From Lysobacteraceae bacterium (lineage in GTDB: Bacteria; Bdellovibrionota; UBA1018; JAGTJX01), in NCBI GenBank assembly GCA_023657465.1, contig JAGTJX010000002.1, positions 186,001 to 250,000 of the forward strand: a stretch of DNA of 64,000 nucleotides, written 5' to 3'. The position numbers and the translations under genes were made by a program. Shown in pieces: positions 1 through 64,000 of this stretch (the stretch's first letter is position 1; each line of letters starts with the position of its first letter). The notes beneath the pieces were generated by a model. That model ran no database searches. It was given only the letters and a program-made list of their open reading frames with translations, and was not told the DNA's origin.

Positions 1-1
1 C

Positions 2-1057
2 GATCATTGTGCGTATATTCCTTATACTATTGGTGTGAATTACGCTGAACCTTACGCAGGTATTAAGCCTATAAGAGCACTCTCAGACAAGGACAGACAA
101 GTGTTCTCTCACTTGGCTTCTATCTCTGCGTATGATGCTTGGAAGACCTCGAGTGGAGATCGGCAGATCATAGCGATCTTAGATTCTGGCGTAAATTATA
201 ATCACCCGGATCTCGCGCAGAATATTTATGTGAATTCAAACAGCGAATATGGCAAGGACATGATCAATGGAACGGGAATGCCGTTTGATGACTTAGGTCA
301 CGGTACTCACGTTGCAGGTCTTGCGGCATCTGCTGTGACAGGTGTAGCAAGACGCGCGATGATTCTTCCTGTGAAAGTCTTAGATGGAATGGGAGGCGGG
401 GATCTAGCGAGTATCCTTGCGGGTATTTCATACGCTGTAGATCAAGGAGCAAAAGTGCTCAATTTGTCGCTCTCTTCTCAATCCGTATTCCAAGATGATC
501 GCGAAAGACTCTCTGCTGCTTATCAGGAAGTATTGAAAGAGGTTGGTCGTAAGGGTGCTGTAGTGGTCGCTGCTGCTGGAAACGATAATAAAGATATCGA
601 TGTTTTCCCAGTGTATCCATCTGCGCTCTCACTGGAATCGAATATTGTTATCTCAGTAGGCTCGACAAACTTGAAAGGGAGTCTCAGCGAGTACTCAAAC
701 TATGGCGGCAAGACTGTGAATGTTTCTGCTCCAGGTGGTTCTTCTTCTGACGCTGATGCTGGCTCAGGAAACGACACGGGCGGACTCATGGCGACCTACT
801 ACTGGCCTGTGGGAGGGAAGTACGGATATGTGAGACTCATGGGTACTTCCATGGCGACTCCTGTAACTTCTGGAGTGGTGGCTCTCATGAAAGCTGCGAA
901 TCCTCAGATGACTAATTTTCAGCTTCGTACCGCTCTGATGAATTCATCAGATAAGTTGTCAGATCTCACAGGAAAGATTGCATCGGGAGGAAGAATCAAC
1001 GCAGCTCGAGCAGTATTACCGGTTGCTAAACCTGGTAAGGGTTGGACGAAACTGTAG
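2..1057 (+). CDS. Subtilisin-like serine protease (S8), 5' end outside window
   Basis: Secreted or cell-surface endopeptidase of the S8 family. The frame is open to the left edge, so the N-terminus (signal peptide, propeptide) is missing. Counting from the GTG at 35, the triad is visible as Asp50 (ILDSG), His89 (GHGTHVAG) and Ser272 (GTSMATP), with the oxyanion Asn at 183 (AAAGN). All catalytic motifs are intact, so an active enzyme is expected. The C-terminus ends soon after the Ser motif with no extra domain. The last 42 bases overlap tail-to-tail with the heme A synthase gene on the other strand. Family assignment is firm; substrate is unknown. Confidence 0.93.
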   Translation, partial: DHCAYIPYTIGVNYAEPYAGIKPIRALSDKDRQVFSHLASISAYDAWKTSSGDRQIIAILDSGVNYNHPDLAQNIYVNSNSEYGKDMINGTGMPFDDLGHGTHVAGLAASAVTGVARRAMILPVKVLDGMGGGDLASILAGISYAVDQGAKVLNLSLSSQSVFQDDRERLSAAYQEVLKEVGRKGAVVVAAAGNDNKDIDVFPVYPSALSLESNIVISVGSTNLKGSLSEYSNYGGKTVNVSAPGGSSSDADAGSGNDTGGLMATYYWPVGGKYGYVRLMGTSMATPVTSGVVALMKAANPQMTNFQLRTALMNSSDKLSDLTGKIASGGRINAARAVLPVAKPGKGWTKL

Positions 1058-1915
1058 TTGGATCCACAGTACCCAAAGCGTGTTGGAGACTGCAAGGTGC
1101 AGAATCTGAATTCCAACGGGGGCTAGCGTGAGCCAGTTAATCACACCTAAAGTAATCTGCAAAAGAATGGTGTGTTGAAATGCCTTGGATGTTTTTGATT
1201 CAATTTTGAGTGCGTAAGCAAATCCTAAAAAAGCAAAGAGTACAGCAAGCACAGGATGAATTGCGCGCAGTCTGATGATCCAGTGAGACGAAGTGTCTAG
1301 GTCTTGTGCAATCCCGTGAGCAATCGATGTTGATGGAAAAAGCGTATCACCCAGAGCGCAAATCGCGCCAGTAGCAGCAATTAGCAGAAAGAGTACGGTG
1401 ATGCCAAACGAAGCTCCATCAAATCTGAGTTTAGAGTCTTGCGAGACATTGGATTTTAGTGATGAGGCGGTGAGAGTGAGAGAAGCGACGAGTAGAAGTG
1501 TGTTGATCAAGTGAAACGAAATCACCCAGACGCGTCCTGCAGAATCATCCTTCGCAACTAAACCAAAAATCACAAGACCTGCACCGATGAGTGCTTCGCA
1601 GATGATGAGGAAGAGACTGATGCTCGAGTACATTCGCGCACGATGCGGACGCTTCAAAAACTTCAAACATCCGATCCAAAGAGCCAAGACAAGCATGAGG
1701 CTTAAGCCAGAAGTGAATCTGTGGAAAAATTCAATGCTTGTAGCGATCGTTTTTGCAATCGGAATGACTTCGCCATTGCAGAGTGGCCAGTGACTTCCGC
1801 ATCCCGCTCCAGAGCCAGTAGCGCGTACTACAGCACCCCAGAGGATCACAAACACGATGTAAACGACCGATATCCATGCGATCTGATTTAAACGTTGTTG
1901 AATTTTGATGGTCAT
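1016..1915 (-). CDS. ctaA: Heme A synthase, COX15/CtaA family
   Basis: Inner-membrane enzyme that oxidises the C8 methyl of heme O to give heme A for aa3-type cytochrome oxidases. About 299 residues with the family's eight-helix pattern; the N-terminal loop carries GAVVRATGSGAGC and a second Cys in HWPLC, and EFFHR holds a likely heme ligand His. The start at 1915 (MTIKIQQ) is preferred because the longer frame to 1993 has no membrane character before it and would run through the start of the divergent gene at 1933. Only 17 bases separate the two divergent starts. No other oxidase assembly gene is in the window. Confidence 0.9.
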   Translation of the reverse strand: MTIKIQQRLNQIAWISVVYIVFVILWGAVVRATGSGAGCGSHWPLCNGEVIPIAKTIATSIEFFHRFTSGLSLMLVLALWIGCLKFLKRPHRARMYSSISLFLIICEALIGAGLVIFGLVAKDDSAGRVWVISFHLINTLLLVASLTLTASSLKSNVSQDSKLRFDGASFGITVLFLLIAATGAICALGDTLFPSTSIAHGIAQDLDTSSHWIIRLRAIHPVLAVLFAFLGFAYALKIESKTSKAFQHTILLQITLGVINWLTLAPVGIQILHLAVSNTLWVLWIQLQFRPTLTRFSNR

Positions 1916-1932
1916 AGGGGGAAAATAACAAA

Positions 1933-2493
1933 ATGTTCCGATACTTGTTACCGATATTTTTTCTCTTCGTTCATTTGGAGGAATCTCAGGCACAGAGTCT
2001 CTTCTGGCAAGGAGCAGGAATTCATCCGAAACAAAAAGTCGGCCTGGGCGTTTTTGGAGTCATGCCGACTAATTTTTCAAATATTGGATTCACTGGAAAC
2101 TTCACAGCAGGAATGGGTGACTACTATCAAATGGAAGGCAGGATCGGTGTTAATACAGCATCAACTCAAAGTTCTTACTTTGGCTTGTTAGGAAAAGTGC
2201 TTCTCTCAGTTACAGAAAGCAAAATTAATTTTTCCGCACTTACAGGTTTTGAGCACAATGGGATGCTTGCTTTTGTTCTGTCTCCAGTAGCGAGCTACTA
2301 CTTTGATTTTGGTGAATTCTATCTCGGGCTCTATTCTAGGATCCTCTTCGATTTGGGCGGTATAGGATTGGCGGTACACCCTGGGCTTAATTTTGAGATG
2401 GGTCGTAATTTCATGCGTTGGTACGTTGAATTGCAGTTGGGGCTCACGAATAGTCCGAGTTCTATCGGTAGTGGAGTTCGCTGGTTCTTCTGA
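1933..2493 (+). CDS. Small secreted protein, outer-membrane barrel-like
   Basis: Unrecognised protein of 186 residues. It starts with a clear Sec signal peptide (hydrophobic stretch, likely cleavage after ESQA). The mature part alternates aromatic/hydrophobic and small polar residues (GMGDYYQ, YYFDFGEFYLGL, WYVELQLGLT) and ends in Trp-Phe-Phe, which is the look of a small outer-membrane beta-barrel with a C-terminal aromatic. A GGGGGAA Shine-Dalgarno lies at 1916-1922, directly abutting the divergent ctaA start. The next gene begins 12 bases after the stop, so the two are probably co-transcribed. Barrel fold is inferred from composition only. Confidence 0.7.
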   Translation: MFRYLLPIFFLFVHLEESQAQSLFWQGAGIHPKQKVGLGVFGVMPTNFSNIGFTGNFTAGMGDYYQMEGRIGVNTASTQSSYFGLLGKVLLSVTESKINFSALTGFEHNGMLAFVLSPVASYYFDFGEFYLGLYSRILFDLGGIGLAVHPGLNFEMGRNFMRWYVELQLGLTNSPSSIGSGVRWFF

Positions 2494-2505
2494 TATGCTA
2501 GGTGA

Positions 2506-2880
2506 GTGAAGAACGTATGGATCGCGCTCTTATCAGTTTTTTTTCATTCTACAGTCGCATTCTCTGCGGTAGAAAAACTCTCCATTGAACTCGAAGTCGA
2601 ACGCGCAGGAACGAAGCCATCTGCAGCTCACGAAATTTCAGTTGAGCCACATCCTGAGTGGATGTCTTATGAAACAGGAACCAAAACAGTTCTCCTGACA
2701 AGAACTCCAGAGACAGCGGGTAGGATTCAGTCACTCGAACTTCTGATTTTAGATAAGGATCAGCCCGGAAAAATTTTAGCTTCACCCATCATTCAAATGA
2801 ACGACTCTGCGCAAACACGTGCACGATTGAGATTAGAAAACGGAGATTCAATCTCTGTTCGAATTAATCGGAAAAATTAA
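2506..2880 (+). CDS. Small secreted protein of unknown function
   Basis: Product of 124 residues starting at GTG 2506 (TAGGTG just upstream). N-terminus MKNVWIALLSVFF is a signal peptide with likely cleavage after AFSA. The mature part is charged and beta-rich with no recognised motif and no cysteine. It follows the barrel-like gene by 12 bases, suggesting one transcription unit. Its stop overlaps the stop of rpmB by four bases on the opposite strand. No function can be assigned. Confidence 0.65.
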   Translation: MKNVWIALLSVFFHSTVAFSAVEKLSIELEVERAGTKPSAAHEISVEPHPEWMSYETGTKTVLLTRTPETAGRIQSLELLILDKDQPGKILASPIIQMNDSAQTRARLRLENGDSISVRINRKN

Positions 2881-3194
2881 GCTTTTTTAGCTGCTGCAAT
2901 TGCTTTTGCAGGTGCTGCGCGCTTCTTTTGAATTTGGCGCTTGAGCTTGAGAAGTCTCTCGCTCATTTTGTCGTCTTTGCCTTTGAGAATTGCTCTTACG
3001 AGTCCACCTTGCTTATCGACAGTCTTGATCGATGCAGCAGAAAGTTTCACTGTGATGGTTTGTCCAAGCTCAGTGATGATGTATTTTTTGTTTTTTACGT
3101 TAGGAAGCCAACGTGTACGAGTCTTTGTATTTGAGTGACTGACTTTGTTTCCTGAGAAAGGGCCTACACCTGATAATTCACAACGACGCGACAT
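2877..3194 (-). CDS. rpmB: Large ribosomal subunit protein bL28
   Basis: Structural protein of the 50S subunit. The N-terminus MSRRCELSGVGP and GNKVSHSNTKTRTRW are the L28 signature. At 105 residues it is longer than the usual 70-80; after the L28 core there is a tail of about 25 residues rich in Lys and Ala (QKKRAAPAKAIAAAKKA). The gene stands alone on its strand with a convergent neighbour and a divergent transporter. The core identification is certain; the role of the tail is unknown. Confidence 0.96.
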   Translation of the reverse strand: MSRRCELSGVGPFSGNKVSHSNTKTRTRWLPNVKNKKYIITELGQTITVKLSAASIKTVDKQGGLVRAILKGKDDKMSERLLKLKRQIQKKRAAPAKAIAAAKKA

Positions 3195-3317
3195 GACTGA
3201 GATCTCCTATAAAATAAAAAACGTTAGGCTGTTGGTTATATGGATTTTGACCTGGGAAATCAAGTACGAGCTTGTTAATAAAAATTAACAATGATAGATT
3301 GTATTTTGGAGCAAAGT

Positions 3318-4193
3318 GTGAAGACAAGAGCAGAAAAACAAGCAGCCTTAGAACTCGTGCTCATGGCGTTTATCTGGGGTTATGGCTTTGTTGCGATAGT
3401 CAGTGCCTTAGACTCGTTTACAGCTCTGGGAATAGCGGCTTATCGCTTCTGGCTGTCTTTCTTGCTGGTTCTTCCCTTCGTCGTTTTCTCTCGAAGGCTG
3501 AGAAAAGAGATGAATCTTAAAAACTTCACTCTTGCCTGTATTCCGGGCATTTTTTTGGGACTGAGTCTTTTTTTACAAACAGCAGGTCTTCAGTATACGA
3601 CGGCTACAAAAAGCGGATTTATAACGACACTCTATATCCTCTGGGTTCCGATGTTAGAACAGCTCTGGCTGGGTCGTAAACTCAGTCGGCTCCATTATGT
3701 TTATGTATTTTTGGGTTTAATAGGGACAGCAATGATCTGCAAATTCCATGGAGGAGAGTGGAATCAAGGAGACTTGCTTACTCTGGCTTGTTCCTTTACG
3801 TTGACTGTCCAAATCGTATCTCTAGCCAAGTATGCAGATCAAATTCAATCTCCCTTTGTTTTGAATGGCTTCCAAAGTTTATGGGCAGCACTGATTTGTA
3901 GTGTGTTTCTCATTGCGAGTCGAAGCACAGGCTTTAAAGGATGGGCCACAATTCCTGTCGCTCACTTCGTTTATCTTGCAGTGTTTTCTTCTTTTATTGC
4001 TTTTACGATTCAAGTGCGTGCGCAGAAGGTGTTGTCAGCAGGGGTCGCCAGTATGATTTTCCTGCTCGAAAGCCCTGCTGCTTCGTTTTTTGCTTACTTG
4101 TTTCTAGGCGAGACACTCGATCTCACACAGTGGATAGGAGCCCAGCTCATTCTCGCAGCTGCGATTCTCGTTGTGAAACAACCCAGTTCTTAA
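3318..4193 (+). CDS. EamA/DMT-family exporter
   Basis: Integral inner-membrane transporter of the drug/metabolite superfamily with about ten helices arranged as two EamA repeats. The first helix holds FIWGYGFV and the second half LLESPAASFFAYLFLGE, both typical of the family. I prefer GTG 3318 because GGAG at 3308-3311 sits six bases before it; an ATG at 3291 in the same frame has no ribosome site. Substrate cannot be read from sequence; members export amino acids or metabolites. A second, distant DMT protein is encoded at 23493. Confidence 0.85.
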   Translation: MKTRAEKQAALELVLMAFIWGYGFVAIVSALDSFTALGIAAYRFWLSFLLVLPFVVFSRRLRKEMNLKNFTLACIPGIFLGLSLFLQTAGLQYTTATKSGFITTLYILWVPMLEQLWLGRKLSRLHYVYVFLGLIGTAMICKFHGGEWNQGDLLTLACSFTLTVQIVSLAKYADQIQSPFVLNGFQSLWAALICSVFLIASRSTGFKGWATIPVAHFVYLAVFSSFIAFTIQVRAQKVLSAGVASMIFLLESPAASFFAYLFLGETLDLTQWIGAQLILAAAILVVKQPSS

Positions 4194-4204
4194 TCGTGTA
4201 CAAA

Positions 4205-7200
4205 CTATTGACTGATGCGGAGCTGGACTACACCACTCATGCCCTGGGCTAGTTCCAGAGTGCGGAGAATGGGGTTATAGCTCAGCTTCGAGTGACCACC
4301 GTAGTAGTACCAACTGGGTAATACTGCAGTCGAAGAAACTTCTGCATTCCCAAAGTCTATGTCGGATCTCGCAATTTTTTGTACTACTGGTTTTGCAGAG
4401 CAGGGTGACCAACGAACAATCTGCAATTGTCTACCTGAAGTGAGAAGCCCAAAGAATGCACCCGACTCAGTCGGATCAGCAAACACACTTGAGATACTCG
4501 CATGGGATAAAAAATCTTCAGGCATTTCAAAAACTTCACGAGTGAAGTGAGAGTCTTTATCAACACTCAGTGAAACAAATTGAGAGAGAGAGCCATTCCC
4601 ACTAGGAAATCCTCCGTATCCTCTTCTGTAGTTACCACCGTATGAATTTTCTTTAGTAGTGATGAATCCTAAGAGGTTTTCGCTAATTGATTCCACAGAA
4701 TCGTCAGTGATGAAGTCATCAACAAGAGTTGCTGTTTGACCCACGAGTTTGAGTGATTCAATCGCATTCTCTGTTTTGACTTCGTAATATGAATAGGTCA
4801 CTGTTTCATTTTTTCCGTTAGTGTAGCTATTGGTTCTTTCAGAAATTTCTGTAACGCGACTGTCTTCTGTAATCAAAGCTCCATCGGGTGATAGAGCGAT
4901 AAGTTTTCCAGGAATATTGATTTCAGAACTGCAAGTTGCTGAATCCAATCCGACATTCACTTGAGCTATATAATTTCTAGAGTGACTCAGGTTTTTTCTC
5001 ACAGGATCTGCAACGGTTTCGGATGAAGAATAATAAAATTTGCCATTCATGATTTCTAGCAGAGCCTGCTCACGTCCCACAGTTGTGCATCCATTAAGTG
5101 GAATGACTTTTTGTTGATTATTCTCAATTTTAACGAGTTGATCGTCGCGAATGAAGAATAAATCACTATTACTCAGCTGAACGAGATGATCATTGGATTG
5201 GGAGTACCAACTTCGTTTTCTATAGGCTCCTCTGAGACCTAAATCGATGTGAGATACATTAGAGAATCCTACGGGTGTAATGACGAATCGATCAATCATG
5301 ACTCCATCAACATACTGAGTATAGGTTTTGCCTTGAGCATTAGGAGCGGATTCCTGTTTCGCATAGTATTGAGACGCAATCACGAGTGAACCATCTCTTT
5401 GATCAACCAAGTGAGTGACATAGTTGCCTTTAAGAGTGATTTGAGCAAGTGCTTCAGATTTTTCTGCATCTACACGTTTTGTGTCAACGAGTCTCAGTTC
5501 TGAAGTGTTGTCATAATATGAACCTGTCCCCTGAATGATCTGTACACCGAGCGAGTACTGTCCACCTTGTGGGAGAGTCACATAGGAAGTAATGTTTCTT
5601 GCTAGCTCGAGAACCCCCACGCTCTGAGCAATTGCTGTAGAGGCTGCTCTATCGCTGAGGTTGAAAATCCCGAGTGATTGATTCGAAAATGTATTGATTC
5701 GGTCAATTTCTGGATTACTGAAAACTCGTTTGAGCCAGTTTGCATCTGCGTTGAGTAGTCTGCCTTCTTTAAACACTTTGTACGTGTTTCCAGAGATCGC
5801 TGCATTGAGGTTAAAATCAATGAGTTTGCCTCCGCTGACATATTTCCCATTTTCAATCGCTTGAACTTGGAACATGAGGGAACCCAAGCCGTCAGAGTTT
5901 AATTTCATTTCAATGAATTTGTCGGACGAGTTGAAGTTAGTCCACATTCTGCCATCACCCAGTGTGATTTGTGCAATGTCGATTGCTCTCGCATTGTCTG
6001 TGCCGGCGTTGGTGATTTCAAAGAGCATGGCCTGAGGTTGTCTGCGTCCATTTTCATTGTTCACTGTGGGGACGATGTGTCCAAGTCCTAAAACATACTG
6101 ATGGTTTTGATATTGAACAGGAATGGCTCTTTCAATCCAACCCTCAAACTGGAGACGTTTTAAATAGCGTATGCCATTTTGGGGTTGAGAGATATCGAAG
6201 AGATCAAATGGGTCGATTTGGTTTTGAGGTACCCAGAAAACATAAAGAAGATTATCGACGAAGCGAACATCTTGTAAAACAGCATGAAGACCTGTTGAAT
6301 CGCCAACTGTTACAACTGAGTCTGCAAGGATTTTTCTGAGTTGTCCGGTTGTTGTTTGAACAAAACGATCTTTAATCCCGAGTTCAGAATCAGAAATCAG
6401 TTTTGTGTAAAGAGAATCAGTTTCTTCGTTAGTTTTTCCCTTCAGTTGTCTTTCGATTCCCAGTTTTCTAAACAGGGCTTCGTTTTCAGAAATGATTTCA
6501 GAAGTTTCGGTTGGGAGTTTGAAACTCTCCACAGCAATACGGTTGATGAGTGCTGTGCCATTGTCAGTCTGATAATTACTGACTACCATGAGTGTTCCGT
6601 TTTTGATGGAGGTCTGTGAACGCTCATTGATCGAGCCTTTAGCTGATACGACCATGAGGGGTTGAATATGTCCTGCAGCGTCTGAGATATCGACGACTTC
6701 TACGAGACTTTGGCGATCCCACCATCCCCAAGCACTCTGTGAGAGAACTGCAACGAGATAGTATTTGAAAGCATCACCTTCATTGATTTCGACAATGTTC
6801 ATGTTTTCACGAGAACTAGTCGGGAGAGCAAGTGCTACTTTTTCTACTATTGAAAGTTTTTCTCCTGAAAAGTTAATCGATGTGACCATGCCTTTTGCAG
6901 ATTTGTCATTGTAGTCGTTACGATAATCAGGTCTGATGCTGGAAGCAACGTAGAGAATGTTTCCTACTAAACGAGAGTCAGCGATTTCGCCATCGATTGG
7001 GAGATCCTGTATGATTTTTGGTGAGTGAGGAGTACTCACATCATAGACAAGGGCCCTGCTCTGAGAATTTGACCAGGTGTAGTTTCCATCGGCATCAAAG
7101 TAGAGTCTCTCTAGAACGACAATGCGCTGATTTTTTTCATCATAATACATGTCATCCGGATGATTGCCTGTAGGCGCAACACGACTCACGAGCGATGGCT

Positions 7201-7537
7201 GATTGGGATCGTTTGCAAAGCTTACGGTTTGGAGACCGCGGTAATCGTTTAATAAGTAGAGAAGTTTTGATCCTTCTTTTCCAATTTTATAAATATCAGA
7301 TTCTTGTTGTTCTCTTTGTCCGTCAGCTCCTTTGCTTGCTGAACGAGCTTCTGGTCTGCCTCCAGGAGCTCCTCCCATGGCATATGCACGTCCTCCACCA
7401 TGAGAGTTTAAGAACTTGGTTTGACCCTTGAATCGCTTGAGCTGATTTTCAATCGTGTCTTGGTTGCTCGGAACAGGTTGGAGAGTGAGTTTTCCGGCCA
7501 TAACAGATGTAGTGAGAAGAAGCAAAATGAGTAGCAT
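4205..7537 (-). CDS. Large secreted protein with C-terminal beta-propeller (COG4880-like)
   Basis: Secreted protein of 1110 residues. A short signal peptide (MLLILLLLTTSVMA) is followed by a Gly-rich linker around residues 45-75, then a long run of beta-strand repeats. Segments such as ALVYDVSTPHSPKI, DSRLVGNILYVASS and RFVDNLLYVFWVP resemble the 'Beta propeller domain' of secreted proteins distantly related to WD-40 (COG4880/Pfam Beta_propel); I recall this family rather than having searched. No catalytic motif is visible. It is convergent with the DMT gene (11 bases apart) and divergent from the secreted protein at 7700. Likely a surface or periplasmic scaffold; confidence in coding is high, in family moderate. 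Confidence 0.8.
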   Translation of the reverse strand: MLLILLLLTTSVMAGKLTLQPVPSNQDTIENQLKRFKGQTKFLNSHGGGRAYAMGGAPGGRPEARSASKGADGQREQQESDIYKIGKEGSKLLYLLNDYRGLQTVSFANDPNQPSLVSRVAPTGNHPDDMYYDEKNQRIVVLERLYFDADGNYTWSNSQSRALVYDVSTPHSPKIIQDLPIDGEIADSRLVGNILYVASSIRPDYRNDYNDKSAKGMVTSINFSGEKLSIVEKVALALPTSSRENMNIVEINEGDAFKYYLVAVLSQSAWGWWDRQSLVEVVDISDAAGHIQPLMVVSAKGSINERSQTSIKNGTLMVVSNYQTDNGTALINRIAVESFKLPTETSEIISENEALFRKLGIERQLKGKTNEETDSLYTKLISDSELGIKDRFVQTTTGQLRKILADSVVTVGDSTGLHAVLQDVRFVDNLLYVFWVPQNQIDPFDLFDISQPQNGIRYLKRLQFEGWIERAIPVQYQNHQYVLGLGHIVPTVNNENGRRQPQAMLFEITNAGTDNARAIDIAQITLGDGRMWTNFNSSDKFIEMKLNSDGLGSLMFQVQAIENGKYVSGGKLIDFNLNAAISGNTYKVFKEGRLLNADANWLKRVFSNPEIDRINTFSNQSLGIFNLSDRAASTAIAQSVGVLELARNITSYVTLPQGGQYSLGVQIIQGTGSYYDNTSELRLVDTKRVDAEKSEALAQITLKGNYVTHLVDQRDGSLVIASQYYAKQESAPNAQGKTYTQYVDGVMIDRFVITPVGFSNVSHIDLGLRGAYRKRSWYSQSNDHLVQLSNSDLFFIRDDQLVKIENNQQKVIPLNGCTTVGREQALLEIMNGKFYYSSSETVADPVRKNLSHSRNYIAQVNVGLDSATCSSEINIPGKLIALSPDGALITEDSRVTEISERTNSYTNGKNETVTYSYYEVKTENAIESLKLVGQTATLVDDFITDDSVESISENLLGFITTKENSYGGNYRRGYGGFPSGNGSLSQFVSLSVDKDSHFTREVFEMPEDFLSHASISSVFADPTESGAFFGLLTSGRQLQIVRWSPCSAKPVVQKIARSDIDFGNAEVSSTAVLPSWYYYGGHSKLSYNPILRTLELAQGMSGVVQLRISQ

Positions 7538-7699
7538 GTGTCGTCCTTTTTAAAAGAATGATTATTTAGCGATGAGCCTTAGCTATTTGAAAAGTACAGG
7601 TATGGCAAGTCGTAATCAGGATTGTCCGAAGACTGGCAGAAAGCTCTTGTAAACACTGTCTTGGTGCGTTAGTCATCCCTTCTTATTAAGGGGATTTTC

Positions 7700-9940
7700 A
7701 TGAGAACGTTATTTGTTGTTGTAGCGATGTTTTGTGTTTCTGTTTCTGGTTTTGCTCAATCGGTGTCAATGAGTGAGTTTAAGAACAGGCAAGTGACCTT
7801 CGTAGGTCAAAATTTTAAAAAATACGATACTGATCGAAAATTCCAAGTTCAATTTAGTATTAACAATACCCCTCTCGATCAGATTGTTGCGGAATCTAAT
7901 GGTTCGTTTTCTTATACGACTCCTTCAGGTCGCGTGAAAACAGGCGACGATGTCAAAGTGCAAGTCAATCAGTGGTATTCCGAAACCAGTCACTGGGTTA
8001 AGACGTTTGATATTCCCGTTTCAGAAGAACGCAAAGAAGAAGTGCGCAGATTCAAAGAAAAAATTCCAGCTTATGCTGAGCAACAGGCAAACACTCTAGC
8101 AAACCGTGTAGCAGAAGATTTGGGCGCCATCGTGAAGTGGAAGAGGAGTTTCGGATCTGGATTCGTTGATTACTATGAAGACTATAGTAATCGTAACCGT
8201 GAAGGTCGTAATAGTTACTCTCAAGGCGAAGACGTCGGCGAGACTCAAGGCTCTAACGCCGGCTACCGCGCAGGAACTAGCTCTGCGCAAAGCCGCGCAG
8301 AGAGCTATGCAAGTGACCGAGTCACTAGTGCTTTTGAGAATGCGGTCGATGACCCAAAGAGAACTTCAATCAAGACATTGGATTCCAGAGCTCCAGAAGC
8401 TCAATTCACTGGAGACCGCAGCCCCGAAACGAAGAGCTCACTTGAGCCTGTTTCTTCACGCATCAATCGCGAAGTCACACGCAAAGCGCACGTTTCTACG
8501 CGTTACCTCTCAAATGACTTAGGTTCTATTATGATCGAGCATGCAAATCGCTATGCTTCGAGCTCAGCAGACTGGGAGAATACACTCTCGGCATACGAAG
8601 CATACCAAGCTTGGATTCATGGTCGATTGGGCGGTAACTACGACTATAATCTTTGGAATCATGAGTTGATGACTGACGATCTCAAGCAAGAGTTTGCTGA
8701 GGAATTTAAACGCACCTATCGTCGAAACATTGAAGACAAGATCGATCGTGAGTCGAGTGGTACGGATTATAGCGCTCTATCTTTGGGAAGATCTGCGGGA
8801 CGTGAGTTTGGCGAAGCGCAAGTTCATGAAGACGGGCGCGTAAGTGGTTATAACTCTAAGTACGGTCTAGCAGCAGATAGAGGATTTGAAGAGCACTTTG
8901 AGAAGCAATTCAATGAAACATTTAGTTCTACTCTTCAGTATTACAATACGCACTCTATCCTCTCTCGTTTGAAAGCAGAATTGCTTGAAGAGAATGATAA
9001 TTACCTCTGGGAGCGTGGAGAGAAGCTAGGACTCAAGATTTCATCACTCGTAAATACAGGTGGACTCGATGCTACTGTTCAAGTGTCTACTCTTTCAGAC
9101 TCAGGAAGTCAGTCACTGAAGAGTTTCAGATTCACACTTCCTGCTCTCTCGAGTTTGAAGAGTAAGTCTCAAGTTTTTAAAGAAGTTGCTCAAATCTTGA
9201 ATACGGTTTCAGATGAACAAGAGTACTCCGTCACTGTCAAAGTAGGGACTCAATCAACGACTTTGAATTATTACATCGGTTGGAGAAACGTAATCACTGA
9301 TTTAGGTATACGTTTGATCGATGCAAACAGAAACTGTCTCTGGGAAAAAGGCGAAGAAATTGGCGTTGTGATTACTTCTGGGAAAAACAAAAGTCGTGTG
9401 AATGCTCATCTTCCAGTTCGGTTGATAGGATCAGGCTTAGATGCAATTCCTAGCTCGAAGTCCTTCAGTCTGAATGCTCAGTCTCAAGTATCAACCGCAA
9501 TGGAATTCCTGCCTCTGGCTAGAATCAGAAAAGATGTGACTGAGAATGAACGTCAATCGCTCGTACTTAGTTTAGGAACTTTAAGTTTCCCGTTTTCTTA
9601 CGCAGTTGGCTGGTTGAATTTGGTCGAAACTTACGGTGTAGATCCTAGAGTTGAGTTCAAAGTCAACATTCACAAAGCAATCATTGCAGAATGGGAAGCA
9701 GTGATCGCTTCAGGTCAGTACGACAATTGGTACAAGTATGGACGTAGCGGCAAGAAAACATTGCTCGAAGATCTCGTGAGAATCGCTCAAACCAAAGGTG
9801 AAGATAAGTATCTGTCACTAGCAAGCAAAGAGATCTGCGAAATGGTCAGCGGTTACTACTGGATGAGGAATCCTTGGAATTATAATTTTGCGTCTTCGTT
9901 TAAGAAGTTATATCGAACGATCGACCGAAGCTGTAAGTAG
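7700..9940 (+). CDS. Large secreted protein with two Ig-like repeats
   Basis: Unrecognised protein of 746 residues. Signal peptide ends near VSGFAQS. Residues about 100-420 are highly charged and Ser/Arg/Glu-rich, probably helical (SAQSRAESYASDRV, GREFGEAQVHEDGR). Two repeats follow at about 425-530 and 535-645, each starting with an Asx-rich turn and a conserved WERGE or WEKGE core (NYLWERGEKLGLKI, NCLWEKGEEIGVVI), which is the D-x-N-x-x-x-x-PGE style opening of CARDB-like Ig domains. The C-terminal 90 residues are helical with conserved Trp/Tyr. AAGGGG at 7688-7693 is the ribosome site; it could pair with ATCCCTT at 7675-7681. It is divergent from the propeller gene. Confidence 0.8.
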   Translation: MRTLFVVVAMFCVSVSGFAQSVSMSEFKNRQVTFVGQNFKKYDTDRKFQVQFSINNTPLDQIVAESNGSFSYTTPSGRVKTGDDVKVQVNQWYSETSHWVKTFDIPVSEERKEEVRRFKEKIPAYAEQQANTLANRVAEDLGAIVKWKRSFGSGFVDYYEDYSNRNREGRNSYSQGEDVGETQGSNAGYRAGTSSAQSRAESYASDRVTSAFENAVDDPKRTSIKTLDSRAPEAQFTGDRSPETKSSLEPVSSRINREVTRKAHVSTRYLSNDLGSIMIEHANRYASSSADWENTLSAYEAYQAWIHGRLGGNYDYNLWNHELMTDDLKQEFAEEFKRTYRRNIEDKIDRESSGTDYSALSLGRSAGREFGEAQVHEDGRVSGYNSKYGLAADRGFEEHFEKQFNETFSSTLQYYNTHSILSRLKAELLEENDNYLWERGEKLGLKISSLVNTGGLDATVQVSTLSDSGSQSLKSFRFTLPALSSLKSKSQVFKEVAQILNTVSDEQEYSVTVKVGTQSTTLNYYIGWRNVITDLGIRLIDANRNCLWEKGEEIGVVITSGKNKSRVNAHLPVRLIGSGLDAIPSSKSFSLNAQSQVSTAMEFLPLARIRKDVTENERQSLVLSLGTLSFPFSYAVGWLNLVETYGVDPRVEFKVNIHKAIIAEWEAVIASGQYDNWYKYGRSGKKTLLEDLVRIAQTKGEDKYLSLASKEICEMVSGYYWMRNPWNYNFASSFKKLYRTIDRSCK

Positions 9941-10048
9941 AGCTCGTTTTATTTTCTAATTCGGAATGCTTTTGTCTTTACTTTGGCGCTCTGTATTATT
10001 AAATGATTGCTATTGATCATCACTGAATGACTCTCAGAGGAAATTGCT

Positions 10049-10303
10049 ATGACTATTATTTTTGCATTATTACATGGATTCGCAAACCCATCGTTAATGG
10101 CTGAGACTGCTTCAGGTCACATCGAGAAAGCCGCAGCTCATTTAGAGCATTTCTGTGCAGACATCGCTGACAGAGAAGTGATTTCCTTCTATGACCAAAG
10201 AAGGTGTAAAGAAATTTCGAATGCCTTAGATGCTGCTTCTCTTGAACTCTCAAAAGAGCTTATTCAAATCAAAAAAGACATTGCTAGCTTAAAGAAAAAA
10301 TAA
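10049..10303 (+). CDS. Small secreted coiled-coil protein
   Basis: Eighty-four residues with AGAGGA as ribosome site before the ATG. The N-terminus is hydrophobic and ends in SLMAE, a plausible signal peptide; the mature part is one amphipathic helix with two cysteines (EHFCADIAD, QRRCKEIS) and a Lys-rich end. It resembles in layout the damaged small protein at 31729-31998 (signal peptide, two or three Cys, helix), but I cannot show homology. Convergent with the PIG-L deacetylase 28 bases away. Function unknown. Confidence 0.6.
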   Translation: MTIIFALLHGFANPSLMAETASGHIEKAAAHLEHFCADIADREVISFYDQRRCKEISNALDAASLELSKELIQIKKDIASLKKK

Positions 10304-10331
10304 AAACTAAGTCTCTGGGTTGATCTGAAAA

Positions 10332-11060
10332 CTATTTTTTGGATTGCGCGAGATAAAGCGAAATAAAGAGCCTGCCCATCTGGGTGACATTGCCTTGCTT
10401 GATGAAGGGAATGAGCCAGTGGTGTTTCTTGATGTTCTTAAGTTCACTCACCGGGATCGCTTTATGTTCATCTGCGGCAATGAGCGCATCGTAGATCGTA
10501 GCAATCTCTAGGTGAGAGACTTTTGCAAAACCCTCAAACGCAGTGACTGGCAGGAAGTTTAAGAAGCGCTCGACTTCCTTCTTGTAAGTATTCCAAAACA
10601 AGTCCGCTTTGATGTTGAAGTGCTTTTCTGGAATAGAGATTTTCTTATCGGGCATCACATTGTGAGCAACAGAGTAAACCTTCTTGTGATCGCGGAAGGT
10701 CTCGTAAGTCACGCGTGCAGCGTCTTGATGGTGCTGATGCCCGTACTCGCCTAAGATGCTGTGTGTGTAGACCTCAGCAAAGGGACCGTAATCCACGCGT
10801 ACTTCATGAAGTTTCTTCCACACGGATTGAATGGGGAGTCGTTTGCCTGGAGCATCTGCAAAGTCTAGAAAGAGTGCGTTTTTCACTTGGAGAGTTTTGC
10901 ACGCGCGCTTGAACTCTTCATGGCGCTGTTTACCTCTTCCATCACCGTTACCATCTGTAATCGAGACCACTGTCCATTCGGTTTTGGGTTCAGAAAGGAT
11001 GAGGCCTGAGAAGTAAATCGTTTCATCATCAGGGTGAGCGACTACGACTAACTTTTTCAT
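10332..11060 (-). CDS. PIG-L/LmbE family zinc deacetylase
   Basis: Probable N-deacetylase acting on GlcNAc-type substrates. The N-terminal strand ends in the zinc motif AHPDDE (residues about 8-13), and the second zinc site EYGHQHHQDAARV is present near residue 105. At 242 residues it matches the family. No signal peptide, so cytoplasmic. Its start overlaps the stop of the upstream Rsm22 gene by four bases, so the two are translationally coupled. The real substrate (for example bacillithiol-type intermediates or an envelope glycan) cannot be inferred here. Confidence 0.88.
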   Translation of the reverse strand: MKKLVVVAHPDDETIYFSGLILSEPKTEWTVVSITDGNGDGRGKQRHEEFKRACKTLQVKNALFLDFADAPGKRLPIQSVWKKLHEVRVDYGPFAEVYTHSILGEYGHQHHQDAARVTYETFRDHKKVYSVAHNVMPDKKISIPEKHFNIKADLFWNTYKKEVERFLNFLPVTAFEGFAKVSHLEIATIYDALIAADEHKAIPVSELKNIKKHHWLIPFIKQGNVTQMGRLFISLYLAQSKK

Positions 11061-12340
11061 TTGCGACTTTTCACTTTTTTAGGAGGTTTAGATTTTATTC
11101 GAAAGGTTTTTTTTTCTTCGCGGTCACGAGGAGCGGGGCGATCTTTTTGAGGAACGCGTGGGCGAGAATCAGCTGGAGCATTGGGGTCGGGATATTTCAC
11201 GACGTCGCCACGGAAAATTTTGAAACTCTTTGTCTTCAGTACATCGAGACTGATGCGCTTGGTTTGATCAGGTTCGCAGAGAAGTACCAGTGGAGTTTGT
11301 TCGTGCTGTCTCATGATCTCGCTTACGACGAGCCTAAGGTGAGCGGGTCTCATGGGTGGTGCAAGCTTGGCTGATGCAATCCAAAGGTAAGAAAACTTAA
11401 GCCATTCACGCTTGGAGCCTAACCTCTCAGAAAATTGTCTGAACCACTTACCAGGAATCTCAGCAGGGAAGGAGAAGTGACACCAATCTCGTGACTGAGA
11501 GAGGGGACAAGTTCCTTCATGCATGCAAGGTCCCCAGAGGCGCTTGAGTGAGGGAGCTTGATCGCCTTCGTCGCCATGATGTCTCACGACACCGAGCAGT
11601 TCATTACGAAGTGAGCCTAAATTCTGTGACGAAATCTTATCTGCGGGTTCTACGATGAGAACTCCTGCGCCTGAAGTGTGGTTCTCGACCAGACTTAAGT
11701 ACTCGGCTTGTCTAGCCAGTGGAGTTTCTGTTTCGTTTAGCAAGTGACCTAAGATCGAGAAGTCATAGACACCATCAAATCTGAAGTCGTAGCAGTTGCT
11801 TCTAATGATTCGGATATCCTTTGCAGGCGTTCTTCCTGCAGACAGAAGCGCCTTCGCATCATCCAGCACGGGCATGTGTTGATCGACGAGTGTGAGTTCG
11901 AACTCGGGGCAGTTCTTCTTACCTTGAGCCCAAAGGAGAAGTGCAATCGATGCAGTGCCAGGGCCTGCGCCTAGATCGAGTACTCGAAACGGACGAGACT
12001 CTGAGCGAGCGATGTCGAATGCTTTTGAGAGAGCGTCTGAGTGGCGCTCAAACATTGTGAAAAATTTTGCGGCTTGAAGATTTAAAAAATAAAGCAGATA
12101 CGCTGAGCGATTCTTCGGATGTTCGAAATAAGAAGCCACTTGCCTCTGAGATACTTCATGGCGATCTGATCTCAGGAGATGAGAGAGTTCTTTCACGCCC
12201 TTAGCATAGAAGTTCAGATCCTCGAGAGAGAATGGCTTGTCTCGCCATTTCGGATTCGGGCTATACCGCTGCTTGACGTAGGTGGGAACGGTTTCGTCAA
12301 AAAACTGTCCCCAAAGTGTAGGAAATCTTTGCTCATTCAT
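11057..12340 (-). CDS. Rsm22-family ribosome-associated methyltransferase-like protein
   Basis: Homologue of mitochondrial Rsm22/METTL17, which binds small-subunit assembly intermediates. A SAM-binding fold is marked by VLDLGAGPGTAS near residue 120. Downstream is the characteristic Cys cluster GPCMHEGTCPL then DWCHF (about residues 260-285), known in METTL17 as ligands of a 4Fe-4S cluster. The C-terminus is a basic tail ending PPKKVKSRK, suited to RNA contact. It begins the two-gene unit with the PIG-L deacetylase. The family call rests on the Cys cluster plus the SAM motif; activity in bacteria is poorly known. Confidence 0.85.
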   Translation of the reverse strand: MNEQRFPTLWGQFFDETVPTYVKQRYSPNPKWRDKPFSLEDLNFYAKGVKELSHLLRSDRHEVSQRQVASYFEHPKNRSAYLLYFLNLQAAKFFTMFERHSDALSKAFDIARSESRPFRVLDLGAGPGTASIALLLWAQGKKNCPEFELTLVDQHMPVLDDAKALLSAGRTPAKDIRIIRSNCYDFRFDGVYDFSILGHLLNETETPLARQAEYLSLVENHTSGAGVLIVEPADKISSQNLGSLRNELLGVVRHHGDEGDQAPSLKRLWGPCMHEGTCPLSQSRDWCHFSFPAEIPGKWFRQFSERLGSKREWLKFSYLWIASAKLAPPMRPAHLRLVVSEIMRQHEQTPLVLLCEPDQTKRISLDVLKTKSFKIFRGDVVKYPDPNAPADSRPRVPQKDRPAPRDREEKKTFRIKSKPPKKVKSRK

Positions 12341-12375
12341 TTCGTGTTACTAATCATGTTACGCTTTTTTGTAGG

Positions 12376-12822
12376 ATGTTGGAACGAGATCTTAAGCCTT
12401 TTGTAAAAGTTAAGCAGCCCAGTTACTTCACGTACTTCTGCGCTCAGTGCAATAACAAGCGCATTCTCCCGATGAACCCTAATCCTGGAAGAGCAAAACA
12501 CTTTTTTCAGGTCGCTCTCACTGCCGGTGTGATCATGCTCATGACTTGGAGTTGGTTTGAGTGGAAAGGGGTCGTGTCTTTCATTCCACTTTGGATCGGA
12601 TTCGAAGTGATGTTTAGAATGAAGCTTCGCGCTATGATTCCGTGTCCGATTTGTGGTTTTGATCCGTATTTGCAACTCATTGACTCGAAGCGCGCCACTG
12701 AAAAAACCGTAGAATTTTGGAAAAAGAAGTTCGAAGACAACGGCCTTGAGTTCTTGGATCGAGACGCACTGCGAATGAAAAAGTATCGCGTTCCTCCGAA
12801 AAACGACGCCAATATTACTTGA
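12376..12822 (+). CDS. Small membrane protein with two zinc-ribbon CxxC pairs
   Basis: Product of 148 residues. A CAQC pair near residue 22 and a CPIC pair near residue 93 flank two hydrophobic helices ([15 protein letters not shown] and [14 protein letters not shown]), so both Cys pairs could face the same side and join in one zinc ribbon. The C-terminal half is charged. TAGG lies just before the ATG at 12376. The start is divergent from Rsm22 and the gene precedes ssb. Unrecognised; related small membrane proteins are common in Bdellovibrio-like genomes, but I cannot name a family. Confidence 0.72.
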
Positions 12823-12854
12823 CGGCTATCAAGGCCAACGCTACCCCTATTGTC

Positions 12855-13334
12855 ATGTCTGTAAATAAAGTAATTCTCGTTGGCAGGTTGGGACAAGCTC
12901 CCGAAGTTCGTTACACTCCCTCAGGTGCTGCAGTCGCTAATTTTAGCGTCGCTACCAATGAATCTTGGACGGACAAGTCCGGACAGAAGCAAGAGAAGAC
13001 TGAGTGGCATAGAGTGGTTGTGTGGGGGAAACTTGCAGAGCTCTGTAAAACATATCTCGCTAAGGGCAGACAAGTTTACATCGAAGGCAAAATGCAAACC
13101 CGTCAGTGGGAAGACAAAAAAGACGGCCAGACAAAATATACAACTGAAGTGATGGCACAAACCGTTCAATTTTTAGGCGCAACTGCTGGAGCGGGTGCGG
13201 GAGCATCTCGTGAAGACGGTGCTCAAATGGGTGCTCCATCTTACGGCGGCGGAGCAATGGCAAACAGCATGGCAACCGCTAGCGCATTTGATGCTTCAAC
13301 GCCTCAAATGATGGAAGACGATATCCCGTTCTGA
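12855..13334 (+). CDS. ssb: Single-stranded DNA-binding protein
   Basis: Tetrameric OB-fold protein that coats single-stranded DNA and recruits repair and replication enzymes. [20 protein letters not shown] and [14 protein letters not shown] are the OB-fold signature; a Gly/Ala-rich linker follows and the acidic tip MMEDDIPF is the canonical partner-binding peptide. The start is placed at ATG 12855 because family members begin at this Met; the longer frame from 12819 adds an unrelated leader that overlaps the previous gene. Length 159 residues. Eleven bases separate it from the next gene. Confidence 0.97.
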
Positions 13335-13345
13335 AATGACAGAGG

Positions 13346-14926
13346 ATGAAATCCCTAGTCATCGTTCCCACCTATAATGAAATCGAGAATATCGAGGCGC
13401 TCATCAGGGCAGTCTTCGCAAATGTTCCGTCTGATACTGAGCTACTCATCTGTGATGATGGTTCTCCGGATGGAACTGGACAACTCGTTGAGAAACTTAA
13501 ATCAGAGTTCCCGAGACTCCATGCGCTTCATCGCAAGGGCAAGTTAGGATTGGGAACAGCTTACATTGCAGGATTCAAGTACGGGCTTGCACGTGGCTTC
13601 GATGCACTCATTGAGATGGACGCAGACTTCTCTCACAACCCGCCTTATCTCAAAACCATGCTAGCCAACCTTGAGACTCATGACTTCGTCATTGGGTCTC
13701 GTTATGTTTCTGGCGGTGGGACTGTGAACTGGGGCTTGGGTCGCAAGATCTTGAGCAGAGGAGGCAGCCTTTATTCGAGAATGATTCTCGGCGCTCCGAT
13801 CCGAGACTTTACTGGCGGTTTCAATGGTTGGAGAAAAAACGTTTTAGAAAACATTTCTCTCGATACGCTGAAGTCAGACGGTTATTCTTTTCAGATAGAA
13901 TTAAAATATAGAGCGTTTCTGAAAAAATATCGTTTCACAGAATTCCCGATTATTTTTGAAGATCGCAAAGTAGGAAACTCCAAAATGAATAAAGGCATCG
14001 TGCTCGAGGCACTAAAAAAAGTTTGGCAGTTTAGAATGACGTCGAAATCTGCGATGACTCTTACTGCGTTAGTGTTTGCGGGGATGATTAGTTCAGCTCA
14101 GGCGAAGTTCCATTCGACACCGACTGCAATTCTCGTCGATAAAAAAACTAACACGCTCCATGTCTCTGAAGTCAAAGAGGGTGTTTACCATGTCGTAAAG
14201 ACTTATCATGCGGTTGTTGGTCGTGTGAAAGGTGACAAACAAGACGAAGGAGATCTCAAGACGCCTGAGGGAATCTTCACCTTCAGAGACAAGCTCCTGC
14301 CGCCATCGATCGCCCCTAAGTTTGGTGTGATGGCGTTCTACATTAATTATCCCAATGACTATGACAAGATCGCAGGACGCACCGGTAACTCGATCATGCT
14401 TCACGCGACGAATGAACCCGCGCGCTTAGGTAAGAATTATGATTCTGAAGGCTGCGTGGTTCTCAAGAATGAAGAGATTAAGGAAGTTGATCCATTCATC
14501 AAGACAGGGCTCACTCCGATTTTGATTTTCGAAGAGCTCACTAAAGACTATCTCGAGCCAGGCAAAGACCCTAAGCTCACTGACTTCTTCAAGTCATGGG
14601 TAGCGACTTGGTCTCAGAAGTCGATTGATCCTTACATGGATCATTATCATTCTGACTTCTCATCAGCAGGTAAGTCAAAGAAGCAGTGGAAAGACTACAA
14701 GTCTGTCCTAGCTAAGAAATATAAAACGATCGATATTACCGCTGATGATGTTCTCTATTATCGTCACCCCAAATATTCAGTGATCACCTTCACGCAAGAT
14801 TATCGTTCCACTCTTGCAAACGGTGCGCCTGGACTCAGATCCGTCGGTACTAAAGTCCTCTACATTGCTGAAGAAGAGGGAAAACTCAAAATCATCTCTG
14901 AAAACTTCACCAATCTCAGGTGGTAG
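13346..14926 (+). CDS. Fusion: polyprenol-phosphate mannosyltransferase-like GT2 + L,D-transpeptidase
   Basis: One uninterrupted frame of 526 residues joins two enzymes. Residues 1-230 are a GT2 of the dolichyl/polyprenyl-phosphate hexose synthase type (IVPTYNEIENIEAL, CDDGSPDGTG, EMDADFSHNP). Residues about 231-253 (MTSKSAMTLTALVFAGMI) look like a signal peptide or single helix. Residues about 260-400 are a YkuD L,D-transpeptidase with His353 in MLHATNE and Cys370 in DSEGCVVL. The last 120 residues resemble an NTF2-like domain seen in Cds6-type transpeptidases. An internal ATG at 14036 could start the transpeptidase alone, but no good ribosome site precedes it. As one chain, GT2 would be cytosolic and the transpeptidase periplasmic. 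Confidence 0.88.
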   Translation: MKSLVIVPTYNEIENIEALIRAVFANVPSDTELLICDDGSPDGTGQLVEKLKSEFPRLHALHRKGKLGLGTAYIAGFKYGLARGFDALIEMDADFSHNPPYLKTMLANLETHDFVIGSRYVSGGGTVNWGLGRKILSRGGSLYSRMILGAPIRDFTGGFNGWRKNVLENISLDTLKSDGYSFQIELKYRAFLKKYRFTEFPIIFEDRKVGNSKMNKGIVLEALKKVWQFRMTSKSAMTLTALVFAGMISSAQAKFHSTPTAILVDKKTNTLHVSEVKEGVYHVVKTYHAVVGRVKGDKQDEGDLKTPEGIFTFRDKLLPPSIAPKFGVMAFYINYPNDYDKIAGRTGNSIMLHATNEPARLGKNYDSEGCVVLKNEEIKEVDPFIKTGLTPILIFEELTKDYLEPGKDPKLTDFFKSWVATWSQKSIDPYMDHYHSDFSSAGKSKKQWKDYKSVLAKKYKTIDITADDVLYYRHPKYSVITFTQDYRSTLANGAPGLRSVGTKVLYIAEEEGKLKIISENFTNLRW

Positions 14927-14927
14927 A

Positions 14928-16145
14928 GTGAGTTCAAACTCTTACGATACGCTCATCATTGGCGGGGGGTTGGTAGGATCCTCGGTTGCCATGCATCTTG
15001 CGCGCTTAGGCACTTCTGGTCGCATTGGGGTGCTTGATTATGATCTCGAAGGGTCGTTTAGTTCTTCAGAACTGAACGCAGGCGGAGTGCGCGCCACATT
15101 CTCTCAGCCTGTGAATATTCTCCTCTCTAAGCTCTCGATCGAATTCTTCGAGAAGCATGCACACGAGGTGGGCTACAGGGATTGTGGATATCTCTGGTTA
15201 CGTACACCAGAGCAGATGAATAACGCTGAAGCAAGCTTGAAGACCCAATCCAAGCTGGGGTGGGCGAGTGAGACTTGGGATGTCTCGACTCTGAGATCTA
15301 AAATTCCATTCATTGATAAGACCTCTGATCTTGCAGGCGCGCACTTTGCGAAGCGAGATGGACTCATGAATCCTAATTTATTGAAACTTTTCTTCCGAGA
15401 GAAAGCCAAATCCTCTGGCGTTCAGTTTTTAGATCGTCTTTGGGTCACAGGTACTGAGAAGAGCGACTCTGGATATATACTGAGTTGCAATGAGTACGCT
15501 AGGAATCTCACTGAAGATCAGAAGAAGAACATTGTCACTCATACCGGTGTTTCTCCAGTGATCGGCTCTAAGAAAATTAAGACAAAACGCGTGGTCATCG
15601 CTTCAGGTGCTTGGAGTACTGAGCTCATGAAACTTTTTGGTCACAAACGAGAGTCTAAGCCATTGCGCAGGCAAGTTTGTATTTTTGATTGTAGAGATGT
15701 GGATCTCACACCTCATGGCATGATCGTCGATACATCTGGAGTTTATTTTCATCCTGAAGCTACCAATGGATTGGCAGGATTTGCGACAACGAATGAACGT
15801 CCAGGGTTCAGATTTGATTATGATGGCGAGAGTTTTTTTCAAGAAGAGATCTGGGCTAAACTCTTCGAGCGTTCAACAAAGTTTGAAAGACTGAGACATC
15901 TTACGGGTTGGGCTGGGCTCTACGAAATCTCTCCAGATGAAACAGCAGTCATTGGTCATGCTGGTGATGAGCTTTATGAATGTCACTCCTTCTCAGGTCA
16001 CGGAGCCATGCAATCTTACGCAGCAGGGCTCTCACTTGCAGAGCTGATGACGGGCGGGAAGTTTCAGACGATTCCAGAGATTGCAGCATTATCCGCAGAA
16101 CGGTTCAATAGTGGTAAGCTCATCCGTGAGGGAGCTGTGATCTAA
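14928..16145 (+). CDS. FAD-dependent oxidoreductase, D-amino-acid-oxidase/GlpD-like (DAO) family
   Basis: Flavoprotein of about 405 residues. The dinucleotide-binding motif IIGGGLVGSSVAMHLA opens the protein and the DAO-type C-terminal motif SGHGAMQSYAAG, where substrate and flavin meet, is present near residue 360. The start is GTG 14928, one base after the upstream stop; the frame extending to 14814 only overlaps the transpeptidase. Members oxidise amino or imino acids (glycine oxidase, sarcosine oxidase, FOXRED1). No signal peptide, so cytoplasmic. Stop and next start share TAATG, implying coupling with the downstream hydrolase. Confidence 0.85.
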   Translation: MSSNSYDTLIIGGGLVGSSVAMHLARLGTSGRIGVLDYDLEGSFSSSELNAGGVRATFSQPVNILLSKLSIEFFEKHAHEVGYRDCGYLWLRTPEQMNNAEASLKTQSKLGWASETWDVSTLRSKIPFIDKTSDLAGAHFAKRDGLMNPNLLKLFFREKAKSSGVQFLDRLWVTGTEKSDSGYILSCNEYARNLTEDQKKNIVTHTGVSPVIGSKKIKTKRVVIASGAWSTELMKLFGHKRESKPLRRQVCIFDCRDVDLTPHGMIVDTSGVYFHPEATNGLAGFATTNERPGFRFDYDGESFFQEEIWAKLFERSTKFERLRHLTGWAGLYEISPDETAVIGHAGDELYECHSFSGHGAMQSYAAGLSLAELMTGGKFQTIPEIAALSAERFNSGKLIREGAVI

Positions 16146-17272
16146 TGCCAAAACGAGAGTCCGAGTTAAAACTCAAGGTGATGGATGGTTTGGGCTTCAA
16201 TCTCACGATGGCGGTGATCGCACAAGCCATTGAAGAGAAGGTCGCTCCTTCAATCGCTATTGGTGTTTGGTCTGCGGTTCGAGCGGATGAAGCGTTCGTG
16301 GCGGGAGTGGGCGCTGGGGTGAATCTTCACTCCGTCTTCGATCTTGCATCAGTAAGCAAAGTCATGGGCACCATGGCAGCTGTTGCGTATTTGATTGAGA
16401 AGAGAGTGCTAAATTGGGACACGCAAGTTCAATCCGTCCTCCCTGAATATCCGGATGGTGAAGCCAAACTTATTCATCTCGTCTCCCACACAGCGGGATG
16501 GGTCTGGTGGAAGCCTTTCTGGGAAGAGCTCCGAGCGCAGTATCCTGGTAAACAAATCGAAACGATCCCAGTGATTGAGAGACAGCAAAACTATTTTGAA
16601 ATGATCTCTAAGCTCAAACCTGAACACAAAGTGGGTGAGAACTGCACGTACTCCGATGTCTCGATGATGTGGGTACAATTCGTAATCGAAAAACTCACGA
16701 ATAAGCCTCTTGATGTACTGCTCGAAAAAATCGTATGGCCTTGGATGGGAATTGAATCCGCTTATTATCAGCGCATCGACAAACCTGGGATTGCAAACAC
16801 TGCAGTCATTCCTACAGAAGATTGCCTTTGGCGTGGCAGAAGACTCCAAGGCGTCGTCCATGATGACAACTGCTACGTCATGGGTGGATACGCAGGACAT
16901 GCAGGAGTGTTCGGAGAGGTGAGTGCTCCGCTTTGGTTTGGGAGACGAATCCTCACAGGTTTTTTTGATAAGGACGTGATGCGAGGATTCTTCCGTCGTG
17001 TAGCAAGACCATCTCACTGTACTCGTACTGCAGGTTTCGATACGCCGTCAGGAGACAATCCATCTATCGGCCGATATTTTTCTGACGCCTCGATTGGGCA
17101 TCTGGGCTACACGGGAACGTCGCTTTGGATTGATCCCATCAACAAGATCGTCGTGACACTCCTCACTAATCGCGTGTATTACAGCCGTGAAAACGAGAAA
17201 ATCAAAATATTCCGTCCGATGATTCACAATGAGTTGGCTTTAGATTTGAAAGCCTTAGGGCTCATGGCTTAG
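16145..17272 (+). CDS. Serine hydrolase, beta-lactamase/penicillin-binding fold
   Basis: Class C beta-lactamase-like hydrolase of 375 residues. The nucleophile motif SVSK (Ser69, Lys72) lies in FDLASVSKVMG, the second motif is YSD at Tyr169, and GYTGTSLW near residue 325 replaces the KTG-type third motif. No signal peptide is visible, which argues for a cytosolic esterase or peptidase rather than a secreted lactamase. It is coupled to the oxidoreductase by TAATG and lies 9 bases before mpl, so a role in processing imported murein peptides is plausible but inferred. Confidence 0.85.
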   Translation: MPKRESELKLKVMDGLGFNLTMAVIAQAIEEKVAPSIAIGVWSAVRADEAFVAGVGAGVNLHSVFDLASVSKVMGTMAAVAYLIEKRVLNWDTQVQSVLPEYPDGEAKLIHLVSHTAGWVWWKPFWEELRAQYPGKQIETIPVIERQQNYFEMISKLKPEHKVGENCTYSDVSMMWVQFVIEKLTNKPLDVLLEKIVWPWMGIESAYYQRIDKPGIANTAVIPTEDCLWRGRRLQGVVHDDNCYVMGGYAGHAGVFGEVSAPLWFGRRILTGFFDKDVMRGFFRRVARPSHCTRTAGFDTPSGDNPSIGRYFSDASIGHLGYTGTSLWIDPINKIVVTLLTNRVYYSRENEKIKIFRPMIHNELALDLKALGLMA

Positions 17273-17281
17273 ACTATTGAG

Positions 17282-18721
17282 ATGGCGAATCCTCTCAAGG
17301 ATTTAAAACACGTACACATTATCGGCGTAGGCGGCACACTCATGGGTGCGTTCGCAGCGTTTCTGAAGCGTGCGGGAATCCGTGTGACGGGTACCGATAA
17401 CAAAATCTACCCACCAATGAGCGATATCCTTGAGAAGGCTGGTATCGAAGTTTACACGGGATACAATTCAGAAAATATTTTCCAGTTCAAAGAGAAGCCT
17501 GATTGGATCGTAGTCGGGAACGTCATCACCCCTAAGAACGTCGAAGCACAATTCGCCATCAATCAAGGTTATCGCTACACCTCACTCCCTGAGTTCATGG
17601 AGAAGGTGATGTTGAAGAATACTCGTAACATCGTCGTGAGCGGCACGCACGGCAAGACCACGACATCTTGCATGCTTGCACATGTGCTCAATCAATGTGG
17701 CAAGAATCCGAACTACTTCATCGGTGGAGTGTCACAGGATCTTCCTCATAGTTTCCATGTTTCAAGTCTCGAGCATTCTGTACCGTTTGTGATTGAAGGC
17801 GATGAGTACGACACAGCGTTTTGGGATAAGGTTCCTAAGTTCAATCACTACCTGCCTGATGATGTGATCCTCACTTCAGTGGAGTATGATCATGCAGATA
17901 TCTATCCGGATATGAGTGCAGTGATCCGTGCATTCGATGGACTTGTTTCTCGTGTGCGTCCTGGAGGAAGGATGATCGTCTGTGTGGATTATCCACCGAT
18001 TCCAGATCTCGTGATGAAGTCACGAGCCCCTGTGATCACTTATTCAGCTAAGAACAACGGAAACGCACGTTTCGCTCCAGCGAATGTGAGAGTGGGTGAG
18101 ACTACGACATTCGATGTGATGGAGAATGGGAAGAAGCGCGAGTCGCTTGAGATCGGTGTTCCCGGTGAACACAACGTGCTCAATGCGCTCGCAGTCTGGA
18201 TTCAGACTCAGGAGATGGGAATTCCATCTGCAGATGTGCGAGCAGCGCTGAAGTCCTTCAAAGGTGTGAAGCGTAGACAAGAAGTCCGCGGAGAGATCAA
18301 GGGAATCACGGTGATTGATGACTTCGCTCACCATCCGACTGCTGTGCGAGAAACCGTGAAGGCTCTGAAGCAGAAGTACAGTGGACGTAGACTCGTCGTA
18401 GTCTTCGAACCGAGAAGCGCCACCTCACGCAGGAAAGTGTTTCAGAAGGCATACGCAGAGAGCTTCGAGGATATGGGTCTAGTCTTTATAGCGAAGCCTT
18501 ATGATCAGAGCACGATTACGTCGAATGATCAGTTCTCCTCTGATCAACTCGTCGATGATATCAACAAGCGTGGAGTGAAGGCTCAAGTGATGAAACCTGT
18601 CGCAGAGGGTGGAGTCGAGCAGGTAGCTGCGAGCTTGAAGTCTGGGGACGTAGTCGCCGTACTCTCTAATGGTGGATTCGATGGATTCATTGGAAAGCTA
18701 CTGGATCAGTTGAAGAGTTAA
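17282..18721 (+). CDS. mpl: UDP-MurNAc:L-Ala-gamma-D-Glu-meso-DAP ligase
   Basis: Cytosolic murein recycling enzyme that attaches salvaged tripeptide to UDP-MurNAc. The Mur ligase order is complete: N-terminal UDP-binding domain (HIIGVGGTLMGAFA), ATP-binding loop VSGTHGKTTT near residue 119, central IEGDEYDTAF, and C-terminal VIDDFAHHPTAV. IGVGG followed by T-x-M-GAFA and the 'DEYDTAFWDK' stretch separate Mpl from MurC. Full family length of 479 residues. It ends the envelope block beginning at ssb; the stop overlaps the stop of the convergent gene by four bases. Confidence 0.94.
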   Translation: MANPLKDLKHVHIIGVGGTLMGAFAAFLKRAGIRVTGTDNKIYPPMSDILEKAGIEVYTGYNSENIFQFKEKPDWIVVGNVITPKNVEAQFAINQGYRYTSLPEFMEKVMLKNTRNIVVSGTHGKTTTSCMLAHVLNQCGKNPNYFIGGVSQDLPHSFHVSSLEHSVPFVIEGDEYDTAFWDKVPKFNHYLPDDVILTSVEYDHADIYPDMSAVIRAFDGLVSRVRPGGRMIVCVDYPPIPDLVMKSRAPVITYSAKNNGNARFAPANVRVGETTTFDVMENGKKRESLEIGVPGEHNVLNALAVWIQTQEMGIPSADVRAALKSFKGVKRRQEVRGEIKGITVIDDFAHHPTAVRETVKALKQKYSGRRLVVVFEPRSATSRRKVFQKAYAESFEDMGLVFIAKPYDQSTITSNDQFSSDQLVDDINKRGVKAQVMKPVAEGGVEQVAASLKSGDVVAVLSNGGFDGFIGKLLDQLKS

Positions 18722-20336
18722 AACTTTTCCTCTTTTAGTTTATTACCCTTGAGATCATAAGTTATAGTTGATTTGGTTTTCCACTGATTGTTCTCCAGTA
18801 AACTTATAGAATATTTTATTTGACTGTTCACTTTTCGAATATTTATTTCTATATTTCTTTTTTCATTTTTTAAATAAATGGAACCTTCACGATAACTTAA
18901 TATATCGCTTAAATTCCAGCGTAACTGTAAGTTGTCACCAGGCTCTGAACTTCCTAGTCCACCTCCTTTACTACAGCTTCGCATTAAGTCTGCTAGAGTT
19001 ATTTCAGTTTTGTTGACCGTCGTGATTTTAATTGATTCGAATTTCCAAAACAAACTAGCGAAACTTATTGGAGATGTCTCATCCATGATATCTAAATTAA
19101 GGTCATTGAACTGATTGCAAATCTTCTCATCTCTATTTGGTGTGGAGTATATCTCATAGAGTACTGATTTTTGGTCTTTGAGTTCCTTCATCTTATCTTT
19201 TTGTAAGGAAATAGCCTTATCAACTGCGCCTTTTCTCTTTTTTACTGCATCGATGATGATTGCAATTTTTTTATTGAGATAGGCTTGAGTGATGATGCTT
19301 TTATTTTTTTTTGCATAGATTTCTCTTACTGACTCTTCTTTTAATGAATACTGTTCTTTTGAGTATCCGGGCATTTTTTGGTCAGAGATTTTATTCCATT
19401 TTCCTGCACAGTTTACGTCCCATGACCAATTCACGAATCCTAAGTTATTTTCTTTTATGAAATCACCTCTTGAAAAGTCTTCATGTAACTCCAGAGGTTC
19501 TTCAGTGGTAGACGATGAAGTAAGGATAAGAGGATTCCGGCATAGGCTGTCTATTTTAAATACTGTATTCACGTGGCCGCCTTCAAATAATACTGTTCCA
19601 ACCCGTAGGTATGGACTGAGTCCCTTACGATTCTCTGAGAGGATCTTCACAGGATAAGTATTAGCTGGAATGTCATTGGTGAAGAATTTAGCGTTGAGTT
19701 CAACGAGAAACGCTCTGAAGCGTTTGTCCTTCATGATGTTTGTTTTCCAATTCGTCTCATCCCAAACAGGAATCGTAGTGAGTTTTGAAAAATCCTTAGT
19801 CATGTGTCCTAGTGGTTTAAGAATGAATTTCTTATCACCTTCTTCTCTGAGTTTGTTCCCGGGATGAACAACGAAGGGAAGATGATGGATCCTAGCGAAA
19901 ATCGCACGTAGCATGAAGGCGGCATCAGCGCATTCTGCAGTAATATGAAACTTCACAAAGAATTTGGGTTGTACTTCTGTTTTAAGCCAAGCGGTGAACT
20001 TCTTCTCCCAGTCTGAATTCCATCTCTGCGATCCAACATTCCAAACGGAGCCATAGTCAGTCATTGCCTTCGGGTCACACTGAGGAGTAGGTTGATCGAC
20101 TAATTTTGATTCGCAAGCGTTTACGTTTCTGCAGTGATAACAAGCGAGTCGTCTACGCAGGTACTGGCTAGTGATTGCTGTATTGACTTGATTGAATCTA
20201 CTGCAGTGGGTGGATTGCAAGATGGGTCTTGAGCATAGGCTGCCTCGAGAGAAATAGCTAAGATGAATGTACTTAAAACTCTCAATGATTCCACATGGTC
20301 TTTTCGGTAGTTAATAGAGCATTCTGTAGTCGCCAT
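18718..20336 (-). pseudogene. Secreted protein, possibly transglutaminase-like; broken by a one-base frameshift
   Basis: A signal-peptide frame starts at 20336 (or GTG 20294) with AISLEAAYAQDPSC and runs to a stop near 20121; the rest of the protein lies in the -1 frame. Joining them near 20140-20150 gives STCVDDSLACYHCRNVNACE and a product of about 535 residues. The upstream part of the long frame before this point has no signal peptide and looks random, which supports the join. AECADAAFMLRAIF followed by HHLPFVV and later GHVNTVFKID resembles the Cys and His motifs of transglutaminase-like cysteine peptidases, a weak call. The C-terminal half is Lys-rich and unrecognised. One missing base could be a true mutation or an assembly error. 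Confidence 0.65.
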
Positions 20337-20419
20337 TAAACGGACGGTGCCTCACTAGGCAAAAACTTCTAAAGCAATCTTGAGTGTCATCCGATACACC
20401 CCTTGAGGAGACTTTGAGA

Positions 20420-21396
20420 ATGAAATTGTATACCCGTCACTCTGTGAGCATGAATGAATCAACCATGAGACTCTGGACACAAGTAGTAACGACCACAGTA
20501 GGTCAATTCAAGTCCGATCATACTAAGAAAAGTTTAGTCATCTACGGTCCCCACGGAACAGACAAAGAAGAAGCTGCAAAGGCGATCTTCAAAGCGTTAG
20601 CGAATAACGAAAGCGTGCTCATGTGCACCACTTCAGACTTCTTCGTCAGAGAAGCAACCTTCAGCCAAGTAGGTTATGAGTACATCTTCATCGACGGCGT
20701 TGACCACATGGACGACAGCGCTCAAACTAGATTCTATCAATACACAGAAAAGCATTCGAACGTAAAAGTCTTAGTGGGTTCAACTGACAAACTCGAAGTG
20801 CTTGTTCAAAGCGGCAAGATGAAGCGCGAACTTTATGAAGTCATCTCTCAAACTCAGCTCACTCTTAACGAGATCACTTCTCGCGGAGAAGGTGTGAACG
20901 TTTGGGCTAAGGCCGTTGCAACTGCTGCATTCAAAAAAGCGGGCAAGAACTTCAATGGCTTTTCTCCAGAAGCTGAGAAGATCATTACAGGATATGAGTG
21001 GAACGGTAATGATTCTGAAATGGAATCGATCATGATGCGTGCTGCTTGGTCAACCAATAGTAATGAATCTGTCACCAGTCGTGATCTTGGCATCATCTCT
21101 GCAGGTGGTGGATCTACAGGCGGGAATATCATCTCGATCAATCGTCCAAAGTTTGATGTCGTTGTTGGTGGCAAGACCACATCACCTACTGGTGAGACTG
21201 TGGTTGAGGACTTATACGATTCAGAAGAAGCGCTGGGGTGGATGCATTCGAGCGCGAGTATCTCGAGGCTACACTTCGTCGCCATCACGGCAACGTGACT
21301 TCAGCTGCTAAGGAAGCGAGCATCGATCGCTCTAACTTCTTACGCCTCTTGCGTCGTCACGGACTCAAGTCTCGTGTGTACCGCGAAGCTGCATAA
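20420..21396 (+). pseudogene. Degenerate sigma-54-activator-like AAA+ protein with Fis-type HTH, one-base frameshift
   Basis: Residues about 40-230 resemble the AAA+ domain of NtrC-type activators but with damaged motifs: IYGPHGTDKEEAAKAI in place of the Walker A GxxGTGKE, FIDGVDHM in place of the Walker B LDE, and no GAFTGA loop, so it is unlikely to remodel sigma-54 polymerase. The frame stops at 21298. Adding one base in the GGGG run at about 21233-21238 restores VDAFEREYLEATLRRHHGNV and SAAKEASIDRSNFLRLLRRH, a textbook Fis-type HTH ending at 21396. ATG 20420 is chosen because GAGGAG at 20405-20410 precedes it by nine bases; a GTG at 20384 is in frame. Confidence 0.75.
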
Positions 21397-21404
21397 TTAA
21401 ACTC

Positions 21405-21638
21405 ATGATAGCTCTTATTGTCGTGTTCCACGCAATGACTAGTTATGCTGGTGAGAAAAAAGAAGAAAGACATCCATCTTCTGTAAAGAGCATCGAAACA
21501 GAAGTACAGGTAACGCGAACTGTTGATAGTTTTCGAGAAATACGAGTAATAGATCGAATTGTTGATAAAGAAGGAAATATTTGTTTTGCAGTAAGCAGTT
21601 CGCACGGCTCAGGTATTAGTTGCGTTTCGAAAAAATAA
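21405..21638 (+). CDS. Small secreted protein
   Basis: Seventy-seven residues. The N-terminus MIALIVVFHAMTSYAG is a short signal peptide; the mature part is charged, then ends in CFAVSSSHGSGISCVS with two cysteines that could form a disulfide. It begins nine bases after the end of the HTH frame of the upstream gene and has no ribosome site of its own, so translational coupling is likely. Followed at once by the large hairpin at 21651. Function unknown. Confidence 0.55.
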   Translation: MIALIVVFHAMTSYAGEKKEERHPSSVKSIETEVQVTRTVDSFREIRVIDRIVDKEGNICFAVSSSHGSGISCVSKK

Positions 21639-21650
21639 ATTCTTAGCAAG

Positions 21651-21724
21651 TAACTTGAAAAAACATCAAGTTAAGGCTGTCACAGCCATTTCCGAAGTGA
21701 GTAAGTTGATGTTTTTTCAAGTTA
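21651..21724. terminator. Bidirectional terminator-like long hairpin
   Basis: Two perfect 19-base inverted arms lie at 21651-21669 and 21706-21724; the left arm contains GAAAAAAC and the right GTTTTTTC, so a U-run follows a stem in both directions. Inside the loop, GGCTGTCACAGCC at 21674-21686 is a second small hairpin. It sits exactly between the convergent ends at 21638 and 21738. Confidence 0.75.
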
Positions 21725-21737
21725 GCTTAAGAGATAC

Positions 21738-22691
21738 TTAGTGCCGCAAGTCCAAGAACGACGCTTGAACAGCGTACTCTTTACACTTGTTGATCTCAGC
21801 TTCGGAGATTCCTAACTTCTCACGCGCGACTCTGAACTCATGAGGTAGAGTTAATCCAAACATGCTCGGATCATCGGTATTAATTGAAACAGGAACTCCT
21901 GCATCTAAGAACTTCTTTAGAGGCTGATCCTTCCATTCGGGAGCTGCACGAGTGAGCCAATTACTGGTAGGACAGACTTCTAATAATATTTTCTTCTCAG
22001 CAAGGTATTTGACGAGCGTAGTATCATCGATGGCTCTAATTCCGTGGCCAATGCGCTTAGCTCCCAATAACTCAATCGACTCCCAGACGGCAGTAGCATC
22101 AGTCGATTCACCAGCATGCACAGTGATGTTGGCACCTGCTGCGATCAATGGTTTGAACGCGGATTCAAAATTACGATTAGGAACAGTCTCATGTCCTGCG
22201 AGATCAAAACCAATGAAGCGAGACTGGTGCTTGAGGAAAAACTCACTCGTGCGTGTGACTTGATCCAAACCTTGCTCCCTGGAGCCAATGCAAATGAGCC
22301 CAGCGCGAATGTCAGGATAAGCCTCAAGAGCTAAACGCATTCCCGTTTCCGTAGCATCGAGAACGAGATCCCAAGAGAGTCCACTGAATTGGCACATGAA
22401 ACTAGGAGAGAACCTGAGTTCAGCTCCATTCGTACCTTCGTGATAACAATCCTCAACTCCTTCAAATGCCATGCGCTCAATGCGAGCAGGAGTCTTCAGG
22501 ACTCGAGCGTAGAGCTCAAACTTATCGAGAACAGCGGAGAGATCACTCATCTGAGTACGTAGAATAAAATCAGATTTGAATTGTTCGAGTGTAGTGGAAG
22601 ACGAAACGATTCCATCGGCTTGAGCAAACTCAAAAAGAGTAGAGGGCCTAAGTGCTATATCTAAATGTCTGTGAAGCTCAACTTGCATCAT
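21738..22691 (-). CDS. add: Adenosine deaminase family
   Basis: Metal-dependent amidohydrolase converting adenosine to inosine in purine salvage. The metal site HRHLD opens the protein (residues 7-11), followed by HAGES, GHGI, CPTSN and NTDDP, which is the full set of adenosine deaminase motifs. At 317 residues it is slightly shorter than typical (330-350), and the usual HxHLDG is changed to HLDIA, so it could prefer another aminopurine. It ends the fabI-add unit, 10 bases after fabI. Confidence 0.88.
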   Translation of the reverse strand: MMQVELHRHLDIALRPSTLFEFAQADGIVSSSTTLEQFKSDFILRTQMSDLSAVLDKFELYARVLKTPARIERMAFEGVEDCYHEGTNGAELRFSPSFMCQFSGLSWDLVLDATETGMRLALEAYPDIRAGLICIGSREQGLDQVTRTSEFFLKHQSRFIGFDLAGHETVPNRNFESAFKPLIAAGANITVHAGESTDATAVWESIELLGAKRIGHGIRAIDDTTLVKYLAEKKILLEVCPTSNWLTRAAPEWKDQPLKKFLDAGVPVSINTDDPSMFGLTLPHEFRVAREKLGISEAEINKCKEYAVQASFLDLRH

Positions 22692-22701
22692 AGTAAAAAT
22701 C

Positions 22702-23460
22702 TTAGAAACTCCCCATGATGTTGGCGCCGCTATCGACGTACATTGTAGAGCCTGTGATGTGGCGAGCGGCTGGAGAAGCTAAGAACCCAGCAAGAGCTCC
22801 CACATCTGCGCCATCAATATTTTCACGAAGAGGAGTGCGCTGTCCTGCGCCTTCAAGCTGTGCACGGAAGTCACGGATGCCTGAAGCTGCAAGAGTCTTC
22901 ACAGGACCTGCAGAGATCGCATTCACGCGGATCTTCTTAGGACCTAGGTCATAGGCTAAGTAGCGCACGGAAGACTCGAGAGCAGCCTTAGCAACTCCCA
23001 TGACGTTGTAATTCGGTACGACCTTCTGAGCGCCGTAGTAACTGAGTGTAAGAACAGAACCATTTCCGCTCTTCTCCAACATCGGTTCGAAACGTTTGGT
23101 GAGAGCAAGGAGTGAGTACACGCTGATGTTCATTGCAAGTTGAAACCCAGCAAGCGAAGTATCGACGAATCTACCTTCGAGGTCAGTGCGATCTGCCATC
23201 GCAACAGAGTGGACAAGGCAATCGAGAGTGCCCCATGTCTCAGAAATCTTGGCCGTTACAGCGTCCATCTCTTCATTCTTGTATACATCGCAAGGAAGGA
23301 CGATCTTAGAGCCAACGGATTCAGCCAGTGGCATCACTCTGCGTTCTAAATTTGGCGATCCGTAAGTGAAGGCTAGTTCAAAGCTTTGTTGATGGAGGTT
23401 TTGTGCAATAGCCCATGCTAGACTTCGTTCGTTTGCGACACCAAAAATAATTGCCTTCAT
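22702..23460 (-). CDS. fabI: Enoyl-ACP reductase (NADH)
   Basis: Short-chain reductase doing the last step of each fatty acid elongation cycle. The FabI hallmarks are present: N-terminal FGVANERSLAWAIAQ in place of the usual TGxxxGIG, the Tyr-x6-Lys catalytic pair in YNVMGVAKAALE, and ISAGPVKTLAASGI. Length 252 residues is normal. It is the probable target of triclosan-type inhibitors, from family knowledge. First gene of a two-gene unit with add, and divergent from the DMT exporter. Confidence 0.95.
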   Translation of the reverse strand: MKAIIFGVANERSLAWAIAQNLHQQSFELAFTYGSPNLERRVMPLAESVGSKIVLPCDVYKNEEMDAVTAKISETWGTLDCLVHSVAMADRTDLEGRFVDTSLAGFQLAMNISVYSLLALTKRFEPMLEKSGNGSVLTLSYYGAQKVVPNYNVMGVAKAALESSVRYLAYDLGPKKIRVNAISAGPVKTLAASGIRDFRAQLEGAGQRTPLRENIDGADVGALAGFLASPAARHITGSTMYVDSGANIMGSF

Positions 23461-23492
23461 GTTGAAATGTTCTACCCTAAGAATAGATAGTT

Positions 23493-24458
23493 TTGTTGAA
23501 AAAGATTCGTTTCAAGGTGATCCTAATAGTTCTGGTAACACTGACTAAAATTCCACCATTTTGGCTCGTGATCGTAGCTCTCGCTACGGTTCAAATCATA
23601 TTCGGAGCTAACTATGTTGTTTCTAAGTCCATCTTGGGGCATTTTCCGCCTTTGGTTTGGGCTGTCATCAGGATGATTCTTGCTGCAGTGATCATGGGAA
23701 CTATCTTAGTCATGACGCGTTTAAAAAAACATCCCTCAGATGGAATGAAGTACTTCGGACCCCTTGCGATTTATTCTATTTTTGGAATCATTCTGAATCA
23801 AAGTTTCTTCCTCATGGGGCTCAAGCGCACGACTGCTACGAATAGCGCTATTATCAATGTTCTGACGCCTGTTTTCACGATGTTACTCGTGACAATTAGT
23901 GGGAAAGAAGCAAAGTCAGCAAGTTCTCTTAGACGTAATTTCGGATTCCTCATTGCACTCTCAGGAGTGCTCGCGGTTCGTAAAATTGAAGACTTCAAAT
24001 TCTCCGATGCGACCTTCTTGGGGGACGTGCTCACGATTCTCAATTGCCTCTGCTTCGCGATTTTCCTAACGACGTCGAAGAAGTTCATGGAGGCGCACGA
24101 TCGCCTCTGGACGACGTTTTATTTGTTCGTATTCGCAGTATTCGGGATTGGTCTCATGTCGATCAATGAGTGGAGTGGGTTTGTGATGCCAGAGATGACT
24201 ACTCCACTTCTTTGGTCGATGGTATTCGCAGTCATCGGTGCCACAATTATGACATATTTCCTCAATGTGTGGACACTTGCGCACGCAAATCCCACGCACG
24301 TTGCGTTAGGAATGTACATTCAGCCGATTGTGGCTGCAATACTTGCCTCAATTGTTTTTGATGAAAAAATTTCTTTTAGGACGACGGTTGCGAGCGGTAT
24401 GATTTTTATTGGGTTGTTTTTAGTAATCATTGGGCCATCAGGAGCTAACAAAAAATAA
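23493..24458 (+). CDS. EamA/DMT-family exporter
   Basis: Ten-helix inner-membrane protein with two EamA repeats (VQIIFGANYVVSKSIL in the first, GMYIQPIVAAILASIVFDE in the second). The N-terminal extension from the TTG at 23493 is not certain; no good ribosome site is visible and translation could begin slightly downstream. The stop shares TAATG with the FliG-C gene, so the pair is translationally coupled, an odd pairing. Substrate unknown. Confidence 0.84.
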   Translation: MLKKIRFKVILIVLVTLTKIPPFWLVIVALATVQIIFGANYVVSKSILGHFPPLVWAVIRMILAAVIMGTILVMTRLKKHPSDGMKYFGPLAIYSIFGIILNQSFFLMGLKRTTATNSAIINVLTPVFTMLLVTISGKEAKSASSLRRNFGFLIALSGVLAVRKIEDFKFSDATFLGDVLTILNCLCFAIFLTTSKKFMEAHDRLWTTFYLFVFAVFGIGLMSINEWSGFVMPEMTTPLLWSMVFAVIGATIMTYFLNVWTLAHANPTHVALGMYIQPIVAAILASIVFDEKISFRTTVASGMIFIGLFLVIIGPSGANKK

Positions 24459-24901
24459 TGGGCGTTTATACAAGATACAAACGAGATCAAGACGGGTTCA
24501 GAAAACTAGTAGAGTTACTTGAATCTACACCCATGAGCAAACGTGAACGCATGATAGACGTGGGTATGGAAGAAGATCCAGAGTTCACACAGAAGGCTCT
24601 TGGATATTGTATTGCATTCGAAGACATCATTGCTCTACCTGATATGGAATTAGCCGAGATCACTTCAGCATGTCCCCCGCGGATGACAGGACTTGCGATC
24701 GCAGAATTAGGTGCTGATGTAAAAGCAAGATTTCTGAAGAACACGATGCCGAAGTTCGTTCAAGAAATCAAAGATGCAATGGAAGAGAAAGTTCACATGC
24801 GCGAAGTCGGTGGAGCAAAACTCAAGCTCATCACTACAGCACGCGATCTCGAGCGCAAAGGTCACATAAAGTTGAAGCAGATTCCAAGAATCGGCGGTTA
24901 G
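24458..24901 (+). CDS. Stand-alone FliG C-terminal domain protein
   Basis: Product of 147 residues aligning by eye with the end of the FliG middle domain and the whole C-terminal torque domain. AFEDIIALPDMELAEITSAC matches the FxxLLxLDxRxIQxLMxEV helix, and LKNTMPKFVQEIKDAM matches the LxNMSxRAAxxLRDDL helix, ending in a charged RDLERKGHI. The N-terminal domain that anchors FliG to the MS ring is absent. It is coupled to the exporter upstream and no flagellar gene is nearby, so it may work outside the canonical motor. Family call good, role unknown. Confidence 0.8.
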   Translation: MGVYTRYKRDQDGFRKLVELLESTPMSKRERMIDVGMEEDPEFTQKALGYCIAFEDIIALPDMELAEITSACPPRMTGLAIAELGADVKARFLKNTMPKFVQEIKDAMEEKVHMREVGGAKLKLITTARDLERKGHIKLKQIPRIGG

Positions 24902-24908
24902 TTTAAAA

Positions 24909-25124
24909 TTAGTTTTTAGAAGGATCGAGCTGCCAGAGCTCGAGAGAGAATTCGCGGTAGTTCACCAAGTCATCCCAGATTGCTTTTTGGAAACCCTCAG
25001 GACCTTCCATGCACTTCTGTTCCATCTTCTCCATGTCGAGATGGAGTTCGGTCAGAGCGAATGAATGACCACGGGTTTTAGCGATAGCTAGGTATTTTTC
25101 TTTATTGAGAGTAGACTGAGCCAT
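24909..25124 (-). CDS. Small conserved-looking cytoplasmic protein
   Basis: Seventy-one residues from ATG 25124 (MAQSTLNKEKYLAIAKTRG). It has no signal peptide or membrane segment, is predicted helical, and carries LHLDMEKMEQKCMEG with a single Cys. Sequence is well behaved and unlike a random frame. Convergent with the FliG-C gene, seven bases apart. I do not recognise it. Confidence 0.5.
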   Translation of the reverse strand: MAQSTLNKEKYLAIAKTRGHSFALTELHLDMEKMEQKCMEGPEGFQKAIWDDLVNYREFSLELWQLDPSKN

Positions 25125-25167
25125 GACCAAGAATTTAACTCGGCCACGGCTCTATCTACAAGGAGAT

Positions 25168-25410
25168 TTAGGTACCGCAACGACTGTTGTCAGTCTTTTT
25201 GGTATCGTCTCCTTCAACGGTAGACTTTTGAATGGTCTCTTCTTTAGAACTCGCGGTACTGCGCTCCGTGTTATTTTGGGTAAGATGGGTTCGGGGAATG
25301 TCTCTCATTAAGTTACGTTCTCTTCCATCGGATCCGTCGGCTCTTGCGAAAATGCCCATTACAAAAAAGCCATATGCCATCAGCATGATTGGGTAAAATA
25401 ATCGGTTCAT
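25168..25410 (-). CDS. Small secreted or membrane-anchored protein
   Basis: Eighty residues. AAGGAGGAAG lies just before the ATG at 25410, the strongest ribosome site in the area, so the gene is probably real and well translated. The N-terminus MNRLFYPIMLMAYGFFVMG is a signal peptide or anchor; the rest is polar, Ser/Thr/Lys/Glu-rich and probably disordered. The 300 bases upstream, to the tRNA, hold no other gene that I can see apart from the tRNA promoter. Function unknown. Confidence 0.6.
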   Translation of the reverse strand: MNRLFYPIMLMAYGFFVMGIFARADGSDGRERNLMRDIPRTHLTQNNTERSTASSKEETIQKSTVEGDDTKKTDNSRCGT

Positions 25411-25645
25411 TTTTTCTTCCTCCTTGAGTTAGGTTCAACTGAGAAAAGGACTCCCTCAGCTGTAGTTTTGAACGATCCAGATTTGGACTTTTGTGACCGA
25501 AGCTTCGGGTTTCCTTGCTTAGAATCCCTTACTTCATTCTCTTATTTTACTCCCTATTTTTTTGTGAAATCAAGCGAACCACGAACTATTTTGTGCAGTG
25601 TGCTTATATTCAGTTTGAGGTTTTTTCACCTGATATTTTGACGGT

Positions 25646-25674
25646 TTGACACCAGACAAAAAAACGCGTAGGTT
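25646..25674 (+). promoter_or_regulatory. Predicted sigma-70 promoter of tRNA-Pro
   Basis: A perfect -35 TTGACA at 25646-25651 is followed after 17 bases by TAGGTT at 25669-25674, a weak -10. Transcription would start near 25682, about 30 bases before the tRNA. Prediction from consensus only. Confidence 0.5.
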
Positions 25675-25710
25675 GCTTTTATTGAATTAGAGAAATCTAG
25701 TCATTTAGGT

Positions 25711-25788
<78 letters not shown>

Positions 25789-25812
25789 TTTTATTTTTAA
25801 GACAACTGATTC

Positions 25813-25911
25813 GATTCTACTCACACAATAGTGGGGATTCTACTCACACAATAGTGGGAAGCCCCACATCAACGATTCTACTCACACAATAGTGGGAAGC
25901 CCCACATCAAC
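25813..25911. repeat. Tandem 38-base repeats at the left end of the ISL3-type element
   Basis: A 23-base unit beginning GATTCTACTCACACAATAG occurs three times, at 25813, 25836 and 25874. The second and third copies extend to identical 38-base units (25836-25873 and 25874-25911) that each include GTGGGAAGCCCCAC, a small hairpin. The motif TAGTGGGAAGC inside each unit is found inverted at 27182-27192, at the far side of the transposase gene, so the array looks like a multiplied IS end. Confidence 0.85.
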
Positions 25912-27192
25912 TCTTTAAGAACAAGCATTTAGCAAACGAAGTTTATAATTTTCGAAGGATCTAAACCCGTAAGCTCTTCTTTTTATTACCTTTGCTACGT
26001 TGTTAAAGCCTTCGACTCTGGCGTTTGTAAGACGGTATTTAAAAAAGTTCAAGATTTCATTTCTCCATCGGATGAGAGTGCGTCTGAATGTTTTTAAGTG
26101 AGGATTTTCTGTGAGAGCGAGTTGGTCGATGAGTTTTTGGAAGTAAATTTCTGCGGGTTTGATTCCACGAGTTCTATAGAATCTGACGAGAGCTTCTTTG
26201 AACTGGTAGATTTCATTTATTTTTTCATGGTGATTAAGCCAGGTGTCTAGAGCAGAACGTTCGTAATGTTGCAGATTGGATCTGTTTTTACTCAGTAAAA
26301 ACCGCACCGGATTTTTTCTTTTATCACCTGTGATTTCCATTCTTGCGTTGTGGAGAATTGGGTTCATCAGTCTCTGAACGTGGAATCTGTCGGCAATGAT
26401 TTCTGCATTGGGGAAGAATCCTTTCACGAAGCTTTTGTAACTGTCGGATAGATCGAGAGTTACTAGTTTTACGTTTTCCCGACCGGGGATTTTTGCGAGT
26501 TGTTCTTGGAGTTCAGCACTCGTTTTTCCAAGAGCGACGTCCCTTAGTTTTTTCTTATTATGATCGACGATCATAGTGACGAACTTGTGAGGAGAGAGGC
26601 CATTTTTTCGCTTGAATGAGTGTTCATCGATTCCAATATGAGAACTAAAGGGATAGAGATTGTGTTTACGAGCTCGAAGACTGAGTTGTTCGTAATAGGC
26701 TTTGTAAACGAATCCTGGTGAGCAACGATAAGCTTTGCAGACTCGTTTGAGATCGGTGAAGTTTTCACAGGCCCAGTAGATTTGGGTGCGGAAGCGCTGA
26801 GTGGTTCTTCGGCGTGGTAGAACTCCTGGTAGAGGTTCGGTGAAGGGTCGCTTGCAGGGTTTACAGAAGTAGCGTTGTTTGATGACCTTTAAGACGATGC
26901 GTTTACCTTGGATGGGTTGATCGTTAAGACTCACCGTGCGTTTGTCGTAGAGAACCGAGCTTAACGAAGCGCATTTAGGACAGACCGCGCCACATCGTTG
27001 TTTCTTTGTAATGATGATACGCGAGGAGACAGAAATAATGCCTACAGAGATTAAATCTAATTCAGGGAGAAGCAGACCTTTGGTAAGGTATTCATGGGGT
27101 TTCATAGACGGATCCTTTCGTGAATGTTTGCTTGCACTTACATTCTACAAAAGATTGTTTATGGAGCCCTTTTTACTCACTGCTTCCCACTA
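25852..27192 (-). mobile_element. ISL3-family insertion sequence
   Basis: The transposase gene at 25915-27105 is bracketed by inverted copies of TAGTGGGAAGC (25852-25862, repeated at 25890-25900, and 27182-27192 on the other strand). Boundaries are inferred from these 11-base motifs and are not certain, because the left end is tandemly multiplied and no clean target duplication is visible. The right end lies inside an IS481-type transposase gene, which it interrupts. Confidence 0.65.
25915..27105 (-). CDS. ISL3-family transposase
   Basis: DDE transposase of 396 residues. The N-terminal zinc-binding part has CPKCASLS and YFCKPCKRPF; the catalytic core shows IGIDEHSFKR (first Asp), TLDLSDSYKSF and ADRFHVQRL (second Asp region) and NARVEGFNNVAK (Glu). 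All blocks are intact and in order and the frame is unbroken, so the element could be active or recently so. GAAAGGATCC-type ribosome site precedes the ATG at 27105. Confidence 0.93.
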   Translation of the reverse strand: MKPHEYLTKGLLLPELDLISVGIISVSSRIIITKKQRCGAVCPKCASLSSVLYDKRTVSLNDQPIQGKRIVLKVIKQRYFCKPCKRPFTEPLPGVLPRRRTTQRFRTQIYWACENFTDLKRVCKAYRCSPGFVYKAYYEQLSLRARKHNLYPFSSHIGIDEHSFKRKNGLSPHKFVTMIVDHNKKKLRDVALGKTSAELQEQLAKIPGRENVKLVTLDLSDSYKSFVKGFFPNAEIIADRFHVQRLMNPILHNARMEITGDKRKNPVRFLLSKNRSNLQHYERSALDTWLNHHEKINEIYQFKEALVRFYRTRGIKPAEIYFQKLIDQLALTENPHLKTFRRTLIRWRNEILNFFKYRLTNARVEGFNNVAKVIKRRAYGFRSFENYKLRLLNACS

Positions 27193-27836
27193 CTAACTGA
27201 GATGAACCCATTATCTGTTCTCATTGCACGAGGAAGTCCAAACTCCTTAAAAACCCTCTCAAACACGGTAAATGCGTATTTTTCTTTCGTTGTCTCTAGT
27301 CCCTCGCATGCAATGAGATAACGGCAAGAGAAGTCTGTAATCGTCAGCGGGTAGCAATACTCATTGTTCCCCATCATGAACTCACCTTTGTAATCCGCGC
27401 ACCACAGATCGTTTGGTAAGTCTGTGCTTGTGAGTGGAGTGCCTTCGGCTCTGTAACGACGTTTTCTTCTGGGTGTTACTAATCCATGACGATCCAAAAC
27501 CGCATGCACCGTACTCTTTGCAGGATGTTTTAGATTAGGATACTTCCTCATCAAAAGTTCCCTGATCTTTGGGGCTCCCCAGTTGGGTTTGTCTTTCTTG
27601 AGGTTCACGATGAGTTTTTCAATCTGAAATGGCAGCTGATTAGCTTGTCTATAGGGTCTACGGCTGCGGTCTGTTAATGCCTCTAGTCCACTGTCTTCGT
27701 ATCTCTCTTTGATTTTGTAGCCAGTCTTCCTAGAGATACCAAACTCACGACACAGCGCCGCCATAGTCTCTCCATCCAGTAATCTAGCTACAAATTTTAA
27801 CTTCTCATCCATCCTATTACATTCCTTCCATGGCAT
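27177..27836 (-). pseudogene. IS481-type transposase, 3' truncated
   Basis: The N-terminal HTH (LLDGETMAALCREFGISRKT) and the start of the integrase core are present, with the first catalytic Asp in LWCADYKGEF and the second in MRTDNG. The frame then changes to an unrelated tail FISVSSGKQ encoded by the ISL3 end and stops, so the catalytic Glu and the last 100 or so residues are missing. The product cannot transpose. Confidence 0.85.
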
Positions 27837-27905
27837 TTCAGGGGTCTCCTTTATGCCGAAAAGTGTAACCTATGTGTCCGGTATGAATTGTTACCTATGT
27901 GCCGG
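27177..27905 (-). mobile_element. IS481-type element remnant
   Basis: Contains the 5' two thirds of an IS481-type transposase gene and, at its right end, two copies of a 17-base terminal motif (GTAACCTATGTGTCCGG at 27865 and a near copy at 27890) with a 25-base period. The same paired motif occurs at 32004-32045. The other end of this element is not found: the ISL3 element lies where the rest of the gene should be, and no IS481 sequence appears beyond it. Confidence 0.75.
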
Positions 27906-28514
27906 GTTGGTCACATTGTAAGTGGACGCGTGACCCGCTTCGAGCCGTTTGGTGCATTCGTGGAGCTTGCTCCAGGAGTCGATGGCTTAGTTCACATTTC
28001 AGAAATTGCATGGTCCAGAATTGGAAATCATGCTGAAGTGCTGAACTTAGGCCAAGAAGTGACTGTGAAGTTATTGAAGCGCGAACTCTTAAACGGAAAA
28101 GCAAAGCTTTCGCTCTCGATCAAACAAGTGACCCCTAGAGAAGACAAAGACCACGAGTCTCAGGCTCCAAAGCAAGACCTTTGGGCTAAGTATCAGGTCG
28201 GTCAGATCTACGCAGGGACCGTGAAGCGAAAAGAACAGTATGGTTTATTCTTAGAAATCGATCCAGGAGTGACCGGGCTTTTGCATAAATCTCGCACGGA
28301 TGGAAATCATGAATTTCATTTCGAAAAAACTCGCGTGGGCGACACGGTCTCTGCACAAATTGTTGAAATTAAGCTTAAAGAACGCCAAATCGCGCTAGGT
28401 CTTCCGAAAGATGGTGGCGAAGACGATTGGCGAGGCTACCTGCCAAAGCCCGTAGAAGCATTAGGGACGCTTGCTGAGCGGATGCAGGCTGCGCTTTCCA
28501 AAAAGAAGATTTAA
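27888..28514 (+). pseudogene. S1-domain RNA-binding protein, 5' end cut off by IS481 end
   Basis: Two S1 domains remain: residues about 5-80 (GRVTRFEPFGAFVELAPGVDG, VHISEIAW) and about 105-180 (GTVKRKEQYGLFLEIDPGVTG). The frame opens at TTG 27888 inside the IS481 terminal motif, and the first S1 domain begins within a few codons of the IS boundary, so N-terminal sequence has probably been lost and the present start, if used, is supplied by the insertion sequence. The two remaining domains look intact and unmutated. Related proteins with several S1 domains act in RNA metabolism; the exact parent family is not clear. Confidence 0.72.
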
Positions 28515-28544
28515 GTCCCGCTTTGATCTGCAAGTCTAGGATGA

Positions 28545-29705
28545 TCAGAATGTCCAATCCTCAAATGGAGTGTCGCTGTTAAAGACTCTGACTCGACACT
28601 GTTTGCTTTGACACGATGGGAGTAATTCTTTTGTTACGTCATCATAAAATCCAATGAATTGGTCTGGCTGTTCAGAGCGATAGAATTTAGTTTTCAAGTC
28701 AAAAACAACAAGCTTTGGTGCCGCTGATTGGATAAAACTCCTAATCTGTTCGAGATCCAATTTTGAATAACCGAACATGTAACGATCTGTTTTAATTTTC
28801 AGTGCTTCTTCGAGGTAGGTGGGGTCGGAAGAATAAAGACTGATCTCAGAGAGGTTGAGCGCTTTCATTTTTCCTAGAGCACTCAATCCATTTACGGTGC
28901 GAAGCCTTACGTTAAAATAGGTCAAATCGCTATTCTCTTTTAGATTGGTGAGGAAGCTGGTCTCATCACTGATCGCAGAGCATTCAAAGGAAGTGAGTGG
29001 TACGGAGTTCAGAAGTTTTGCTAGGCTCACTCCAGCAACCTTGCCAGGTATAGAGAGCTTTTTTAGCGCGAAAAACGAATCCACGAGAGCGAGAGAGCCC
29101 ATCACTGTAGAGTCTTCGGCGTAGCCCCCGTTCATGACTCCACCAAAGTCTACCCCTGACATTTTTGTGTGTGAGAGAAACTTCGCGATCTTCTCAGCAC
29201 TAGCGCGCTCCCAATGATTATCACCCAGAATCACATCCCCATTGATCGAAAGTTGCTCAAGTGCACCTAAGTCTTGATCTCCGAGATGATTTCCTAGAAG
29301 TTTTAGATATCTAAGATTTGGCAAGTCATTCAAGTTCACTAAATAGGCTGGATCAATATTATTATAGTCGAGGTCGATCGAGCGGATATGAGTTAAACCC
29401 TTGAGTGCTGACAAAGTCGCGCCGGTGAGTAGTCCCTCTTTTGGGCAGCCATCGCCCCAAGCATTCAGCCATTCTAAGTTTGGGAGATTGCAGACATGGA
29501 GAAGGCTCTGGTCTCCTAAGCATTTCTGTCCTAGGTCTAGTCCTTTAACGGAATCGAGGTCCATGATGTTTTGATAGAGGTCTTGATCACTCTTCGCTAC
29601 ATTGTTTCTCACAAAGTTCAGCGTCTCTTCTTTGCTTACGGTGCAATCTTGCGCAGACGCGTTCATGTTTAAAAGAATTCCTAAAGCGAGTGCTAGCTTT
29701 CTCAT
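28545..29705 (-). CDS. Secreted leucine-rich-repeat protein
   Basis: Secreted protein of 386 residues. Signal peptide MRKLALALGILLNMNASA, then irregular leucine-rich repeats from about residue 50 (VKGLDLGQKCLGDQSLLHV, HIRSIDLDYNNIDPAYLVNL, LPNLRYLKLLGNHLGDQDL) continuing to about 310, and a non-repeat C-terminus with SCQSKQCRVRVF. AGGAGA precedes the ATG. Such proteins usually bind other proteins at the surface or in the periplasm. Its 3' end is 30 bases from the convergent S1-domain gene. Confidence 0.85.
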   Translation of the reverse strand: MRKLALALGILLNMNASAQDCTVSKEETLNFVRNNVAKSDQDLYQNIMDLDSVKGLDLGQKCLGDQSLLHVCNLPNLEWLNAWGDGCPKEGLLTGATLSALKGLTHIRSIDLDYNNIDPAYLVNLNDLPNLRYLKLLGNHLGDQDLGALEQLSINGDVILGDNHWERASAEKIAKFLSHTKMSGVDFGGVMNGGYAEDSTVMGSLALVDSFFALKKLSIPGKVAGVSLAKLLNSVPLTSFECSAISDETSFLTNLKENSDLTYFNVRLRTVNGLSALGKMKALNLSEISLYSSDPTYLEEALKIKTDRYMFGYSKLDLEQIRSFIQSAAPKLVVFDLKTKFYRSEQPDQFIGFYDDVTKELLPSCQSKQCRVRVFNSDTPFEDWTF

Positions 29706-29886
29706 CGTCGAGTTCTCCTAGATTAAGCGTGTATTTAAAGGCTTTGGCGGAGAGTATGCTGATTTAACGCGCAAGTCAATAATTGAAGCTCACTCAGCGG
29801 CAGTTTTCTAGGAAGACAGGGTAAAAGTGCCGTCGCCGCACCATTCATGGTCTTGGTGGTTCCCAAAGGGGATCACCGTGATTCAA

Positions 29887-30330
29887 TCACTCATTCGCTT
29901 TAGCGGGAGGAGGGCTCAGGAATTTTCCCATTTCACGCTTTTTGATGAGCTGCTCGTAAACTTGGAGAACCAAGACTCCAGAAAAGAAAAGCGTCCGTTC
30001 CAATTTGAGCACAGTCTGGGCCTCCGGATAATGCCGAATCAGGACCTCTAAAATGAGACCGATTAGAAATAGAAATAAATAAAGGCCCGTTCTCATTTTT
30101 AATCCAGTTTCGAACTCGACCCTCAGTTCGAGTTCGTCTATAGGGGCTTTGGCAGGATAGATTCGATAAAACCATGTGCCCAAAGGAATCCCGATGATTA
30201 AAAACACGAGGAATTGGATCGGTGTGGAGTTCGTCCCGAAATGAATGCAAATTGCTTTGATGACAGATGTGACTGAGACTCCAAGGCAAATTCCTGCGAT
30301 CAAGATTTCGATCTTTTTCCGATTACTCAT
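29887..30330 (-). CDS. Four-helix membrane protein partnered with XRE regulator
   Basis: Product of 147 residues with four hydrophobic segments (IEILIAGICLGVSVTSVI, FLVFLIIGIPLGTWF, LYLFLFLIGLILEVLI, LFFSGVLVLQVYEQL), two on each side of a polar loop. It overlaps the 3' end of the XRE regulator gene by eight bases, so both are one unit. Small membrane protein/XRE pairs are common, the regulator controlling its own membrane partner; the function is generally unknown. Confidence 0.78.
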   Translation of the reverse strand: MSNRKKIEILIAGICLGVSVTSVIKAICIHFGTNSTPIQFLVFLIIGIPLGTWFYRIYPAKAPIDELELRVEFETGLKMRTGLYLFLFLIGLILEVLIRHYPEAQTVLKLERTLFFSGVLVLQVYEQLIKKREMGKFLSPPPAKANE

Positions 30331-30526
30331 CTTTTGCCTCCAGTTTAAATAGTTCCTGCAAAGGAATTTTTAGTTCTCGAGCCATCTTCAGGGCTAAGAT
30401 GACTGAAGGATTAAACGTGCCCGTCTCAATCGCATGAATCGTTTGCCTACTGACTTTGCAGCGTTTCGCAAATTCGGTTTGATTTAAATCTGCTTTTTCA
30501 CGATTGAAGCGAATGAAGTTTTTCAT
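30323..30526 (-). CDS. XRE-family transcriptional regulator
   Basis: Single HTH_3 domain protein of 67 residues (FNREKADLNQTEFAKRC, VSRQTIHAIETGTFNPS, LALKMARELKIPL). This small YozG-type form, lacking any sensor domain, normally represses its own operon. Immediately upstream lies a 16-base-arm palindrome (30527-30579) that begins one base before the start codon and is the likely operator. It is followed by the overlapping membrane protein gene. Confidence 0.92.
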   Translation of the reverse strand: MKNFIRFNREKADLNQTEFAKRCKVSRQTIHAIETGTFNPSVILALKMARELKIPLQELFKLEAKDE

Positions 30527-30579
30527 CTGGTGTCAAGCATACGTTACACTGGGTAACTGTCAAGTATGCTTGACACCAG
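30527..30579. promoter_or_regulatory. Predicted operator of the XRE gene pair
   Basis: Two perfect 16-base inverted arms (30527-30542 and 30564-30579) are separated by 21 bases; the spacer contains GTTACACTGGGTAAC, itself palindromic. The right arm with its flank holds TCAAGTATGCTTGA, a near-perfect dyad suited to an XRE dimer. The arms touch the start codon at 30526, so binding would block both promoter and ribosome access. Confidence 0.7.
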
Positions 30580-30653
30580 CTTTGGCAGCCGTCATTAGGC
30601 GATTTGTTCTAGCTGTGATAAATTCCTAGCCATGCAGCAACTGTAGGATTTAA

Positions 30654-31624
30654 ATGTGTTATTCAGCGATGGAAAACAAAACGTGAAAAAGCTCGGACTT
30701 CAATTTGGTGCGAGAATCCAGCTCGATGTTTTTGAAGAGCTCTTTGCCAATCGGTTGAAGGGGAGTGGCGCAAGGGTTCCGAGATCGATGAAGCTCGCCT
30801 TTAGAGAGGGGGAGAGCGCCCAAGAAAAGCGAATCTGGAGTTTGATCGAACGGTGGACAGTGATCCAGATTCATCACCTAGAGCAAGAGGTACTAATACA
30901 AGAGGCGCGCTTGAAAGAGGCGAGCTCCAAGTTAAAAGTAAAAGCGACCAAAAAAGCGCAGGAAGACATCCGAATCTCGTCGGCCAAATTTGATACAGCC
31001 ATGCGAAAAATGAAGCTCTTAAAAGAGAATGATTTCGAGGCCGATGATGGGGAGCAAAGAATTTATCCAGACTACTATGCGCCTCTGATTGTGTGGAAGG
31101 GGAGCGAGCGAGTGATTGTTCCATTTCGGTATCGAATCGAACCTAGGTTCGCATCTCAATCATACAGCACCTACAATGCCAGGCTCGACCATCTAACTCA
31201 CTCCAGGATGTGGAGAGAACTCTACGGGAAGAATCATGGCGTCCTGGTTATTTCAAGGTTTTATGAAAGTATTTCGCTCAATCACTTTGAGCATCGCGAG
31301 CTTTCTCCTGGCGAAAACGAAAAACGCATCGAAATCGAATTTAAGCCAAAAGAACCAACTGACCTTTTAGTGCCCTGTATTTTTGATCAGATTCTAGATT
31401 CGGAGTTTCCGCTTCGTTCGTTTGCTCTCATCACGGATGAACCCAACCCTGAGGTTTTAGCCGCAGGTCATGAACGGACGCCCGCATTCTTGAAGCAAGC
31501 GTCACTTGATCCTTGGATCAAAACGTTGGGCAAGAAACAATCTGATTTTGATCAGGTTCTCTCGGATCAGGAGGAGACGTTTTTTGAAAACTCCGTGGCG
31601 AGTACCGACTATGAGATTTGGTAG
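30654..31624 (+). pseudogene. SRAP (HMCES/YedK-like) family protein, N-terminus split by one missing base
   Basis: The long frame from 30656 lacks the catalytic Cys2. In the neighbouring frame ATG 30654 reads MCYSAMENKT then stops. Adding one A to an AAAA run near 30668-30678 joins them as MCYSAMEKQNVKKLGLQFGA, exactly the SRAP start in which Cys2 forms the DNA-protein cross-link at abasic sites. Further support: YAPLIVWKGSERVIVPFRYR, STYNARLDHL and SRFYESI match this long SRAP subgroup. A helical, Lys/Glu-rich insert lies at about residues 70-120. Either a sequencing error or a mutation that leaves a Cys-less product; length about 323 residues if intact. Confidence 0.75.
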
Positions 31625-31645
31625 TCGCTAGTACGGAGTTCTTTC

Positions 31646-31685
31646 AAAAAAAAAGACTCGATTACTTTGAGGCAATCGAGTCTTT
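31646..31685. terminator. Rho-independent terminator
   Basis: Perfect 12-base stem AAAGACTCGATT (31652-31663) with AATCGAGTCTTT (31674-31685) and a ten-base loop. The run of A before it (31646-31654) makes a strong U-run for minus-strand transcripts coming from the gene remnant at 31729; it may also stop the SRAP transcript. Confidence 0.8.
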
Positions 31686-31728
31686 GAAATTTAATGCATG
31701 CGTTTGCGCTCATTTAGTGCGCACTAGA

Positions 31729-31998
31729 TCAGGGTTGTTGAAGCTCATCTTGACAAACAAGTTCTTTCAATCTTGACTCAACATGAAGTACTTCTAATTC
31801 TATCGCACTGAGTCTGCAGAGTTCAGCGCTATAATCACCAGTCTTTTTCATCTCGGCTTTTAGTTTTTCGTTTAAAACAAAACGAGCATTCCTATATTCC
31901 TGCGTATTATTGAGAGCATCAGAAATGTTTTTAGAGCAATCTGCTGAAGCTGAAGCGATACAAGTAAAAGTGAATAATCCAATAATAATTTTTTTGGT
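31729..31998 (-). pseudogene. Small secreted protein, start codon removed by an IS481 end
   Basis: An open frame of 89 codons reads TKKIIIGLFTFTCIASASAD and continues as a helical protein with three further Cys (ADCSKN, ELCRLS, LVCQDE). This is a complete signal peptide plus mature region, but the codon before it is TAG within the IS481 terminal sequence, and no ATG, GTG or TTG precedes the signal peptide. The original start was evidently lost when the element inserted. The gene still has its terminator at 31646. The overlapping frame to 32078 is a shadow. Confidence 0.75.
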
Positions 31999-32003
31999 CT
32001 ATA

Positions 32004-32045
32004 CCGGACACATAGGTAACAGATTATACCGGAGACATGGGTAGG
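32004..32045. mobile_element. Solo IS481-type terminal sequence
   Basis: Two direct copies of the 17-base terminal motif (CCGGACACATAGGTAAC at 32004 and CCGGAGACATGGGTAGG at 32029) with the same 25-base period as at 27865-27905, in opposite orientation. No transposase sequence accompanies it, so it is a relic of a second IS481 copy or of a rearrangement between copies. Confidence 0.7.
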
Positions 32046-32190
32046 CTCTACTCCGTAATAGGGGGAAAAATCCCGCAACGTACTGACTGTACGTTTTGGT
32101 CGTTTCTTGTCAGTTTCTTCGTATAAATCGAAAATTACTTTTTTAAAAATTTGGTCGTAAAAAATAAGTGTCGATTACCATCTATTGGAT

Positions 32191-32906
32191 ATGAAGCTAC
32201 TCTTTTGCATTCCTTTGGTACTTGTTCTCTCTACATCAGCTCAAGCTAGTAGGTCGAAACTTTCTACAAAAAATTTCAAAATCCTTATTATGCTGTAGAT
32301 CAACTCAAACCTGAAAACTTGAAGGACAAGTACAAAGACTTGGATTTTAGTCCACTCTCGAAACCAACGACTGATTTTTTTAGGTTTTATTGGAGAAGAT
32401 TTTTATCGATTAAAAATTCGTTTTGATTCCATCAAAAAAGACGGAGCTAACTACTCGTGAAGGGTAACTCTGAGGTCAAAGGCAATCTTTGCAACTTTGA
32501 AGGAACAATCACAGTCGAGCAAGTACGAGTCTATAAAAAAAACTATCATTCTGGTGAAGACCAGCCTGCAAACGATAAAGAGCAGGGTTTATTGATTGGA
32601 AAGTATCATTTCAAAGAAAATCCAAAACAAAAGCATTCAGGAGTTTTTAAGGGATACATAGTTCTTGCCTGGCGAGTAGCGTCTGATGGAAAATTAAAGA
32701 TCGAAGACAATGAGTTTGGTGTCTCTGACTGGTATACAAACAATCAGTGTGTAGGCACTTGGAGTCCAGTAAAAGGCAAAAAATCTAAGCATGCAAACTG
32801 GGGAGAATATCGCATTCCAGATTCAGGCGATCTTGATAGTGGTGCGGGAGAATTCCACCCGAGTGCCAAATACATTAAAAATGGCTGGATCGACTTAGGT
32901 CGCTAA
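32191..32906 (+). pseudogene. Secreted protein gene with three frameshifts
   Basis: A signal peptide starts at ATG 32191 (MKLLFCIPLVLVLSTSAQA). Reading on requires three one-base corrections: one base added in the GG at about 32251, giving RVETFYKKFQNPYYAVDQLK; one T removed from the T7 run at about 32378-32384, giving DFLGFIGEDFYRLKIRF; and one base added near 32456, giving NYSVKGNSEVKGNLCNF. The restored protein is about 238 residues, ending in the intact frame 32457-32906. Segments VLAWRVASDGKLKIEDNEF and GAGEFHPSAKY look like a conserved beta-rich secreted family I cannot name. Three lesions in 200 bases suggest decay beside the IS relic, or poor base calling. Confidence 0.65.
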
Positions 32907-32912
32907 GTTCTT

Positions 32913-33293
32913 TCAGATTGCTGAAAGCGAAATCAGCGTAGAAGCGAAGTAGATGAACATGTTCGCTGAGCCTTGGAAGTCTGAAGCCAATCTTAAGCCG
33001 AAGCACAGAGCCGCAAACAGAAACAAAGATCCCGTCAGTGCTAGAGGCAATAACATCGGCCAAACAATGGCGAGTAAGAAGCCTGCGAAGAGAGTGAACT
33101 CAAGAGAGGCGATCATCCAATAGCCTAAGCTTACTCCACCTGGGAGTTTTGCAATGAGAGTGGATTCGAATTGCTTGATGAACCAAGCGGGAACACTCAG
33201 CGTTTTTAGTTTATCAATCGCAGCAGTCCCAAACAGGACAGCAAATATGGAAATGATCGCAAGCTTCTTAAGAGTAATGAGGTCTAGGGTCAT
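32913..33293 (-). CDS. DoxX-like four-helix membrane protein
   Basis: Product of 126 residues with four hydrophobic segments (IISIFAVLFGTAAIDKL, YWMIASLEFTLFAGFLLAIV, LPLALTGSLFLFAALCFGL, NMFIYFASTLISLSAI). The first helix with a following FIKQFESTL loop resembles DoxX/MauE-type quinone-related membrane proteins, a tentative call. It lies one base after the HEAT-repeat protein's stop region and is probably co-transcribed with it. Confidence 0.7.
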   Translation of the reverse strand: MTLDLITLKKLAIISIFAVLFGTAAIDKLKTLSVPAWFIKQFESTLIAKLPGGVSLGYWMIASLEFTLFAGFLLAIVWPMLLPLALTGSLFLFAALCFGLRLASDFQGSANMFIYFASTLISLSAI

Positions 33294-33294
33294 T

Positions 33295-35448
33295 TTATTT
33301 TCCTAATCTTGCCTTCACGTCTTTGATCGCTTGTCTGAGTGCTACCTGAACGTCGCTGTCAGTTTCAATGTCCAAACGATCTCTGAGAAGATCGAGAGCT
33401 TTTTGGCTTGAAGTCGTGCCGAGGTAGTTTGCAGCTTCTCTGCGTCTGCCCCAGTCGTTGTTGTTCAAGTGATTTCCGAGTTGATTAATATGGCTGTCTG
33501 TAAAGGTTCTTCCTTTAAGCGCAGTCGATACTGCGTTCTTAACCTCGCTGTCAGACTCAGGAATCATATCAATCAGTCTAGCTGTTACGTTTTCTTCCAG
33601 GGTTTTTGCAATTGCGTTTACTGCTGCAAGGCGGATCGTCCATTCAGAATCTTTGGTCATCTTAATGAGCGTTTCAATCACAGTTGGACTTAAGTTTTTG
33701 CTGATCAGAGTAATGACGTTCATTCGTCCCTCGGCTCGTCCAGAGGTGGAGAGCTTAATGAGTTCTTTCTCAGTTTCTTCGCCCATTTTTCTTCCATTAA
33801 GTGCGCTCATCGCAGCTTCTCTCACATCGCTGTCTGAGTCTGTAATGAGTGGAATAATAGCTAATGTAGCTTCTGTAGTATCAATAGTCTTAATGGAGTT
33901 AATCCCTTTTTTGCGAGTGCCCCAGTCATTGTTGCTTAATAGTTTTTGAAACTCAGGAAGTTCAGTGTTTGAGAGTTTACGCTTGTTGACAGCTGCGGTT
34001 GCTGCATTAGCAACATCACTGTCGGAGTCTCCCATTTTACAAATAAGAGCTTTTGTTGCTACACTGCTTGGATTGAGTTCAACCTCATAAACTGCAGCTT
34101 CTCTTACTTCCCATCCACTGTCATTGAGCAATCCAATGAGTGTATTTAGTACTTCATCGGTTTTGAATTTTCCTAATGCCTGAATCACAATAATTTGGGA
34201 CGCATCTCCGCCAGCTCTTGCAAGTTGGATCAACTGTGGAATCTCAGCTTCAGTAAAGCCACGGTTAGTCATGATTGCAACAGCAGCGGTGCGAACATCA
34301 GAGAACGAATCATTGTAGCGTTCTAAAATAATCGCAGTTGCTTCTGGTGTTTTGATTTTACTGATGAGGTTGATTCCAGTGCGTCTCACTTCCCATGAGT
34401 TATGGTGAGACATTTGTGTGAGAAACGGAAGATTTGCGTTAGTGAGTGGAAAATTATTAACGATTGCTACTGCTGCATTAGCAACGTCAGAATCGCTATC
34501 TAACATCATGCCAAAGATCAAGTTCTGGTCTTCAGAAGTGCTCTTGATATTATTGAGCGCATTGACAGCAAGCCTACGCATACTCCAGCCTGAGTTGGAA
34601 AGTGCATTGATCACAAGATTTTTGATTTTTGAATCAGTGTTGCCTTGTTCAGCAAGTGTAATCGCACTGAGTTGAGCGATCTCGGCTTTCTTGCTCTCGA
34701 TCAGCGCGTTTGCAATATTCGCGAGTAAGTCTGCTTTAGTAGAAAGTTTTTCTCTTACCAATTGCAGGAGAGCGATTTTGTATTCATCAGAATCACTTTC
34801 GGTAATGAGTGAATACTTCTTAGGTAGTTCATTGAGAACAGTGTCCTGACCATCTTTTGATTTTAGAAGTAATTGTGAAAGGTGATAAACAGAGCGGTAC
34901 AGATAGGTATTACTGAGTTCCTTGGTTGCGGCACTCAACTCATCTTTTGGAGAGGTAATAGTCACTGCAGCTTTTACTTTTCCTAGTAAGTAATCGTTCT
35001 TAAGGAGTGTTGCGGTAGTTTTTGATGAAACAATAGAAGCGAAGATCTGTTTAAATTTTTTTGCATGAGTATCTTTGCTCACTTCAACTACAAGACCGTA
35101 AAAGGTTGGATTTTTATTTTTTCCCTCTCTGATAATAGAGAAAAAGATGAAGCTATCGCTTGATTCTATATAGCTATCGTTACCAAAAGAGCCATAGACC
35201 TGCTGAAAAGAGCTATTGAGACAGGTGGGACCAGATGAAAGTGAGAAAGAGCATTCTTTTGTTTCATTGGTAAACTTCAAGAGAAGTTCGTCTGATGCTA
35301 GTTCAGGGGATTCAATTTTCGTTGATTCGACTAAAATCTGCTGAGTGAGTGCATATGCTGCGTAAGCATCTCGATCCTTGGCTTGAGCCGCTGTATTGAA
35401 AGTAAGATTGAGCGCTAGAGCAAACAGTAATAGAGAGAATGATTTCAT
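33295..35448 (-). CDS. Secreted HEAT-repeat protein
   Basis: Product of 717 residues. Signal peptide ends near AAQAKD. The first 200 residues hold a disulfide-like pair (ECSFSLSSGPTC). From about residue 250 to the end run some 15 HEAT-like repeats of 30-35 residues built around (S)DSDV.NAA, WEVRR or WGRRREA and IK.PEAT. Such solenoids bind other proteins. Repeats are nearly periodic, so recombination within the gene could change repeat number. It heads a unit with the DoxX-like gene; divergent from the amidase at 35551. Confidence 0.85.
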   Translation of the reverse strand: MKSFSLLLFALALNLTFNTAAQAKDRDAYAAYALTQQILVESTKIESPELASDELLLKFTNETKECSFSLSSGPTCLNSSFQQVYGSFGNDSYIESSDSFIFFSIIREGKNKNPTFYGLVVEVSKDTHAKKFKQIFASIVSSKTTATLLKNDYLLGKVKAAVTITSPKDELSAATKELSNTYLYRSVYHLSQLLLKSKDGQDTVLNELPKKYSLITESDSDEYKIALLQLVREKLSTKADLLANIANALIESKKAEIAQLSAITLAEQGNTDSKIKNLVINALSNSGWSMRRLAVNALNNIKSTSEDQNLIFGMMLDSDSDVANAAVAIVNNFPLTNANLPFLTQMSHHNSWEVRRTGINLISKIKTPEATAIILERYNDSFSDVRTAAVAIMTNRGFTEAEIPQLIQLARAGGDASQIIVIQALGKFKTDEVLNTLIGLLNDSGWEVREAAVYEVELNPSSVATKALICKMGDSDSDVANAATAAVNKRKLSNTELPEFQKLLSNNDWGTRKKGINSIKTIDTTEATLAIIPLITDSDSDVREAAMSALNGRKMGEETEKELIKLSTSGRAEGRMNVITLISKNLSPTVIETLIKMTKDSEWTIRLAAVNAIAKTLEENVTARLIDMIPESDSEVKNAVSTALKGRTFTDSHINQLGNHLNNNDWGRRREAANYLGTTSSQKALDLLRDRLDIETDSDVQVALRQAIKDVKARLGK

Positions 35449-35550
35449 GTGAGAATAACCCCTTTTGTCTGAGTTGGCTTATATGATGCGTCATAAAAAA
35501 AGGCAATAAAAATACTAGGTCTTAGAGTTTCCTAATATTACAGTGTTTCC

Positions 35551-36429
35551 ATGAAGTTAAAGCTGATTTTGGCATCGTTCATTCTCATTTGTAGTAGCTC
35601 TCAATCGTGGGGAGCCACCCCTCGGGATCAACTGCTCACATTGACTCAGAAGTGGATCGGAACACCGTATGGCTTCGGGCCACTCGGTGAAGGTGAGGAC
35701 GGTCGCTTTGATCAAGATCCGCTTTATCGCTTCGATCAGTTCGACTGTGTGACGTTTGTTGAGACTGCGCTATCAGCAGCTCTCACAAAAAATCATGCTG
35801 ACTTCAAAAAACACATGAATCACATCCGTTACAAGGATGGAGAAGTAGACTACCTCACACGTAACCACTTCTCAGAAGTGGACTGGATTCCTAATAATCT
35901 TGAAAACGGAATGCTGTTTGAAGTGCTTTGGGTAGTGCAGAAGCGGACAAGGTACGCTCTCCCTATTGCTGTTGCGAAGATTGATAAAAAAAATTGGTAT
36001 GCAAAGAAATCAGTCGCCGAGATCCGTGTGATTGGTGCTAGTGAGCAAAAGAAACAAAAGTTGCTGAAGAAACTGAGAAGCTCTGGAAGAATTTTCGAAG
36101 TCGAAGTGAGTCAGCTCCCTTATGTTCCGTTTTCAGAGTTTCTCGATAACTCCAGTGAGTTCTCAGATCAGATCTTAAGCGGTCTTCCTCCAGTAATGGT
36201 TCTCAGCGTAGTGAGACCGGGTTGGGATCTAGTAAAGGTTGCGGGCACTGAACTCAATATCACTCATCAGGCGCTGTTGCTTCAGACTGAGAATGGTTGG
36301 GTCGTGCGCCACGCAACTTCTGATTCTAGGTATCAAGTCGTAGAAGATAGCCTGAAGGACTTCCTAGCACAAAGGCAGAAGACAGCTGGTGTTGCAGGCA
36401 TTCATCTCGTGGGCGTGAATGGTTTTTAA
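35551..36429 (+). CDS. DUF1460 family amidase-like protein (NlpC/P60 fold)
   Basis: Secreted protein of 292 residues; signal peptide ends near SWGA. The DUF1460 hallmarks are present: KWIGTPYGFGPLGEGEDG, the nucleophile Cys in QFDCVTFVETAL (about residue 70), and the His in NITHQALLLQTENG (about residue 235). DUF1460 proteins of Bacteroides are N-acetylmuramoyl-L-alanine amidase-like enzymes. A periplasmic role in cleaving murein is likely. Its 3' end overlaps the next gene by 11 bases, so both are probably made together. Confidence 0.85.
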   Translation: MKLKLILASFILICSSSQSWGATPRDQLLTLTQKWIGTPYGFGPLGEGEDGRFDQDPLYRFDQFDCVTFVETALSAALTKNHADFKKHMNHIRYKDGEVDYLTRNHFSEVDWIPNNLENGMLFEVLWVVQKRTRYALPIAVAKIDKKNWYAKKSVAEIRVIGASEQKKQKLLKKLRSSGRIFEVEVSQLPYVPFSEFLDNSSEFSDQILSGLPPVMVLSVVRPGWDLVKVAGTELNITHQALLLQTENGWVVRHATSDSRYQVVEDSLKDFLAQRQKTAGVAGIHLVGVNGF

Positions 36430-37075
36430 ATTAGTAATTTTTTTATTTCTCTTTTCTTTCAGTAGTTCTGCACAAGTAGGCTTCAATCATTACTCAAGCT
36501 TCTCTAAACTCAAGGCCAATCACAAAGAAGGCAAAGACTTCAAGATCATTTTCAAAGATAGACTCAAGAAAGACAAGACTCGCACTCTCGTGATGGCGAT
36601 GCACGGCTGCAAGGTAGAGCAAGGGACGACGGAGCTCTCTGAAGCCATCGCTGGAGAGAAGTACTCGTACTACTCATTCTGTGGACTAAAGGAAGAGAAG
36701 AAGTATCCTGAACTGCTCCTTGATCCTTTGTTGCATATTACTAGTGCTCATTTTGATGAACCCAAACTCATGGAGATGGTTAATAAATGTGATCGTTGTT
36801 TGAGTATTCATGGCTTCTCGAATGACGGAGTGGACTTTTGCATTGGTGGCAGGAACGACGTGAGGCGTGCAGAGTTACTCAAGAGCTTGTTGCGCGACTT
36901 CCCTGAGTTCAAGTCCTGTGAACTCTGTTGCAAGCCATATTTAGGAATATCCAAGAAGAACCCTGTGAATCTCTGTAAGACCCCTGGAGTTCAAATCGAA
37001 ATGAGCGCACGTGTACGCAAAAAAATATTAGAGGACTCTGAGTTCAAAAAGAAGCTCGCTCAGGCAATGAGATAA
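36419..37075 (+). CDS. Poly-gamma-glutamate hydrolase family protein
   Basis: Secreted protein of 218 residues; ATG 36419 lies inside the preceding gene. After a signal peptide (LVIFLFLFSFSSSAQ), the zinc-hydrolase motifs of the PghP family (Pfam Gamma_PGA_hydro) follow in order: MHGCKVEQGTTELSEAI, LHITSAHFDEP, SIHGF and IGGRND, then GVQIEMSARVR. Six to eight cysteines (CEACCKPY-like cluster ELCCKPYLG) suggest disulfides, unusual for the phage-type enzymes. Partnered with a DUF1460 amidase it may attack gamma-glutamyl bonds in murein or capsule. Confidence 0.85.
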   Translation: MVFKLVIFLFLFSFSSSAQVGFNHYSSFSKLKANHKEGKDFKIIFKDRLKKDKTRTLVMAMHGCKVEQGTTELSEAIAGEKYSYYSFCGLKEEKKYPELLLDPLLHITSAHFDEPKLMEMVNKCDRCLSIHGFSNDGVDFCIGGRNDVRRAELLKSLLRDFPEFKSCELCCKPYLGISKKNPVNLCKTPGVQIEMSARVRKKILEDSEFKKKLAQAMR

Positions 37076-37076
37076 A

Positions 37077-37282
37077 TTACTTCACTAAACAACAAACGTA
37101 GTCTGTTACATTAATTTCGTTGTTTTCGTCAGGTGTCAGAGCCTTTGCAAATCCACCCCTTGAGCATTTATGTAGTTTCTTGCCGCCAGCATTCATTATA
37201 CTTTCAATGAGAAAGTCTGGTTTAAATTCATAACCACCACCACTTGTTGTGCGGTAGTAGGTAGTAATAAAAACGATTTCAT
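37077..37282 (-). pseudogene. Small protein gene with one missing base after the start codon
   Basis: GGAGG lies seven bases before ATG 37282. As sequenced, that ATG reads only 28 codons. Adding one A to the AAA after ATG gives MKIVFITTYYRTTSGGGY and an unbroken protein of about 68 residues ending DYVCCLVK at 37077, with KLHKCSRGGFAKALTPDE in the middle. The restored frame uses the strong ribosome site exactly, which favours a base-calling error or a very recent mutation. No family recognised. Confidence 0.6.
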
Positions 37283-37332
37283 AAATAATCCTCCTTGATT
37301 GAGGAAGTTATTAAATGAGAGAAATTTATTAA

Positions 37333-38577
37333 TCAATTCTTTTTATGCTTGAAGTAGTAACCAATCGACGACAAGGCGAGTAATCCACCCACACTCATCC
37401 ATTCAATGGTTGTAACGCTTGTCAGCAAGAACCCCATGGCGATGAATGAGAGCCACGGAACGATGCTGTTCTTGAGCTTGATCGCTGCAGCAACACAGAG
37501 AATGTACATGAGGATTGCTGATAAGTTCGCAAGTACGGCGAGTTTCTCAAACTGACTAGAGACTGCTAGAGCCCAGCCAATAAAAGATTGAACAATGATC
37601 GCAAACACAGGAGTGTGAGTCTTAGGATCGATCTTGCCGAATACTTTCGGTAGGTATCCGTCTTCAGCGAATGCAAGCAGTGTCCGAGGAAGACTCATCG
37701 TGATTGCGCTGAGATATCCCAGCGTCGAGAGGAGAGCGCCGAAGCCTAGAATCTTGCCACCTGTGGTGCCCATGATTCTCTCAGCTGCAGTCATGAGAGG
37801 TGAGCTCATGGGGCCGCGGAGTTCTTCACCGAGTACTGACTGAGTGACGGATTGTACTCCGAGATAGAGGAAGAGGACTAAGAAGAGCGCAGCGTAGAGC
37901 GCGCGCGGGAGGTTTTTCTTGGGATTGGCGATCTCACCGCTTGGGATGAGTGCGCTCTCCACACCTGTGAAAGCGAAGATCAGAACCATCGCGCCACGAG
38001 CGATGTCAGAGAAGTGGATAGAAGAAACAGGGGGCAGAAGAGCCTCGGACTTAATGTGAGGAATACCTGCGAATACGAGGAGGAGTAGCGGGAAGAGCTT
38101 TGCGATACTGAGGAAAATGCTCGTCTTAGATCCAGCCTTCACTCCATTGATGTTGATCCAAGAGAGAGCAGCGAGAGTGATGAAGACTCCAACGGCATTC
38201 CCCATTGCTCCCGAGAAGAGAGGTACAGCCATGCCCAAGAATCCAGCGTAAGCATTCGCAACCGATGCCATCGCGAATGTTGCTAAGAACCAAAGCAGCA
38301 CTCCGCAGAGGAATCCGACATACGAACCCAATACAGGTTGAACATAAGCGTAGGGGCCACCACTGGTTTTCACTCTGCTTCCCACTTGTACGAAAACTGC
38401 AACGATGAGGAACATGACGATGAAGCAAGTGAGATAGACAAATGGAGCTGCGGGACCTGCGATTGCATAGACAGCTGCCGGAAGTTTGAAGATCCCTCCG
38501 CCTACTGTGCAATTGAATGTCGAAGCGATGAGTCCTACGAGCCCTAGTCCGCGAATGAGTCCCGATGAGTTTGCCAT
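37333..38577 (-). CDS. APC-family amino acid permease
   Basis: Inner-membrane transporter of 414 residues with 12 predicted helices. The N-terminal TFNCTVGGGIFKLPAAV is the APC helix-1 motif with the unwound Gly triplet, followed by SGGPYAYVQPVLG. Helix 6 holds FAFTGVESALIPSGEI. Family members are proton or exchange transporters of amino acids or polyamines; substrate not evident. It stands alone, with a dispersed palindrome just upstream. Confidence 0.88.
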   Translation of the reverse strand: MANSSGLIRGLGLVGLIASTFNCTVGGGIFKLPAAVYAIAGPAAPFVYLTCFIVMFLIVAVFVQVGSRVKTSGGPYAYVQPVLGSYVGFLCGVLLWFLATFAMASVANAYAGFLGMAVPLFSGAMGNAVGVFITLAALSWININGVKAGSKTSIFLSIAKLFPLLLLVFAGIPHIKSEALLPPVSSIHFSDIARGAMVLIFAFTGVESALIPSGEIANPKKNLPRALYAALFLVLFLYLGVQSVTQSVLGEELRGPMSSPLMTAAERIMGTTGGKILGFGALLSTLGYLSAITMSLPRTLLAFAEDGYLPKVFGKIDPKTHTPVFAIIVQSFIGWALAVSSQFEKLAVLANLSAILMYILCVAAAIKLKNSIVPWLSFIAMGFLLTSVTTIEWMSVGGLLALSSIGYYFKHKKN

Positions 38578-38615
38578 GAGTCTCAGTGTATCTCAGTCGC
38601 GGGCTGCTTCGCTAT

Positions 38616-38663
38616 AGGATTGTGGCATTGAAATTCTGCGTGCCACAACCATGCCACAATCCT
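38616..38663. repeat. Dispersed palindromic element A, copy 1
   Basis: Inverted arms AGGATTGTGGCAT (38616-38628) and ATGCCACAATCCT (38651-38663) with an inner GTGCCACA. A longer relative with 18-base arms is at 48264-48338, in the opposite orientation; flanks CTTCGCTAT and TAAGGG are shared too. Intergenic, no coding content. Confidence 0.75.
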
Positions 38664-38700
38664 TTAAGGGGCGAGTGCACTTGATGTTTTAGTACTTAGA

Positions 38701-38735
38701 AATAAAAAAGGGCAGACTGAATCAGCCTACCCTTT
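38701..38735 (-). terminator. Rho-independent terminator of the HhH protein gene
   Basis: On the minus strand, AAAGGGTAGGCTGA pairs with TCAGTCTGCCCTTT (two G-U pairs), followed by TTTTTTATT. It lies 25 bases after the stop at 38761. Confidence 0.8.
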
Positions 38736-38760
38736 AGGTGATTGTTGGAGCCAGCGTCGC

Positions 38761-39903
38761 TTAGTACTTAACGCTATAAGTACCAGAGTGGGTAACGTAC
38801 TTGTCAGCGTAAAATCTGCTGCCTGCGCGAGTCACGCTATAGCGCACGAAGTATTTTCGGCCTGCTGAGTACTGACCATCATCCAAGCGAATGGATTGAG
38901 AGGTTACGTTCTGAAGATTTGCTACTCGTTCAGAGCGAACAACTTCATAACAAGATCCAACCCAGCTTGAACGGCAAACATCAAACTTGATGATGTTCTT
39001 TGATCCCGCGTCTTCTTTGGTGAAGTACTTGGAATCAACGCTGATGTTGAGAACCATTCCTTTTGAATCGCGAGCAAGAGTTGCATTCACAGCTTCATAA
39101 GGGAGGTTTCCTTTGATGCGTTCGGTTCCGATAAGCTCGATATTTGTCTCGTAATTGCCGTGGTTTTTAACGGGAGTCACATCAGCAGTGTATCTGTTGT
39201 GAGCATTAAGAGTGATGTCAGCATCACCTGGGATATCATTGAGAGTGATGTAGAACGTGTCTTTCTCGAATGACTGAAGAACCATGTTCTTGGCGACGAC
39301 TTTCGCAGTGACTGGAACGTATTTGTAGAATTCTTCGCGTTCTACTTCTACGTAGTACGAGCAGTCATATTTCTCAACATGGCAAGCAGTGTCTGCATAG
39401 TAGCCTAGGTTGACTGCGTTCTCGTATCCGTAAACTTCAAGCACGTTAGTGGAGAAGTTGTAATTGTAACCTGCACGGTTGAGCCCTTGTTGAGCGTTCA
39501 AAATTTCGTTTGAAAATGCTGACCATGAGCGCGGCTTCTTAGTGAAGTAGCCGAGATCGATGATTCTTTCTGCAGTGGTTTCGCCAATGCCTTTGATGGC
39601 TGATGCTAAAGCGCGAGGTTTAAGAGATTTGGAAACGCTGAAAAAGTTTTTCCAGTCACCTTTTGATCCATCGTTATCGATGTCTTCACAAACGGTTTTA
39701 GAACATGTCGTGGTTTTCTTTACATACTCGGAATAAATTTGGTTGATTCGGATGTCTGCTTCAATGGTCTGTAATTGATCATTGTCTTGAGCACCGAGTT
39801 TCAATGTGACTGTTTTTGGAACAGCTCTTAGAACTGGTTTTGCATTGGCAGATGATGCTGCAACTACTGCAAGCATTAAGAATAGCGGTAATATTTTTTT
39901 CAT
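38761..39903 (-). CDS. Secreted protein with helix-hairpin-helix segment
   Basis: Product of 380 residues; signal peptide ends at SSANA. Residues about 95-145 contain a ComEA-like helix-hairpin-helix (RALASAIKGIGETTAERIID followed by WSAFSNEI), which usually binds DNA non-specifically. Residues 170-190 hold a Cys pair (ADTACHVEKYDCSYY). The C-terminal half is beta-rich and Ser/Thr-rich. A secreted HhH protein of this size could bind DNA outside the cytoplasm, for example in uptake or attachment, which is inference. It has its own terminator. Confidence 0.75.
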   Translation of the reverse strand: MKKILPLFLMLAVVAASSANAKPVLRAVPKTVTLKLGAQDNDQLQTIEADIRINQIYSEYVKKTTTCSKTVCEDIDNDGSKGDWKNFFSVSKSLKPRALASAIKGIGETTAERIIDLGYFTKKPRSWSAFSNEILNAQQGLNRAGYNYNFSTNVLEVYGYENAVNLGYYADTACHVEKYDCSYYVEVEREEFYKYVPVTAKVVAKNMVLQSFEKDTFYITLNDIPGDADITLNAHNRYTADVTPVKNHGNYETNIELIGTERIKGNLPYEAVNATLARDSKGMVLNISVDSKYFTKEDAGSKNIIKFDVCRSSWVGSCYEVVRSERVANLQNVTSQSIRLDDGQYSAGRKYFVRYSVTRAGSRFYADKYVTHSGTYSVKY

Positions 39904-40034
39904 GATTCTCCCCTTGATTTAGTTTTTGGTTACTAGAGAGGGTGTAGTGGAATGGGACTGACGTTTCAACTCCATTTTGTGACAAAAAATACAGAAAGTG
40001 TTTCCTTGTGGTGCAGCATGTGGAAAACAAAATG

Positions 40035-41387
40035 CTACTTTGTTTTTTCCATGAAAAGTACGCCGTAGAGATCTTCGGAAAGTGGGATTTGGATTTCGGA
40101 CTGTGTACTATCGCTCGTAAATTGCACTTCAGGCGCAGAAACAACCGCAAGTGGTGAAGATTCACTGGTTTCTCCCATCACATAGACTGCAGCGACAGCA
40201 AGTGCGTCAATTACATTGGAGTGAGTCATGCGCATCGTTCTTCCGAAGAGATCCTTCTCGCCGATCTTAGATTGAGTCGCCTTCATTCCCCAGTGAGAGA
40301 GCGCGATTCCTGTGACTCCTCGTCTGAGTGCTGTCGTATGAGAGTCAGTGATGAGGATACCTAAGTTTTTCACACCATAGTGAGCACGAAGTGATTCGCC
40401 AATTTTTCGTGCGGATTCGTAAGGGTCTTTCGGAAATAAAATAAAATCGTTGTGCTCAGAATTGGACTCATCAATTCCAGCAGAGGCAATCAAGATTCCA
40501 TGTTTCACGGTGAGGTGAACTCCATGAATGGTCTCTCCTAAGTATTTGTCTGCGTGTTCTTTTACGAGATCAGTTTTGGATTTTACTGTCTCACGCTTCA
40601 CGATTGCATTCTCACAGAGCGAAACGATCTTGGAGGTGATCGCAAGTACAGTGTACTCTCGGATCATGTTTGTTGGCACCGAGCTCACGATAACATCGAA
40701 GAGAGAATTACCGTTGTGTACTGTACAAGTCTTAATCGGAGTAGCGATAATAGATCGTGAAGCAGTCGTGACATCCATCCATGCGATGAGTGACTTGCCT
40801 AGATAGAGGAGCGGTGTCTGGACTGCGCCTACGATGACTTTCACGCTAAAAGCAGTGAATGCATTGGCCCAGAAACTTGGCCAAGGGATCACGCCACCTA
40901 AGAAAATGAGGAGGAATACGAGTGTGTCGATTGCTTGCGAGAGGATGGACGCGAGATTGGCACGGAGGCCTAAGTACTTTCCTGACCACTTCGACTTAAG
41001 AGTGAGGAATGCTTCGATGTCAACAAGCTGCGAGATCATATACGCCGCAAGAGAAGCGAAGATCATGCGGGGAGCGAGTCCGAAAATCTGTCTCAGTATC
41101 TCGCCAGATCCTCGAGTAGGGGAATCGGGAAGTACAAGCGCTAGTCCGATGAAAGTGAGTGCCAGAAGTTGAATCCCCATTCCAATTTGAACCAGTCTGC
41201 GAGAAGAGTATTTGCCGTAGAGTTCAGCGGTGAGTTCGTTAGAAAGAAAAGTAAAAGGGAAAACGATAAGCCCAAGCGAGAAATCAAATCCCATGAAGTA
41301 AACGAACTTGGAACTTAAGAACGTCGACGTGAGGATCGCTCCGACGAAGATGGAACCTAAGAGTGTAGGACCAAGGGCCTGTTGCAT
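40035..41387 (-). CDS. Fusion: queuosine-precursor transporter-like membrane domain + CofE/FolC2-like gamma-glutamyl ligase
   Basis: Residues 1-205 are an integral membrane domain of the VUT/YhhQ type (FMGFDFSLGLIVFPFTFLSNELTAELYG, then several helices to LLYLGKSLIAW). Residues about 210-430 resemble F420-0:gamma-glutamyl ligase (CofE, COG1478): AITSKIVSLCENAIV, SAGIDESNSEHN, LFPKDPYESARKIGESLR, LGILITDSHTTALRRGVTGIA and AVYVMGETSESSPLAVV. In Chlamydia a COG1478 member (FolC2) replaces folate synthase FolC. No F420 pathway gene is in the window. The membrane part should import or move a pterin- or deazapurine-like ligand and the cytosolic part add glutamate; this coupling is inference. Confidence 0.8.
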   Translation of the reverse strand: MQQALGPTLLGSIFVGAILTSTFLSSKFVYFMGFDFSLGLIVFPFTFLSNELTAELYGKYSSRRLVQIGMGIQLLALTFIGLALVLPDSPTRGSGEILRQIFGLAPRMIFASLAAYMISQLVDIEAFLTLKSKWSGKYLGLRANLASILSQAIDTLVFLLIFLGGVIPWPSFWANAFTAFSVKVIVGAVQTPLLYLGKSLIAWMDVTTASRSIIATPIKTCTVHNGNSLFDVIVSSVPTNMIREYTVLAITSKIVSLCENAIVKRETVKSKTDLVKEHADKYLGETIHGVHLTVKHGILIASAGIDESNSEHNDFILFPKDPYESARKIGESLRAHYGVKNLGILITDSHTTALRRGVTGIALSHWGMKATQSKIGEKDLFGRTMRMTHSNVIDALAVAAVYVMGETSESSPLAVVSAPEVQFTSDSTQSEIQIPLSEDLYGVLFMEKTK

Positions 41388-41454
41388 GAGGGGTGTATAC
41401 AGGTTTTAAGCAGGTGTCTCAATCAGTAATGAGGAGAAGCTAAGTGGTGACCTA

Positions 41455-41511
41455 TTTTTGGTTCAAAATGTGGCTATCGTGCAGGAGGCTAAAAAGATTT
41501 TGAACCAAAAA
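41455..41511. promoter_or_regulatory. Inverted repeat upstream of the fusion gene
   Basis: Perfect 15-base arms TTTTTGGTTCAAAAT (41455-41469) and its inverse (41497-41511) with a 27-base loop, 68 bases before the start at 41387 and 20 bases after the GST stop. Could be an operator, an attenuator or a terminator of the epmA-GST unit; no U-run follows the stem on the minus strand. Confidence 0.5.
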
Positions 41512-41530
41512 AGGTTTAACTTAAAGTCGA

Positions 41531-42187
41531 TTACTTCTTCAACGGAGGTGGAGGTGGAGCACTGGCTGCAAACTCTGAATCCTTCATGCACTCTTCCACA
41601 TGTTTAGCTAACTCAGGATATTCCGCTGCCCAGTCCCACTTCTTGAATCTAATGCTTGCGTATTGAGCAGCAACTGCGATGTCCCAGCTTGCTTGATTGA
41701 GCGAGCGGGAAAATCCTTGAGAGGGATTTTCGTTTGAAGCTCCACTCCAAATTGCAATCATCTCAGGATCAGTACACAGCAGTTGCATGGTGTCTCTCAC
41801 TGCTGCTTCACAGTCCTTCATGAATGCTTCTGAAGGTGAAGGTTGAATCGTTTCTAAGAAGTGACTCACGATGAAGGTCATTACGCCCGTCGCGTAGACC
41901 GAAGCTTGTCTCACGAGTTCTCTGTGCTCTTGGTCTTCAGGCCAAATCTTGCCTCCTGAGCGATCATTCAAAACTTCTAGTAGGTTGTTCGAATCAGTGA
42001 GGAGCACTCCTTCGGGAGTCCTCAGTGCAGGTACTAATCCCAGAGGAGTGAGCCTCTCGAACTCAGGCGACGGTTCAAGCACATTCTCTTCTATGAGATT
42101 GAATGGGAATTCTAATCTCGAAAGCGCAAGTCTGATTCGTCTAGCAAATGGAGATCTGAGTGAGAAGGTGAGTTCGTAGTGTTTCAT
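41531..42187 (-). CDS. Glutathione S-transferase family protein
   Basis: Cytosolic protein of 218 residues with an N-terminal thioredoxin-fold domain (YELTFSLRSPFARRIRLAL, then LGLVPALRTPEGVLLTDSNN, the cis-Pro and Ser-Asn glutathione site) and an all-helical C-terminal domain. The Ser in LRSPFARR replaces the Cys or Tyr of other classes. Substrate unknown. The start overlaps the epmA stop by four bases. The C-terminus PPPPPLKK is a short proline tail. Confidence 0.88.
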   Translation of the reverse strand: MKHYELTFSLRSPFARRIRLALSRLEFPFNLIEENVLEPSPEFERLTPLGLVPALRTPEGVLLTDSNNLLEVLNDRSGGKIWPEDQEHRELVRQASVYATGVMTFIVSHFLETIQPSPSEAFMKDCEAAVRDTMQLLCTDPEMIAIWSGASNENPSQGFSRSLNQASWDIAVAAQYASIRFKKWDWAAEYPELAKHVEECMKDSEFAASAPPPPPLKK

Positions 42188-43227
42188 ACAGATAAATAAA
42201 AGGTGTAATCAATATCCGTTTCGTTTGCAAACAGGAGCGTGAGTCTATCGACACCAATAGCGATTCCTGAGCAGGGAGGTAGTCCCTCATAGAGTGCTCG
42301 GATGAAGTCTTCGTCGATGGGGCTTGGCGGAAATGCATCTCCGTAGATCTCAGATCTCAGTTGCATGTCCTTCTCGAATCGCTCTCTCTGCTCAAACGAA
42401 TCAGTGAGTTCTTCAAATCCATTTCCGAGTTCAATTCCACCGATATAAAATTCTGCGCGCTTAGACCATTCCCAGCCATCGACATCTTTTGTTTTCACAG
42501 CTAGAGCGGATTGAGAAGCGGGATATCCATAGACGAAGCACGCGCGGTCTTGCGGAAGCTTGGGCTCAACAAGTTCTAACCAAATTCTAAAATACAAATC
42601 ATCCCAAGTGTCGTGAGGGTTTACGAATAGTCCTAGACGCTTGCACTCATTGGCAAGAGCGTGTGGAGTATTTGATACGTGAAGATCCACTCCTACGTGC
42701 TCGAGGAAAAGATCGCGAATCTTGAAACGTGGCCAACCTGCTGAGAGATCGATGAGGGTGTTCTGATAATGAATAGAATAAGTCCCATTGAGTCTCAGAG
42801 CGATGTGCATGACCATGGATTCAGTGATTTCCATGAGCCGAGAGAGATCTGCCTCCGTCTCGTAGAATTCTAATAGAGTGAACTCGCAGAGATGTGTCTT
42901 GGACTTCGGTTCGTCACGGAATGCGGGAGTGATTTGGAAAATTTTCTCTAATCCACCGGCAAGTAACTTCTTCATCGCAAACTCGGGAGAGGTCGGAAGG
43001 AAAATTCTCTCGTGACCTGTGAGTGAATGGCCTGAATCTATTCTAGGGAAAAGTTCGAGCGGTCTGATGTGCGTTTCCATTCCGGGACTGCGCACAATGA
43101 GAGGAGTTCTGACCTCTTCATAGTTACGATCGACAAAAAAATGTCTGATCTCGGATTCAACTTTTCGTCTTGTAGCAACACCCTTTTTTCGTCTAGGATC
43201 TTGTATAAGACTTTGAAATGTATTCAT
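42184..43227 (-). CDS. epmA: Elongation factor P beta-lysine ligase
   Basis: Homologue of the class II lysyl-tRNA synthetase core that attaches (R)-beta-lysine to EF-P. It shows class II motif 1 (EVRTPLIVRSPGME), motif 2 (FRDEPKSKTHLCEFTLLEFY) and motif 3 (GIAIGVDRLTLLFA), but no anticodon-binding domain, and at 347 residues has the EpmA length. EF-P and EpmB are not in the window. Coupled to the GST gene by a four-base overlap. Confidence 0.93.
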   Translation of the reverse strand: MNTFQSLIQDPRRKKGVATRRKVESEIRHFFVDRNYEEVRTPLIVRSPGMETHIRPLELFPRIDSGHSLTGHERIFLPTSPEFAMKKLLAGGLEKIFQITPAFRDEPKSKTHLCEFTLLEFYETEADLSRLMEITESMVMHIALRLNGTYSIHYQNTLIDLSAGWPRFKIRDLFLEHVGVDLHVSNTPHALANECKRLGLFVNPHDTWDDLYFRIWLELVEPKLPQDRACFVYGYPASQSALAVKTKDVDGWEWSKRAEFYIGGIELGNGFEELTDSFEQRERFEKDMQLRSEIYGDAFPPSPIDEDFIRALYEGLPPCSGIAIGVDRLTLLFANETDIDYTFYLSV

Positions 43228-43268
43228 AATGGCAAGAGTGATACCCTTTTATGGGTAGGGAGAACAAG

Positions 43269-43577
43269 ATGAAGAGCGCATTATTTGCAAGTTTAGCTGT
43301 CCTATTAAGCACCTCAGTCCTCGCGGACGATGTAGGATCGGTAAGAGAAACAATTAACGCAGCGAATCAATCTGAAGCTCGCATGCTCTTCGCCAAAAAC
43401 AAGAAAAAGAAAAAAGATAAAAAGAAAAAGAAGAAAAAGGTCAAAGCTCCTAAATTTAAAAAAGATAAAAAGAAGAAAACAAAGAAGCCTGTGGTGACCG
43501 ACGAGCCAATCGTACCACCACCGCCTTCAAGCTCTTCAGGCGGAGATGCACCGATTACTCCTCCGACTACGATCTGA
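43269..43577 (+). CDS. Small secreted lysine-rich protein
   Basis: Product of 102 residues from ATG 43269, with GGGAGAAC as ribosome site. Signal peptide ends at SVLA|DD. The middle (about residues 40-75) is almost only Lys with Asp (KNKKKKKDKKKKKKKV), then a Pro/Ser-rich tail PIVPPPPSSSSGG. A strongly basic secreted peptide could bind murein, LPS or nucleic acid; that is inference. It precedes nudL by 12 bases. Confidence 0.7.
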   Translation: MKSALFASLAVLLSTSVLADDVGSVRETINAANQSEARMLFAKNKKKKKDKKKKKKKVKAPKFKKDKKKKTKKPVVTDEPIVPPPPSSSSGGDAPITPPTTI

Positions 43578-43589
43578 GCATGATTGAGT

Positions 43590-44171
43590 ATGCGTCTGAG
43601 ACAGCAAATCGAGCGAGCTCTGAAGCTTGAGTTTCCTTATTTTGATTGCACTCTTGAGAATAAAGGCACACTAGCAGCGGTTCTCTTGTTTGTTTCGCAT
43701 GATGAACATCTACTGCTCACAAAACGAACTGAGTCTGTCGAAACTCATAAAGGTCAAATCGCGTTTCCCGGTGGTCGAATGGATCTAGGTGAAACCGATC
43801 CTCGTGTAACAGCGACTCGTGAGGCGCTTGAGGAAGTCGGTCTAGAGTCTTCGCATATTGATATCGTTGGAGAGCTGCCTTTGCTTCCCGTCTACGCATC
43901 TTCGCACCTCATTCACCCAGTAGTCGCCATTGGAAAATCAAAAAGTCATGAGATGGAACTCACAGCACAAGTTTCAGAGACGGCTGAGATTTTCTGGGTG
44001 CCACTGGAGTTTTTTCTCTCCGAGAGAACCTATCGCACTGAAGAGCGAGAGTGGAAAGGGCATGCCTATACGACTCATGTCTATCAGTGGAATCAACACG
44101 AGATCTGGGGCGCGACTGCGATCATGATTAAGAATTTCTGCGATCGAATTCAAAAAGCGTCAAACATCTGA
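43590..44171 (+). CDS. nudL: NUDIX hydrolase, CoA pyrophosphatase (NudL) type
   Basis: Hydrolyses CoA or acyl-CoA diphosphate bonds. The CoA-specific motif LLTKRTESVETHKGQIAFPG precedes and overlaps the Nudix box GRMDLGETDPRVTATREALEEVGL, both in good order. Length 194 residues. ATG 43590 is used; a TTG lies two codons upstream. The gene lies between the Lys-rich protein and ftsK. Confidence 0.92.
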   Translation: MRLRQQIERALKLEFPYFDCTLENKGTLAAVLLFVSHDEHLLLTKRTESVETHKGQIAFPGGRMDLGETDPRVTATREALEEVGLESSHIDIVGELPLLPVYASSHLIHPVVAIGKSKSHEMELTAQVSETAEIFWVPLEFFLSERTYRTEEREWKGHAYTTHVYQWNQHEIWGATAIMIKNFCDRIQKASNI

Positions 44172-44234
44172 CTCGTCACAAGGTCTCTAGCAGAACTTTA
44201 CTATTAGAGCGCAACATTTAATAATTAAAGACAG

Positions 44235-46655
44235 ATGAACCACTCAAAAAGCCGATCAAAAAATATCAAACTCGAAATCTCTACACTCTTGTCGTTTCTA
44301 GCCGCACTGTTTCTGACACTCTCACTTTTTACTTACACAGGATCAGACGCCTCGATGTTCAGTAGTAGTACCTCTGACGTGATGAACGCGTGTGGAAAAA
44401 TAGGTGCTTCCGTTTCGGCATTCCTTCTTCAGATTTTTGGCTTAGGAGCTTTCTTGTTTCCAGCGGCGTTCTTTTTTATTTCGGCTCACCTCTATCAAGA
44501 CGAAGAAAACAAAATCGTCTACACTTTGATCGGAACTTTAGTTCAAGCTGTGTCGGCTTCTGTGTTTCTTACGCTTCACTGGCAGAATTTTAATTTTGGC
44601 GGATCGCAACTCCTAATGGGAGGCACGTTTGGACTTCTCATCGCTCAAGGATTGAAAACACAACTCAACCCAGCTGGAGCTTCTCTCGTGAGCTTAGGGG
44701 TTTTCTTCGGAGTGCTCGTACTCACGACTCCCGTCATGATCTCCCGAGTGATTGGAATGAGTTTAAGAGCTCTAGCGATTGTGGCTTGGAGAGTGGTGAA
44801 GCTTGCAGCGGTGACTGCAGCAATCTATGGCATGGACGCGTTTACGAAGTTTGTTCGCTATGCTGGACAGAAGCTTCATGATTTCAGAATCAACATGAAA
44901 GAAAGATCACTTGCGATTGCTCAGAAAATGAATGAGCCTAAGCCCACAGTACAGCAAGAGTTGTTTCAAGAACCTATCACTCAACCTCTTGCTGAATCTC
45001 TTTCTAACTCTCTCGTGGACGAAATTCCACTAACAGCAAAAACCGTGGAATCAATTAGTCGTGATGAGATCGATGCTATTAATATTTCAGAACTTAAAAT
45101 CACACAGGAAGATGCTGCCGCTACAGAGCCTACTAAGATCGATCGTATTAGAACTGCCATGAGATCTTCCAAGCGAGGCCAGTGGAAACTTCCTGCTGTT
45201 GATTTCTTAAAGAAAGCACTGAAAGTAGAATCGATCGTCGATAAAGAAAAAATCGAAGAGAACGCTAGACTGCTGAAACGCACATTAGAAAGTTTCGAGA
45301 TTGAAGGTGAAGTCACAGCTGCTCGTCAGGGCCCTGTGATTACTCTTTATGAATTCAGACCTGCTCCTGGTGTGAAAGTTTCTAAGATCGCAGGCCTTCA
45401 AGATGACATCACGATGGCTCTCTCTGCTAAGAGTGTGAGGATCCTAGCACCTCTTCCAGGCAAGAACGTGGTGGGTTTCGAAATTCCGTCTGAGCAAAGA
45501 CAAACGATCTTATTCCGCGAGTTCATTCAAGCTCCTGAGTATAATGATTCTAAACACACCATACCTGTCATCATGGGTAAGGATATTAGTGGCCAATTGG
45601 TTTTGGCTGACTTGGCTCGCATGCCACACTTACTCGTCGCAGGTCAGACGGGTTCGGGTAAGTCAGTGTTCATGAATTCACTCATCTGTTCACTGCTATA
45701 CAGATTCACACCTGATGATCTGAGGCTGATTCTGATCGATCCTAAATTCATTGAATTAACCGCGTACAATGATATTCCTCACTTACTTCTTCCTGTCGTG
45801 GACGATGTTAAGAATGCTGGTGTTTCACTGAAGTGGGCAGTCAGAGAGATGGAACGTCGCTATAGAATTCTTCAGCTCATGGACGCTAAGAATTTAACGG
45901 GTTTCAATCAGAAGATTACGGATATGGGAGCGGATGCTGCTCGAGATATTTTCATGGCAGAGGAGAACGATGATTGGATTCATTCGTTTGAGCTCGACGA
46001 TAACGGCGAACCTAAGATTGGCAAGCTTCCTTATGTCGTGATCATCATCGATGAGCTTGCAGACCTCATCATGAGTTCAAAAAAAGAAGTGGAGATCTCC
46101 ATCACTCGTCTTGCGCAGAAAGCACGCGCTGCTGGAATCCATCTCGTGATTGCAACTCAGCGTCCGTCGACTGACGTCGTGACAGGTCTGATTAAAGCGA
46201 ACCTTCCTTCGCGCTGCTCATTCCAACTTGCATCTGGTGTTGATTCTAAAACCATTCTAGACCGAGTGGGTGCTGAGAGACTTCTCGGCCATGGAGATAT
46301 GCTCTTCATTCCTCCAGGAATGGCTAATACGACTCGTCTTCATGGAGCCTATCTCGATGATAATGAGATTTCTAAAATCACTTCGTTTCTGACCTCTCAA
46401 GGTAAGCCAAGTTACCGCGATGAGATTCTCGTTGATGAAGAAGAGGAAGAAGAAAACGAAGAGCATGATGCGGATGAACTCTTCACTGAGGCTGTAACAC
46501 ATGCCCGCCAGGTTGGACGCGTATCAGCAAGTTCGCTACAACGTCGATTCAGTATTGGATATAACCGAGCTGCACGAATGATTGAAAACATGGAATCACG
46601 TGGTATAGTTGGTCCTGCGGATGGTGCAAAACCTAGGGAAGTACTCATGCGCTAA
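44235..46655 (+). CDS. ftsK: DNA translocase FtsK/SpoIIIE
   Basis: Septal DNA pump of 806 residues. Four N-terminal helices (about 10-190) anchor it; a charged linker of about 130 residues follows; the motor has Walker A GQTGSGKSVF near residue 471, Walker B YVVIIIDELADL, and IATQRPSTDVVTGLIKANLP. The C-terminal gamma winged helix is present (AVTHARQVGRVSASSLQRRF), so KOPS reading is expected. The linker is short compared with E. coli FtsK. The region 46433-46480 encodes a run of Glu (DEEEEEENEEHDADE) before gamma. Confidence 0.97.
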   Translation: MNHSKSRSKNIKLEISTLLSFLAALFLTLSLFTYTGSDASMFSSSTSDVMNACGKIGASVSAFLLQIFGLGAFLFPAAFFFISAHLYQDEENKIVYTLIGTLVQAVSASVFLTLHWQNFNFGGSQLLMGGTFGLLIAQGLKTQLNPAGASLVSLGVFFGVLVLTTPVMISRVIGMSLRALAIVAWRVVKLAAVTAAIYGMDAFTKFVRYAGQKLHDFRINMKERSLAIAQKMNEPKPTVQQELFQEPITQPLAESLSNSLVDEIPLTAKTVESISRDEIDAINISELKITQEDAAATEPTKIDRIRTAMRSSKRGQWKLPAVDFLKKALKVESIVDKEKIEENARLLKRTLESFEIEGEVTAARQGPVITLYEFRPAPGVKVSKIAGLQDDITMALSAKSVRILAPLPGKNVVGFEIPSEQRQTILFREFIQAPEYNDSKHTIPVIMGKDISGQLVLADLARMPHLLVAGQTGSGKSVFMNSLICSLLYRFTPDDLRLILIDPKFIELTAYNDIPHLLLPVVDDVKNAGVSLKWAVREMERRYRILQLMDAKNLTGFNQKITDMGADAARDIFMAEENDDWIHSFELDDNGEPKIGKLPYVVIIIDELADLIMSSKKEVEISITRLAQKARAAGIHLVIATQRPSTDVVTGLIKANLPSRCSFQLASGVDSKTILDRVGAERLLGHGDMLFIPPGMANTTRLHGAYLDDNEISKITSFLTSQGKPSYRDEILVDEEEEEENEEHDADELFTEAVTHARQVGRVSASSLQRRFSIGYNRAARMIENMESRGIVGPADGAKPREVLMR

Positions 46656-46677
46656 GCATGACAGAAAGATAGATGAG

Positions 46678-47031
46678 ATGAAACGTTTCTGGCTAATCTT
46701 AGTTTTAATAGTGGGTTTGTTTGAGATCAACGCTTTTATTTGTACAGCTTATGCGCAGACTCAAAGCTCTGCGCCTCGTAGTGAAGAAATTCCAATGGAT
46801 GACATCGAAGATGATGATGTTGAAGTTGTAGAAGAGACTGAAGTAGAAGAAGCTCCTGCTGCTCCTGCAAAATCTAAATCAAAAAAATCATCTGTTGCCA
46901 AAGTTAAGTCCGCTTTAGGTAAGGATGTCGACGGAACGAGAGCTCTTGATCGCGGAGAGTTCGAAGCTCAAACCTTGAGCACCAGCCACTATAAAAGAAA
47001 CGGAGTTTCTCTTGAAGTGGATCCCGATTGA
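46678..47031 (+). CDS. Small secreted acidic/basic low-complexity protein
   Basis: Product of 117 residues. ATG 46678 is chosen because MKRFWLILVLIVGLFEINAF is a signal peptide; the frame extending to 46609 only overlaps ftsK. The mature part is an acidic block (MDDIEDDDVEVVEETEVEEA) followed by an Ala/Lys linker (PAAPAKSKSKKSS) and a short ordered end. It lies between ftsK and cca and overlaps cca by 20 bases, so is co-transcribed. Function unknown; its position recalls the lipoprotein carrier lolA beside ftsK in other bacteria, but it is not LolA. Confidence 0.65.
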   Translation: MKRFWLILVLIVGLFEINAFICTAYAQTQSSAPRSEEIPMDDIEDDDVEVVEETEVEEAPAAPAKSKSKKSSVAKVKSALGKDVDGTRALDRGEFEAQTLSTSHYKRNGVSLEVDPD

Positions 47032-48250
47032 TCGACCACTTTTAATTCCTGAGAAAGCAAAATCCATTCTCCAAAAACTCTCTGGAGCAAGCTACGTTTC
47101 CTACTGTGTAGGCGGATGCGTGAGGGATCACTTGCTAGGACGTACTCCTAAGGACATCGACATCGTCACGAGCGCAACTCCTGACCAAATCTTAGAGCTT
47201 TTTCCTTCAGCAAATCCGATCGGTAAAGCCTTCGGTGTCATGCAAGTTGAAGGATACGAGGTCGCTACGTTTCGTAAAGACGGCACCTACATTGATAGCC
47301 GTCATCCTGAGTCGGTAGAGTTCTCTAACCCTGAAGAAGATGCGAAGCGCAGAGACTTCACTGTGAATGGTTTTTTCTATGATCTGAAGACTAATAGAAT
47401 TTTAGATTACGTTTCAGGATTCGAAGACATCCGTGACAAGAAAATCCGAGCCATCGGTTCTGCTCCTCAAAGATTCCAAGAAGACGCTCTTCGATTACTG
47501 CGTGCGATTCGTTTCGCCGCTCAAGTGGGTTTCGAAATTGAGAATGAGACGTTAAGGTCGATTAAGAACCGAGCGAAACTCATTAAGCGCATCAGTGGTG
47601 AGCGGGTGAGGGATGAGCTTGAGCGCATGTGGATAGGAGCTGCTCCAGATATTGCAGCTCAGTATCTTGTTGAGACTGAGCTGGGAGCGATTCTGTTTCC
47701 AGAAATTGAAGCTGCTCACTGGGAAGGGCTCGTGCGCTTATTCCAGAAGATCAAAGCCTTAGGAGAGCCTAAGAGCGCCATCTTAGGTTGGGCTGCACTC
47801 ACACGTGATCAGAAGGGTCATCCTCAAGCAATCGCAGGTAGTCTCATGCAGAGGATGAAGCTCTCCAATGCTCAGTTCGAGAGTCTCCAGTGGATATTAG
47901 AAGAGCGTACGAAGTTTAAGGAAGTATTTCTGATGAGAGAAGCTACGCTCTCGCGCTGGATTTCGCATCCTGGGTTTGAGTTTCTGCTTCAGTTTCATTG
48001 GTGTGAAGCGATGTCGAGTGATGGAAATCTCATCTATCATGAGTTCTGCGAGAGTCGTCTGCGTGACTTAAGATCCCAAGCGGGCGGATGGTTGCCTAAG
48101 CTCATCGACGGAAAAGATTTGATTGGACTGGGTTTGAGTCCCGGACCTGAGTTTACGGAGATATTAAAGACTGTGGAAGATTTAGCACTTGAGAAGAAGA
48201 TCACCACCAAGGAACAAGCGCTCGAGTATGTCCTCAAGCACTTCTGCTAG
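47012..48250 (+). CDS. cca: CCA tRNA nucleotidyltransferase / poly(A) polymerase family
   Basis: Class II nucleotidyltransferase of about 412 residues. YCVGGCVRDHLLGRTPKDIDIV holds the GG and DxD signature; RRDFTVNGFFYD and EDALRLLRAIRFAAQVGF are the following motifs. Fold and order suit either CCA addition or PcnB-type polyadenylation; the encoded CCA in the local tRNA does not decide. The start appears to be TTG 47012 inside the upstream gene. No HD domain is seen. Confidence 0.88.
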   Translation: MKWIPIDRPLLIPEKAKSILQKLSGASYVSYCVGGCVRDHLLGRTPKDIDIVTSATPDQILELFPSANPIGKAFGVMQVEGYEVATFRKDGTYIDSRHPESVEFSNPEEDAKRRDFTVNGFFYDLKTNRILDYVSGFEDIRDKKIRAIGSAPQRFQEDALRLLRAIRFAAQVGFEIENETLRSIKNRAKLIKRISGERVRDELERMWIGAAPDIAAQYLVETELGAILFPEIEAAHWEGLVRLFQKIKALGEPKSAILGWAALTRDQKGHPQAIAGSLMQRMKLSNAQFESLQWILEERTKFKEVFLMREATLSRWISHPGFEFLLQFHWCEAMSSDGNLIYHEFCESRLRDLRSQAGGWLPKLIDGKDLIGLGLSPGPEFTEILKTVEDLALEKKITTKEQALEYVLKHFC

Positions 48251-48263
48251 TAGCCTACTCCCT

Positions 48264-48338
48264 TATAGGATTGTGGCATGAATGTGGCATTGGAAATAAC
48301 AGCCGTACAGCGTGCCACACTCATGCCACAATCCTATA
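48264..48338. repeat. Dispersed palindromic element A, copy 2
   Basis: Perfect 18-base arms at 48264-48281 and 48321-48338 (core TATAGGATTGTGGCAT) enclose a second, inner TGTGGCA/TGCCACA pair, giving a long nested hairpin between the convergent cca and NFACT genes. Related to 38616-38663 in inverse orientation, including the outside CTTCGCTATAGG. No strong U-run follows, so it is not simply a terminator. Confidence 0.75.
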
Positions 48339-48351
48339 GCGAAGAGAGAAG

Positions 48352-49707
48352 TCAGTTCGCTCCACTGTTAAACAGTATTTTTAAACGAGATGGCTCAGGT
48401 TGAATCACTAGTGTCTTATTCTGCGTATAGGTAACTTGCTCTGAGTTCTTAATGCGCTTCACATACTTGCGATAGGTGTAATCCACTTCGGTCTTGCCCC
48501 AGTTATTACCACCACTGAAGTGAAGGAGAATTTGTCCAGCATCGAGTAGGGTGTCTAAAGATGCAGTCTTCCCAGGGTTCAGCATGATCACGACATGAGC
48601 GCTGGGCTTCGACTTTACGTGCATCCACAGATCATTACCGCGAGCAATTTTGAAGGTGAGATCCAGGTTTTCCTGCTTAGACCTGCCGACAAGGATGAGA
48701 GTTCCATCTTTCGTTTGGAATTTTTTCCCTAAGAAGGAGGATTTGATTTTAACCTGGGGGGATTTGCTGGCTAAGGGAGAATCCGAAATGCCTAGGAACG
48801 ATTTGATTTTTTCTAGATCAAGATTCTCTTTGAGTGAGAGGGCAACGCTAAGCTTAGGTTTCAGAGCGTCGAGCTTCTCACCTGTATCTTGTCTTTTTTT
48901 GCGTTGCCGTTTGGCAAGGTGGTAGTGCTTCTCCATCTTCTCGCTTAACTCGCGTTTGTTTTTAGGATTCTCTGAGAGTTCGATCTTAAGCTTATCTGCA
49001 AGTTTTAGGAAGTCAGGTTCATTCTCAATTTTGTCGAGAGTCTTCTCAAGGCTTGAGAGTTGCTTCTTGTTCTGAGTGATCCACGTCCCAAGTTTCTTGA
49101 GGAGTCCACCCAGTTCCTGATCTTGAGTTTCGCTGACGAGTGAATCAGTGACGAGTTTTGCGTACTCACTCATACGATTTACAGAATCAGTCTTCACTGC
49201 GAGATCTTCACGTTCCAATTTACCACGTGGAATTTCGAACTCCTTCGAGCCCTTCACTTTGGATCTTGCGATGAGTTTGCCTTCACTCATGAGTGCTGCT
49301 TCTGTAGCTGCAGGGATGAGGTTTAAGACGAGATCAATGGACTGGGAGCCGGGTCTCGTGAATTTGAAAATCACGTACCGCTCGCGCGCGGGTTGCAGGA
49401 TCTCAGTAAGAGTTGCACCACCGATTTGCTTCCCAAGAGTGATCCCGAAGACGGACGCTGACTTGGGGTCAGTGGATTTCTTAAGACCTTGATCTGACAC
49501 ATAGAAATAGGGTGCGCCTGAACGTACAGAGAAGACGAGAGTCTGGACTGAGGTTTTCGTCACAAGCTCGATGGCCCATTCATTCTTTTGGAAGCCCCCA
49601 GGGAATCCAGGTCTCACGGGCACAAACACTTTGCCCACGCGTGTGAAGGAGGGGATTTGGGCGCATAAAATCCCTACTTCCTTCCAGTTTAAGATGGGCG
49701 TGCTCAT
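48352..49707 (-). CDS. NFACT family protein (RqcH/FbpA-like)
   Basis: Homologue of RqcH/NEMF, which binds 50S subunits carrying stalled chains and directs Ala tailing. The coiled-coil middle (about residues 190-290, ending KRQRKKRQDTGEKLDAL) and the C-terminal NFACT-R domain (GNDLWMHVKSKPSAHVVI, then GKTEVDYTYRKYVKRIK) are clear. At 451 residues it is shorter than RqcH (about 560), and the N-terminal NFACT-N domain lacks an obvious fMPG-type start, so it may not be a full RqcH. Confidence 0.85.
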   Translation of the reverse strand: MSTPILNWKEVGILCAQIPSFTRVGKVFVPVRPGFPGGFQKNEWAIELVTKTSVQTLVFSVRSGAPYFYVSDQGLKKSTDPKSASVFGITLGKQIGGATLTEILQPARERYVIFKFTRPGSQSIDLVLNLIPAATEAALMSEGKLIARSKVKGSKEFEIPRGKLEREDLAVKTDSVNRMSEYAKLVTDSLVSETQDQELGGLLKKLGTWITQNKKQLSSLEKTLDKIENEPDFLKLADKLKIELSENPKNKRELSEKMEKHYHLAKRQRKKRQDTGEKLDALKPKLSVALSLKENLDLEKIKSFLGISDSPLASKSPQVKIKSSFLGKKFQTKDGTLILVGRSKQENLDLTFKIARGNDLWMHVKSKPSAHVVIMLNPGKTASLDTLLDAGQILLHFSGGNNWGKTEVDYTYRKYVKRIKNSEQVTYTQNKTLVIQPEPSRLKILFNSGAN

Positions 49708-49751
49708 TCCTATAACTTATCACAAGTCGTTTGTGGTATGGTGGGTCACAA

Positions 49752-50972
49752 ATGAAAACTTGGCGATTAGATAAGACAAAAGACCGTAGATTTAAACAAG
49801 GCCACCCTTGGGTGTTCTCAAACGAGATTCAAGGCTCTCCTAAGGGAGTAGAGATCGGCGAAGTCGTAAAACTCGCTGATTCCGGTGGCGATTTTCTCTC
49901 CTACGGCTTCGGGAATCCTAGTTCACTGATTGCTTTTCGTGCGATCTCCAGAAATCCTGAATGGGATGAAGCGAGATGGGTAGAAATCGCTCTTGCACGC
50001 GCAAGCGGCATGAGAAGATCGATGGGTTTTGGTGAGTCTTCTCACCGTGCCGTGTTTGCAGAAGCAGACGGACTTCCAGGACTTGTGGTCGATGCTTATT
50101 GCTATGACAAAAACGATTGGGTTTATGTTGTTCAGGCTCAGACTGCCGGAGCGGATAAGATCCTTACTCAAGTCATCGAATATTATAAAAAACTAGGCTC
50201 AGTCATTACGAAGAATACTTCTGAAATGCGTAAAATGGACGGACTTGAAGTACAGAAGCCTGTCGTCGTTCATAATCCTAAAGAGAAAAACTTTGAAGAT
50301 GTCACTGTCCATGTCCAAACTGGCTCTGTGATGTTTGATCTCAACACGGATCTCGTAGGCGGTCAGAAAACAGGTCTATTCCTAGATCAGAGATCTAATA
50401 TTGAATCACTGATCTCGCTCATTTCTAAGACTGAGAAGAAAGAACTCAAAGTTCTCGATCTCTGTTGCTACGTGGGTCAGTGGACAACAGCGATCACTAC
50501 ATTCGCTAAGTCTCGTGACATCTCAATCAAAGCCACACTGTTTGATACATCGAAGTCTGCTCTTGAGCGCGCTCACCACAACGTGAAGCAAGCAGGTGCT
50601 GCAGTTATCGAATGCATCACAGGTGATGTTCTGAAGGATCTCGAGAAAATCAAAAACCAATTCGACATCGTGATCTGCGATCCACCAGGGTTCATCTCAG
50701 GTCGTAAGAATATTCCGACAGGCCGTGCGGCTTATTTCAAACTTAACGAGCAAGCGATCTCGAAGGTGAGACCCACAGGTCTCTATGTCAGTTGTTCTTG
50801 TTCTGGATTGCTCACTGAAGAAGATTTCGAAGAGACGTTGCTTAAGTCCGTGAATCGTTCCAAGCGTCAATTCCTAGGCTTAACCCGAGGAACTCAGTCA
50901 CCTGATCACCCGTATATTCTAGGATTCAGTGAAGGCCGATATTTGAAATCTTGGATTGGGCAAGTTCTTTAG
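49752..50972 (+). CDS. Class I rRNA methyltransferase, RlmI-like (PUA + SAM domain)
   Basis: Product of 406 residues from ATG 49752. An N-terminal PUA domain (KDRRFKQGHPWVFSNEI) is followed by the Rossmann SAM domain (LDLCCYVGQWTTAI) and the catalytic loop FDIVICDPPGF, with YVSCSCSGLLTEEDF. This is the RlmI/YccW arrangement that makes m5C in 23S rRNA; the exact target base is not decidable by eye. Divergent from the NFACT gene and 22 bases before uvrB. Confidence 0.9.
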   Translation: MKTWRLDKTKDRRFKQGHPWVFSNEIQGSPKGVEIGEVVKLADSGGDFLSYGFGNPSSLIAFRAISRNPEWDEARWVEIALARASGMRRSMGFGESSHRAVFAEADGLPGLVVDAYCYDKNDWVYVVQAQTAGADKILTQVIEYYKKLGSVITKNTSEMRKMDGLEVQKPVVVHNPKEKNFEDVTVHVQTGSVMFDLNTDLVGGQKTGLFLDQRSNIESLISLISKTEKKELKVLDLCCYVGQWTTAITTFAKSRDISIKATLFDTSKSALERAHHNVKQAGAAVIECITGDVLKDLEKIKNQFDIVICDPPGFISGRKNIPTGRAAYFKLNEQAISKVRPTGLYVSCSCSGLLTEEDFEETLLKSVNRSKRQFLGLTRGTQSPDHPYILGFSEGRYLKSWIGQVL

Positions 50973-50994
50973 ATTTGTGCTATCCTAACTGATT

Positions 50995-53121
50995 ATGTCA
51001 CGCTTCAAAAATCGGGCCTTTGAACTAGCCACACCCTTTCAGCCCATGGGTGACCAACCTCATGCCATCGAAAAACTTGTTTCAGCTTATCGAATGGGAC
51101 GAGAGTCTCAAGTTCTCCTCGGAGTCACAGGTTCCGGTAAGACATTCACGATGGCGAATCTGATTTCACAACTCAATCTTCCGACGCTCATTCTCTCTCA
51201 CAATAAAACTCTAGCAGCTCAGCTCTTCTCCGAATTTCGTGAATTCTTCCCTAAGAACGCAGTCGAATACTTCGTCAGTTACTACGATTACTATCAACCT
51301 GAGGCGTATATTCCTTCGACTGACACTTACATTGAGAAAGACTCTCAGATCAATGATGAAATCGATAAGCTCAGACACTCAGCCACGCGCTCACTGCTAG
51401 AGCGTAATGACGTGATCATTGTTTCTTCTGTATCGTGCATCTATGGATTGGGTTCTCCCGAAGCATACGAGGGAATGATACTCACGCTTGAAGTGGGTAA
51501 GGAATACAAACGTCAAGCTGTACTCCATAAACTCGTCGAAATTCAGTACCAACGTAACGATGTCGACTTCTCCCGAGGAACATTCCGGGTGAGGGGAGAT
51601 GTCGTTGAGGTTTTCCCCGCTTATGAAGAAGAGATTGCGATCCGTATTGAATTCTTCGGTGATGAAATTGAATCGATCTCAGAAGTCGATCCTCTGCGTG
51701 GTGTGAAACTCCAAAAAATCCCTCGCATCACGATCTATCCCGCAAGTCACTATGTGACAACGCTGGAGAACAGGAAGCGTGCAATCGAGACGATCCGAGT
51801 TGAGCTGCGTGAGCGTCTTCAGGATTTAAAATCTCTTGGGAAACTTCTTGAAGCACAGAGGCTTGAGCAGCGAACCATGTTTGATCTAGAAATGATTGAA
51901 GAGATTGGATTCTGCCAGGGGATTGAGAACTATTCCCGGCATCTCACAGGACGTGGTGCGGGCGAAGCTCCACCCACACTCATGGAGTTCTTCCCAGATG
52001 ATTGGCTTCTGATCTGTGATGAATCCCATGTCACGATCCCTCAGATCGGTGGAATGTTCAGAGGAGATAGAGCACGTAAGATGAATCTTGTTGAGCACGG
52101 ATTCCGTCTGCCTTCGGCTCTAGATAACCGACCACTCAACTTCGAAGAGTGGGAAAAAATTAAAGAAAAAGTCCTCTACGTCTCAGCAACTCCTGGTGAT
52201 TACGAGTTCACACAGACCGGTGGAGAAATCGTCGAGCAGCTCATCCGTCCTACTGGCCTTATTGATCCGATTGTCGAAGTGAGACCTGCGGGTAATCAAG
52301 TCGATGATCTTCTCGAAGAAGTACGTAAGCGAGTGGCTAAGGGACAGAGAGTACTGATTACGACTCTCACTAAGAAGCTCTCTGAAGATCTTACGAACTA
52401 CTATTCCTCCAAGGGAATCAAAGTGAAATACCTCCATTCCGATATTGAGACTTTGGAACGTGTGGAAATTCTCAGAGACCTACGTCTAGGAACGTTCGAT
52501 GTGCTTGTGGGAATTAACTTACTCAGAGAAGGTCTCGATCTTCCTGAAGTTTCGCTTGTAGGAATCATGGACGCTGATAAGGAAGGGTTTCTCCGTTCAC
52601 AACGCTCACTCATTCAGACGATTGGCCGTGCCGCTCGAAACGTCGAAGGCTATGTGATTCTTTATGCAGATCGCATGACGAAGAGCATGGAGTATGCGAT
52701 CTCGGAGACGAATCGCAGAAGAAATATTCAGATCGAGCACAATAAGAAGGAAGGCATCACTCCTCAGACCATTGTGAAAGCGATCCGAGAGCGCATCGCA
52801 CCAGAAGGCGAAGAAGATCCAAACGCAAAACCTAAATCCACAGCTGAGCTTGCGAAGCGTGCATTGGGCACAGGAAAGGGATCAGGCTTCGGTCGTAATG
52901 CATGGAAAGTCGCCGAGTACGATTACCTCGATCAAGCAGGCAAGCTCGATGTCATGAAGGATCTCGCAGGAGAGTACTTCACTTCACATGATAAGATCGA
53001 TCGCTCGATCGTCAAAATGGAGAAAGAAATGAAGCAAGCTGCGAAAGACATGGAGTTTGAGAAAGCAGCACTTCTTAGGGATCGCTTAAGACAACTCAAG
53101 GTTTTGAGTTTGGGGACTTAG
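50995..53121 (+). CDS. uvrB: UvrABC system protein B
   Basis: Helicase-like damage-verification subunit of nucleotide excision repair. Walker [14 protein letters not shown], the beta-hairpin [20 protein letters not shown], helicase motifs [15 protein letters not shown] and [10 protein letters not shown] are all intact. The C-terminal UvrC-binding helix pair [17 protein letters not shown] is present. Length 708 residues is normal. Confidence 0.98.
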
Positions 53122-53159
53122 TCTTCATAGTTATTATTCTTAGTAAATTTAAAAATGGA

Positions 53160-53227
53160 CTGCCGTATTACGGAAATAGCGCCGCGTAATGATAGCATGA
53201 CCCACTGCTCTTGCCTGAATTTGGCAA
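53160..53227. repeat. Dispersed element B, copy 1
   Basis: A 68-base intergenic sequence aligning over its whole length with the reverse complement of 60456-60523 (TGCC..., CGGAAA, ATGAT.GC, then TGCTCTTGCC n6 TGGCAA). It contains two small hairpins, CCGTATTACGG and TTGCC/GGCAA. It is the main content of the 143-base gap after uvrB. Confidence 0.65.
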
Positions 53228-53264
53228 TGCAAGGCTCTGCTAGTTATGATTAAATCTAAATTCA

Positions 53265-54500
53265 ATGACATTGGGATCTCATACAAAACCTAAACAGAAA
53301 CTCCTCAACGCAGCAGTCATCGTTGCTGCATTAGGATACTTCGTCGATATCTATGACCTCGTTCTTTTCAGTATCGTAAGGATGCCATCACTCAGGGACA
53401 TGGGACTGGCTACGAACGCACAATTCTCTCGTGGGGTGCTGTTGCTCGATCTCCAAATGGCAGGTATGTTGATCGGAGGAATATTCTGGGGAATCTTGGG
53501 AGACAAAAAGGGGCGCCTCTCAGTTCTCTTCGGATCGATTGCGCTCTATTCATTGGCTAATATCGCAAACGGTTTTGTGACTTCACTCGAGCAATACGCT
53601 GTCTTAAGATTCATTGCTGGTATTGGGCTTGCAGGAGAATTAGGTGCAGGGATCACGCTCGTGAGTGAGATCCTCTCTAAGGAACAGAGGGGCTTCGGCA
53701 CAATGATCGTTGCTACAGTAGGAGTGATGGGAGCAATCCTTGCAGGTGTGATTGGTGAGCATTATCACTGGAGAACGGCTTATTTTGTTGGAGGCACACT
53801 AGGGCTTGCACTTCTTGTTCTTAGGATCGGTGTTTCTGAGTCTGGCATGTTTGCAAATCTTAAAACCCACTCAAAGGACCGTGGAAACTTCTTTAAACTC
53901 TTCTCAAGTCGTAAAAGACTTTCACGTTACGTAAAAACAATTCTCACCGGAGTACCTATTTGGTTTGTGATCGGAATCATGGTCACCTTCTCTCCAGAAA
54001 TCGCAAAGTCCCTCAGCATTCCTGATCCCATCAGTACAGCCAGAGCAATTCTCTTTTGTTACTTAGGTTTAGTGTTTGGAGATTTTGCGAGTGGGTATAT
54101 TTCTCAACTGATCAAAAGCAGGACCAAAGTGCTCTTAGGGTTTGCTCTTCTTACGGGACTCTCTGTGGCTCTTGCTCTCGTCAGTTACGGAGTCAGTGCA
54201 AATTATTACTATGGACTTTGTCTCCTCATGGGGTTTGCGACTGGATACTGGGCTGTGTTTGTAACTGTAGCAGCAGAGCAATTTGGTACGAATCTTAGGG
54301 CCACAGCAGCAACGACAGCACCTAATTTTGTAAGGGGTTCTGTGGTTCCTATGACTCTAGCGTTTCATGGGTTGAGCGGTAAGTTAGGGGTTTTAAACTC
54401 AGCCTGGATTGTGGGTGGAGTCGTCATCACGATTGCCGTGATTTGTGCGATGAATCTCCCTGAAACTTTTGGTAAAGAATTAGATTATGTCGAACATTGA
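53265..54500 (+). CDS. MFS transporter
   Basis: Twelve-helix major facilitator of 411 residues. The loop 2-3 motif GDKKGRLSVLFGS and helix 5 GAILAGVIGEHYHWR are typical, and LGYFVDIYDLVLFSIVRMPSL in helix 1 with a charged Asp pair resembles the sugar/organic-acid:proton (SHS or ACS) group. Substrate not assignable. Its stop overlaps the Ste24 gene by 14 bases, so the two are co-translated. Confidence 0.88.
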   Translation: MTLGSHTKPKQKLLNAAVIVAALGYFVDIYDLVLFSIVRMPSLRDMGLATNAQFSRGVLLLDLQMAGMLIGGIFWGILGDKKGRLSVLFGSIALYSLANIANGFVTSLEQYAVLRFIAGIGLAGELGAGITLVSEILSKEQRGFGTMIVATVGVMGAILAGVIGEHYHWRTAYFVGGTLGLALLVLRIGVSESGMFANLKTHSKDRGNFFKLFSSRKRLSRYVKTILTGVPIWFVIGIMVTFSPEIAKSLSIPDPISTARAILFCYLGLVFGDFASGYISQLIKSRTKVLLGFALLTGLSVALALVSYGVSANYYYGLCLLMGFATGYWAVFVTVAAEQFGTNLRATAATTAPNFVRGSVVPMTLAFHGLSGKLGVLNSAWIVGGVVITIAVICAMNLPETFGKELDYVEH

Positions 54501-55743
54501 ACCTTCTCTGATCCTTATCACTTTATTTTGGATTTCAATGACTCTCTTTGATTACTGGGTTGAGAGACTCGATCTAAAGGGTTGGAAAGACGAACTCCCT
54601 TCAGAGTTGAAGAGTTTCTATGACCAAGAGAATTACACAAAATCAAAAGCCTATCACTTAGCTCATCATGAGCTGGGACTTTGGCAAACAGTTGTCTCTC
54701 TCATAGTGGGAGTCAACTTCCTTCAGTTCCATGGTTTTGAACGTCTCGATCAGTGGGTAAGATCCTTAGGATATAATCCAATTTATTCAGGTTTAGTCTA
54801 CTTCGGTGTTTGGGCTGTAGCAGGACAGATCATTGGTCTTCCATTTAGAATCATCTCTACTTTCAGGATCGAGAGCAAGTTTGGATTCAATCGTACGACT
54901 GTGAAGACATTCATCACTGATATGTTGAAAGCACTCGTCCTAGGCGTATTGCTTGGCGGTCCGCTTCTTGGATTCATTCTCTGGTTCTTCGAGCGCTACG
55001 GTTTCAGCTATTGGGCTTGGGTGTGGGGTGCAATCGTTATGTTTCAGCTACTGCTTCTCTGGGTTGCTCCGGTTTGGATTCTTCCGTTGTTTAATAAGAT
55101 GACTCCTCTCACTGATGGAGAGCTCAAAAACGAAATTCAAGCGTTTGCAACCAAGTACTCATTCGAACTCAGTGGAATATTCACCATGGATGGATCGAAG
55201 CGCTCCACCAAGGCAAACGCGTTCTTCACAGGGTTTGGTAAACTCAAGCGCATTGTGCTGTTTGACACTTTGATTGCGAAGCACACAGTGACTGAACTCG
55301 TTGCAGTACTTGCTCACGAAATTGGTCATTACCGATTGAAACACATTCAACGTCAGTTGATTGTTTCAGTGATCACGCTTGGAGCCACTCTCTGGTTGTT
55401 TTCTCTCGCGATGGAGAATCCGTTCTTGTTTCTGTGGTTCGGTGTATCGCAGACTTCAACTTATCTAGGGCTTCTTCTCTTCAGTATAGCTCTTTCGCCC
55501 ATTTCTCGCATTCTTGGTCTCTACAGTCTTTCTCTCTCAAGAAAGTATGAATTCGAAGCCGATCGTTACTCGATTGAGACTTACTCTCAGCCCGAAGCAC
55601 TTGTAGAAGCATTGAAGAGGCTCAGTGTGGAGAATCTTTCTAATCTCACTCCACATCCACTAAAAGTTTTTTTGGAGTATACACATCCTCCTGTACTTCA
55701 GAGATTGAGTGCTATTCGTAAACTACAGGGGATTCCTTCTTGA
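54487..55743 (+). CDS. Ste24-like M48 membrane metalloprotease
   Basis: Zinc metalloprotease of 418 residues in the CAAX-protease-1 group. Several helices precede the active site VLAHEIGHYRLKH near residue 278, and the third zinc ligand is in YEFEADRYSIETY. The N-terminal M48_N domain (ILITLFWISMTLFDYWVERLD) is present. Such enzymes remove damaged membrane proteins or process prenyl peptides. Overlaps the MFS gene upstream and the barrel-like gene downstream (4 bases). Confidence 0.92.
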   Translation: MSNIEPSLILITLFWISMTLFDYWVERLDLKGWKDELPSELKSFYDQENYTKSKAYHLAHHELGLWQTVVSLIVGVNFLQFHGFERLDQWVRSLGYNPIYSGLVYFGVWAVAGQIIGLPFRIISTFRIESKFGFNRTTVKTFITDMLKALVLGVLLGGPLLGFILWFFERYGFSYWAWVWGAIVMFQLLLLWVAPVWILPLFNKMTPLTDGELKNEIQAFATKYSFELSGIFTMDGSKRSTKANAFFTGFGKLKRIVLFDTLIAKHTVTELVAVLAHEIGHYRLKHIQRQLIVSVITLGATLWLFSLAMENPFLFLWFGVSQTSTYLGLLLFSIALSPISRILGLYSLSLSRKYEFEADRYSIETYSQPEALVEALKRLSVENLSNLTPHPLKVFLEYTHPPVLQRLSAIRKLQGIPS

Positions 55744-56180
55744 AAAGTATTCTCATAGGGTTACTGATCCTTTTCTTTTCTCAGAATTCTTACGCTTTAG
55801 AAAAAACAGTACGTGTTGGTGTCACTGGCGGCCTTCCTAATCTGATCGCTGCAGAGTTGGCTTACGTGAAGCTCTCTCCTTTTGCTTTTGGAATTACATT
55901 CGGTGGATTCCCTGTACAGAATCTCATCAGTTCACGAATGAGTTTAAGTACGATCCCACTATCGGTGACTTCTGGAAGTACATATACGATCACTCCCTCT
56001 GCGACTTACTTTCTCAATGGCATGGAGCTCTTCATGAATTTTTATCCTTGGAAGAGTGCGTTTTTTATTAGGTTTTCTTATGCGAATCTTGCGTTTCAAT
56101 TGAATGGGACAGGGGCACTCAATAACGTGACAGCTGGAACGACTCTCCCCGGTGCAATCTCTATAGTAGCCAACAAATGA
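55740..56180 (+). CDS. Secreted barrel-like protein, probably C-terminally short
   Basis: Product of 146 residues from TTG 55740, inside the preceding gene. Signal peptide ends near SYAL. The mature part alternates hydrophobic and small residues (GVTGGLPNLIAAELAYVKLS, FMNFYPWKSAFFIRFSYANL) as in outer-membrane barrels, but it stops in GAISIVANK with no terminal aromatic strand, so it may be truncated. No continuing frame is found downstream. Convergent with the M48 lipoprotein. Confidence 0.65.
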   Translation: MKSILIGLLILFFSQNSYALEKTVRVGVTGGLPNLIAAELAYVKLSPFAFGITFGGFPVQNLISSRMSLSTIPLSVTSGSTYTITPSATYFLNGMELFMNFYPWKSAFFIRFSYANLAFQLNGTGALNNVTAGTTLPGAISIVANK

Positions 56181-56239
56181 CGTGAATCATTCCATCAGCG
56201 TTTGTCACACTTGCTTACGGGTTTTAAATGATTAGAAAA

Positions 56240-57046
56240 TTAAATAGTATCGCAAGCTGGGTTCTTGCTGCTTGAACGAGCTGCGTCAAACAGTTTCATC
56301 GCCTCTGGCATGTGCTCTTCTAATTGCTGAATCCTTGTTTCATTTGATGGGTGAGTGGATAGGAATTCGACAATGCCTTTGCTGCCAGAAGCCTTAGCCA
56401 TGTTCTTCCAGAGCGTGACACTCTCACGAGGGTCGAATCCTACACGAGCCATTGAGTAGAGTCCCATGATGTCAGCTTCGCTCTCATGAGTGCGAGAGAA
56501 TGCGAGTAAGCCCACTTGTAAACCAGCACCTGCGGTTACTCCCAGTACATTCAAGAGCTGTGAAGATTTATTGCTCCCTTTCGCAGCATTGAGTCCCGTC
56601 ATGACAAGATTGGCCGCTCCTGCTTCTGATACTCGTTCACTTCCATGGCGAGCGAGCACGTGTCCCACTTCATGTCCCATAACAGCTGCAAGTTGATGTT
56701 GATTTGAGGCTACGGGAATAATTCCTGTGTAGACACCGATCTTAGCGCCGGGAAGGGCAAACGCATTGACGGCCTTGTCACGGAACACTATGACTTCCCA
56801 GTCTGCAGGATCGACTTTGTCTTTTGCATCTTGAACAATGTTTTGAGCAATGCATTTCACGTAAGCGAGCTTCCTAGGATCTGTCTCGATCGCCTTCGTT
56901 CGTTTCATTTCATCAAATGCTTGAACACCCATTCCATTCATCTGATCGTCAGATACGGTGATGAGCTGTTTACGGCCAAGAGGTGAAGTAGCGCAAGAGG
57001 CTAGAGCAAGAATAGCTAAAGTGACAGAAAGAAGTTTTTTGCTCAT
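56240..57046 (-). CDS. M48 family metallopeptidase, lipoprotein
   Basis: Envelope zinc protease of 268 residues. MSKKLLSVTLAILALASC is a lipoprotein signal with Cys in a lipobox, so it is membrane-anchored. The active site MGHEVGHVLARHGSER and HESEADIMGLYSM give both zinc sites; related proteins (BepA, LoiP, YcaL) handle outer-membrane assembly. ATG 57046 overlaps the previous stop by four bases and is preferred to the Met at 57058. Last gene of the nrdR-nusB operon. Confidence 0.9.
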   Translation of the reverse strand: MSKKLLSVTLAILALASCATSPLGRKQLITVSDDQMNGMGVQAFDEMKRTKAIETDPRKLAYVKCIAQNIVQDAKDKVDPADWEVIVFRDKAVNAFALPGAKIGVYTGIIPVASNQHQLAAVMGHEVGHVLARHGSERVSEAGAANLVMTGLNAAKGSNKSSQLLNVLGVTAGAGLQVGLLAFSRTHESEADIMGLYSMARVGFDPRESVTLWKNMAKASGSKGIVEFLSTHPSNETRIQQLEEHMPEAMKLFDAARSSSKNPACDTI

Positions 57047-57948
57047 GATGAGAAGCACCGATCAAACGTCACAGACGTACTCGAAGTGCCTAAAGTCACG
57101 GTAGCTGTTCCGCATCCCGTGATGGAGAGGCTTGATGTTTTTCCATCTGAGCAAGTGCCCGCCCAACTTCCACTCGTTGCACAGTTACATGTTGCAACCC
57201 AAGTAACATTAGTGGGCACAAAATCACAAGTGACACTGGTAGTGTTATTGGTCACGCGCAGATTTCCACCTGTCATGACTCGTCCAGATCTTGAAGTGCC
57301 TGTGACGGTAATTGAAGAAGTTGTTTGGGTTGTAAAATCAAATGTCGCTGCACCTGAGAAGGCTCTTCTGATGCCGTCGTTTGAGAAAGTAAAAGTAGAT
57401 CCAGATCCTTTTGTCAGAACTTGTCCGTTGGTTCCTGCTTTAGAAACAGTGAGAGTAGCACCTCTACGTCCAGTAATCACAAATGCAGGTGTGCGAGCTA
57501 CAGCGTGTCCTACGGATGCAAGTGAGCAAGTATTATCGACAGCTGCATCAGTAAAATTTAGAGCTACAGTTCCCGTCACAGTAGCTGCACCAATAGTGCA
57601 TCCAGAAAAAGTTCTCGTCATCACGTTTGAAGCACAAGAGCTAAATGTAGATTCAAGGGAGCATAACCCAGCATGTGCAGATTGGATTGGATAGACTGAG
57701 CCTACAAGTTTATCCAATAGTGTAGGTTCTATATCTGCAGGAGAGAGCCTCGCGAATGTACGTTTCGCACTCTCTATGTTTTGCTGATAAGCAAAAGTGC
57801 CGCTGGTACTACCACCACCTTCATCAATTGATGCCATGGCATCTCCCACTTGCTGACCGGTTTCTTCAGTTGTATCGCTCACCGTGCTTCCGCAAGCCAT
57901 AAGCGTAGATAAAAACAAAACTGAAATGAATTGTTTGATGCGAATCAT
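57043..57948 (-). CDS. Lipoprotein, Ser/Thr-rich
   Basis: Product of 301 residues with a lipobox LMAC (MIRIKQFISVLFLSTLMACGS). After a Gly/Ser-rich spacer the protein is rich in Thr, Ser, Ala and Gly, low in charge, and carries about ten Cys in pairs (SLESTFSSCASN, WVATCNCATSGSWAGTC). No known domain. Four-base overlaps on both sides show tight operon coupling. Likely surface-exposed or periplasmic; function unknown. Confidence 0.75.
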   Translation of the reverse strand: MIRIKQFISVLFLSTLMACGSTVSDTTEETGQQVGDAMASIDEGGGSTSGTFAYQQNIESAKRTFARLSPADIEPTLLDKLVGSVYPIQSAHAGLCSLESTFSSCASNVMTRTFSGCTIGAATVTGTVALNFTDAAVDNTCSLASVGHAVARTPAFVITGRRGATLTVSKAGTNGQVLTKGSGSTFTFSNDGIRRAFSGAATFDFTTQTTSSITVTGTSRSGRVMTGGNLRVTNNTTSVTCDFVPTNVTWVATCNCATSGSWAGTCSDGKTSSLSITGCGTATVTLGTSSTSVTFDRCFSS

Positions 57949-58550
57949 TCATTCTCCTTTAAGACTTGTTCCATGAGTTTCTCTAGTCCACTGTCTTCAG
58001 ATTTTCCAAACCAAATTGTGAAGAAATCTCTGACCAAGCCCTTGCTTCCAATAATCTTCTCAGATTCTCCTGAAGAGAGAGTGAAAGTGAGCTCATCATT
58101 TTTACCTCGAGTACCAAGAATGGTGAGTGCTTGTTGATCTTTGATATCACCATTTTTCTTTACGATTTCAAAAATTTTTTTCATCTCAGGATTATCAAGA
58201 TTCACATCATTCATTTTCAATGAGTTAGAAAACGAATCGATGACTTTGCCTATGGGAATGCTTCTTAGGAAGTGAAGCTGAATAGCGATGGGTTCCTCTT
58301 CGTTCTCCCAAGACTTCTTGTTTTTGGCGAAGATGGATGCAACGTAGACTTTGAATTTGAGGAACGCGATGTTTTTCTTGCGGATACCAGCACCTAAAAG
58401 AGGAAGAGTGAGTGGTTTACCATCGGACTCTACCTTGAGTGAATCTGTGATGAGAACATCTTCGATCACGCGCTTTTCAGAGATGGATGCAAAAGTAGTA
58501 TTAATCAATAAAGACAGAGCGAACGATACAGCGAAGACATTTTTGTTCAT
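57945..58550 (-). CDS. Secreted chalcone isomerase-like protein
   Basis: Product of 201 residues with a signal peptide ending at TTFA. LPLLGAGIRKKNIAFLKFKVYVASIFAK and LHFLRSIPIGKVIDSF are the hallmarks of the secreted bacterial chalcone isomerase-like family (Pfam Chalcone_3). The fold binds fatty acids or small lipids in relatives, with no proven enzyme activity. Overlaps neighbours by four bases on each side within the nrdR-nusB operon. Confidence 0.85.
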   Translation of the reverse strand: MNKNVFAVSFALSLLINTTFASISEKRVIEDVLITDSLKVESDGKPLTLPLLGAGIRKKNIAFLKFKVYVASIFAKNKKSWENEEEPIAIQLHFLRSIPIGKVIDSFSNSLKMNDVNLDNPEMKKIFEIVKKNGDIKDQQALTILGTRGKNDELTFTLSSGESEKIIGSKGLVRDFFTIWFGKSEDSGLEKLMEQVLKENE

Positions 58551-58921
58551 GATCCTTTTATAATACGTGAACGGTTCAAAAAAGAACGCTTAAATGGAAT
58601 ACTACCGCCGGCATACGCTGAAGTTTTGTGAGGGTTTTGTGCGGCATGTCCTTGAGTTCCAACAATCGTAGGCTCACGAACAGGAGCGTTGATTGTAGGT
58701 TCAAACGTACGAGTTGCGGTAGCTGTGGCTATTGGCTGCGCAGCTTCCACAGTATGTGCCGGTGAAGATTTCTTAAAGAGTGGAGATAAGACTTGAGTCA
58801 GTGATGGAATGAGGCGTTCGAATAATGAGAGTTCACGTTCGAGCTCAGACCTGTGATCTGGATGAGATTTTTCAAGCGTAGGTGACAAATAAAGTAGTGA
58901 ATGAACTAATTCGCGATCCAT
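58547..58921 (-). CDS. Small protein of unknown function in the nusB operon
   Basis: Product of 124 residues with no signal peptide. The first half is helical and charged (MDRELVHSLLYLSP, ERELSLFERLIPS); the second is low-complexity Ala/Thr/Pro, ending in basic KRSFLNRSRIIKG. Overlaps the gene before by 16 bases and the gene after by 4, so it is real in operon terms, but the family is not recognised. Confidence 0.55.
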   Translation of the reverse strand: MDRELVHSLLYLSPTLEKSHPDHRSELERELSLFERLIPSLTQVLSPLFKKSSPAHTVEAAQPIATATATRTFEPTINAPVREPTIVGTQGHAAQNPHKTSAYAGGSIPFKRSFLNRSRIIKGS

Positions 58922-59334
58922 AACTGCACTCCTTGCAATTGTTTTTTGAACGACTGATTGAGGGTCGACTCTGGTACATCTCCAAAGTCACTTTTTGAGA
59001 TGATGAGGTGTTCTGCTCCGACAGCTTTTAAGTTGGGAATGAGACTTTCGAGTTTCTCGGAAGGAGCATTTTCTCTCAATCCTGTTTTATTGGTAATTCC
59101 ACCACCGATTACAAAAATATGAAAATGTTTATCTTGTTTGGTCGCTGGGACATAGACTACTTCGCCCTTCTTCCCAGAGATAACGCCTTCACGGATGAAC
59201 TTCGAGAGCATGCCATGGAATCTCCAATCGAGTCTACTCATCAGGCCAGCAAGTGGACGCTCGTTTTCATAGCAAGTCACTGCGATGGCTGAATGGTTCT
59301 TGGTGAGGAGTAAATATTCGGGGGACTGTTCCAC
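58906..59334 (-). CDS. Small conserved-looking protein in the nusB operon
   Basis: Product of 142 residues, no signal peptide. Contains SRLDWRFHGMLSKFI, EVVYVPATKQDKHFHIFVIG and LKAVGAEHLIISKSDFGDVP, alternating beta strands and helices as in a small Rossmann-like or macro-type fold; the N-terminal domain of M17 aminopeptidases is one possible relative, a weak guess. Lies nine bases after nusB. Function unknown. Confidence 0.65.
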   Translation of the reverse strand: MEQSPEYLLLTKNHSAIAVTCYENERPLAGLMSRLDWRFHGMLSKFIREGVISGKKGEVVYVPATKQDKHFHIFVIGGGITNKTGLRENAPSEKLESLIPNLKAVGAEHLIISKSDFGDVPESTLNQSFKKQLQGVQLWIAN

Positions 59335-59342
59335 GAATTAAA

Positions 59343-59789
59343 TTATACGGATTTTGGGTTGGATTTGGAAATAGAATCCAAAATTCCATTAATAAACCCG
59401 GCAGTTTCTGCCGTTCCGAAGAGCTTCGCCATTTCGATATATTCATCCATCGTTACTTTTGGCGGAATATCACTACAGAAGAGAATCTCAAATGCGCCGA
59501 GACGAAGCAGAGTGCGATCGACTGCTGCCATCCGAGAGAGTTTCCAATTGGTAGCTCCAGTTGACAAAAGTTCGTCAATTTTTGTGATTTCACGGAGTGA
59601 GCCGTATATCAGCTGCTTGGCGAATTCATGTGAGGAGTCTCCGATGTCCCAATGTTTGAAGTGAGTATCCACGAGTTGCTCAAGAGCGTTCCCGATGGGA
59701 TAGGGAAGTTTAGTTGCGTCGGCCTCTAAATCCATATGATACAAAATCTGAAATGCTGCTTCCCGCGCTCGGGTACGTGGTGTTTTCAT
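59343..59789 (-). CDS. nusB: Transcription antitermination factor NusB
   Basis: All-helical protein of 148 residues that with NusE/S10 binds boxA in rRNA leaders. TPRTRAREAAFQILYHMDLE at the N-terminus, LSRMAAVDRTLLRLGAFEIL and the C-terminal GTAETAGFINGILDSI are the family signature. Gap of 21 bases after nrdR; head of a chain of five envelope genes, an unusual set of companions. Confidence 0.95.
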   Translation of the reverse strand: MKTPRTRAREAAFQILYHMDLEADATKLPYPIGNALEQLVDTHFKHWDIGDSSHEFAKQLIYGSLREITKIDELLSTGATNWKLSRMAAVDRTLLRLGAFEILFCSDIPPKVTMDEYIEMAKLFGTAETAGFINGILDSISKSNPKSV

Positions 59790-59810
59790 GATGTTTTAAT
59801 CGACATGTTG

Positions 59811-60326
59811 TTAATCAAAGAGTGGTAATTCCATGGTTTGTCCAGAAGTAGGCTTTAATTCAGGTCTGTTCTCATTGAGTTCGTTGAAGAATTCTTTCAC
59901 GTCAGTGAATTCACGGTAAACCGCTGCGAATCTCACGTAAGCAACTGGGTCTAGGGCGTGGAGTGTATTCATAGTCATTTCGCCAATAGTGCGAGAGGGA
60001 AGTTCTTTGATACCCATGATGCGGATTTGTTTTTCGATTCCGTCTACGCAAGCTTCGATTTGCTCCTGAGTGACGGGGCGTTTTTGGCAGGATTTCACGA
60101 TGCCGCTTAAAATTTTGTCTCGGTTGTAGCCTTCTCTTCGGCCATCTTTCTTCACGATGGCGGGCATGAGTTCTTCGATGCGTTCGTAGGTGGTGAAACG
60201 TCCAGAACAGCTTGGGCACTCACGGCGACGGCGCGTGATCTCACCGGTAGGGTTAAACCGGGAGTCGATGACTTTCGTATCGGTGGTTTGGCAGAACGGA
60301 CATTTCAAAGAACTGTTTCCTTTCAT
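59811..60326 (-). CDS. nrdR: Transcriptional repressor NrdR
   Basis: Represses ribonucleotide reductase genes in response to dATP. N-terminal zinc ribbon has CPFC and CPSC pairs (about residues 9-12 and 37-40), followed by the ATP-cone with KKDGRREGYNRDKI. Start at 60326 (MKGNSSLKCPFC) fits the family; the 22 extra residues to 60392 would run through the inverted repeat upstream. Length 171 residues. In many bacteria it lies next to glyA, ribD and nusB, as here. Confidence 0.96.
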   Translation of the reverse strand: MKGNSSLKCPFCQTTDTKVIDSRFNPTGEITRRRRECPSCSGRFTTYERIEELMPAIVKKDGRREGYNRDKILSGIVKSCQKRPVTQEQIEACVDGIEKQIRIMGIKELPSRTIGEMTMNTLHALDPVAYVRFAAVYREFTDVKEFFNELNENRPELKPTSGQTMELPLFD

Positions 60327-60331
60327 AAGGT

Positions 60332-60406
60332 CATACCCCCTCAGGGAGCTAAGTTCAATGGTGGACTGGTGCGTTATAACATCAAAATACAACCTGTGGG
60401 GGTATG
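60332..60406. promoter_or_regulatory. Inverted repeat upstream of nrdR
   Basis: Arms CATACCCCCTCAGG (60332-60345) and CCTGTGGGGGTATG (60393-60406) match at 13 of 14 positions with a 47-base spacer; the left arm is five bases from the nrdR start codon. It does not resemble an AT-rich NrdR box. Possible operator or mRNA stem. Confidence 0.5.
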
Positions 60407-60455
60407 CTCAGTCTTGAAACTCTACGTCAAGGACTTGGCGATGTCGGTGTTGGAA

Positions 60456-60523
60456 TTGCCAAAAAACGGCAAGAGCAGGGTGCATAGCCATCATAATGCG
60501 CTGCTCTTTCCGCTTTTTGGCAA
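60456..60523. repeat. Dispersed element B, copy 2
   Basis: A 68-base hairpin element: 23-base arms (60456-60478, 60501-60523) with two mismatches, and GCAT/ATGC pairing further inside the loop. Relative of 53160-53227 in inverse orientation. Lies upstream of the Cys-rich secreted protein gene. Confidence 0.7.
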
Positions 60524-60554
60524 AGTAACAGGTGATCATACCGATAAGTAGGGG

Positions 60555-61352
60555 ATGCGTCTGCTCAGTGTTTTTGCATTCTTGGTGTTGAGTCTCTCAG
60601 CCTGGGGGCAAACGAAGACTTACGACCAATGCTGCTTCTGTGTAACCGATGATCCCAAGAATCATTATGGGTTTTCTAATAAACAGAAAAAAGATTGCGA
60701 CCTTTGGCGCAAAGAACAAACGCAGAAAGGTGCGTGCCAGGTTTCAGAAATGATTTATTTTAAACAGACTGAAGATAAAAAAATTCCTATAAAATACTAC
60801 TGCAAAAAAATAAACATATTCACAAATTTTCATGGGATGCCAGATTTTATTGGAGTTCCTTTTGCGATATCAAAAACTTTTTCTGAATATTATCACGCAA
60901 AAGAAGTTTGTTACGATGGCCATAGTTGTAATGTGTTTGATCGAACAGATTTAATTGAAGACTATGCAAAAAAGCTTTCAGAAGAATCTCCCGAAACCAA
61001 GTTCAGTATCTCTGGGAATCAAAATCCTGGGGGATGGATTAATACAGAATCATTATTCAAAAGATGGTTCTCAAAAAATGTAAGGGAAGATAAAAAAACC
61101 TCTTCACGAGTTCAAGTAAATATCGATAAAGTTAAAGTCTCGGTCAAATACGATCCATGTTCACGAGCGGGTGATCGTTGTATCTGGATAAATCCAAATA
61201 ATCTGTTGCCGAGAGAAGGCGATACGAACGATATGAATGAAAAAAAATGCATCGATCATGGAAAACTTACGACACAAGTATGCTGTCCTAAGCGAGATAA
61301 TAGAGCTTGGAGAAACGGAGTTTGGCTGCAACCTGAAGAGGTTTGCGAGTAA
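60555..61352 (+). CDS. Secreted cysteine-rich protein
   Basis: Product of 265 residues. Signal peptide ends at AWGQ. The mature part has about 14 cysteines, mostly paired or in clusters (YDQCCFCVTDD, YYCKKIN, VCYDGHSCNVF, PCSRAGDRCIW, VCCPKRDN), so several disulfides are likely, and a YNYG-free, charged core. Insert GDTNDMNEKKC precedes the last cluster. No family recognised. It sits between glyA and nrdR on the other strand and interrupts that operon order. Confidence 0.75.
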   Translation: MRLLSVFAFLVLSLSAWGQTKTYDQCCFCVTDDPKNHYGFSNKQKKDCDLWRKEQTQKGACQVSEMIYFKQTEDKKIPIKYYCKKINIFTNFHGMPDFIGVPFAISKTFSEYYHAKEVCYDGHSCNVFDRTDLIEDYAKKLSEESPETKFSISGNQNPGGWINTESLFKRWFSKNVREDKKTSSRVQVNIDKVKVSVKYDPCSRAGDRCIWINPNNLLPREGDTNDMNEKKCIDHGKLTTQVCCPKRDNRAWRNGVWLQPEEVCE

Positions 61353-61365
61353 GTAGTCTTATTAG

Positions 61366-62628
61366 TTAGTGCTTATAGAGCGGAAACGTTCTGCAGAGCT
61401 CTTTTACGCTGCCACGAACCTTCTTAAGAGTCGCCTCATCGCCTTTAGATCCGATGACTTCGCCAATCCACTTACCGATTTGTTTCATCTCGGGTTCCTT
61501 CATCCCACGAGTGGTGAGAGCAGGGGTGCCGATACGGATGCCGCTCGTAACAAACGGACTCCTAGTTTCGTTAGGGACTGTGTTCTTATTCACTGTGATG
61601 CCTGCGATATCAAGCCATGCTTCTGCGTCCTTACCAGTGACGGAGCCATCTTTGAACGCCCTAAGATCACAGAGCATGAGGTGGTTATCTGTACCGTTAG
61701 ATGCGAGCTTGAATCCTTGGCTCATCATCTCTGATGCCATGGCCTTAGCATTTTTAATCACTTGGCTTTGGTATTCTTTGAATCCAGGAGCAAGCGCCTC
61801 ACCGAATGCTACGGCCTTAGCAGCAATCACATGCATGAGAGGGCCCCCTTGGATGCCAGGGAAAATAAGCGAGTTTGCTGCTTTGATTCTGTCGGCGTTA
61901 TTAGACAGAATGATTCCACCACGAGGACCTCGAAGAGTCTTGTGAGTCGTCGATGTAGTGTAAGTCGCATGAGGAATCGGAGAAGGGTGGAGTCCTGCAG
62001 CGACAAGTCCCGCAATGTGGGCCATATCGACAATGAGGTCTGCGCCTACTTCGCGCGCAATCTCTCCGAAAATTTTGAAATCAATGATGCGTGGGTACGC
62101 ACTTGCTCCAGCGACGATGACTTTGGGTTTTTCTCGTTTAGCTAGATCACGGATCTGATCGTAGTCGAGTAAGTGTGTTTCAGGATGGATGCCGTAAGAG
62201 ATGATTTTGAAGAGCTTCCCACTGAAGTTCACCGGTGATCCGTGAGTGAGGTGGCCACCTTGAGAGAGATCCATGCCGAGTAATTTGTCTCCAGCGTTCA
62301 TCAGCGCCATGTAGGCTGCCATGTTGGCTTGAGATCCTGAGTGAGGCTGAACGTTTGCGCCTTCTGCTCCGAAGATTTTCTTCACACGTTCAATCGCAAG
62401 TGCTTCGACTTGATCTACGAATTCGCAGCCGCCGTAGTAGCGCTTCGAAGGGTAACCTTCTGCGTACTTGTTCGTGAGTACAGAGCCTTGAGCTTCGAGT
62501 ACTGCAGGTGAGACGTAGTTTTCTGAAGCGATGAGCTCTAAGCCTTCTTCTTCACGGACAGCTTCTCTACCGATTGCTGCAAAAATTTCTGGATCAGTTT
62601 GTTTGAGGTTCGTCGTTGGGATGCTCAT
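61366..62628 (-). CDS. glyA: Serine hydroxymethyltransferase
   Basis: PLP enzyme that converts serine and tetrahydrofolate to glycine and methylene-THF. The PLP lysine is in [15 protein letters not shown], and [22 protein letters not shown] and [18 protein letters not shown] are the N-terminal motifs. Length 420 residues is normal. One base separates it from rpiB upstream. It is convergent with the Cys-rich secreted gene. Confidence 0.98.
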
Positions 62629-62629
62629 T

Positions 62630-63067
62630 TTATTTCTCCAGTTTCATCATTTTTTTCACTCTGGCTTCGTGGCGTTCGTCTTTTGAAAACGGTGTTTCAA
62701 TGAAGGTGCGAGTGATTTCGATTGCAGTTTTTGGTTCTAAGAATCTTTGGCCAAGGCAGAGGATGTTGGCGTCGTTGTGTTCCTTCGAGAGTTTTGCAAC
62801 GGCGACTTCAGAGACGAGAGCAGCGCGGATACCTGGGATTTTGTTTGCAGCGATTGACATGCCGACACCGCTTCCACAGATGAGGACACCGAGAGCACCC
62901 GGAGTCTTTGCAACCTGGCGTGAACACTTCTCAGCATAATCTGGATAGTCGACACGTTCTGCTGATGGGGGGCCTAGATCTACCCATTCGTAGTCTTTGA
63001 GCACTCGTTTGATTTGTTCTTTGAGTTCGAATCCGGCATGGTCTGATGCGATCCAGATTTTTAGCAT
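62630..63067 (-). CDS. rpiB: Ribose-5-phosphate isomerase B
   Basis: LacAB/RpiB fold enzyme of the pentose phosphate pathway, 145 residues from ATG 63067. [14 protein letters not shown] holds the first active-site loop, and [21 protein letters not shown] has the catalytic Cys and anion hole. The frame to 63133 adds a leader without family support. Directly coupled with glyA (one base) and 100 bases after fabF. Confidence 0.95.
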
Positions 63068-63166
63068 GGTGGGACAGTACTTCAGTCGACAGGGGAGAAG
63101 CAATAGTATGTAACTTTTACTTTTGTTAACCAAGATATTGTGCGTTAAGTAGTTGAAATATCTAAG

Positions 63167-64000
63167 TTAAATCTTACTCATCAAGAGACTGGCGTTCGTG
63201 CCGCCGAATCCGAAGCTATTACTGATTGCATGCTTAATCGTTTTCTTCACTGCTTTGTTAGGTGTGAGGTTCAGACCAAGCTTTGCAATGTCTGGATCAA
63301 TAGAATCTAAATTGATCGTCGGCGGAACCACACTGTCTCTCATCGCAAGAAGAGTAATGATCGCTTCGATTGCGCCTGCTGCACCTAAGAGATGTCCAGT
63401 CATGGACTTCGTCGCACTCACATGAAGCTTCGAAACATTACCTTCCATGAGCGTATGAATCGCAGTCGACTCTTCGATATCTCCTGTGCCTGTAGAAGTT
63501 GCATGTGCGTTCACGTAGTCGATGTCACCAGGATTGAGTCCTGCTTCCTTCAACGCTGCTTTCATCGCACGCAGTCCGCCTTCGCCGCCTGGAGCAGGTG
63601 AGGTGAGGTGATACGCATCAGCTGTAGCGCCGTAGCCAGTGATCTCACCGTAAATTTTCGCTCCACGTTTTTTGGCGTGCTCATAATTTTCTAAAACTAA
63701 GATCGCAGCACCTTCACCCATGACGAATCCATCGCGGTCCTTATCAAAAGGACGAGATGCGCGCTTGGGTTCATCGTTACGAGTAGAGAGAGCCTTCATC
63801 GCACCGAATCCACCGATGCCCAGAGGACTGATTGTCGCTTCAGAGCCACCTGCAACCATGATGTCGCACTCTCCGCGTTTGATCACGCGGACGGCTTCAC
63901 CGATAGCATGACTGCTCGATGCGCAAGCAGTGACGACACATTGCTGTGAGCCTTTTAAATTAAGGAGCATAGAAACTTGGCCTGCAGCCATGTTTGCAAT
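63167..64000 (-). CDS. fabF: 3-oxoacyl-ACP synthase II, 5' part outside window
   Basis: Condensing enzyme for fatty acid elongation; the N-terminal third lies beyond the right edge (frame continues as IAN upstream of MAAGQVSMLL). Catalytic triad visible: Cys in VVTACASSSHAIGEA, His in NAHATSTGTGD, His in SATKSMTGHLLGAAGA. C-terminus SFGFGGTNASLL is intact. Likely first gene of a fabF-rpiB-glyA operon. Confidence 0.97.
   Translation of the reverse strand: MANMAAGQVSMLLNLKGSQQCVVTACASSSHAIGEAVRVIKRGECDIMVAGGSEATISPLGIGGFGAMKALSTRNDEPKRASRPFDKDRDGFVMGEGAAILVLENYEHAKKRGAKIYGEITGYGATADAYHLTSPAPGGEGGLRAMKAALKEAGLNPGDIDYVNAHATSTGTGDIEESTAIHTLMEGNVSKLHVSATKSMTGHLLGAAGAIEAIITLLAMRDSVVPPTINLDSIDPDIAKLGLNLTPNKAVKKTIKHAISNSFGFGGTNASLLMSKI

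Follow-up and report, generated by a model that had tools for sequence, protein, structure and literature searches.

Members of the VUT family of membrane transporters carry the deazaguanines preQ0/preQ1 or queuine (PMC5372724, PMC11130926), and in E. coli YhhQ the C-terminus has been located by experiment on the cytoplasmic side (PMC5372724). The ligase family COG1478 includes Chlamydia CT611, which complements an E. coli folC mutant, while the folate carriers of many folate-requiring bacteria are unknown (PMC1971073). In CofE, the F420 gamma-glutamyl ligase, the segment G153-C155 packs on the F420 chromophore (PMC10861534).

The gene described here joins a VUT domain and a COG1478-like ligase domain in one protein. 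It was found in a stretch of 64,000 nucleotides, analysed as a whole and called the window below, from a genome of 2.83 Mb that is 96% complete and that very likely belongs to the Bdellovibrionota, as do its named relatives. The gene is interpreted as a folate-salvage cassette in which import is coupled to a glutamylation trap, a reading given a probability of about 0.6. An earlier reading of the sequence only had named no described system of this kind, and none was found in the searched publications on VUT/COG1738 with folate ligases or on Bdellovibrio folate transport.

Domain structure of the fused gene

The open reading frame check gave a single frame of 450 codons that fills exactly the interval listed for the fused gene in Table 1, on the minus strand; the plus strand of the same interval is crowded with stops. 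Separate Pfam matches were obtained for the two parts, Vut_1 with E 2.8e-37 (128.9 bits, cut-off 27.2) and F420_ligase with E 9.4e-38 (130.3 bits, gathering cut-off 25). The sequence-only reading had claimed one frame with a VUT/YhhQ-like and a COG1478-like ligase domain and had advised separate HMM searches of the two halves, a lack of any F420 ligase/FolC2 match in the second being counter-evidence; both the frame and the two domains are borne out. The ligase part contains the motifs AGIDESN and LITDSH, which that reading had also named, together with GETSESSPLAVV, and it matches the CofE entries 2g9i, 2phn and 7uld with E of about 4.5e-19 (phmmer).

Table 1. Features of the locus, with positions counted in the window
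Feature	Position	Strand	Evidence
Fused gene, VUT-family transporter domain then FolC2-like gamma-glutamyl ligase, 450 aa	40035..41387	-	ORF, Pfam, NCBIfam, G036 fusion, AlphaFold model
Vut_1 (PF02592) domain, residues 38-196	40800..41276	-	Pfam, hydropathy, AlphaFold of domain alone
F420_ligase (PF01996) domain, residues 218-416, FolC2-like	40140..40736	-	Pfam, TIGR04132 vs CofE scores, Foldseek to CofE
Ligase active-site stretch, D306 of AGIDESN to D348 of ITDSHTTALRRGVTG	40344..40472	-	Alignment with A. fulgidus CofE
Poly-gamma-glutamate hydrolase (PF05908), apparent signal peptide, candidate partner	36419..37075	+	E 4.3e-41
glyA, serine hydroxymethyltransferase, not part of the cassette	61366..62628	-	58% identical to E. 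coli GlyA

When the complete chain is modelled by AlphaFold, a helical membrane part is followed directly by a CofE fold, and this model is matched by Foldseek to the CofE structure 7uld with E 3.7e-15 and a TM of 0.76 by target. The Vut_1 domain modelled alone has a pLDDT of 86.9. Both hydropathy and the domain model predict six membrane helices in the VUT domain, and a positive-inside charge count predicts that its C-terminus, and hence the ligase, is on the cytoplasmic side.

Distribution of the fusion and of the unfused pair

A full-length match to the fusion was found in only two of the 58 genomes of the class, the source genome and G036. The G036 protein comes from another family and is 49% identical, a single one-residue gap interrupting the alignment of residues 3-450. 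Since this independent genome carries an unbroken fusion, misassembly does not explain the junction. No third fusion was found among the 369 genomes of the phylum, and no phage or plasmid record covers 80% of the query.

Three genomes (G057, G318 and G319) have the VUT gene directly upstream of the ligase gene. In G057 these two genes share 14 bases, likewise in G319, and the two frames overlap in G318 too; the separate genes are the unfused state of the same transporter-ligase pair. The sequence-only reading had advised a search for the fusion in relatives and had regarded two separate genes there as evidence against it. Such separate genes do occur in these three relatives, and the fusion is intact in two genomes.

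The fused and paired VUTs of the Bdellovibrionota form one clade in the tree (96/90), in which the two fused VUTs are sisters (99/92). The ligase tree places G036 among the stand-alone ligases of its own genus, and the transporter part has therefore probably been lost or separated within that genus; G037 and G038, which belong to it, have the ligase alone. Most ligases of the class have no VUT adjoining, and this, like the lone ligases of G037 and G038, counts against the proposed cassette. The fusion is real and old.

Phylogeny and gene context of the transporter

The VUT domain of the fusion passes the cut-off of TIGR00697, the queuosine precursor transporter model, with 136.9 against 50.95 bits. 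All scanned VUTs, ligase-linked ones included, are above this cut-off, and the models thus do not separate the linked from the ordinary clade. Nearly every genome of the class has a TGT, and a chance fusion of gene pairs is possible. These points would suit an explanation in which an ordinary importer of queuosine precursors became attached to a folate ligase by accident, two unrelated housekeeping functions having been united when an operon lost a stop codon. This explanation is judged unlikely, since the fused and paired Bdellovibrionota VUTs form a clade that lies outside that of the ordinary VUTs, and since the source genome and G036 each keep a second, ordinary VUT in that other clade (100/100). 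No TGT match was found among the screened neighbours of the Bdellovibrionota VUT-ligase pairs.

The pairing also recurs in two phyla, with folate rather than queuosine genes around it. The survey outside the phylum drew on a collection of 84,980 species and covered its best 80 ligase loci; among these are four Patescibacteria in which the ligase has a VUT just upstream. In two Nomurabacteria (L165 and L182) the VUT overlaps the ligase, and DHFR and ThyA genes lie within 4 kb; in Daviesbacteria and Harrisonbacteria (L168 and L173) only a RibD_C/DHFR-like gene separates the two. No TGT was found in the L168 and L173 genomes, the completeness of which is not established, and this too argues against an ordinary importer. 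The ligase-linked transporter is probably not the queuosine one, and the context points strongly to folate as its cargo.

A BT1-type folate transporter was searched for in the class, where the matches were weak (about 18-31 bits) and none was convincing; none was found in the source genome. No preQ1, THF or other Rfam family was present at the gathering threshold in ten VUT-bearing loci, the match upstream of the fusion being at chance level.

Elsewhere a VUT is found next to TGT or Que genes, as in Holosporales (L133) and phages. On a Methylobacterium nodulans plasmid (L246:1618-3729) folE, an SDR reductase gene and a VUT gene stand in a row, another example of a pterin-linked VUT. A residue signature for the folate-linked VUTs, Asn144 together with Leu/Val104, split 9 linked from 19 unlinked sequences and was rejected when it failed on independent ones: Asn144 also occurs in a phage VUT that neighbours a TGT-like gene, and both residues occur in two VUTs from Rickettsiales plasmids. 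The source genome also encodes a second TGT of 669 aa (L240:655-2664, minus strand), fused to an MnmC-like methyltransferase (PF05430). In many genomes of the class a second TGT occurs, its open frame about 660-760 aa in length, so that the TGT-MnmC-like fusion may be conserved.

Folate metabolism in the source genome and its class

FolC, FolP, DHFR_1 and ThyX gave no match over cut-off in the source genome. The presence of glyA is evidence that the organism uses folate, and given the lack of DHFR_1 and ThyX this use rests here on GlyA. In the class as a whole, DHFR was found in 48 of the 58 genomes and FolP in 11; because DHFR is widespread and FolP scarce, most members of the class seem to scavenge their folate. 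A look at the genome for folC, F420 and queuosine genes had been suggested from the sequence only, and it showed no folC or cofD match and an ordinary VUT that has been kept.

The lack of FolP bears on an explanation in which the transporter imports a pterin or the pABA-glutamate fragment (a folate breakdown product) instead of whole folate, the ligase acting later in the same salvage route. The bases moved by VUT members are small and of the fused-ring type, which would be nearer in size to pterins than to folates, and the VUT domain model resembles ECF S-components weakly, mostly those of the pantothenate, thiamine and riboflavin types. Without FolP, however, no known enzymes of this genome could turn a pterin alone into folate, and we consider this explanation quite unlikely.

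Phylogeny and gene context of the ligase

The best NCBIfam model for the ligase is TIGR04132, 'putative folate metabolism gamma-glutamate ligase', with 237.9 bits. As this score is below the curated cut-off of 350 bits, the ligase is filed as FolC2-like and not as a TIGR04132 equivalog. The fol-operon members of the phylum that were tested are also under this cut-off (220.8 bits in G016 and 227.8 bits in L121); the fol-operon ligase of Wolbachia passes it with 371 bits. Scores with the CofE models are much lower than with the folate model and stay below the CofE cut-offs, TIGR01916 giving 129.9 bits against 180.65. In the alignment with A. fulgidus CofE, residues D306 and D348 correspond to D109 and D150. 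Where CofE contacts F420 through Gly-Arg-Cys, the fusion has Thr-Thr-Ala, in line with a folate-ligase-like Thr-Thr-(Pro/Ala), and the motif that holds these residues resembles those of 19 screened fol-operon ligases. CofD was absent from all 58 class genomes in a search that detected its positive controls.

All ligases of the Bdellovibrionota, whether fused, paired, in fol operons or alone, form one clade (99/97). At least nine distinct contigs of Bdellovibrionota have a relative of the ligase directly 3' of folB-folKP, one of them from G016 (L041), a genome of this class; the other contigs are L123, L125, L127, L129, L134, L200, L202 and L204, three of which are repeated by L210, L212 and L220. 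Some of these operons have the order folB-folKP(-folA), and relatives of the ligase are also part of fol operons in Holosporales, Wolbachia and Verrucomicrobiota. The clustering with fol genes is seen for the relatives, and the fused copy's own locus is not clustered with folate genes. FolC is over cut-off in 11 genomes of the class and in none of the 15 that carry the ligase, a mutual exclusion that is borderline in the 58 genomes (Fisher p 0.05). The only two class genomes with FolP but without FolC, G016 and G050, both carry the ligase. Judged by its model scores, by its relatives in fol operons and by the absence of CofD from the class and of FolC from the ligase carriers, the ligase is FolC2-like rather than CofE-like.

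Import of a deazaguanine (preQ0, preQ1 or queuine) with trapping by glutamylation appears very improbable. The transport of such bases by VUT members would favour it, and in Falkowbacteria (L181:4764-6654) a TGT gene overlaps a COG1478 ligase gene, which is mild counter-evidence to a purely folate context; the gene context of the ligase family is nevertheless that of folate. COG1478 enzymes activate a carboxylate, and preQ0/preQ1 offer none for such chemistry. Glutamylation of F420-0 or another deazaflavin, with the transporter importing the deazaflavin or a precursor, would agree with a fold and family that are those of CofE, and is scarcely credible given the missing CofD, the low scores of the CofE models and the exchange of the chromophore-binding Gly-Arg-Cys for a folate-ligase-like motif.

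The substrates suggested in the sequence-only reading thus stand in part. It had named F420-0 and, for Chlamydia FolC2, dihydropteroate as the compounds to which COG1478 enzymes add glutamate; here the FolC2 side is supported and F420 is excluded in the class as far as CofD shows. Its cargo was a pterin- or deazaguanine-like compound; gene neighbourhoods favour the pterin/folate branch, and the deazaguanine branch is not supported in view of the separate ordinary VUT, of the lack of TGT beside the Bdellovibrionota pairs and in two Patescibacteria genomes with the pair, and of the missing carboxylate.

Neighbouring genes

The hydrolase gene of Table 1 is situated 3 kb from the fusion on the opposite strand, and the solved relatives of its product are YndL and PghP-type hydrolases. 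The VUT-ligase operon of G057 contains a homologue with 31% identity as its third, overlapping gene, and another is found about 1 kb from the ligase of Wolfebacteria. Among the class genomes the hydrolase is present in 7 of the 15 ligase carriers and in 5 of the 43 others (Fisher p 0.008, relatedness ignored). It could plausibly trim the polyglutamate tails of folates outside the cell before import.

An AmiA-like (PF07313) amidase-like gene at 35551-36429 (plus strand) of the window overlaps the start of the hydrolase gene, and this overlap suggests that the two form one operon. Immediately upstream of the fusion and on the same strand are a GST-fold gene (41531-42187, minus strand) and, overlapping it, a gene for an EpmA-like EF-P lysine aminoacylase (42184-43227, minus strand) that is just over the cut-off of TIGR00462.

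Discussion

Both domains of the fusion have a genomic link to folate genes. In the proposed folate-salvage cassette the six-helix VUT domain would carry a folate-type compound, most likely mono-glutamyl folate or pteroate, across the inner membrane, and the cytoplasmic ligase domain would add L-glutamate to the tail or carboxylate of this cargo. The chemistry would be that of CofE, with a nucleotide triphosphate and an acyl-phosphate. Glutamylation would make the compound usable by folate enzymes and stop its escape from the cell, and the fusion would position the ligase at the exit of the transporter. The substrate, the coupling of import to ligation and the direction of transport are inferred, as is the hydrolase's role. 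Import followed by glutamylation trapping, first suggested from the sequence, is the best reading in view of the ligase relatives in fol operons, the pairs linked to DHFR and ThyA and the carriers without FolC, the cargo being read from context.

A broader proposal is put forward tentatively and is, in its full extent, rather doubtful. The VUT subfamily might be an unrecognised folate transporter of predatory Bdellovibrionota and of Patescibacteria, with a part in a scavenging of three steps: a secreted gamma-glutamyl hydrolase would trim folate polyglutamates that prey or hosts release, the VUT would import the mono-glutamate, and the fused ligase would rebuild the tail on entry.

When a transporter is naturally fused to the enzyme that acts on its cargo, this is among the strongest genomic clues to a substrate, and the present clue leads away from the automatic label 'queuosine precursor transporter'. 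Should the folate reading hold, a set of VUT genes carries a wrong annotation, and predatory and ultra-small bacteria gain a folate transporter that had been missing. How predatory and episymbiotic bacteria obtain B9 could then be tested directly with E. coli mutants.

Chlamydia FolC2 (CT611, COG1478) belongs to the same ligase family, is a FolC replacement and resembles the present ligase in the fol-gene neighbourhood of its relatives. It differs in standing alone in a de novo folate operon; the present ligase is fused to a transporter, and its genome has neither FolP nor FolC. CofE and FbiB, F420 gamma-glutamyl ligases, have the same fold and Pfam family, but they are without a transporter, and the class studied here lacks CofD and the fusion has not kept the F420-binding segment. 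The folate ECF S-component FolT is likewise a small membrane protein, and the VUT model is weakly like ECF S-components, but there is no significant match to FolT in sequence or structure. On the transporter side, QPTR/YhhQ (COG1738, PF02592) is of the same family, with six helices and a cytoplasmic C-terminus (PMC5372724); the VUT of the fusion falls in another clade, is linked to folate genes and has a folate compound as its predicted substrate. The fusions of QPTR with TGT (PMC11130926) likewise join a VUT transporter to an enzyme that uses its cargo, with the difference that the enzyme here is a folate-type glutamate ligase and not TGT. The locus brings known parts together in a new pairing, and the cargo predicted from it is new for an established transporter family.
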